Positions 1 through 33,588 of a stretch of 33,588 nt of DNA are shown in pieces. Numbering within the stretch: position 1 is the first letter of the stretch; every line of letters begins with the position of its first letter. The notes beneath the pieces were generated by a model. The model was not told where the DNA came from. It saw only the letters and a list, made by a program, of their open reading frames with translations, and ran no database searches. The stretch lies in assembly GCA_018064845.1 (NCBI GenBank), contig JAGHUK010000026.1, forward strand, positions 1-33,588. Direction: 5' to 3'. This DNA is from Candidatus Hennigella equi (GTDB lineage: Bacteria; Bacillota_I; Bacilli_A; Mycoplasmatales; Mycoplasmoidaceae). A program made the position numbers and the translations under genes.

Positions 1-834
1 ATTGCTTATGAAGCAGCAACATTGGAATTAAATGATGGTAATATGATTGACCCATTCCATTTAGAGCATTACAACAAGACAGCAACAAATTACAATAGAG
101 ATATTGCGAGCTTCCCTTTGTTAAAAGCAATTTTTGAGCAATTATATGGACGTAGTCCATATTACTCTCCAACTGATATGGGAGTAAATATGATTGGTTT
201 TGCAATTACAAATGATCGCATTTGTCAAGCTGCCGCTAAAAAAGAAATAGTTCGTAGATACTATGGTGCTTTAAAAGATGTATTCTTAGGTAAATATGAT
301 GATAACATAGTTACTAAAGCTGAATATTTAATGCATGATGCCGGCGTTAAAGCTGAAGATAGAGTGTGTGTAAAAGCTTGTTTAGAAAAACAAATTAAAG
401 CTAAAACTCACACAGTTGCTATAGAACTTAAACGTGGAGTTATAGTTACAGGAAAGAAATCTAAAGATTTAACTGCTTCTGCTGCGGCCATTATCAATGC
501 TTTAAAAACATTAGGAAACATTAAGGATGATATTTACTTAATGTCTCCATATGTTCTAGACCCAATTAAGAAAATGAAACACGATTCATTTGGATATAGA
601 GGAAGATTAAATCTATCTGAAGCTTTGATTGCGTTAGCAATTCAATCACTAACAAACCCACTTGCTGCTATCGCGCTTAAGCAATTACCTTTATTAAGAG
701 GAACACAAGCACATGCAAGTTGCATTTTGATGCAAGCTGAACAATTGGTGTTTAAAAAGCTAGGCATAAACATAACTGAACAAGCTTGTTCTTATATTTC
801 AGCCTTACGAATTGAAAAAGAAAAAGAGGAATAA
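1..834 (+). CDS. DUF1846 (UPF0371) family protein, 3' part
   Basis: The reading frame is open from the first base of the window, so the true start lies upstream. About 277 C-terminal residues are visible, beginning IAYEAATLELNDGNMIDPFH. I recognise the DUF1846/UPF0371 family from NDGNMIDPFHLE, SPTDMGVNMIG and SPYVLDPIKKMKHDSFGYRG. The biochemical role is not established to my knowledge; these are cytosolic proteins of about 500 residues in Firmicutes and some mollicutes. There is no transmembrane segment in the visible part. The TAA stop forms the loop of a terminator hairpin that also serves the convergent pduL. Family assignment is fairly sure; function is not claimed. Confidence 0.8.
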   Translation: MAYEAATLELNDGNMIDPFHLEHYNKTATNYNRDIASFPLLKAIFEQLYGRSPYYSPTDMGVNMIGFAITNDRICQAAAKKEIVRRYYGALKDVFLGKYDDNIVTKAEYLMHDAGVKAEDRVCVKACLEKQIKAKTHTVAIELKRGVIVTGKKSKDLTASAAAIINALKTLGNIKDDIYLMSPYVLDPIKKMKHDSFGYRGRLNLSEALIALAIQSLTNPLAAIALKQLPLLRGTQAHASCILMQAEQLVFKKLGINITEQACSYISALRIEKEKEE

Positions 835-845
835 TTCCTCTTTTT
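821..845. terminator. bidirectional Rho-independent terminator between DUF1846 gene and pduL
   Basis: An 11-bp stem (AAAAAGAGGAA at 821-831, TTCCTCTTTTT at 835-845) closes a 3-nt loop that is the TAA stop codon of the upstream gene. T runs lie on the 3' side on both strands, so it can end both convergent transcripts. Confidence 0.85.
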
Positions 846-1439
846 TTATTTAACGATATGACCCATTACGGTGCCAGAGCAGTTAGCAGCATTTGATTCA
901 TCTGTATCAATGTGCATTGCTAGTTTGTATGTTGGTTTAACTCTAACTACTGTGTCATCAAAGATTAACTTACGATCTTTAGTGTTCACTTCTACTTTTA
1001 CAATGTCACCATTGTTAACACCTAATTCTTGTGCATCTTCTGGTGTCATATGTACGTGTCTTTTAGCAACAATTAAACCTTCTTTAAGTTCTACTTTACC
1101 AGCAGGACCAACAATTGTAATTGGAGCAGAACCTTCAATGTGTCCTGATTCTCTAATAACAACAGGAACTTTTAATCCTCTTGCATCAGTTGCAGATACT
1201 TCAACTTGGTTGTGATCTCTAACTGGGCCAAGGATTGAAACACCTTTTAACATAGTGTTTTGTCCAGTTTTAGGATTAACAGGACCTACTAGGTCAACTT
1301 TTGTACCACTTAAAAATTCTCCTGGTTGTAATAATGGTTTCTTAACTTCTAATTTAAAACCAGCACCACAAAGAACTTCCAATGTTTCTTGTGTAACATG
1401 TACGTGTCTAGCACTAGTTTCAACAATAAATTCTTTCAT
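846..1439 (-). CDS. pduL: PduL-type phosphate acyltransferase (phosphotransacetylase/phosphotransacylase)
   Basis: The 197-residue protein matches the PduL family, which interconverts acyl-CoA plus phosphate with acyl-phosphate plus CoA and is unrelated in fold to classical Pta. The two characteristic His-rich strands are visible: SARHVHVT (H12, H14) and AKRHVHMTPEDA (H128, H130). A third His lies in KLAMHIDTDESNAA (H176). These fit the metal-binding histidines known in PduL. GPVRDHNQVEVSATDA (residues 71-86) is the conserved region with the Arg proposed to bind phosphate. There is no N-terminal encapsulation peptide, so it is a free cytosolic enzyme, probably feeding an acetate kinase for ATP synthesis. 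The start is fixed by AGGAGAG (1450-1444) just upstream. It is divergent from coaD, a CoA biosynthesis gene. Confidence 0.88.
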   Translation of the reverse strand: MKEFIVETSARHVHVTQETLEVLCGAGFKLEVKKPLLQPGEFLSGTKVDLVGPVNPKTGQNTMLKGVSILGPVRDHNQVEVSATDARGLKVPVVIRESGHIEGSAPITIVGPAGKVELKEGLIVAKRHVHMTPEDAQELGVNNGDIVKVEVNTKDRKLIFDDTVVRVKPTYKLAMHIDTDESNAANCSGTVMGHIVK

Positions 1440-1443
1440 TTTT

Positions 1444-1450
1444 CTCTCCT
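1444..1450 (-). promoter_or_regulatory. Shine-Dalgarno of pduL
   Basis: AGGAGAG on the minus strand, 4 nt before the ATG at 1439. It is one of the stronger ribosome binding sites in this window and supports the chosen start. Confidence 0.7.
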
Positions 1451-1473
1451 ATTAATAATAATTTTAACATATT

Positions 1474-1501
1474 CTAATAATATATTAAAATATATTATTA
1501 G
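1474..1501. repeat. inverted repeat, 13-bp arms, in the pduL/coaD divergent region
   Basis: The left arm CTAATAATATATT (1474-1486) is matched perfectly by the complementary right arm (1489-1501), with a 2-nt AA spacer. It sits between the two divergent starts and ends 9 nt before the coaD ATG. It overlaps -10-like TATTAT/TATATT sequences on both strands, so it may be a symmetrical divergent promoter or an operator. Confidence 0.7.
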
Positions 1502-1510
1502 GTAAGATTT

Positions 1511-1951
1511 ATGCTAAACAAAACTAATGCAATGTTTCCCGGATCTTTCAATCCTATACATAGCGGACATTTAGATATTATTAAAAGAGCAAGTAAAATT
1601 TTTAACAAGTTTTATGTTGTTGTTTCTATTAACGATTACAAACCGCAAAAAACTAGTTGCAAGGTTAGATTAGCTAATGCAAAAAAGGCTGTAGATAAAC
1701 TACATTTAAAAAATGTTAAAGTTGTTGGTAACAAAGGATTAACAGTTCAATTTGCTAAAAAACACAACATTACAGTTATTGTTAGAAGCATTAGAAATGC
1801 ACAAGACGCTGTCTATGAAATTGATATGGCGAAAGCAAACCATAGTTTGAATAATAAGATTGAAACTATGATTATGCTTCCCAAAGATGAGCTAACTCAT
1901 TTATCATCTACAGCTTTAAGATATTTAAAAGACGCTAAGAAGAGAAAATAA
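1511..1951 (+). CDS. coaD: phosphopantetheine adenylyltransferase
   Basis: CoaD transfers AMP from ATP to 4'-phosphopantetheine, giving dephospho-CoA, the penultimate step of CoA synthesis in the cytosol. The 146-residue protein is slightly shorter than the usual ~160. The nucleotidyltransferase motif is clear: FPGSFNPIHSGH with H17 and H20 of the HxGH signature. IVRSIRNAQDAVYEIDMA and the C-terminal LSSTALRYL (the ISSTxxR equivalent) match CoaD. The ATG at 1511 follows a weak AGG at 1500-1502. The TAA stop overlaps the mutM ATG by one base, so the two are translationally coupled. It faces pduL, whose product uses CoA. Confidence 0.92.
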   Translation: MLNKTNAMFPGSFNPIHSGHLDIIKRASKIFNKFYVVVSINDYKPQKTSCKVRLANAKKAVDKLHLKNVKVVGNKGLTVQFAKKHNITVIVRSIRNAQDAVYEIDMAKANHSLNNKIETMIMLPKDELTHLSSTALRYLKDAKKRK

Positions 1952-2781
1952 TGCCAGAATTTCCTGAAGTTAGAACATTTATTAATCATTTGAAAAAACA
2001 ACATTTGTTAGGCCAAGAAGTAACAAAAGTTAATTTTATTGATCCAAAAGTATTAAAAAATAGCAACCCAAAAACTTTTTCTAATTTCATAATTGGTGAA
2101 AAGTTTGAAGATATTGATCAAATTGGTAAATTAATTGTCATATCTTTATCAAATGATAAATATTTAACTATTCATTTAAGAATGGAAGGTAAATTATTTT
2201 TTGTTGATTCATCATTAAAACCAGATAAATTTACAATGGTTGAAATGATATGTGGTAAAAAGAAACTTATATATTTAGATTTTAGAAAATTTGGTACTTT
2301 CTATATTTATAAATCAAAGAAGGAATTTTTAGAATCTGACGAAGTCAGTAAAATTGGACTTCAACCATTTGATCATAAATTGACAGCTTCATATTTATTA
2401 GATAACTTTGATGGAAAGTCACAAGCAATTAAAACAACATTATTGGATCAAACTATTATTGCTGGTATTGGCAACATCTATGCTGATGAGATTTTGTTTG
2501 CTTGTAAGATTAATCCTTTAAGAAAAACAAAGTCTTTAACTAAGCAAGACTGTCAAAACATAATTAATGCATGCAGAAGAATAATGAAGGACGCTATTAG
2601 TCATAGCGGTACAACAGTCTCATCATTTGCATTTGCTCCTAGTCACGCAGGAAGCTACCAAAAATATTTGAAAGTACACACAAGATCAAATCAACCATGT
2701 ACGGTTTGCAAGACTAAGATTAAAAAAATAACTGTAAATGGCAGAGGAACATATTATTGCCCTAGATGCCAAGCAAAATAA
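1951..2781 (+). CDS. mutM: formamidopyrimidine-DNA glycosylase (Fpg/MutM)
   Basis: This 276-residue base-excision repair glycosylase/AP lyase removes 8-oxoguanine and ring-opened purines. The N terminus PEFPEV carries the catalytic Pro2 and Glu3 exposed after Met removal. The internal LDQTIIAGIGNIYADEILF is the helix-two-turn-helix signature. The C terminus has a complete zinc finger with C250, C253, C270 and C273, and the DNA-contacting Arg lies in NGRGTYYCPRCQ. The start codon overlaps the coaD stop (TAATG). The downstream hairpin at 2782-2798 ends the transcript. Length and all key residues are normal, so this should be an active enzyme. Confidence 0.96.
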   Translation: MPEFPEVRTFINHLKKQHLLGQEVTKVNFIDPKVLKNSNPKTFSNFIIGEKFEDIDQIGKLIVISLSNDKYLTIHLRMEGKLFFVDSSLKPDKFTMVEMICGKKKLIYLDFRKFGTFYIYKSKKEFLESDEVSKIGLQPFDHKLTASYLLDNFDGKSQAIKTTLLDQTIIAGIGNIYADEILFACKINPLRKTKSLTKQDCQNIINACRRIMKDAISHSGTTVSSFAFAPSHAGSYQKYLKVHTRSNQPCTVCKTKIKKITVNGRGTYYCPRCQAK

Positions 2782-2798
2782 AAAAGGCAGAGCCTTTT
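2782..2798. terminator. bidirectional terminator between mutM and the ABC ATPase gene
   Basis: AAAAGGC (2782-2788), loop AGA, GCCTTTT (2792-2798). It lies between two convergent stop codons and has a stem symmetric enough to work in both directions, although the T run is short on both sides. Confidence 0.65.
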
Positions 2799-4227
2799 AG
2801 TGTGTTGAAGACCAATCTAATTCTTCAACCGATTTACGTTTTTTATTTTCGTAATTTTGAGCAATATAACCTGAGTTAACTTTTATTACTCTTGATGCCA
2901 AGTCTGCAAAGATTGGATTGTGTGTAACAATAATAACTGTTGTATTGTAGTTTTTATTAATATCAACAAATAGTTGAAGAATTTGTTTAGACATTTCTTC
3001 ATCTACTGCACCAGTTGGCTCGTCTCCAAAGACGATAGCTGGGTTTTTAGCCATAGATCTAGCTACAGATACACGTTGTTGTTGACCGCCAGATAATTCA
3101 TAAGGGAATTTCTTAGCATGTTCAGACATACCAACAGTTTTTAATAGATCATCAATATTTAATCTTTTAGATTTATCTGATTGTAAGTTTCAACCAATCT
3201 CTACATTTTCTCTAACATTAAGGTTTGGTAACAAACCATATTGTTGGAAGATGTAACCAATGTTATCTTTTCTAAATTGAGTTAATTGGTTGTCTGTCAT
3301 CTTGATAAGGTTATTACTATTTACAATGGTTTTACCATATGTGGCTTTGTCCATACCAGACATAATGTTTAGTAATGTTGTTTTTCCAGAACCAGATGGA
3401 CCAAGAATAACGACAAATTCACCTTGCTTAATTTTTAGATCAAAACCCTTTAATACTTTTGTTGCCATTCATTTGTTGTAATAGTATTTTGTTAAGTTTT
3501 CAAAATCAATTACATATTCAGAGTGAACTGCAGGAACAAAATTTTTATTTGTCTTATGAGACAATTGGTCAAATCTTTTGATAAGTTTAGCATATTGCAT
3601 TGATCTAAATGTTTCATCTAAACTAGATTTTCTATCTTTGCAAGCAGTAATTTTCTTTTCTAGAATAGCGGCTTGTTTAACTCAATAGTCTTCAGGTTTT
3701 TTCTTATCACTAAAATTAAACTTACCTTTAATGATTTGGTTAACAACTTCTAATTCGAATTCAAATCTTCTCAAGTTTGAATTATTTTGAGCTAAGGTTT
3801 TTAGTCTATTTGCAGGGAAGTAATTATCTTTAAACTCCTTATTTTCATAGGCTGAAACAATTGCATATAGTTCATCTGCTGTCATTTTGCTTCTTTTACC
3901 ACTTGCACAATTATGATCATATAAAAGAAGGTTAATGTATTTAGATAGCTTTGATTTTAAAATCAATATATTATTTTCTGCTTCAGCTAATTTTTTACTT
4001 GCAATTTTTTTGTTAGAGTATCTTTCTAGATTAGTTATAGAAGGAATAGCATTAAAAGTTTTCTTTGCGCTAGTTAGTTGAGCAAAAGCATCGCGATAAA
4101 TATTAAGATAATGAGATAAATGTTCAACATTTTTCATCATTATTCTTTTCTTTTTACCGTTTGGTATATTGTTTAAGTTTTTTAATTCATTTACTGATGT
4201 AAATACTTTTTTTCCACTTTTATTCAT
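2797..4227 (-). CDS. ABC transporter ATPase with long N-terminal extension (MacB/LolD-like NBD)
   Basis: With UGA=Trp (for example VEIGWNLQ and EDYWVKQ) this is a single 476-residue protein. Residues about 240-460 form a complete ABC nucleotide-binding domain of the MacB/LolD/FtsE type: Walker A GPSGSGKT (276-283), signature LSGGQQQR (378-385), Walker B AIVFGDEP (E403) and switch His436 in VTHNP. Residues 1-240 are an extra, charged, probably helical region with no motif I recognise, joined by VIDFENLTKYYYNKW. The gene follows the giant permease with its AGGAG site overlapping the permease stop, so they form one operon and surely one transporter. The family (MG467/MG468-like pairs of M. genitalium) has no firmly known substrate. 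The NBD should be active. Confidence 0.9.
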
Positions 4228-4233
4228 AATGCT

Positions 4234-4238
4234 CTCCT
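4234..4238 (-). promoter_or_regulatory. Shine-Dalgarno of the ABC ATPase, inside the permease stop
   Basis: Minus-strand AGGAG uses the last two bases of the permease TAG stop and lies 6 nt before the ATPase ATG, coupling translation of the two subunits. Confidence 0.65.
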
Positions 4239-7200
4239 ATTTTATTTGATCAACTAATCTATTTCTCTTCAATGATACAAATCCAATTGCATAAGTACCA
4301 ATTAGGATTATTCCTATACCGCCCATAGCGGCCACATAGTATCACCATTTTTGGGTTACATCAACCAAGATGTTAGCTGTGTTGAAGATAATTGTTTGGT
4401 AACCTAGCGTTAACCCAAATGATAATGGTATAGCCAACATTAGACCAATGAAGATTGTTGGGATGAATAGTGCTAAGATAGACATTAAATTCTTAGCGTC
4501 AGAATATCCTAATGCTTTTAACATTGCTGCCATTCGTTTAGAGTCTGAAATAATTAAGTTAGAAATGATGGCCACAATAATTATTGTGATTGGAATAATA
4601 ATTGCCATAATTGATGTTTCAGCTAAATCAAATGTTGAGATTAAATTTGAATAGATTAAGTCGCTTGCTGCAACATCCATCGCACCACGCATGGCAGTAA
4701 TCATTGTTGTGTCACCATAAACACTAGTTATTGCAGCAATGAAATCTTCAATAATACTTGCATACTTTGTTGGAGAAATTCTTCCACTAATCCTATCAGC
4801 ATTAGCTTCATAATATTTATGATCATCAATTCCTGTCATTAAGTTAGCTATTGATAAGTTATTACCAAATGCTAGTAACTCAGCAAATTTGTTAACCGAA
4901 CCACTAGATTGGTATACAGATGTTCCTGGATACATTCCTGTATATGAATACAATGACAAACCATTAGTAATAGGCTTGCCTTCTTTGTTTTGTGTATACA
5001 CACCATTGAAACCAATTGGTACTTTTATATCAAACCTAGATAATTTAGCAGTTGATAATGATTCATCAATAATAGGATCAACTATAGTTGAACCATTAGT
5101 GAATGTGTATATTGAGATGTTGTTTGGATTATCTGAACCAATACCTGACAAATCTGCTAAATGCGGTCTTTTTTCTGATCAATCAGAGAATGTGTAATTT
5201 CCAAAGACATCTACCTCTGGCACAGACCACATCATGTATTTGTGAGTTTTATTTCATGAAACACCATTAGGTAGTCCTAAAATGTTATTTGCACGTTGTT
5301 GAGTTGTATAGAATGCCTCGTCATTTGTACCTTGAGAAACACCAACAACCACGAATTGATAATTATTATCATATGTTTTTTCTTTATGTAATTGTTGCTC
5401 AAAACGATCAACAGTGTTAGAAACATTTATACACATCTTATCTCCAACCTTTAGGTTGTATTTGTGTGCCGCATAAGAGTTAACGATTAGAGGGTGTAAA
5501 TTTTCATCAACATTATATTTGTTAATATAGTTTTGATCAAACAATCAATTATTAAGATTATTACCCTTTTTATCAGTTAACTTAATATATTGAGAGTCTT
5601 GAACGATACCTTCAATCTTAATTTCGTGAGATGCATCAAAACTATGATTGTTTGATAAATTAACTATATTTCCAGAAATATAAGTATATGTTTCATCTTT
5701 TTTATCACCATCTTTTAGGTTTCAATTTAAAGGAAGGTTACCATAAGCGATAGGGTATTCCATTTCAATCATTTCTTGGTTTGAATAAATGGTTTTTAAT
5801 AAATTAATGAAATCAGAATTGAATGCCATTAATAGATATCCAACAACTGACATATCTGTTTTTAAAGTATATGTATCTGATTCTTTATCATAATTAAAGA
5901 ATGCGGAATATTGAGGATATTCATGTCCTGCCTTATTAATAATTTTGTTGTAACTATCAGCAGCTATATTACGAGAGTTGGCAGGCATTAATGCTAGCGC
6001 TATTTCTCATGGGTTCGATGAAGCTACGCCAGGTAAACCAATGTTGTAGTCAAGAGTTAATCTTGTACAAAGTTTATTTTGTAAATAAAGTAAGTCTTGA
6101 TTTTGTCCAGTTGAGTCAGACAAATTAGGAATCATTAAGTTACCATAGTGACCAATTGCATCTGCATAAGATGGTTCACCATATAAAGCCATTAATGGTC
6201 CAGTAATAAAGTTTCTTGAATATGGTTTAGTAAGTTCACGATAGAAATCAACACCTTGTGTTGTGTGTCAATCTGGAGAACCCTCAACGTTAGTGTTTCA
6301 TAACACATTAAACATATATTGTGTTGGATCGCTTCAACCAAATCCGGTGTTTGTTCTGTCTTCTTGTTTTTTTGAATAATCGTAAACAGAATAAACAGAA
6401 CCACTAGAAGTTGGTGTTGTTAATTCTAGATTAAAGCTATAGTCAAATTGACTAGAGTTAGTAACTCTAGATGAATTTAGTTTATCAAATGTTGTAAAAG
6501 CAAAGACAAGTGATGACATTGTCAAGCACGTCATTGCGGCTAACATTATTAATCTACTTATAGAGTTAAATGCTAATGCAACTCTAAATCTTGTTAGAAC
6601 ACTAAAGTGTTTAAATGGTTTTTTAGCTATTCTACTAAAACTATTTGTTTTAAATTCAGATCCAGCCTTCATTAGTTCTACAGAATTAACACGTAGAACT
6701 AATAGCGTAGTAACAAAACAAATAATACTAAAGATAATAAATGGAACAAAGATACATGATAAGAATGATATCCAGTTGAATTTAATTAATGGTGTCGGCA
6801 GCATTCAGTAATTACTGAACAACGATAGTGCAGCTGCTTGTAAACCTAAACCAGTTAAATAAGCTGCTATACCACCAATTAATGCAGGAACTAAAGCAAA
6901 AGGTAATAAAGAAAGTCCAATCTTTCATTTTTTAATACCATTGGCTCTCATAATACCAATATTTACTCTGTTATTTTCCACATAACGTTTAATAATAACA
7001 AAACATATTACTAAACACAAGATTCCAATAAATGAACATAAGATTACTGAAACTATTTCAACAACCTTAACTAGGCCTGGTAAATATGCAACTCTAAAAC
7101 CCGAACAGTTTAATAAGTTGCTAGTGTCATTAGCAAAATAAGCTGATTTAACATTATCCGGGAAAATCATAGCTTGTTGTGCTCATGTATTAATTTCATT

Positions 7201-9198
7201 AATAATGGCTTGCCGTCTAATGCTATTAACACTAGGTTTAAATCTAGCAACTAGGTAATCTTCAACTGTTGAGTTAACAAATGCTAACTTAATTGAGTTA
7301 TAACCACTATCGTTTGTATAAACTAAACATTCAGTTTTAGTATTTGGTGTTGGTCTTGATATATCAACAACAGGATACATGAAGTCTGGGGTTAAACCGC
7401 AACCTCAAATAATTTCGTTGTAACCACCACAATTTGAAATAAATTGTTTACCAATACCATTTCATTGTCCTGGTTTTGTTCCTCTTTCAATTACAATTGG
7501 ATCAGCATATGGAATGTCATAAGACATTTCGGTTCATGTGCTTTTAGTTGAAGGATCCACTCAGAAAGAGAATTGATTTTGGTTTAAGCTATTAAATCAT
7601 TCAACAGCTTCACTTTGGTCAATTTCTCCGCTAGGGTATCTATCATAAACAGCAAAATATCATTCTCTAAATGGTTTAAAACCATTTAGCATTGATGGAT
7701 CGATAACTCTTTTGCCGTTTTTTTCCATATGTTGTGGATTAACAATAGCAAATTTAGAAGTTCAGTTAGAAATAGTACAAGTTTGTGGAGTACCAGTAGC
7801 TTCTACTCAACTATACACAACATTACCGTTCGCACTAATAGTTACTGATTCTGCAGCACCTAAATATCAATTTGATAGGTAATATTCATAATACTCAGGA
7901 ATAGTGCTTGGAGGTAAAAGAGGAGTCATTAAGCTGTGATAATATTGAGTTGGGTTTAAATCAACAGCAGCTAATGCTTTTAATGTGTTATCTAAAGCAT
8001 CTGTTGATCGATCAGCAGCATACATTCTCTTAAATCTAATTTGTAAAATTTGTGAATAAGCAAATTGAGCTTCTTTAGCATCGTCGCCGTCTCAACTCTT
8101 GATTTCATCAAGAGAATATAGAGGGAATGTTGCAACATCATTAAAATCAGTAGGGATGGTAATAATTGGTCCCACAGCAGGTTCAAGTGTTGAGCCCGGT
8201 TCTAAAACATTACCATCTGTATCATAAATAGTAACTTCAGAATTGTATGGCGCTCAATCATCTACAGAGAATAATTGGTTTCCCCTTCTTCCATAGCTAT
8301 CGCTGAATAAAACCATTTTATCGATTGTATCTTCAGGATTAGAATCAATAATTTTGTAGAAGATATTATCTTTAGTTGCTGTAACGTTGATAGATTTGAA
8401 AAATCTATGTTCAACTTCATCAGCATATTTCTTATCTAAGTGTAACGCTAATGGAGTGTCAGTTGTAGTCATTACTGAATATATGTTTTGAGTTTGAGAG
8501 CTTAAGAAAGATAAACAATCTTGGTAGTCATCAGCAAAAATATTATTTTCTGCTAATGATTCCATTTGTTCGTCTGTAGGTTCTGTTCCAGCATTTCATG
8601 AGTCTAAAATGCTTTGTAAATCTGTTACATATGTTGGAACAACATCATATTGAGCAACAATTTTAATGTAGAAATCAACTAGTCTACTATCACTCTTTTG
8701 CTCTGCAAAAGAAGCATATAGACCAGTTGATGTTTTAGAGTCTAATTTTAAATGATAAGTTCTAGAGAATTTATTATCTGATAATTTTTGTTGTTCAGGA
8801 ATTGCATAGTATGCCTTAACAGAAGTTTCACCTTCTCTAATTTCTGGTAAACCTTTTACGTGATATAAATCATTTGTTGTTAGCAATTCAGATAATGATG
8901 GGTCACGAAGTGAATTATAAACAGTATATACGGGATCAGCATCATTTGTATCATAGTAAGAAAAACCTTTTGTATAAGGTGCATAGCTAGCCGTACCAAC
9001 TTCATATAATTCAGAAGCAGTGAAATCGTGAAGTCTACCTCTTTGTGCCAAAGACGTATATTCATTTTTGATATTAGTTGTTGTGTTAGACATAACACAG
9101 AAGACACCTAAACCAAAAAATAACAAAAAGATTAAGCCAATAATGGAAATCTTATTATTTTTGAATGATCTAATAACGTTTTTGACTAGATTCTTCAT
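4237..9198 (-). CDS. giant FtsX/MacB-type ABC transporter permease, 1653 aa
   Basis: I checked the reading frame across the window and it is open over 4962 nt with UGA=Trp. Hydrophobicity suggests eight transmembrane helices in a duplicated FtsX layout: TM1 about 17-37, TM2 712-738, TM3 762-788, TM4 809-835, TM5 882-902, TM6 1529-1550, TM7 1571-1597 and TM8 1618-1643. Two very large outside domains (about 670 and 620 residues) follow TM1 and TM5. After TM2 and TM6 lie the cytoplasmic coupling elements NIGIMRANGIKKWKIG and RMAAMLKALGYSDAK, typical of FtsX permeases (the 'LKALG' motif). The product should pair with the downstream ATPase. By analogy with MacB/LolCE it would move or extract lipoproteins, peptides or lipids at the outer face rather than import nutrients; the substrate is unknown. 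No strong Shine-Dalgarno precedes the ATG. Confidence 0.88.
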
Positions 9199-9208
9199 AT
9201 CTTTACTA

Positions 9209-9231
9209 TTTTATATTATTTTAATATAAAA
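9209..9231. repeat. 10-3-10 A/T inverted repeat in the permease/PAP2 divergent region
   Basis: TTTTATATTA (9209-9218), spacer TTT, perfect complement 9222-9231. The TATATT inside each arm could act as a -10 box on either strand; the minus-strand copy would start transcription about 17 nt before the permease ATG. Confidence 0.6.
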
Positions 9232-9250
9232 AAGTTAAATCATTATTTAG

Positions 9251-9279
9251 TTAAAGAATTGAATATATATATATATAAT
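9251..9279 (+). promoter_or_regulatory. promoter of the PAP2 gene pair, with an AT repeat in the spacer
   Basis: -35-like TTAAAG (9251-9256), 17-nt spacer, perfect -10 TATAAT (9274-9279). The predicted start of transcription is at or next to the ATG at 9286, giving a leaderless mRNA. The spacer carries seven AT dinucleotides, partly overlapping the -10 box. Confidence 0.6.
9263..9277. repeat. (AT)7 dinucleotide tract
   Basis: Seven AT units plus one A lie between the -35-like and -10 hexamers of the PAP2 promoter. Slippage by one unit would change the spacer by 2 bp. Confidence 0.75.
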
Positions 9280-9285
9280 TTGACA

Positions 9286-10095
9286 ATGAAGAGATTTTTT
9301 CAATTTATTTGAACACAAATAAAGCGTGTTCCTTGATATGGATGGTTAGCCGGGATTGCTTGTATTGGTATTTCTGCCGGATTGTATAACTTGGCCAAAC
9401 CAATTATAACAGCTTGATCACACAGTTGAAGAGTAGAACCAATTATTGTTGGACTTGACACAAAGATACCATTAGTACCATACTTTTTTGTTGAAATATA
9501 TTTTTGTTATTTTGCATTAGCATTTTTTGGTCCTGTTGTTTGTTCTGTCACGCAAAAAGAACATTTCTTAACGACAGTCATTTCTATATTGGTATGTGAA
9601 ATAATTGTATTTTTATTATGATCGTGTTGTCCTTCATATATGGATCGAAATCATGTTGCTGGTGTGCCAATAGATGGATACGGTAGTTTGATAGAAGCTG
9701 TTAAAGATAAAAAAGGTTTATCATATTTTTTGATGAAAGTTTTACTTCGTACTGATGGTGGAGCTGATAACTACAATTTGTTCCCTTCATTCCATTGCGG
9801 GCTAATAACTTTTTGTTATTTAGGAGTTATGAATAGAAAAGAACTAAAAATAGGGTCAAGAATTTTCTGATTAGTAATGGCTATATTAGTTTGTTTGTCA
9901 ACAAACTTTACTAAACAACATTATTTCTTCGATTTAGTTACTGGTGTTTTATTATCAGTACTTGTCTTTGGTATCTTCAAATGAATTAACCCAGGAAAAC
10001 ATATTTTAAAGAAATGTCCCAACTTTTTAATTATTGAAAAGTTAAATTGAACACACGAAAAAATAACTAAAAAATCATTTAAGTCAGGTAAATAG
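9286..10095 (+). CDS. PAP2-superfamily membrane phosphatase/phosphotransferase, paralogue A
   Basis: A 269-residue integral membrane protein (UGA=Trp) with about six hydrophobic helices. It carries the PAP2 C2 and C3 motifs in the variant seen in inositol-phosphotransferase-like members: PSFHCG (H170) and TNFTKQHYFFD (H212, D216), in place of PSGH and SRxxxxxHxxxD. These residues form the phospho-His intermediate and relay in the superfamily. Likely substrates are lipid phosphates, or a phospholipid headgroup in a transfer reaction, at the membrane outer face; which one cannot be told. The ATG lies 6 nt after a TATAAT box with no Shine-Dalgarno. The paralogue at 10097 starts one base after the TAG stop. 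Confidence 0.8.
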
Positions 10096-10096
10096 T

Positions 10097-10900
10097 ATGA
10101 TTGAACAAAAAGTAAAGAAAACGCGCAACCCTTTTAAACTCATTCCATGATACGGATGAGTTGGAGCAGTAATTTTTATTGTTTTTCAAATAGGTTTATA
10201 TAAATTGGGCGGATTCTTATCTGAGAAATTAGTATCACCACACTGAAGTGTTTGCCCTAAAATTCCAGTGATTGATGATGCAATACCATATTGCCCATAT
10301 TTCTTTATTCAAATTTATTTCTTAGCATATGCTTTTTGATTCATAGCACCGCTATGAATATCAACTGGTAAGAAAGAAAATTTCATAAACTTTATGATTT
10401 ATGGAACAATTGCTTCGTTTATTGGTTTTATTTGATTTGTTTTAATGCCAAGCGTAATGAATAGAACTGATCATGAGGTTATTATTAACAACTTAGTTGT
10501 TCCTGCTGAAAACCTAATAGAAAAAGCGAAGTCAATCAAAACTCCATTCACAAGATTTTTAGTTCAAGCGATCATTGCTATGGATACAGGAGATTTAGGA
10601 TGAAACCTTTGCCCATCATACCATTGTATGGCTTCAGCGCTATGTGCTTTTGGTGTAATGAGAATTAAACAACACCATTTAGGAACTAGAATTGGTTTTG
10701 AAGTAATGGCCGTATTGGTGTTCTTATCTACTGTTTTTGTAAAACAACACTACTTTGCAGACATATTAGGAGGTATTGGTGTGGCAGCAATCCCATACCT
10801 ATTAACTAGATTTGTTTGACATCCAGGTGAAAAAATAATGTTAAATAACCCACAATTCCTACAAATAAAGCGATTAAAGAAAAGTAATAAAAAAAAGTAG
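10097..10900 (+). CDS. PAP2-superfamily membrane phosphatase/phosphotransferase, paralogue B
   Basis: A 267-residue protein, clearly a tandem duplicate of the preceding gene: both have PWYGW near residue 18, PYFF about residue 80, a PS(F/Y)HC motif (here P173-S-Y-H176-C) and VKQHYFAD (H218, D222). About six transmembrane helices are predicted. The two differ strongly outside the motifs, so the duplication is old and both copies have been kept, which suggests different substrates. The start is one base after the upstream TAG, with no clear ribosome site of its own, so translation is probably coupled. It ends at a bidirectional hairpin shared with aspS. Confidence 0.8.
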
Positions 10901-10916
10901 AGTTTAACTCTACTTT
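10894..10916. terminator. bidirectional terminator between the PAP2 pair and aspS
   Basis: Stem AAAGTAGAG (10894-10902), loop TTTAA, CTCTACTTT (10908-10916), followed by CTTTT on the plus strand and preceded by an A run that gives a T run on the minus strand. It contains both convergent stop codons. Confidence 0.85.
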
Positions 10917-12634
10917 TCTTTTACTTGAAGGAATAGATCATCTAATCCTTCGGCACTTGCAGCACTTGGTGCATCTAACATCAAATCTATTCCATGTGAA
11001 TTCTTTGGGAAAGCGATAACATCACGGATAGTATCTGCTTTAGTTAAGATCATAATTAAACGATCTAAACCAATTGCTATTCCACCATGAGGCGGAACAC
11101 CATAATCAAATGCATTTAACAAGTATCCAAACTTAGCTTGTGCTTGTTCTGGAGTTAATCCAATTGCATTGAACATTCTCTTTTGAATGCTAGTGTTTGT
11201 AATTCTTATAGAACCACCACCGATTTCATAACCGTTTAAAACAATATCATAAGCTCTTGCTCTAGCGTTAGCTTTATCAGTATCAAAGTTTTTTAAACTT
11301 TGTTTTGATGGAGAAGTAAATGGGTGGTGTGCAGCTGCATACTTACCAGTTTCTTCATCATATTCAAATAATGGTCAGTTAACAACCCATGTGAAAGCTA
11401 GTTCATCAGGATTAGCAAATTTATAAATATTGTTACATGCAATTCTTGCAGCACCCAATGTAGCATTAACCTTATCTTGTTTACCAGCACATAAAATTAA
11501 TGTTCCAGTTTTAAATCCAAAGCTATTAAAAGCTGTATTAGCTTTTCCATCTTCAATTATTCGAGCAATAGAACCTTCAAATTTGTGTCCATCCTTGAAT
11601 GTAATATAAGCAATTTGCAAGCCTTTATCAGTGGCAAATTTTTGAACAGTTTCAAATTCATTCTTAGTCATTAATTTTTGGTCAATCGCAAAACCTTTAA
11701 CCACACCTTTATCTAGTAAGATATTGTTAAAGATTTTGAATTGTGTGCCTTCAAAATATTGTGATAAGTCTGCCAATTTTAGATTATATCTAAGGTCTGG
11801 TTTATCAACACCATAGAAATTCATACAATCATCATATTGCATAACTCTAAATGGAGTTTGAATTTCAAGATTCATTGTCTTTTTAAGAGCATGTTTAAAC
11901 ATCTTTTCAACAACTCTCATGATGTCTTTTTCTTCAATAAAAGACATCTCCATGTCTAGTTGTGTAAATTCAGGTTGACGATCTGCTCTTAAGTCTTCAT
12001 CTCTAAAACATTTAGCTATTTGAAAGTATTTCAAAAAGCCAGCAACCATTAATAGTTGTTTAAAGATTTGTGGACTTTGTGGTAATGCTCAGAAATGGTT
12101 TGGTGCATTACGCGTAGGAACAATATAGTCTCTTGCTCCTTCAGGAGTTGGCTTAGCTAAACAAGGAGTTTCAACATCAACAAAATCTTGCTTAACTAAA
12201 TAGTTTCTAAGTTCATTAATGAATTTAGAACGGAAGATAATTTTGTCTCTTACTACGTTTCTTCTCAAGTCTAAGTAACGGTGTTGTAATCTGATGTCTT
12301 CCAAAGCATCAGTTACATCTTCAACAATCATTGGGGTAGTTTTAGCTAATGATAAAACTTTAAGTGCAGAACACTTAATTTCTATTTTTCCTGTTTTTAA
12401 TTTATCGTTGGGTGTTTTTCTAGCAACAACAGTTCCCTTAACTTGAACAACAGACTCTCTTGTTAAGTTATCTAACTTAATTGTTTCATCGGCAATAACT
12501 TGAACAAGACCATATCTATCAGATATATCCAAGAAAGTGATGGAACCCATCTTTCTTATTTTTTTAATTCACCCTTTAATAGTTACTTGTTTGTTAATGA
12601 ATTTTTCATTAACTTTACCGCAATATAATTTCAT
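10910..12634 (-). CDS. aspS: aspartyl-tRNA synthetase
   Basis: A 574-residue class IIb synthetase charging tRNA-Asp. The order is an N-terminal OB-fold anticodon domain ([12 protein letters not shown]... [19 protein letters not shown]), [30 protein letters not shown], motif 2 [18 protein letters not shown], the bacterial GAD insertion in the middle, and motif 3 [12 protein letters not shown]. Two in-frame UGA codons (KGWIKK and VVNWPLFEY) show the mycoplasma code. The start at 12634 is the first ATG, 2 nt after the hisS stop, and gives the complete OB domain; the internal ATG at 12550 would truncate it. hisS-aspS is the usual Firmicutes order. Confidence 0.96.
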
Positions 12635-12636
12635 AA

Positions 12637-13926
12637 TTATTCTTCTTTACCTTTTTTCTTAAGAAAGTAATCTACAAGTTTATCAATCTTAACTTCATCT
12701 TGTTTCATTGTTAATTGGTTCTTTACAAGAACAGATTGTTTTTTAACATCTTTAGGGCCAACAATTATTACATATTTGGCATTTTGACTTTCAGCATATT
12801 TAAAATGCTTTTCAAGCTTAGTTGTATTGTGGTTAGTTGTACAACTAAATCCGGCAATTTTTAATGTTTTAGCAATCATTGTTGAAACTAAATTTGTTTC
12901 ATCAGACAAGTTTGCAATCACAACATTAATATGTTTATATTCATCGCTTGCTTTCTTTAAGATTGCGTTACCAGTTAAAGCAACTAACAATCTTTCAATT
13001 CCTAATGCGAAGCCAACACAGTTGGAATCGTCACCACCCAATTCTTTAGTCATTGTGTTGTATCTACCGCCACCAACTAAAGTTGGTTGTCCTTTTAATA
13101 AATCAGAGGTTGATTCAATTTCAAAAATAAAATTACAATAGTAATCCAACCCTCTTACCAATGTTTCATCTATAACATATGGAACTTGTAATTCAGATAA
13201 AGCATTTGTAATTTTCTTAAAGTGTTCAATTTCTTCAGGGGTTGCAAATTGTGTTACCTTTGGAGCAAGTTTAACAAATGGTTTTACTCCATCCACTTTG
13301 TCATCTAGAATCCTTAAAGGATTACGATCTAATCTTGCAATTGAATCATCAGTAAGTTGGTCTTTAAAATCAGCAAAATATTTCTTTAAAGCATCAATTC
13401 ATTTAGCTCTTGTTGCGCTAGAACATATATTGTTGATCTTAATTACATAATCGTTAAGACCAAAGGCCTTAAGGATGGATTCTGCAAGCAGAATCATATC
13501 AACATCATCATAATAAGAATCAGAACCAATACACTCAACACCGAATTGGTGGAATAATCTTAGACGACCACTTTGTGGTCTTTCATATCTATACATTGGT
13601 TCTACATAAAAGAATTTAATTGGATGAGCCATTCTATGTAATAGTTTGTTTTCTACTACTGCACGACAAACACTAGCGGTTAATTCTGGTCTTAAAACCA
13701 TGTCTCTATCACCTTTATCTTTGAATTCATAGAATTCTTTATTAACGATATCTGATGTGTCACCAACAGTTCTAATAAATAATTCTTTGTATTCAAAAGT
13801 AGGAGTTTTTATTTGATAAAAACCATTTAACTTAGCTATTGTTTTACAAGTTTGACATACAATGTCAAACCCAGGTTCTAGTTCATATATATAGTCTTGG
13901 GTACCTCTTGGTTTTGTTAAATTCAT
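12637..13926 (-). CDS. hisS: histidyl-tRNA synthetase
   Basis: A 429-residue class II synthetase. Visible signatures: RGTQDYI at the N terminus, motif 2 MYRYERPQSGRLRLFHQFGVE, the histidine-specific loops LVRGLDYY and LVGGGRYN, motif 3 GFALGIERLL, and a C-terminal anticodon-binding domain with NVVIANLSDE. An in-frame UGA encodes Trp in TRAKWIDALK. Start ATG 13926 is preceded by GGAGG (13935-13931), the best Shine-Dalgarno of the window. It is first in an operon with aspS. No T-box leader fits in the 89-nt divergent region shared with secDF. Confidence 0.96.
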
Positions 13927-13930
13927 ATTG

Positions 13931-13935
13931 CCTCC
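13931..13935 (-). promoter_or_regulatory. Shine-Dalgarno of hisS
   Basis: Minus-strand GGAGG, 4 nt before the ATG, fixing the hisS start. Confidence 0.75.
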
Positions 13936-13949
13936 AATAGATAGTTATT

Positions 13950-13955
13950 ATTATA
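13950..13955 (-). promoter_or_regulatory. -10 box of hisS-aspS
   Basis: A perfect TATAAT on the minus strand, 23 nt before the hisS ATG. No convincing -35 is present, which is common in mollicutes. Confidence 0.5.
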
Positions 13956-13989
13956 AATTAAAAAATATATTAAATATTTACAATAAAGT

Positions 13990-14009
13990 TTAATTATGTA
14001 TATAATTAA
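13990..14009. repeat. 8-4-8 A/T inverted repeat over the secDF -10 region
   Basis: TTAATTAT (13990-13997), spacer GTAT, ATAATTAA (14002-14009), in the hisS/secDF divergent region. It covers the -10 box TATAAT of secDF. Confidence 0.5.
14001..14006 (+). promoter_or_regulatory. -10 box of secDF-apt; likely leaderless transcript
   Basis: TATAAT ends 9 nt before the ATG at 14016. A start about 7 nt downstream leaves at most about 3 nt of leader, and no Shine-Dalgarno is present. Confidence 0.55.
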
Positions 14010-14015
14010 GAAACT

Positions 14016-17000
14016 ATGGAAAATATCAACCAAAATAATAAAAAATTTGGTTCTAAAAAATCTAAATCATCAATCTTATCGATTGGTTTTTCTGCTATTC
14101 TAGCAGCTGGTGCTTTAGCTGGTTCTGGTGTAGGCATTTGAAACATCGCTAAAAACTATACTGATAGTGCTGAATTTACTAAAACTGTCAGCGGAAGAAT
14201 CAAAATTGATCCAGCAGCTTTATTAGATGACGATCAAAAGAAATTGCAAACTAAACAAGAAGCTGAAGATATCGTTAAAGATTGTGCCGACAAATTATCT
14301 AGATGATTAAAGGACTCTGGTCAAAAATCATATGACGTGTCATATGAAGTTTATGACAAAGGCGAAGATGATAACCAATATTTTGGTTATTTAAGTGCAA
14401 ACTTTGAAGTAAGTAAAATTAATAAAAAACATATTACTTCAGAAGACGACAAAGAAAAGAAGATTGATAATGATCCATATTTATCTTTCTTTGATTCAAA
14501 AGCATTCAATTCTAATGAAAAAACGATAGTATATCGTTGATATATTGAAAACCCAGGTGAAGAAATTGTTCGTCCTAAATATTCAATTATTCCATTTAGA
14601 CAATTATTTAGTATTCCTAAAAAAGTTGATCCAAAGGATCCTAAAGTAAAACCATTAGTTGATAGTGATGGTAATAATGGTGTTCTATTTACAATAAATG
14701 ATCAACCAAAATTAAAGGCAATCTTTGAAGATTTAGCTAAAGCTAAACAAGCAAAAGAACAAAAAGATCCTGAACCAAGTAATGATGATATCAAAACTTA
14801 TTGTCAACCAAGATTATATGTAGTTAATAACTTACAAGGTTTGTGTGATGAAGCTAACTATCATATTGCTAACTGAATGGCACATGACCGTGGCGAAGAT
14901 TTAGAATATGATGATATCTATAAAGATTCTGATTATGCAAACTTTGCTAATTCATATTACAAGAATGATATTGATGGTAGCGAAAGAAAAACTGATGATG
15001 CTAGACAACGAGCATTTAAATTAGACTCAGCTATATCACATGACGATGAGCAAGTAGAACTTGAAAATATTGATTTGTTCAATTATATTGATCAAGCTAC
15101 TCCTGGTACAAACGCTATCAGCTTTACAAACAAGTATGTTGATAAGATTGTAACTATTGATGATTTTGACAAAATTATTCCAAAGAAGATTACAGACGAC
15201 TATAAAAACGATGTTAATTTTGATAACTGAGAAAGCTGAGAAATTAACTCAATAACATATTTGTGATACCAAACAGCATCAAAGAATGATGCGACTACTT
15301 ATTTGAATAACCAAATAAAATATGGTTTTGATAAAGCAACCATTGTTAATTTTGATTTTAGCGATATTACTGGAAAAGGTGTTGAAGCAGCAAAAAAAGT
15401 TTTAGATAAATTCCAAGGCAAAGAACTTAAGAAAACAGATATTGCTCCAACATTTACTGAAACTATTTTTGGTGGAAGTCATTTAGTTGGAATTTTAAGT
15501 TTAGGATTCTTGATTTTCCTAGTTACCCTTTTAATACTCTTAGCTGTACTTTATAGAACAACTGGTGTTATGAGTTGAATCTGCATGATATTTGCACTAT
15601 CTATGACTGCATTAATTGCAACTATCGGTTCAACTGCTATTAGCATGTCATTATTATTTGGATTATTTACACTAGCTGTTATTGGGTTCATGGCTTCATT
15701 AACAATTTGTGGTCGTATGAAACGAAGACTTAGATCTCATGAAGATACGCAAGTAATGATTAGTAAAACATTTAAAAAATCATTATTGCCTATGGCAGAC
15801 ATAAGTGTCATCACATTAATCTTTGGTGTTTGTTTTATTTACATCGCTCCAATTAGTTTAAACTCTTTAGGACTAGTATTAACAATAGGCGCTTTCTTAA
15901 CATTTATAAGTGTTTACTTATTTAATGGCTTATTACACATTCTATTCTTTAACAATAAAGCAATGATTGGTAAGTACCAATTCTTCGGTAAGCCAAGTAA
16001 TAAGGCTAACGAAATGTTAGCTCAAAGCAACAATGCCGTACCAGTAAGTATGGATGCTACAAGACTTGAGCTTCCTTACTTTAGTACTATGAGCAAAAAG
16101 AAAATTGATGCTACTGGTAAAAGAGCATTAATTGCCTTATGTGTTGTTGCAGTATTATTAATTGCCGGAATTATTGTCTTTAGTGTTCTTGGATTTACAA
16201 GCGCAAGTATTTTCCATACAACAAACTGTATTATGGTTAGATATGAAGGAGATTTAGTTCCATTACTACCAGACTTTAGTTATGTTTCAATTAAACATGA
16301 TACATTATCTAATTGATGATATATTTATACAAATGCTGGCAATACAACCCAAATAGCTCAAACAATTGCAGAAACATTAAAAGTTGATTTGGGCATTGAT
16401 GTTTTGGCACAAGGAATTTTAGGATCAACAAACCAAGATATTTTAAATTTTGCTTTAATTTCTATTTTAGTTGCTACATTATGTTCTGCAGTTTATGCAG
16501 CATTAAGATACAACTGAATTGCGTTCATACCTATGGTATTAGGTGCATTTGCTGTGCCTCTATTGATTCTAGGTATTGCATCAATTTGCCAAGTTAAATT
16601 TGATCAATTTGTTGTAACCGGATTTGTCTTTGTCACAGCAATTAATTCTATTTTCAGCATGACATTAATTGGAAGTATTAATGAAGCTTGAAGCAGAAAA
16701 GATGCTTACACAAATAGCGAATTTAAATATATTGTTAATGTTGCTTTAAGCAATGATTGAACATTTATTTGAAATACTGCAGTAGCATACTTGCTATTCA
16801 TTCTTTTATTTGGATTAACAGCACCAATAGCTGTAAGTACGGTTTCAACTATTGTATTATTAGTTATCGCTTGTATCATCACAATTATAATTACACCACT
16901 TACAACATCATTTGTTCTTTACCAATTCATGAAAGTTAGAAATAGTGTTTTGAATAGAATCGTTGAAAGAAATAAGAACAAAGTCATCATTAATTATGAT

Positions 17001-17087
17001 GATATTGATGAACAAGGAATTGAAGGTATTAACCAATTCACAAAGAAAATTCCAGTTTCAAAACCACAAAATCAACAAGGAGAATAA
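14016..17087 (+). CDS. secDF: SecDF-like protein-export membrane protein, degenerate RND type
   Basis: A 1023-residue protein with the 12-helix SecDF plan: TM1 about 21-46, a large outside domain 47-490, five helices about 492-640, TM7 about 703-726, a short outside domain about 727-815, then five helices to about 985. SecDF pulls translocated proteins out of the Sec channel using the proton gradient. ISKTFKKSLLPMADISVITLIF (about 580) aligns with the SecD segment GFKRAFSTILDANVTTLI. However, the helix that carries the conserved VDANV Asp reads AVIGFMASLTICGRMKR (554-570), with no acidic residue. The first outside domain is large for SecD and very acidic. It is translationally close to apt (2 nt), an order I recall from M. 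genitalium MG277-MG276. Fold assignment is good; proton coupling is doubtful. Confidence 0.75.
17077..17082 (+). promoter_or_regulatory. Shine-Dalgarno deciding the GTG start of apt
   Basis: AAGGAG, 7 nt before GTG 17090. No ATG lies at a suitable distance; the first in-frame ATG (17123) is 12 codons in and would remove the start of the family fold. Confidence 0.7.
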
Positions 17088-17089
17088 TT

Positions 17090-17626
17090 GTGTCAAAAAA
17101 TTTAAATATTATTAAAAAAACAATGAAGGTCGTTCCAGACTTTCCTAAAAAAGGAATTAGCTTTAAGGATATTACACCTATCTTTACTAAACCTAACGTT
17201 TTAAAGTTAACAATTAATGAAATGATAAAAACAATCAAAGGACAAAAATTTGATGTTGTAGTTGCTTTAGAATCTAGAGGATTTTGATTCGGCACACTAA
17301 TTGCACAAGCTTTAAACTTACCTTTTGTTCCTATAAGAAAAAAAGGTAAGCTACCAAGAAAAACAGTTTCTGTAAGTTATGCACTTGAATATGGTAAGGA
17401 TACAATTGAATTACATAAACAAGACATTAAACCAGGATCTAATGTTTTAATTGTTGATGATATTGTTGCAACAGGTGGAACTGTATTAGCTGTTAAGAAA
17501 ATGATGAAACAAATTAAAGCTAAAGCAAATCACTTACTTGTTTTAGGCGTCTTAGCTGAATTGCCTGAAGGCCCAGCAAAAATAGCTAAAGCTGGTATAA
17601 AAGTTCATTATTTGCTAGATCTTTAA
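17090..17626 (+). CDS. apt: adenine phosphoribosyltransferase
   Basis: A 178-residue purine-salvage enzyme making AMP from adenine and PRPP. Features: VPDFPKKGISFKDITP near residue 20, ALESRGFWFG (Trp from UGA), PFVPIRKKGKLP, and the PRPP-binding loop VLIVDDIVATGGT. LLVLGVLAELPEGPAKIA completes the family pattern. Length is normal (about 170-180). Initiation is at GTG with AAGGAG upstream, 2 nt after the secDF stop, so it shares that transcript. Essential-type function in an organism that cannot make purines. Confidence 0.96.
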
Positions 17627-17633
17627 TCTAAGA

Positions 17634-17656
17634 AAAAATAGGCATTGCCTATTTTT
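17634..17656 (+). terminator. Rho-independent terminator after apt
   Basis: AAAAATAGGC (17634-17643), loop ATT, GCCTATTTTT (17647-17656), then CTTTTTT. Confidence 0.88.
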
Positions 17657-17701
17657 CTTTTTTATTAATTTATATTATTTAATTTAAAAAATAATTGTTT
17701 G

Positions 17702-17707
17702 TATAAT
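17702..17707 (+). promoter_or_regulatory. -10 box of the ispF-hpt(-ftsH) transcript
   Basis: TATAAT directly preceded by TG, as also at 24924 and 29385. The predicted start is near 17714, leaving about 11 nt of leader without a Shine-Dalgarno. Confidence 0.55.
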
Positions 17708-17726
17708 AAATATCTATATTTATTAT
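17703..17726. repeat. 10-4-10 A/T inverted repeat spanning the ispF -10 box and start codon
   Basis: ATAATAAATA (17703-17712), spacer TCTA, TATTTATTAT (17717-17726). The left arm holds most of the TATAAT box and the right arm covers the first two bases of the ispF ATG. Confidence 0.6.
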
Positions 17727-18183
17727 GGAATTTATAGGTTTTGGAAAAGATATTCATAAAATTACTAAAGCAAAATCAAGAATTGTTTTAGGTGGTTATG
17801 AGTTTAATAGCAATTACAAAATTATTGCCGTATCTGATGGCGATTTAGTTTTGCATTCTGTTGCCGATGCCATTCTTGGCGCGTGTCAAGGTGGAGACAT
17901 TGGTATAGCTTTTCCAGATACAGATGTTAAATGCAAAAGAATGAATTCAAAATTAATCCTAGATTATGCATTGACTATGGCAAAAGCAAAAGGGTTAAGC
18001 ATCAACAACGTTGATATCACAATTGTTAGTGATAAAATCATGATCCATCCAATCCGTAAAAACATTGTTGCAAGCATACAAAAATTATTAGGAACAAAAA
18101 AAGTTAATGTTAAAGCAACAAGATTCGAACAAAATTTGAATCTAATTGAATGTGATTCAATAGTGTTAATGAAAGGAAAATAA
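17725..18183 (+). CDS. ispF: 2-C-methyl-D-erythritol 2,4-cyclodiphosphate synthase
   Basis: IspF makes the cyclic diphosphate intermediate of the MEP isoprenoid pathway. The 152-residue protein has the metal site D9-x-H11 in GFGKDIHK and H44 in SDGDLVLHSVADAILGA, followed by GDIGIAFPDTD, HPIRKNI and KATRFEQ. All recognised catalytic positions are present, so it should be active. Most mycoplasmas lack this pathway, so its presence implies that other dxs/dxr/isp genes lie elsewhere. The stop is one base before the hpt ATG, forming ispF-hpt-ftsH; in many Firmicutes tilS stands in this position. Product most likely serves undecaprenyl/polyprenyl or tRNA modification needs. Confidence 0.92.
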   Translation: MEFIGFGKDIHKITKAKSRIVLGGYEFNSNYKIIAVSDGDLVLHSVADAILGACQGGDIGIAFPDTDVKCKRMNSKLILDYALTMAKAKGLSINNVDITIVSDKIMIHPIRKNIVASIQKLLGTKKVNVKATRFEQNLNLIECDSIVLMKGK

Positions 18184-18184
18184 T

Positions 18185-18754
18185 ATGTCGCAAAAAATTT
18201 ATAAACCAAAATATGTTAAAAAGATTTTGATTAGTCAAAAGGAAGTTAAAGACGGAATTACAAAAGCAGCAAACTGAATTAATAAACGTTATTCTCATTG
18301 CAAGAAACGTCCAATTTTGCTTGCTATATTAAAGGGCGCAGTTCCATTCTATGCTGAATTAGTAATGCAATTACACTTTGATTTTCACTTTGATTTTATG
18401 GTTCTAAGTTCATTCCGTGGTCAAATGAAAGCAGTCACACAACCTAAAATTGTAACAGATATCATGAATGATATTAAAGGTAGGGATGTAATAGTTGTTG
18501 AAGACGTTCTTGATTCAGCTAAAACATTAACCGTTCTTAAGAAATATTTATTAAGCAAAAAACCAAATTCATTAAAGTTTATAGTCCTTGCTGATAAAGT
18601 TGATTTAAGACAAGTTCCATTTAAAGCAGATTATGCATGCTTTACAATAAGGGGAGATAAATTCTTAGTAGGTTATGGACTAGACATTAAGGAAATAGCT
18701 AGAAATCTTCCATATATAGCAGAGTTTGATAAAAAATATTTGAATAAACTATAA
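18185..18754 (+). CDS. hpt: hypoxanthine(-guanine) phosphoribosyltransferase
   Basis: A 189-residue purine-salvage enzyme forming IMP/GMP from hypoxanthine/guanine and PRPP. Seen: RPILLAILKGAVPFYAEL (residues about 39-56, the flexible-loop entry), DFMVLSSFRG, the PRPP loop VIVVEDVLDSAKTL (a conservative variant of VEDIIDTGxTL), LADKVDLRQVPFKADYACF and the C-terminal FLVGYGLD. UGA encodes Trp in KAANWINK. It lies directly upstream of ftsH, as in many Firmicutes, and shares the ispF promoter. Confidence 0.95.
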
Positions 18755-18781
18755 TATATAAGCAAATTAAGGGGGCAACCT

Positions 18782-20944
18782 ATGCAAAAAACAAAATTAC
18801 ACATCAATGCAGAAAAGCTTGAAGATGAATCAACTCAATCAACTGGAGTAAGTCCAGATGATAAAGTTGTTTATCAAAAGCAACCTGCTGATCCAGAAAC
18901 GAAGGCAAAAAGAAAAAGATCAATTATTAAATGAGTGTTAGCATTAACACTAATTGGTCTATTTATCTTCTTAATTGTTTGAAGTTGCACTCCAAAATAC
19001 AAACCTATTACTCCTTCCAAAGCAACAATTACCAGTGAAGGTAAGCTTCAATTAGATATTGACACTGAAGTAACTGGCGATGAATATATTGTTGATTTAA
19101 AAAACTTTGATAACTCAATCGCTTACTATTACCAAAACTTAGGAACAAATGCTGAAGTTTATTCAGTACATGCGATCCCTACAAATGTAAATAGAGAAAT
19201 TGAATTTAAATTGAAAGTTCAATTAATTGGTGATTCTAACCAATATACTATTGGTGGTGTAACCATTTCTTCAGAAGATCCAAACTACGGAACATTTGAA
19301 ATATGAGCTAAGAATCTTGAAACAAATGCTACTGTTCAATCAACAGGAAACAATATTGGTATCGTGCTTTTAAATATGTTACCAACAATTATCTTCCTAG
19401 TTGTTATCATCTGATACTTTAGTAAAATCACTAAAATGTCTGGAATGATGGGACAAGGAGAAGAATCAATCTTTGGTATGGGAAAATCTTCTGCTAAGAT
19501 CGCAAAAAGTAATGTTAAGTTTAGCGATGTTGCTGGTATTGAAGAAGAAAAGAACGAATTAATTGAAATCGTTGATTACTTAAAAAATCCAGAAAAATAT
19601 GCTGCAATGGGTGCAAGAACACCTAGAGGTGTAATTCTATATGGTCCTCCAGGAACTGGTAAAACATTGTTAGCTAAAGCTGTTGCTGGTGAAGCATCAG
19701 TACCATTCTTCCAAGCATCAGGTTCAAGCTTTGATGATATGTTAGTTGGTGTAGGTGCTAAGAGAGTTAGAGATTTATTTATGAGAGCTAAAAAAGCAGC
19801 TCCATCAATCATCTTTATTGATGAAATTGACTCTGTTGCTGGTAAGAGAGGAGCTAATGCTATAGCTGGTGGCAGTGGTGGCATTGCTGATCAAACAATC
19901 AACCAATTGCTTGCTGAAATGGATGGTTTCAACACAAGAACCGGTGTAGTTATTATGGCTGCAACAAACCGTCTAGATTCTCTAGATGAAGCCATTTTAA
20001 GACCAGGTAGATTTGATAGACATATTCAAGTAAACTTACCTGACATTAAAGAACGTGAAGCTATTTTAAAAATTCATGCAAGAAATAAAAACTTATCAAG
20101 CAAAGTAAGTTTAACAGATGTTGCAAGAAGAACTCCAGGTTTCTCTGGTGCGCAACTTGAAAACGTATTAAATGAAGCAACTTTACTTGCAGTAAGATTA
20201 GGCAAAACTGCAATTGGCATGTCTGAAATTGATGAAGCAATCGATCGTGTAATTGCTGGTCCTGCTAAGAAATCAAGAGTAATTACAGAAGAAGAAAAGA
20301 AACAAATTGCTTACCACGAAGCTGGTCACGCATTAGTTGGATTACACACAAAAGGTGGAGATGTAGTTGAAAAAATTACAATAATTCCACGTGGTATTGC
20401 TGCTGGTTATACATTATCTACTCCTGAAAAACAAGAACTTGCTATCCATAAAAAATCAGATCTATTAGCTATTGTTAGAACTACGTTAGGTGGTAGAGCC
20501 GCTGAAGAAGTTATTTATGGAAAAGATGCTATTTCTACTGGTGCAAGCAATGACTTATACAAAGTAACTAATATAGTTAAATCTATGGTAACTCAACTTG
20601 GTATGTCATCTGTTGGTATGACTCAATTTATTCCAACTGAAGGATCAACTCCAGCTTACGCTCCAAAGAGCTTTAGTGAAGCTACAAACCAAAAGATTGA
20701 TAAGGAAATTGAATCAATAATTCAATCTGAATATGCTAAAGCTAAGGATGTAATTAAGCATAACGGTAAAGAACTTGATTTAATTGTTGAAACATTACTA
20801 TTGTTAGAAACAATTGTTAAGAATCAAATCGACTACATCCACAAAGAATTAAAACTACCTCCAGAAGCTATTGAAAAGAAGAAAACTTTAGAGGCAGAAA
20901 AGAAAGAACAAGCTGCTGAGAAAAAGGGTTCAAAAGCAAAATAA
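18782..20944 (+). CDS. ftsH: ATP-dependent zinc metalloprotease FtsH
   Basis: A 720-residue membrane-anchored AAA+ protease degrading misfolded membrane and short-lived proteins. TM1 is about 47-68, an outside domain about 70-190, TM2 about 193-214. The AAA module has FSDVAGIEEEKNEL, Walker A GPPGTGKT (288-295), Walker B IIFIDEIDSV and the second region of homology NRLDSLDEAILRPGRFDR. The zinc site is HEAGH (H512, E513, H516). The N-terminal tail (about 45 residues) is longer than usual and the C terminus is a Lys/Glu-rich tail. The chosen ATG follows AAGGGGGC. It is 27 nt after hpt and ends at a strong terminator. Confidence 0.97.
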
Positions 20945-20951
20945 TAAAAAT

Positions 20952-20971
20952 AAGAGTACATATGTACTCTT
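20952..20971 (+). terminator. Rho-independent terminator after ftsH
   Basis: A 20-bp palindrome (AAGAGTAC stem, ATAT loop) followed by a run of Ts. Confidence 0.88.
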
Positions 20972-20977
20972 TTTTTA

Positions 20978-20983
20978 TATAAT
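20978..20983 (+). promoter_or_regulatory. -10 box of the small membrane protein gene
   Basis: TATAAT 20 nt before the ATG at 21004, with AAAGGA (20993-20998) as Shine-Dalgarno between them; this gene therefore has its own leader. Confidence 0.5.
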
Positions 20984-21003
20984 TAACCCATAAAGGATAA
21001 ATT

Positions 21004-21540
21004 ATGATTAAAAAAGATATTCCATACAAATATTACAAAACCGTTTTGATATGAGTATGAGCATTAGCGATTCTATGTGTTATTGGTACATGAATTGCTT
21101 TCCCTATTGGTGGACCAGCAGCTATTACTTTTGCTGCAATTGTTTCCACATTCTTAACATTAGCAATCGCTTTACTATCTGCAATGTTGATAATTTCTGG
21201 TAGACCAGATTACAAAACAAAAGGTATTATCGTGGCAGTATTAGCTGGTATCCACTTTATATTCTTTGTAGCTGTATTAGCTTGTCAAAAACTTATTCAC
21301 ACTGATGCACAAATATTTGCTTTACCAGCTGTTCATACAATTATCTTATTAGCAATTGCTGGTTTCGGAGTTTACTTCTCAGCAAGAAACAGATTCGTAT
21401 TCAAGAATCCTGCAAAGGAAGATGCTATGGCTGCATTTGGTGGTCCAGTTGAAGGTGCTCAACCTGATGCAACTCAACCTAAAGCAGACGAACAACCAAA
21501 ACAAGCTAGAGACGAAAAAACAGGAATTGTAAGTCTATAG
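21004..21540 (+). CDS. uncharacterised four-helix membrane protein
   Basis: A 178-residue protein I do not recognise. UGA=Trp gives the N terminus MIKKDIPYKYYKTVLIWVWALA. Four hydrophobic helices are visible, about residues 13-33, 37-64, 73-93 and 102-122, with short loops. The tail from about 130 is hydrophilic, rich in Pro, Gln, Asp and Lys (QPDATQPKADEQPKQ), and probably cytoplasmic. It is transcribed alone from its own promoter between two terminators, next to ftsH; nothing else links it to a pathway. The last gene of the window looks similar in type, but I cannot show homology. Confidence 0.7.
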
Positions 21541-21550
21541 GCAATGAAAG

Positions 21551-21571
21551 AAAAGAGGTTTTACCTCTTTT
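21551..21571 (+). terminator. Rho-independent terminator after the membrane protein gene
   Basis: AAAAGAGGT (21551-21559), loop TTT, ACCTCTTTT (21563-21571), followed by T-rich sequence. Confidence 0.88.
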
Positions 21572-21609
21572 TCTTTTTCATATAAATGATTAATAATAGT
21601 TATATTTTT

Positions 21610-21615
21610 TATAAT
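21610..21615 (+). promoter_or_regulatory. -10 box of glyS-dnaG; likely leaderless
   Basis: TATAAT ends 8 nt before the glyS ATG at 21624, and no Shine-Dalgarno lies between them. Confidence 0.55.
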
Positions 21616-21623
21616 TAAATAAT

Positions 21624-22997
21624 ATGAGTACTAAATTTGATCAAACAACAATTGTTAATTATTTAAAAAACTACGGTTTTGTTTTTGCTAGTAGTGAAAT
21701 TTATGGTGGTTTAGCCAATGCGTGAGACTATGGTCCATTAGGTGTTGCCTTAAAAAACAACATTAAGAATTTATGATGAAACTATTTTATTACATCTCAA
21801 CCAAATATGGTTGGATTAGATTCATCTATCATCCTAAATCCAGCTGTTTGAAAAGCGTCTGGACACTTAGCTAATTTTTCTGACCCATTAATCGATTGTA
21901 AAGCATGTCACCAAAGATTTAGAGCTGACAAATTGATTGAAGAAAAATATCCAGATATAAAGATAAATGAAAACACAGACAAAGCTGAATTATTAAAAAT
22001 AATTAAGGACAAAAAGATTGTTTGTCCTAATTGTGGTAAAGCTGATTGAACAGACATTAGAAGTTTTAACTTGATGTTTAAAACAAGCCAATCAGTTATC
22101 GAGGATAAGGCAAACGAACTTTACTTAAGACCTGAAACTGCACAAGGTATTTTTATTAACTTTGCAAACATTCAAAGAGCTTTAAGATTAAAAGTTCCTT
22201 TTGGTGTTGGACAAATTGGTAAAGCCTTTAGAAACGAAATTACTCCAGGAAACTTTATTTTTAGAACTAGAGAATTTGAACAAATGGAAATTGAATTCTT
22301 TAATTATCCAAAAGATGCACCAGCTAAATTTGAACAATATATCAAAGATATAGAAGGTTTCTTATTTAATGTCTTAAAACTTAAGAAAGAAAATATCAGA
22401 ATGTCAGAACATGACAAGGCTGACCTAAGTCACTATTCAGCAAGAACTGTAGACTTTCAATATAACTTCCCACACGGTTGAGCCGAACTTTGAGGTTTAG
22501 CAAATAGAACAGACTTTGATTTATCAAACCATCAAAAATTATCTGGTTCAACATTAGGTTATTTAGATCCCGAAACTAACGAAAGATTTATTCCTTACGT
22601 TGTTGAGCCATCGGTTGGTGTAGAACGTTTGTTCTATGCAATCATTTGTGATGCATATAGAGTAGAACCTATTAAAGATGGTGAAACTAGAGAAGTGTTA
22701 GGATTGCCTTACGCACTATGTCCATATAAAGTTGCTGTATTACCATTAAGTAATAAGCTTAATGATGGTGCAAAAAAAGTATTTGATATGTTAATAGCTG
22801 CTGGTATTCCATCAGTATATGATGTAACCGGTTCAATTGGAAAGAGATATCGTAGACAAGACGCTATTGGAACTTATTACTGTATCACATACGATTTTGA
22901 TTCTCAAAAAGACGAATGTGTAACAGTAAGAAATCGTGACACTATGAAACAAGAAAGAATAAAAATTTCCGAAATTTTAAAATTTTTAGGTAAATAG
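21624..22997 (+). CDS. glyS: glycyl-tRNA synthetase (class IIa, alpha2 type)
   Basis: A 457-residue single-chain synthetase of the alpha2 type found in mollicutes. Seen: [25 protein letters not shown] at the N terminus, [27 protein letters not shown], a CxxC pair (CKAC and CPNC), [13 protein letters not shown], motif 2 [43 protein letters not shown], and motif 3 [13 protein letters not shown]. The C-terminal anticodon domain starts at [10 protein letters not shown]-like [13 protein letters not shown]. Seven or more UGA codons read as Trp. It is co-transcribed with dnaG (18-nt gap), the order known from M. genitalium MG251-MG250. Confidence 0.96.
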
Positions 22998-23015
22998 TAT
23001 ATATAGGATATATAA

Positions 23016-24923
23016 ATGGCAAGTTTTGTTGAAGAATTATTAGAAAGGGCAGATATAGTTGATATCGTTGGTAGATTTGTGTCATTACACAAATCAGGTG
23101 CCAACTTTTTTGGACTATGTCCTTTCCATCCTGATCAAAACCCTAGTATGTCTGTTAGCCCTAAGAAAAAAATATTTAGATGTTTTTCTTGTGGTGCAAG
23201 CGGTAATGTAATAAACTTTGTACAAAAGTTTAAAAAGATAAGTTACGGCGAAGCAATTAGAGAAGTTGCAAAGATGGCAGGGTATTCAGAAACAGATATC
23301 AACAACTACTTATCTAAGCAAAGCAAGAGTTACTCGCCCGCTAATATGAAATTGTTTGATCTCAACGCGGACGCAAATGATTTATTTAAGATGCTTCTGT
23401 TTAATGCTGATAACAAGCAATATCTAGATTATTTACATGATCGTAAACTATCTGATGATACCATCAGAAAGTTTGAGATTGGTTTCGCAGGAAAAGGAAA
23501 TGAAAAAAGAATAATCTACGATATTCTTACTGATTCAAACATTCCACATAAGCAAATTTGAAACGAGGACGACTTATTAAAAGCTTCATTAATATCTATT
23601 AATGAAAAATCTTCTGAAATTTCTGATTATTTTCACAACCGGATTACATTCCCTATCAAAGATAAGAATGGTTTTATTGTAGCCTTTATTGCTCGCGACA
23701 TAACTAAAGATACTGAACTCAAATATCTCACATCACGCGAAACAAATTTGTTTAGTAAGTCTAACACACTTTACAATTTTGATCGTGTAATGTTAGATAA
23801 GCCAAAGACACTTATAGTGTTAGAAGGTAATATTGACTTAATGTCTCTGTATGAAGCAGGAATGAATGAAAGCCAATATGGAGCCGTAGCTTTAATGGGT
23901 ACTGCTTTTACACAACAACACAAAAACATGATTTTAAATACTCGTTGTATCGAAAACATAGTTTTATGATTTGACAATGATGATGCAGGAAAAGCATCCA
24001 CATTAAAAAATGGTTTACAACTTTTAGGCTTACACAAAAATATGATAGTTGTAAATAATACAACTACGTATAAAGATGTTAATGAAATTCTTGTTAAAGA
24101 AGGAAAACAAAAAGTCCTTGACATTTTACAATCAGCTGACAATCCAAGATTTGTTACATACTATATTACGCACACATTAAAAGGCTTGACAAGTTTAAAT
24201 TTAGATAGCAAAGTAAAAGATGTGTTGAAGGTCGTTAAAACAGAAAATAACCCCGTCTACACTGATTCATACATTAACTTGATATCTTCTATTACCAAAC
24301 TCACTCCAAGCGATTTAAAGCGTACTTATGACTTAATTAGAGGTGATTATGGTTCTGTTCAACCAACACAACCACAAAAAACAAAAGTCGTTTATCCAGC
24401 TATTGTCAATAATATGATTAATTCATTTAGACAATTAATTACATTATTATTAGTAGACCCAAGTTTATCTGAAGATAGTTACAGTGAATTTGAATGTAAA
24501 TCTCCAGACAAAATTAAAATACAAGAAATTCAAGACTACATTTATGTAATTAAGTCTTTAGCAACAAGTTCTTTCGCTCCAACTGACTTGATACCTCAAG
24601 AAAATAAATTAGTTAATAATTTATATACACAAAAGAAAATTAGTGAAGCATCATATAAATTTTTAATGGATGCCATTGCAGAAATTCAAGGTAACAAACA
24701 ATATTCTATTGCTATGAGAAGCACTAAATCTAAATGTGTTTTATTAGTAAAACATATTAACGCTTGTTTTAACGAAGTTATAGTTAGTCAAATCAGACAC
24801 GACATCGAACAAGGTGTATATAAAGGTGAAGCATTAGCAAATGCTAAAGCAGAAGTAACTAAGCTTCAAAATAAAATCAACAATTACAAGAAGAACAAAA
24901 AAACAAAATATCATATCGCATAA
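23016..24923 (+). CDS. dnaG: DNA primase DnaG
   Basis: A 635-residue primase that synthesises RNA primers at the replication fork. The N-terminal CHC2 zinc finger is complete: CPFHPDQNPSM (C35, H38) and CFSCG (C56, C59). The catalytic TOPRIM core follows with VLEGNIDLMSLYEAG (the EGxxD motif) and WFDNDDAGKAS (DxD, Trp from UGA). The C-terminal third, about 420-635, is the helicase-binding region, poorly conserved and Lys-rich at the end. An AGGATA site precedes the ATG. In many Firmicutes and in M. genitalium the sigma factor gene rpoD adjoins dnaG; here the SRP RNA gene comes next. Confidence 0.95.
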
Positions 24924-24925
24924 TG

Positions 24926-24931
24926 TATAAT
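24926..24931 (+). promoter_or_regulatory. -10 box of the SRP RNA gene
   Basis: A perfect TATAAT preceded by TG, starting 3 nt after the dnaG stop. It places the transcription start at about 24937, exactly the 5' end of the RNA stem. Confidence 0.7.
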
Positions 24932-24936
24932 TGTTA

Positions 24937-25016
24937 AGCATCACAACGTGTGGTACGAACCGTGTTAGGGTAGAAATACAGCAGCACTAAGTTAAAGCAC
25001 GTGTGTGGTGCTTTTT
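24937..25016 (+). ncRNA. ffs: signal recognition particle RNA (4.5S/scRNA, short bacterial type)
   Basis: About 80 nt folding into one hairpin. The outer stem pairs AGCATCACA (24937-24945) with TGTGGTGCT (25004-25012), one G-U pair, extended by ACGTG with CACGT. The apical part shows the Ffh-binding core: GTGTTAGG (24962-24969), helix GTA/TAC capped by a GAAA tetraloop (24973-24976), and AGCAGCAC (24980-24987), matching the conserved UCAGG...AGCAGC asymmetric loop. The T run at 25012-25017 makes the outer stem its own terminator. There is no Alu domain, unlike B. subtilis scRNA. It works with Ffh to target membrane proteins to the Sec machinery. Confidence 0.92.
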
Positions 25017-25023
25017 TGTTTGT

Positions 25024-25043
25024 CTTACACAACTATGTGTAAG
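25024..25043. other. hairpin between the SRP RNA gene and recR
   Basis: CTTACACA (25024-25031), loop ACTA, TGTGTAAG (25036-25043). There is no good T run on either side, so it is a weak terminator candidate for the convergent ybaB-recR transcript or a backup for SRP RNA. The rest of 25044-25105 is A/T-rich with nothing recognisable. Confidence 0.35.
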
Positions 25044-25105
25044 TCTTAAATTTGTGAAAATACTGGTATATATAGAATAATATATGTACTTTTTGCTTAG
25101 TAAAA

Positions 25106-25705
25106 CTAAATCTTTGTTTTGTTCTTAATTGCAAACTTTAAAGTGTTTTCATCAGCATAGTCTAATGCAGAGTTAACTGGAAGACCTATAGCTAATTTAT
25201 ATGTAACGCACGCGGGTAATATATCTTTTAATAATTTATTTAGATAGATGTTTGTTGCCTCACCGTTAACTGTTAGGTTTGTAGCGATAATAATTTCTTT
25301 AAAATCTTTCACCGCACAGTAATTCATTAATTTCTTAATGATTTCTGAATCTATTTTCTTTTTTGCTTTTACATTGATTTCATCATTTAAAACAAAATAA
25401 ATTCCATTAAATGAACCTGTAGATTCAATTTTGTTTAGTTCATCTATTGTATTTACAATACAAAGTTTAGAGTTATCACGTTCTGGGTTTGAGCAAATGG
25501 TGCATAAATCATCTATAGCAAAGTTACCACATTGTTTACAAAACTTAATGTTGTTCTTTGCGTTTGTAATACGTTTGATAAATTCATCAACATATTGTTG
25601 ATCTTGATGAATTAAATGGTACGCAATTCTTTCGGCTGCTTTAGATCCTACTGAAGGTAGAGATTTAATTGCATCAACCAAAAATTCAAACTCCTTAGGT
25701 CTCAT
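25106..25705 (-). CDS. recR: recombination mediator RecR
   Basis: A 199-residue DNA repair protein working with RecO to load RecA on gapped DNA. N-terminal helix-hairpin-helix SLPSVGSKAAERIAYHLI; zinc finger CKQCGNFAIDDLCTIC; TOPRIM domain with IIATNLTVNGEATNIYLNKLL; C-terminal KLAIGLPVNSALDYADENTL. The loop normally reading HVLxGxISPLxGxGP is here YFVLNDEINVKAKKKIDSE, lacking its Gly/Pro residues. The ATG shares one base with the ybaB stop. recO, the partner, is at 28660 in this window. Confidence 0.94.
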   Translation of the reverse strand: MRPKEFEFLVDAIKSLPSVGSKAAERIAYHLIHQDQQYVDEFIKRITNAKNNIKFCKQCGNFAIDDLCTICSNPERDNSKLCIVNTIDELNKIESTGSFNGIYFVLNDEINVKAKKKIDSEIIKKLMNYCAVKDFKEIIIATNLTVNGEATNIYLNKLLKDILPACVTYKLAIGLPVNSALDYADENTLKFAIKNKTKI

Positions 25706-26010
25706 TAAAATAAACCACCCATGCCGCTTGGCATCATTGATTGTTGGATAGCGTCAGCTTTAGCTGTCACTTGTTCAATTGCAGAGTTAATAGCTTCAAC
25801 AACCATTTCTTGTAAAGTGATTGGATCTTCTGGATCAATAAGAGCCTTATTAATCTCGATAGATTGGATAACCCCTTTACCAGTAATGGTTACCATTACT
25901 GAACCATTTTTATAATCATAAGTAAATTCTTGCTTATATAGTTCCTCAAGTTTCTTTTGCATTTCTCTTTGCATTTTTTGTGCTTGAGCCATTATTTGAT
26001 TCATGTTCAT
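25705..26010 (-). CDS. ybaB: YbaB/EbfC nucleoid-associated DNA-binding protein
   Basis: A 101-residue dimeric DNA-binding protein: MNMNQIMAQAQKMQREMQKKLEEL is the long N-terminal helix, followed by the beta region GSVMVTITGKGVIQSIEINKALIDPED and a C-terminal helix ending in the Met/Gly-rich MMPSGMGGLF. The first of two close Met codons is preferred because AGAGGT (26023-26018) is 7 nt before it. Usually the order is dnaX-ybaB-recR; here dnaX is absent and the pair has its own promoter region, divergent from rsmI. Confidence 0.93.
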   Translation of the reverse strand: MNMNQIMAQAQKMQREMQKKLEELYKQEFTYDYKNGSVMVTITGKGVIQSIEINKALIDPEDPITLQEMVVEAINSAIEQVTAKADAIQQSMMPSGMGGLF

Positions 26011-26017
26011 AGTTATT

Positions 26018-26023
26018 ACCTCT
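26018..26023 (-). promoter_or_regulatory. Shine-Dalgarno of ybaB
   Basis: Minus-strand AGAGGT, which chooses the ATG at 26010 over the one two codons later. Confidence 0.6.
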
Positions 26024-26031
26024 AAACGCTT

Positions 26032-26054
26032 TTAATATTATAAAATAATATTAA
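26032..26054. repeat. 10-3-10 A/T inverted repeat in the ybaB/rsmI divergent region
   Basis: TTAATATTAT (26032-26041), spacer AAA, ATAATATTAA (26045-26054). TATTAT can act as a -10 box on each strand, with predicted starts about 12 nt before rsmI and about 28 nt before ybaB. Confidence 0.6.
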
Positions 26055-26059
26055 CACTT

Positions 26060-26914
26060 ATGATAGTTAAAGTACCTGAAGCTAAAATTAAACTACAAAT
26101 ATTGGCTACGCCAATAGGTAATTTGGATGAGATAACTTTTAGAGCTATAAAAGCTCTAAAGGATTGCGAATGTATTTTGTGCGAAGATACAAGAGTAACT
26201 TCTAAACTTTTAGCAAAGCTAAATATTCACGGAAAAGAATTAATTAGTTATCAAAAATTCAATGAAAATGATAAAGTTGAATTAGCTTTAAACAAAATCA
26301 AATGTAAAAAAACAATTTTATGTTCAGATGCTGGTTATCCATGCTTGTCAGACCCAGGATATGCACTTGTAAACAAGTGCTATGATAATGGGATAGCTGT
26401 AGAAATATTAAATGGTCCTAGTTCAGTATTGCATTCTGTAGTTGTATCTGGATTAAATTTAAATAATTTTTATTTTAATGGCTTTTTACCAGCTAGTAAA
26501 AATCAAAGAATTGAAAAACTGAAAGAACTTAGTTCTTTAAATGTTCCTATTGTTTTCTTTGAATCTGTTCATAGAATTAAACAATCCTTAAGTGATATTA
26601 AAGAAATCTTTAATAATCCATATTTTGTTGTTTGTCGTGAACTAACAAAGTTAAATGAAACTATATATCGTGGATCTTATGATGAAATCATAAATGATAT
26701 TGTTGATAAGGGCGAATTTGTAGTTATTGTTCAAAAACAAAAAGTTGAAAAACCAACATTCTTTTCTAAACAAGATATTATTTCACGCGTAAATAAATTA
26801 ATAAAAGAAAATAAAATGAGTTTAAAACAAGCAGCTAAGCAAGTTGCAAGAGAAAATGATATGCAAGCTTCATTGGTTTATAACGTCGTAGTTGAAAGCA
26901 AGAGGGTAAAGTAA
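26060..26914 (+). CDS. rsmI: 16S rRNA (cytidine-2'-O)-methyltransferase RsmI
   Basis: A 284-residue SAM-dependent tetrapyrrole-methylase-fold enzyme that 2'-O-methylates C1402 of 16S rRNA. Seen: LQILATPIGNLDEITFRAIKALK, ILCEDTRVTSKLL, SDAGYPCLSDPGYALV (the SAM-binding GxPxxSDPG variant), NGPSSVLHSVVVSGL, NFYFNGFLPASKNQR and VVCRELTKLNETIYRG. Methylase fold, length and motifs are typical. It begins a tight run rsmI-ybeY-dgkA-era-recO, its stop overlapping the ybeY ATG by one base. No Shine-Dalgarno is seen before ATG 26060; a few N-terminal residues may therefore be uncertain. Confidence 0.95.
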   Translation: MIVKVPEAKIKLQILATPIGNLDEITFRAIKALKDCECILCEDTRVTSKLLAKLNIHGKELISYQKFNENDKVELALNKIKCKKTILCSDAGYPCLSDPGYALVNKCYDNGIAVEILNGPSSVLHSVVVSGLNLNNFYFNGFLPASKNQRIEKLKELSSLNVPIVFFESVHRIKQSLSDIKEIFNNPYFVVCRELTKLNETIYRGSYDEIINDIVDKGEFVVIVQKQKVEKPTFFSKQDIISRVNKLIKENKMSLKQAAKQVARENDMQASLVYNVVVESKRVK

Positions 26915-27366
26915 TGATTAGATATAGACTATACGGTTCTTTGCCTGTAATGGGCATAAAAAAAGCATTTGACGCTATCTGTGAATCAACTTTCAATCAA
27001 TTAAAACTTTGTGAGAATGTGGTTTTCGATGTAAATATTGTTACTCCTACACAAATAAAGAATATTAATAATAAATATAGAAAAATAAATAAAGTGACTG
27101 ATGTGATTAGCTTTGCAAATCGTGACAACAACACAGTTATAGTTCCTTTGCTTGGCGAAATCTTTATTTGTTTAGCAAAAGCTAAACAACAAGCAAAAGA
27201 GTATGGACATAGCTTGCAACGTGAACTTATCTTTTTATTCACACATGGGTTACTACATTTGTTAGGTTTTGATCACCAAACACCGAAGCAAGAAAAACAA
27301 ATGTTATCTTTAACTAAAAAGATAATTAGCAAAGCACAAATTAATCCTAAATATATAATTAGATAA
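26914..27366 (+). CDS. ybeY: endoribonuclease YbeY
   Basis: A 150-residue metal-dependent RNase acting in 16S rRNA 3' maturation and ribosome quality control. The zinc motif H3xH5xH is exact: FTHGLLHLLGFDH with H111, H115 and H121. VTDVISFAN (62-70) and LGEIFICLAKAKQQA are the other family landmarks. The ATG overlaps the rsmI stop, and the gene lies 2 nt before dgkA in the conserved ybeY-dgkA-era-recO cluster. Confidence 0.96.
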   Translation: MIRYRLYGSLPVMGIKKAFDAICESTFNQLKLCENVVFDVNIVTPTQIKNINNKYRKINKVTDVISFANRDNNTVIVPLLGEIFICLAKAKQQAKEYGHSLQRELIFLFTHGLLHLLGFDHQTPKQEKQMLSLTKKIISKAQINPKYIIR

Positions 27367-27368
27367 AG

Positions 27369-27779
27369 ATGGAAGAAAATAGCACTAAAAAAAGAAAAAC
27401 CAAAGGAGCTTTCTTTAGAAAGTTCTTGTATGCCTTTAGAGGTATTGGTTCAAGTTTAAGAGAAGAATCTTCTCTAGTTGTACATTTTATATGTACAGCT
27501 GTTGTCTTTATATTAGGTGGTATTTTGCATGCTGGAATGCATTACTATGATTGAATAATCCTAGTAATTTGCATGATGATATTAATGGGTGGAGAGTTAA
27601 TCAACACCGCAATTGAGAACTTAACTGACATGGTATCGTTTAAGTTTAGCTATAATGCTAAAAAGATTAAGGACGTCGCAGCAGCCGCAATGCTAATCTT
27701 CTCTATCATGTCAATCATTGTTAGCTTAATGATTTTGATTAGAGCACTACTTGTAGTGCTAGGAGTTGTTCCGCTATAA
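27369..27779 (+). CDS. dgkA: diacylglycerol/undecaprenol kinase (DgkA family)
   Basis: A 136-residue membrane kinase with three helices, about residues 37-55, 60-80 and 108-130, preceded by a Lys-rich cytoplasmic segment. The active-site signature GGELINTAIENLTDMVS (about 70-86) is intact. In Gram-positive relatives the enzyme phosphorylates undecaprenol for the wall; in a wall-less cell diacylglycerol, or a polyprenol for other use, is more likely. UGA encodes Trp in YYDWIILV. The TAA stop overlaps the era ATG. cdd, often between dgkA and era, is absent. Confidence 0.93.
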
Positions 27780-28657
27780 TGAAAAAACAATGTACAGTGG
27801 CTATTGTCGGATTACCAAATGCCGGCAAATCTACCTTTTTAAATAAAGTAATGAAACAAAAAGTAGCTATAGTTAGCTACAAACCTCAAACAACAAGAAA
27901 TCAAATTAAATCTGTATACGAAGATGACAGAATAAAAATTTGTTTTGTAGATACTCCTGGTTTTCATCAACCTAAAAATAAACTAGACAGTTTTTTAAAT
28001 TCACAAGTAAAGCAAAGCTTTAAGCAAGCGGATCTAGTTTTATTGTTAATTGATGCATCTAAAGATGATGTTGAAGGAAATAAAATATTAATTGACGTAA
28101 TTAACAGTTATAAGGTCAAAGACCTTATTGTTTTATTTACTCATAAGGATTTAGCTGGTGATGTACAAGTAATAGATAAGCTAAACCTTTATGGTTTAAA
28201 TGGTATTAAACATAAAATGATGATTGATAATAACTCAACCCAAGATGTTAATAATGTTATCTCCTTCATATATGATTTAGCACCACAAGATGGGTTCTTT
28301 GAACCAAACGATATGACTGACGATTTTCTTATTCAAGAAATCATAAGAGAACAAGCTTTATATATTTTGAAGCAAGAAGTTCCTCACTCAATGGCAATCG
28401 TTGTTGATAACAAGAGTTTTGATAAAGAACAAAACTTATTTACAATAAACTGTTCATTAATTGTTGAAAAAGAAAGTCAAAAACCAATTGTTATTGGTGC
28501 TGGCGGCAAGATGATTAAGCTTATTGGAACTAAAGCAAGACAAGAACTTTTAAAGTTCTTTGATTGTAGAATCATGTTAAAGTTATTTGTTAAGGTTAAA
28601 GAAGATTGAAGAAATGATGAACAATTCCTTTCTTCAGTAGGTTATTTTAAAAAATAA
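27779..28657 (+). CDS. era: GTPase Era
   Basis: A 292-residue GTPase that binds the 3' end of 16S rRNA during 30S assembly. G1 GLPNAGKS (11-18), G2 in KPQTTRNQI, G3 DTPG, and a C-terminal KH domain with IVEKESQKPIVIGAGGKMIKLIG. The G4 motif, normally NKxD, reads THKD in VLFTHKDLAG, an unusual change at the Lys. An in-frame UGA (28607) is read as Trp, and the protein ends FLSSVGYFKK, which fits the family end better than stopping at that codon. It starts inside the dgkA stop and is 2 nt before recO. Confidence 0.95.
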
Positions 28658-28659
28658 TT

Positions 28660-29367
28660 ATGGCCGAAATAATTACCAAAGGATTTTTAATTGCAAGAAA
28701 TGACTATCAAATGTTTGATGAGGTCATAACTTTCATAAATGAATTTGGTAACAAATTTGTCTGTCTAGCTCAAGGAACTAAACGAATTGAAAGCCATAAC
28801 GCTAGAAGTATGCAACTTGGAAACTTTTGTGAATTTCAATTTTTCTTAGCACGAAATGAAGACAAGATGTCTAGATTAATGAAAATTAATGCGATTGAAA
28901 AAGTTGAATGACCAAATTTTAGACAAAGTTTAATTACATTAAATTCATTAGCCGAACAACTTATATATCCCGACACAAAGAATTATAAATTTTATGAATC
29001 AATGAGAAAATACGCTTTAGATAAACAGATTTCTGATGCTAAAGCTGAACTAATAGTTTTAAGAAACTATTGTAAGATTACTGGAATTGATTTACATGTA
29101 AATGATTGTGTTGTCTGTCATAATCACCATATCAAAACCATTTCTTTTGAAAGACATGGACTTTTGTGTGGTCAATGTTTTGATAAATTGAAAGGACATG
29201 AATTTAGTCTTGAATTTTCAAAATTAGTGTTCCATCTTTTCAAAGATGAATATAGCAAGATGGATAAATATGAAGATCACTATATCCCACTAATTACACA
29301 CTTAAAACAATATATTACAGACAACAACGGAACATATTTTGCAAAAAAGAAAAAAAGAACTATATAG
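28660..29367 (+). CDS. recO: DNA repair protein RecO
   Basis: A 235-residue protein that anneals ssDNA and, with RecR, helps RecA displace SSB. The N-terminal OB fold begins ITKGFLIARNDYQMFDEVITFIN, with FVCLAQGTKRIES. A zinc ribbon is formed by C150, C153, C170 and C173 (CVVC and CGQC). The C terminus is Lys-rich. UGA encodes Trp in KVEWPNF. Last gene of the rsmI operon; its stop codon lies inside the terminator stem that follows. Confidence 0.93.
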
Positions 29368-29373
29368 TTCTTT
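29354..29373 (+). terminator. Rho-independent terminator overlapping the recO stop
   Basis: A perfect palindrome with stem AAAGAACT and loop around TATA, followed by a T-rich tract at 29371-29380. Confidence 0.8.
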
Positions 29374-29383
29374 ATTTTTTAAT

Positions 29384-29402
29384 ATGTATAATATATATAC
29401 AT
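29384..29402. repeat. 7-5-7 inverted repeat at the secG promoter
   Basis: ATGTATA (29384-29390), 5-nt spacer, TATACAT (29396-29402). The left arm overlaps the -10 box. Confidence 0.45.
29387..29392 (+). promoter_or_regulatory. -10 box of the secG-rnr-smpB operon
   Basis: TATAAT preceded by TG; 28 nt before the secG ATG, with AAAGGA (29409-29414) as Shine-Dalgarno. Confidence 0.6.
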
Positions 29403-29420
29403 TTTAGAAAAGGATTAATA

Positions 29421-29651
29421 ATGACTCCCATTGCAATAGTAATGTTTGTGTTTGGTGGAATAGCACTACTAGTAGGGCTATTATTATCTGGTAGTGGTAC
29501 AGGAGCTGGACTTAATGCGCAAGCTGGTCAAGACCTTGAACTATTCAAGAAAACTAAAGACAGAGGATTTGTAAAAATTTTACAAATCATAATGTTTATC
29601 TTAACATTAATATTATTAGGTTTAGGTATTGCATTATTATTTATTAAATAA
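29421..29651 (+). CDS. secG: preprotein translocase subunit SecG
   Basis: A 76-residue protein with two membrane helices (about 5-24 and 52-73) around a short loop with LLLSGSGTGAGLNAQAGQDLELFKKTKDRG. The Gly/Ser-rich stretch after helix 1 followed by a basic loop fits SecG, which binds the SecYE channel and helps SecA-driven export. Its position immediately before rnr and smpB is the classical secG-rnr-smpB order, which supports the call beyond the weak sequence signal. AAAGGA lies 6 nt before the ATG. Confidence 0.88.
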   Translation: MTPIAIVMFVFGGIALLVGLLLSGSGTGAGLNAQAGQDLELFKKTKDRGFVKILQIIMFILTLILLGLGIALLFIK

Positions 29652-29652
29652 T

Positions 29653-31809
29653 ATGCAAAATAAAAAACCTGATTATTACAAACAAATTTTAGAGATTGTA
29701 GCTAAAGAAGGGAAAAGACCAATACCTATTGGTATTATTCTTCGTAAGCTTTCAAACAAAGAACCTGGTGTAGATAAGAATATATTCTTTAAGAATATAC
29801 AATCTTTAATTAACTCAGCACAATTAGTAAAACTAAGAAATGGTAAATTAGTTTTAGGATACCCTAAAGCTGATGTAGATATGACAAAAATCTACAAAGG
29901 CGAAATTAGAATAAATTCTAAATTAGCTGGATTTATTACAGAAGAAGGAAAAGAAGATTCTGGATATTTTGTTCATAAAACAAACCTAGGTGGAGCTTTA
30001 GATGGTGACACTGTTGAGTTTGCTTTATTAAAAATGGATAGCCCTGGCAAGGATCTTAAGGATGCTAAAGTACTAAAAGTACTAAAACATGCTAAAGGTT
30101 TTTATGTAGGATGTTTTAAATCTGATGGTGAACACTATCAAGTTGAAACTGATGATAAAAAAATGTACCTTCCAATAAAATTGGAAGATACTGAAGGATT
30201 AACTAACGGAACCAAGTTTTTATATACAGTAACAAAGTTCACTGATACTGAAGCAATTTGTAAAGTTGCTAAGATTATTGGACATATCAACGATGTTGGT
30301 ACAGATATCTTATCTATTGTCTATGACAACGGTATTGAACCAGAGTTCCCAGATGAAGTTATTGATTACGCTAATAAATTAAAGTTAGATATTAATGAAG
30401 AAGAAAAAGCATTAAGAAAAGATTTGACTCATCTTGATATTGTTACGATAGACCCAGCTACATCAAAAGACTTTGACGATGCTGTGTATTGTGAACAATT
30501 AGAAGATGGAACATATAAGCTATATGTTTCTATTGCTGATGTAAGTCATTATGTTAAGATGAATTCATGTTTAGACTTAGAAGCATTAAAAAGAGGATGT
30601 TCTACTTATTTAGTAGATAGAGTTATTCCAATGCTTCCACACAATCTATCTGATGACTTGTGTTCATTAAATCCAAATGTTCCAAGATTAGCTCTAACTT
30701 GTGAAATGATTATTGATAAGAAAGGATCTTTCTTAGATATTAAAACTTATCCATCAATTATTAAATCACATAGAAGATTTAGCTATGATGAAGTTAACGC
30801 TTTCTTTGAAGGCAAAGACAAATTAGAAAAAGACACTCCTGAAATTAGAAAGATGTTGCAAACATCTAGAAAATTACATGATATCTTATACACAATGAAA
30901 AAGAACAGAGGGTATGTAGAACTTGAAATACCTGAAGTTAAAATTATTGTTAACGAAAAATGTGAACCAATTGAAATTAAGTTGAGAGAAACTGGCACAG
31001 CTCAATCTATGATTGAAGATTTCATGGTTGCAGCAAACGAAGCTGTAACAATTGAAGCAATTAAAGTTAAATGACCATTTGTTTATCGTGTTCATGGTGA
31101 ACCAAAAGCAGAACGTGTAGAAATGTTTAAAGTAGAAGCTAAAAAACTTAACTTTAAATTACCTGCTGGTGATTTATCAATTACACCAAAATCAATGTCT
31201 AATTGATTAATCAATAATGCTGATAATCCAAACTTAGACTTAGTTAGTATCTTAATGTTAAGAACAATGGCTAAGGCAGAATATGATACTAAGAATATTG
31301 GACACTTTGGACTAGCAAGCAAAAACTATACACACTTTACTAGTCCAATTCGTAGATATCCTGACTTAGTAGTTCATCGTTTATATTGAATGTATCTTTT
31401 CAATAGAAAAGCATATACAGATGATGATCGTAAGAAATTAGTAGAAATGCTAAAAGAATATTGTGATAAGTCCAATGAAGCAGAACTTAGAGCCATACAA
31501 ACTGAAAGAGATGTTAATGCTCTTAAGTTTGCACAATATATGAAAGATCATATAGGTGAGGAGTTTGATGTAAGAGTTTCTGCTGTAACTAAGTTTGGAT
31601 GTTTTGTGGAACTTCCAAACACTATAGAAGGTTTGATTAAATTAGCAAATCTAAAAGATGATTTTTACACATATGATGAAAGAAACTTCCAATTAATTGG
31701 AAAAAAATCTAATAGTATCATCACACTAGGAACTAGATTCAGAGCTAAATGTATTAGTGCTGATATGAATGAGAGAAGAATTGAATTTGAGGTTGTTAGA
31801 AAACTTTAA
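29653..31809 (+). CDS. rnr: ribonuclease R (3'-5' exoribonuclease)
   Basis: A 718-residue RNase II/R family exonuclease degrading structured RNA and mRNA. Order: N-terminal helix-turn-helix-like and cold-shock domains (to about 230), RNB catalytic domain with [13 protein letters not shown] (the conserved Asp cluster), [61 protein letters not shown], and a C-terminal S1 domain ([20 protein letters not shown]). In-frame UGA codons are Trp ([11 protein letters not shown]). The ATG at 29653, 1 nt after the secG stop, is preferred over an upstream TTG-type start inside secG. It is probably the main processive 3' exonuclease, and it lies beside smpB, its partner in trans-translation. Confidence 0.96.
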
Positions 31810-31811
31810 TT

Positions 31812-32246
31812 ATGAAAATTCTTGTCAACAACAAAAAAGCTTTATTTAATTACACAATCATCGATAAATATGAATGCGGTATTTCTTTGTTAGGTGCAGA
31901 AGTTAAATCCATTGTTAAATCACAAGCGAACCTTGATGAAGCCTTTGTGGTGTTTAGAAACAATGAGGCGTTTGTGTTGAATATGCAAGTTACACCGTGA
32001 GCACAATCTAACTTAAAGGGTGATGATGCTTTAAGAACAAGAAAATTATTGTTGCATAAGAATGAAATTCTTAAGATACAAAACTATATTAAGAAAAATA
32101 AAGCCACAGTTGTTGTATTAAATATTCATTTAGAACATGGAAAAATTAAATTAACAATTGCTACGGCAAAACGTAAGAACGCATCTGATAAACGTGAAAC
32201 AAAAAAGAAAAAAGATGCTCAAAGAGAAATTAAAAAATTTATTTAA
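31812..32246 (+). CDS. smpB: SsrA (tmRNA)-binding protein SmpB
   Basis: A 144-residue protein that brings tmRNA to stalled ribosomes. Seen: KKALFNYTIIDKYECGISLLGAEVKSIVKSQANLDEAFV, RTRKLLLHKNEILKI (canonical RxRKLLLHxxEI), and a basic C-terminal tail KRETKKKKDAQREIKKF that enters the decoding site. UGA encodes Trp in VTPWAQSN. The ATG is 2 nt after the rnr stop. Its 3' end overlaps the convergent tatD by 8 nt, with no hairpin terminator visible. The tmRNA gene itself is not in the window. Confidence 0.96.
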
Positions 32247-33015
32247 TTCCAAAGAAGTTAATAGCATTTGCTGTTAATTTTTTTGCAAGCTCTTCCTTTG
32301 AGATTTGTAATTTATTAGCAATATCTTCCATTACAAATTGAACATAATGAGGATAGTTTGTTTTTCCACGATATGGCACTGGAGCCAACCAAGGCCCATC
32401 TGTTTCAACCATCATTCTATCTAACGGAATAAACTTTAATGCTTCATGTAAAGATTTAGCATTTTTAAAAGTTACAATTCCTGGGATTGAAACCATGTAA
32501 CCAGCATCAATATATTTTTTAGCTCAATCTGGTCCCATTGCAAAGCAATGAATTCATATTTTATTTGGATTTTTAACCATTTTTAAAATCTCAAAACAGT
32601 CTTCTTCTGCAGATCTAACATGAATGCATACAGGTAGATTGTATTTATTTACTAGTTCTAGTTGCTTCTTAAAAAATAGTTGTTGTTTAGATTTATCAAA
32701 GTTTTCATAATGGTAATCTAAACCAATTTCGCCTCAAGCAACAATTACATCTTTATTATTTAAATAAAGTTGTTCTAACTTTTCAATATCTGTAATATCT
32801 TTGCAGTTATCTGGATGGATACCAATAGTAGCAAAAATTTGTCCTTTATATTTCCTAGCTTGTTCTACTGCAATAATAGAATCCTCTAAATTTGTACCGA
32901 CAGCATTCCAAACAATATTTCTATCTTTACAAATAGAAACAATATTGTCTAATTCTTTAATCATTGGGTCCATATTTGTATGGGTATGGACATCGTATAA
33001 AAATATGTTTTTCAT
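32239..33015 (-). CDS. tatD: TatD-family metal-dependent deoxyribonuclease
   Basis: A 258-residue amidohydrolase-fold 3'-5' exonuclease/hydrolase. Metal site: DVHTHTN (D8, H10, H12), WGEIGLDYHYEN (Glu), VCMHVR and WIHCF (His), and ETDGPWLAPVPYRGKTNYP (Asp). All positions are present. UGA encodes Trp in IVAWGEIG and PDWAKKY. The family acts in DNA repair, DNA degradation or D-Tyr-tRNA-related quality control. The exact substrate is not determinable here. It is monocistronic, convergent with smpB and overlapping it. Confidence 0.95.
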
Positions 33016-33021
33016 ATAATA

Positions 33022-33044
33022 TATTATTTATATAATAAATAATA
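33022..33044. repeat. 10-3-10 A/T inverted repeat in the tatD/tRNA divergent region
   Basis: TATTATTTAT (33022-33031), spacer ATA, ATAAATAATA (33035-33044). It contains a plus-strand TATAAT (33031-33036) and a minus-strand TATTAT (33044-33039) suited to start tatD about 17 nt before its ATG. Confidence 0.6.
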
Positions 33045-33125
33045 GATACATTATTAAGTTAATAAGTTTTTTGGCCAAATAAAATCGATTTTAACTTACT
33101 AATTATTAGCCACAAATCAAAACAT

Positions 33126-33211
33126 GCTCGAGTGGCGGAATGGCAGACGCGATAGACTCAAAATCTATTGAAGGTAACTTCTTATGGGTTCAAGTCCCTT
33201 TTCGAGCACCA
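33126..33211 (+). tRNA. tRNA-Leu, anticodon CAA
   Basis: An 86-nt class II tRNA. Acceptor GCTCGAG pairs with TTCGAGC (one G-U) before discriminator A and encoded CCA (33209-33211). D arm GTGGCGGAATGGCAGACGC. Anticodon stem ATAGA/TCTAT around CTCAAAA gives anticodon CAA at 33159-33161, reading UUG. The long variable arm and T arm GGGTTCAAGTCCC (33186-33198) are typical of leucine. The 110 nt upstream hold the tatD divergent region and no other gene. Confidence 0.95.
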
Positions 33212-33235
33212 TTTAAAAATTTTAGGTATTTAATA

Positions 33236-33588
33236 ATGAAAAAATCTAAAAAAGCAAAAACATTAGGTAAGCCTGAAAGAGTTAAATGACCTCTTGCAAA
33301 ATTTATTAATAAATTTTTCATTTACAACGTATTCTTAACGTTGGGTTTAGTAATGCTAATCTTGTCCGTTGTTTGTCAAGGTGCATTTGCTGGCGATCAA
33401 GGAAAAATTATTGGTAACATTGTAGTTTCAGTACTAGTATTTGTTGCTGGACTAGCAGGTGGGTTAACCTACTCGCTTCTACTTACCAAAAAAGGTGAGG
33501 AACCTTTAGAACAAAAATTTGCTAATTTAACAAAATGATTCTTTTGAGTACCAATTCTAGGAATTGTCTTTGACAAGATCTGAAAATC
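33236..33588 (+). CDS. uncharacterised membrane protein, 5' part
   Basis: The first 117 codons; the gene continues past the window. N terminus is very basic (MKKSKKAKTLGKPERVKWP), followed by hydrophobic helices about residues 29-50 and 63-85, then LLLTKKGEEPLEQKFANLTKWFFWVPILGIVFDKIWK leading to a third. UGA is read as Trp at four places. I do not recognise the family. A weak AGG 12 nt before the ATG is the only ribosome-site candidate. It begins 24 nt after tRNA-Leu and may be read from the tRNA transcript. Confidence 0.65.

Follow-up and report, generated by a model that had tools for sequence, protein, structure and literature searches.

The gene pair reported here is related to the Type VII systems (MacB superfamily), whose fold usually performs work outside the membrane rather than transport across it, according to passages of PMC5985334 and PMC12646458. 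In YbbAP-TesA, as outlined in part of PMC12646458, a single permease contains two FtsX halves as well as two Porter/Sabre domains and works with a separate ATPase, an arrangement shared with the present locus, where the Porter/Sabre type is assigned by homology. The same account presents FtsEX and YbbAP as both acting through an outside enzyme. LolCDE is formed by halves with four transmembrane helices, residing on the separate chains LolC and LolE, and by the separate ATPase LolD. In MacB, the cassette is part of the permease polypeptide, each chain has a single four-helix transmembrane unit, and the periplasmic domain comprises approximately 200 amino acids (a value taken from a passage of PMC5985334).

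FtsEX, LolCDE and MacAB have known functions that make little sense in bacteria lacking both a wall and an outer membrane. Four proteins of the synthetic minimal cell are classed as FtsX-like permeases in a section of PMC6629657, and the efflux-related genes of M. iowae include an MG468 homolog according to a passage of PMC13089696. Searches of open-licence PubMed Central retrieved only PMC13118816 for MPN_080/MPN_081 and nothing relevant by title or abstract for MG_064/MG_065; among the matches listed for Mycoplasma FtsX, MacB, LolCDE and mechanotransmission, no paper on this system was found. Passages of PMC4045577 contain nothing on this permease-ATPase family.

The window analyzed here is a whole 33,588-nucleotide stretch of DNA from Candidatus Hennigella equi, the genome assembly of which is 82.3% complete. 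The host is a wall-less gut bacterium without an outer membrane. The reverse strand of the window encodes a 1653-residue permease (4237..9198), recognized by its open reading frame, profile match and hydropathy, and a 476-residue ATPase (2797..4227), recognized by its open reading frame and cassette comparison. Both reading frames, as claimed in an earlier sequence-only reading, are present under genetic code 4, with 24 TGA codons read as tryptophan in the permease and 3 TGA codons in the ATPase. The ATPase gene is located directly downstream of the permease gene, separated from it by 9 bases. A pattern scan marks a putative terminator-like hairpin closing the ATPase gene at its 3' end (2782..2798, reverse strand), and promoter-like sites do not exceed chance (32 against 38.2 expected). 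The two genes constitute an MG064/MG065-type pair, known from other mycoplasmas, here with enlarged arms and a helical extension.

The permease contains two FtsX halves, as the sequence-only reading proposed, matched by two stretches of PF02687 (E 2.4e-16; 60.3 bits against a cut-off of 25.5). Hydropathy predicts eight membrane segments, arranged as 1+3 and 1+3 in the two halves, whereas BceAB and the approximately 800-residue YbbP each have ten. The predicted outside loops, 662 residues in the first half and 621 in the second, each lie between the first and second transmembrane helices of their half, and their total of 1283 residues agrees with the earlier estimate of about 1300 and far exceeds the MacB domain. 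All features of the permease lie on the reverse strand. The first transmembrane helix (9076..9159, residues 14-41; hydropathy) is followed by outside domain 1 (7093..9075, residues 42-702), which has a MacB-like core by homology. Relative to a compact relative, the domain carries insertions at residues 78-148, 170-180, 197-227, 321-348, 363-382, 418-428 and 539-582, and the motif GCGLTPDFMYP (residues 599-609) is positioned near its end. Helices 2-5 belong to the first FtsX domain (6493..7092, residues 703-902), with a conserved ANG loop at residues 752-754. Outside domain 2 (4633..6492, residues 903-1522) has a LolC/LolE-like core by homology, insertions at residues 971-1007, 1315-1391 and 1469-1482 relative to the compact relative, and the motif SNPW (1061-1064). 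Helices 6-8 form the second FtsX domain (4240..4632, residues 1523-1653), with a conserved KxLGY loop at residues 1561-1565. Gly754 and Gly1564, located in the cytoplasmic loops of the two halves, are invariant in 20 of 20 alignment rows.

The evidence on the fold comes from a predicted model of the compact relative, residues 1-1200 of the M. amphoriforme permease (42 alignment rows; pLDDT 77.2, pTM 0.64), which is 29% identical to the window permease in an alignment of 42 rows and to which the window arms are linked by homology only. Compared using VIA, the model resembles LolCDE chain 7mdy_B (Z 16.9, rmsd 7.2, 337 aligned), MacB 5gko_A (Z 16.2, rmsd 6.2, 365 aligned), FtsX 8idb_D (Z 16.0) and YbbAP chain 9ge6_A (Z 13.4, rmsd 9.8, 580 residues spanning both halves). 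The Z-scores of 13-17 are accompanied by rmsd values of 5-10 Å across most full chains and by low Foldseek TM-scores (at most 0.29 when normalized by query length and 0.57 by target length). Outside domain 1 of the compact relative matches MacB 5lj8_B (Z 9.1, rmsd 6.1, 173 aligned), and outside domain 2 matches LolE 5udf_D (Z 9.3, rmsd 4.7, 179 aligned) and LolC 5naa_B (Z 9.1, rmsd 5.8, 201 aligned). The nutrient-binding fold of the outside domains that the sequence-only reading had named as a point against itself was not borne out, as both match MacB, LolC or LolE periplasmic domains in the compact relative. The outside domains are of the Porter/Sabre type in this predicted model, and those of the window permease would share the fold by homology. 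The arms of the window permease are about three times larger than the MacB and LolC domains matched (197-218 residues), and, unlike LolC and LolE, they belong to one fused chain. A profile of the permease retrieved two PDB sequences at E ≤ 1, MacB (0.11) and a Mediator subunit (0.68).

The ATP-binding cassette (2800..3519, reverse strand, residues 237-476) is of the MacB/LolD/BceA type and begins at residue 237-239 when compared to LolD, BceA, FtsE and MacB. Its catalytic motifs are present: Walker A (276), Q-loop (327-328), signature (378), Walker B (399-404) and H-loop (435-437). The nearest relatives are BceA, MacB, LolD, YbbA and similar cassettes, BceA being the closest in sequence; identity to the MacB cassette, which is fused to its permease, whereas the window cassette is a separate gene product, is 33-36%. 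The equivalog cut-offs of LolD (TIGR02211, 197.8 against 307.75 bits) and FtsE (TIGR02673, 182.6 against 264.85 bits) are not reached. An FtsX domain and a large outside domain in each half, together with a MacB/LolD/FtsE/BceA-subfamily cassette with intact motifs, characterize the pair as Type VII.

The N-terminal helical domain of the ATPase (3520..4227, reverse strand, residues 1-236), delimited by AlphaFold2, charge and profile, is absent from LolD, MacB, BceA and FtsE. The sequence-only reading had recognized it as a charged, likely helical region of 240 residues; the character stands, and the length is 236. AlphaFold2 predicts helices at residues 24-60, 67-106, 117-127, 130-135, 142-166 and 179-223, mostly with pLDDT of 91-98, so that the domain is modeled as a confident set of long helices and not as disorder. 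The whole-chain pTM of 0.83 indicates that the extension is packed on the cassette in a defined way. The net charge is +23 in the extension and +4 in the cassette. Two other proteins of the window exceed the extension in net charge per residue, and basic charge is thus unremarkable here. The extension diverges several times faster than the cassette. Its dN/dS is 0.047-0.32 in six of seven pairs, values that are rough because dS is high (0.4-3.0 where measurable, ATPase pairs), and the seventh pair is saturated; the six measurable pairs indicate that the extension is under purifying selection at the sequence level.

A profile of the extension matches 35 of 42 genomes of two genera (6/6 and 29/36), which are 35 of the 95 genomes of the family, and 37 of the 320 genomes of the order. 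The two matches outside the family (E 1.5e-4 and 9.2e-4) cover approximately 50-60 residues and were not counted as relatives. When the 236-residue extension was searched pairwise against 198 genomes of the order, its own genome and one other (G004) were the only hits; taken alone, this result would suggest an unconserved extension, an interpretation ruled out by the profile matches in two genera. The possibility raised earlier, that the extension is disordered and unconserved, fails because it is folded in the AlphaFold2 model and conserved within the two genera. In hhalign comparisons of sets assembled by hand by lineage, the extension aligned to two sister-lineage sets with probabilities of 95.5% and 86.5%, and no relation was found to the Mycoplasmoides-type set (0.4%) or the Hg1/Hg2 set (0.5%). 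In related ATPases, the part before the cassette ranges from almost nothing to approximately 400 residues, and other lineages carry extensions without detectable relation or short tails. Neither Pfam nor the PDB yielded a credible sequence relative; of the six PDB profile matches at E ≤ 1, the best (0.0032) is a designed protein, which was rejected. Foldseek and VIA searches with the whole ATPase were filled by matches to the cassette, and those in a viral structure library by ABC and other ATPase proteins; no new fold is claimed for the extension.

A KxLNKPHK motif precedes the cassette in the Hg1/Hg2 ATPases, in the neighbors of MG468-type permeases and in the majority of the Malacoplasma-like and Mycoplasmoides-type ATPases; one Malacoplasma-like row (L043) lacks it. 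A weak counterpart in the window is LIKRFDQLSHK (3553..3585, reverse strand, residues 215-225) at the end of the last long helix. When scored against ten training rows picked for having the motif, 22 of the 34 ATPases tested from the window's genus scored above random 45-mers (p<0.05), and only 12 scored above segments taken from within extensions. The resemblance is only suggestive of a counterpart of the motif in this genus and carries no weight in the interpretation.

Of 59 related genomes, 55 have a match to the permease at E ≤ 0.001, with matches to other FtsX permeases counted as well. The gene directly downstream codes for a cassette ATPase at 35 of the 42 named loci (33 by reading frame and two by tblastn). 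The pairing is thus not due to chance. The ATPase is upstream in two loci and was not found in five, in three of which the sequence ends within 453 bases of the permease. Across the order, FtsX-type permeases are retained in 312 of 320 genomes and in all 50 genera searched. Both FtsX matches in the window's own genome are in the window permease, the only FtsX-type permease found there. In a tree of 62 permeases (midpoint root, built by a quick method that leaves 18 of its 59 inner branches open), the window permease is placed outside the MG468-type clade (SH-aLRT 98), on the MG064 side. The MG467/MG468 homologs suggested earlier for comparison are therefore not its closest counterparts. The pair belongs to a family spread through Mycoplasmatales and groups in the tree with MG064/MG065.

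The MG064/MG065 and MPN_080 systems share the side of the tree and the gene order with the window pair. The M. genitalium permease has 1331 residues, with smaller outside arms of 434 and 526 residues, and the ATPase has 466; we take the 1331/466-residue pair in a genome of 580,076 bp (G019) to be MG064/MG065. Approximately 229 residues precede its cassette, a length similar to that in the window, with no detectable sequence relation. MG467/MG468-type paralogs also have a double-FtsX permease (1783-1818 residues, seven found); they form the separate clade and have a larger first arm of 766-867 residues. The MG468-type permease is flanked by ATPases of 311 and 286 residues in the M. genitalium-like genome, and no ATPase was found next to the Malacoplasma-like copies.

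The neighbors of related pairs are membrane- and secretion-related, with secA in several lineages and a glycosyltransferase and LPG_synthase_TM in sister-genus-type loci. A downstream secA gene, at a distance of 1.4-8.3 kb, is present at 12 of the 42 named loci (on the same strand in 11). Of the 59 genomes, 9 have secA no more than 17 kb from the permease, and in M. alvi and the Hg1/Hg2 pair it is the next sizeable gene after the ATPase. The window's own genome carries it on a different contig, and the majority of the 59 genomes have it either far off or on another contig. The linkage may be plain old synteny, uvrB being also a neighbor. At six named loci of the sister-genus type, the ATPase is followed by a glycosyltransferase, and an LPG_synthase_TM-type membrane protein is nearby in loci of this type. 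Two divergent PAP2-family genes adjoin the permease in the window. The neighbor analysis covered families recurring in at least four loci, of which at most 45 were listed, and 13 scanned neighbor proteins, so others may have been missed; the PAP2 pair is absent from the families listed. No TesA-like neighbor was seen. A hydrolase family in sister-genus-type loci was tried as a TesA-like partner and dropped, since all five copies examined lack a membrane or signal segment by hydropathy. Lgt is present in the window's own genome, making lipoproteins possible substrates. LolA (PF03548) was not found there; its absence and the uniqueness of the FtsX domains are provisional because the assembly is 82.3% complete.

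We propose, with a probability of roughly 0.5, that the pair is a Type VII machine working at the outer leaflet of the membrane, with lipids or lipoproteins as its probable substrates. The mechanotransmission system suggested by the sequence-only reading agrees with the Type VII match of the compact relative; its description as dedicated is too strong, because related permeases range from 1325 to 2784 residues and the part before the cassette varies in length as well. The term exporter is not supported, given the usual outside work of this fold as set out in the passages cited above. One permease chain would provide both halves, each with a transmembrane helix, a large outside arm and three further helices; two ATPase molecules, encoded separately, would bind below, by analogy to the 2:1 stoichiometry of YbbAP. 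ATP binding would close the cassettes, the ANG and KxLGY loops would move the helices, and both outside arms would swing without a substrate crossing the membrane. In a cell with neither a wall nor an outer membrane, the arms would act on molecules of the outer leaflet and most likely draw out lipids or acylated lipoproteins. Their large insertions may replace a separate periplasmic partner such as LolA, TesA, MacA or EnvC. The basic helical domain would lie packed against the cassette, forming a rigid extension in the cytosol that most likely steadies the ATPase pair or holds it at the anionic inner leaflet. It is probably a lineage-specific addition rather than part of the core mechanism; the many extension lengths and the unrelated extensions elsewhere argue against an essential role. 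A broader scheme, which we consider rather unlikely, is that wall-less cells made the machine self-contained: the arms would have absorbed the partner's function by repeated insertions, and the ATPase would have repeatedly gained N-terminal domains as a cytosolic clutch to the membrane, a partner ATPase or a cytosolic complex such as the Sec motor, for which a gene is often close by, the domain of this genus pair being an independent gain not described before.

The arms could alternatively control surface proteins in the manner of FtsEX, by switching a protease, nuclease or hydrolase, or by aiding the folding or shedding of new surface proteins. The match of the compact relative to FtsX, the outside enzymes used by FtsEX and YbbAP (PMC12646458, in part), the position of secA in M. 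alvi and Hg1/Hg2, and the faster between-species divergence of arm 1 than of the membrane part, as if following a changing surface partner, are consistent with this function. We nevertheless regard it as unlikely: the recurring neighbors examined included no secreted enzyme, the five hydrolase copies examined show no membrane or signal segment, the FtsE cut-off is not reached, and the targets of FtsEX are missing in a cell without a wall. Mycoplasmas need host lipids, and the large arms, which in relatives reach 1832 residues in arm 1, together with the adjoining PAP2-family genes, would suit a machine that takes lipids or sterols from host cells or lipoproteins and inserts them in the membrane. 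This inward sense seems to us quite improbable, as the PAP2 pair is not among the listed recurring families and we know of no Type VII system that imports lipids.

We give still less credence to an efflux or resistance machine, in which arms and helices would expel macrolides or antimicrobial peptides like MacB or BceAB. In its favor, overexpression of one allele of the M. pneumoniae relative MPN_080 raised the erythromycin MIC from <0.125 to 1 μg/mL; the wild-type allele had no effect, and efflux was not shown directly, as stated in PMC13118816. The cassette is closest in sequence to BceA; the permease has eight rather than ten transmembrane helices and, unlike MacB, a separate cassette. None of the 50 genera, with their strongly reduced genomes, has given up FtsX permeases, which suggests housekeeping, though any FtsX permease was counted. 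Independent of the work done by the arms, the ATPase extension could be a neutral passenger without function. Its rapid evolution, its near absence or lack of detectable relation in other genera and the single relative found in the pairwise search fit such a passenger, whereas the confident predicted fold, the dN/dS well under 1 in the six measurable pairs and the profile matches in 35 of 42 genomes make it unlikely. As a folded, removable module on the motor that is confined to two genera, the helical domain offers a handle for study. In another mycoplasma protein, MPN683, the N-terminus can be expressed in soluble form, and essentiality can vary between the domains of a single protein, according to a passage of PMC4332154.

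The permease of the window (4237-9198, minus strand; 1653 aa, genetic code 4) is followed after 9 bases by its ATPase (2797-4227, minus strand; 476 aa, genetic code 4), at the 3' end of whose gene a pattern scan alone indicates a terminator-like hairpin. The permease contains two FtsX domains and, according to hydropathy, eight membrane segments in the pattern 1+3, 1+3, with two loops outside the membrane, 662 and 621 residues long. The ATPase cassette begins at residue 237-239 in alignments with MacB, LolD, BceA or FtsE, and carries the catalytic motifs. The sequence-only reading described the gene pair, topology, and cassette offset correctly in nearly every detail. Two adjacent PAP2_3-family genes (9259-10900, plus strand; 278 and 267 aa, called from TTG and ATG) diverge from the permease gene, beginning 60 bases from its start on the opposite strand. 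Neither belongs to the families that recur next to the permease at other loci.

The pair has the anatomy of Type VII ABC machines, the mechanotransmission systems of the MacB superfamily. According to two papers, these machines couple ATP to movement outside the membrane and not to passage through it (PMC5985334, PMC12646458), and the MacB family is known to include fused permeases whose cassette is separate (PMC5985334). YbbP provides the nearest arrangement: both halves lie on a single chain and the ATPase is separate, as in the window pair, but it has 10 membrane segments instead of 8. Membership in LolCDE, FtsEX, MacB, and BceAB proper was ruled out on the tested features. The 636 kb assembly (82.3% complete) to which the window belongs as contig C36 has two FtsX matches, both in the window permease; all six genomes of the genus have exactly two.

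For M. amphoriforme, whose permease is the shortest of the relatives compared, the structure of permease residues 1-1200 was predicted by AlphaFold2 from 42 rows (pLDDT 77.2, pTM 0.64). The membrane part and first arm of the model match LolCDE, MacB, YbbP, and FtsX chains with Z 13-17. The first arm resembles the MacB periplasmic domain (Z 9.1, 173 residues), and the second those of LolC and LolE (Z 9.1-9.3, 179-201 residues). The top Foldseek ranks belong to the same families (LolCDE, MacB, YbbP, FtsX; from E 9.8e-7), with low TM-scores. Judging from this model of a compact relative, the arms are predicted to be MacB/LolC-type domains and not a nutrient-binding fold; the latter had been named beforehand as the result that would speak against the initial interpretation.

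Compared with the compact permease, insertions in the window permease add 243 residues to arm 1 (residues 42-702) and 172 to arm 2 (903-1522). Arm 1 is the variable arm: its length is about 400 residues at the low end and reaches 1832 in a 2784-aa relative, a range that omits L027 and L077, in which mis-called or cut loops lower the figures. A different family of the order has permeases of 2636-2784 aa (L053 2292-10646, L054 2395-10584, L055 2201-10393, L052 7069-14979), with first arms of 1419-1832 residues, exceeding that of the window permease. Identity to the nearest relative is 34% in arm 1a (42-449), 43% in arm 1b (450-702), 45% in arm 2, 54% in TM2-5, 60% in TM6-8, 77% in the cassette, and 40% in the ATPase extension. 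Two conserved short motifs, GxGxTPDFxYP towards the end of arm 1 (599-609) and SNPW in arm 2 (1061-1064), are set in the otherwise fast-changing arms of the window permease and its relatives, and are candidates for a working site or an arm contact.

The extension preceding the cassette (residues 1-236) is a real, folded, and selected domain, but a local addition, as follows from its model, dN/dS, and distribution over genomes. In the AlphaFold2 model of the ATPase (33 rows; pLDDT 90.1, pTM 0.83), the extension forms helices 24-60, 67-106, 117-127, 130-135, 142-166, and 179-223, mostly with pLDDT above 90, and the whole-chain pTM suggests that it packs on the cassette. Six of seven pairs could be measured for the extension, with dN/dS 0.047-0.32, compared with 0.021-0.169 for the cassette in seven pairs; dS is high in several, and one of the pairs, L040/L041, belongs to the Mycoplasmoides-type group. 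The extension profile matches 6/6 genomes of the genus and 29/36 of the sister genus, and has no match in the other nine genera of the family. The confident helices, constraint, and recurrence argue against a disordered and unconserved region, the possibility raised by the sequence-only reading.

Four of the seven sister-genus genomes without an extension match (G157, G300, G302, G306) also lack an FtsX match, and therefore the whole pair may be missing from these assemblies; the other three (G135, G296, G304) have FtsX. Across the order, 8/320 genomes are without an FtsX match, these four together with G017, G026, G048, and G060. The extension has a net charge of +23 in 236 residues, versus +4 for the cassette. 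Of the ATPases with long extensions, 31/32 have an extension more basic than the cassette on the same chain, as do 22/22 of the window's genus and sister lineage. The part before the cassette comprises 8 to 401 residues in 46 distinct ATPases, a count running 3 residues into the cassette, and the long extensions of other lineages have no detectable relation to that of the window. In L029 (11526-13433) and L074 (11910-13817), the cassette of the ATPase is preceded by about 400 charged residues, versus about 185 in their near relatives L026 and L079; the extension changes rapidly within one genus. No matching length change was found on the cytoplasmic side of the permease, where TM2-5 aligns over 200/200 residues in each of five relatives.

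The window permease has a match in 55/59 related genomes. Relatives were sampled as 40 stretches from other genomes and 42 named loci, in which the ATPase lies directly downstream (35/42), upstream (2/42), or was not found in the available flanking sequence (5/42). Some named loci of the window's genus come from MAGs labelled Ureaplasma sp. RUG or from a goat reticulum bacterium; RUG presumably stands for rumen, and the same-genus relatives are therefore probably rumen organisms. In a tree of the first FtsX region of 62 permeases (quick method, midpoint root, 18/59 inner branches open), the window permease groups with five permeases of its own genus (support 100). Seven permeases of 1783-1818 aa form a clade apart from the window and all others (SH-aLRT 98), and we take the 1783-aa member to be M. 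genitalium MG468. The genome of that member also encodes a permease of 1331 aa and an ATPase of 466 aa, presumably MG064 and MG065, which are placed on the side of the window. The sequence-only reading, right about the kind of machine, had proposed a comparison with MG467/MG468; these tree positions make MG064/MG065 the right one. The window system is a variant of an already known, widely kept, and poorly characterised permease-ATPase family.

The gene secA lies 1.4-8.3 kb downstream of the pair in 12/42 named loci from several lineages (L079 14916-17777, L081 14866-17412, L064 16510-19092, L062 10238-12811, and others), on the same strand in 11, and no other sizeable gene separates it from the ATPase in the M. 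alvi and Hg1/Hg2 loci. In 9/59 genomes (G003, G010, G011, G019, G020, G022, G028, G034, G044), secA and the permease share a contig and are no more than 17 kb apart; in the remainder they are farther apart or on different contigs, the latter in the window's own genome (secA on contig C9). A group-1 glycosyltransferase directly follows the ATPase in six named sister-genus-type loci (L062, L066, L067, L068, L069, L099); in several such loci secA is preceded by a family-2 glycosyltransferase, a hydrolase, and an LPG_synthase_TM-type membrane protein, families assigned from one to three scanned members each. The neighbourhood leans towards membrane lipids or secreted proteins, with no secreted partner protein identified among the neighbours. 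It is also possible that the secA gene order is old synteny without functional meaning; uvrB adjoins secA in one locus.

Because Lgt is present in the window's own genome, no carrier (LolA) was found in that 82.3% complete assembly, and the neighbours concern membrane and secretion, we favour a pair that works on outer-leaflet lipids or lipoproteins, with arms that would include their own partner function. The remaining interest lies in the job of what would be the sole Type VII machine of a cell that lacks both wall and outer membrane, and in the purpose of a domain added to its motor ATPase.

In the open-licence PubMed Central literature, we found a single experimental paper on a relative, MPN_080 of M. 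pneumoniae. It reports an erythromycin MIC raised by one allele only, does not show efflux directly, and places a modelled ATP pocket within the permease (PMC13118816). We give this pocket less weight, since none of the scanned permeases showed a cassette domain.

Elsewhere, the window encodes a 1023-aa membrane protein (14016-17087, plus strand) with no Pfam match at E<=0.01, putatively SecDF-like as judged by eye. It also contains a bacterial small SRP RNA (RF00169; 24930-25025, plus strand; 47.5 bits) and, in a mollicute, a PduL-type phosphate propanoyltransferase (PTAC, PF06130; 846-1439, minus strand).
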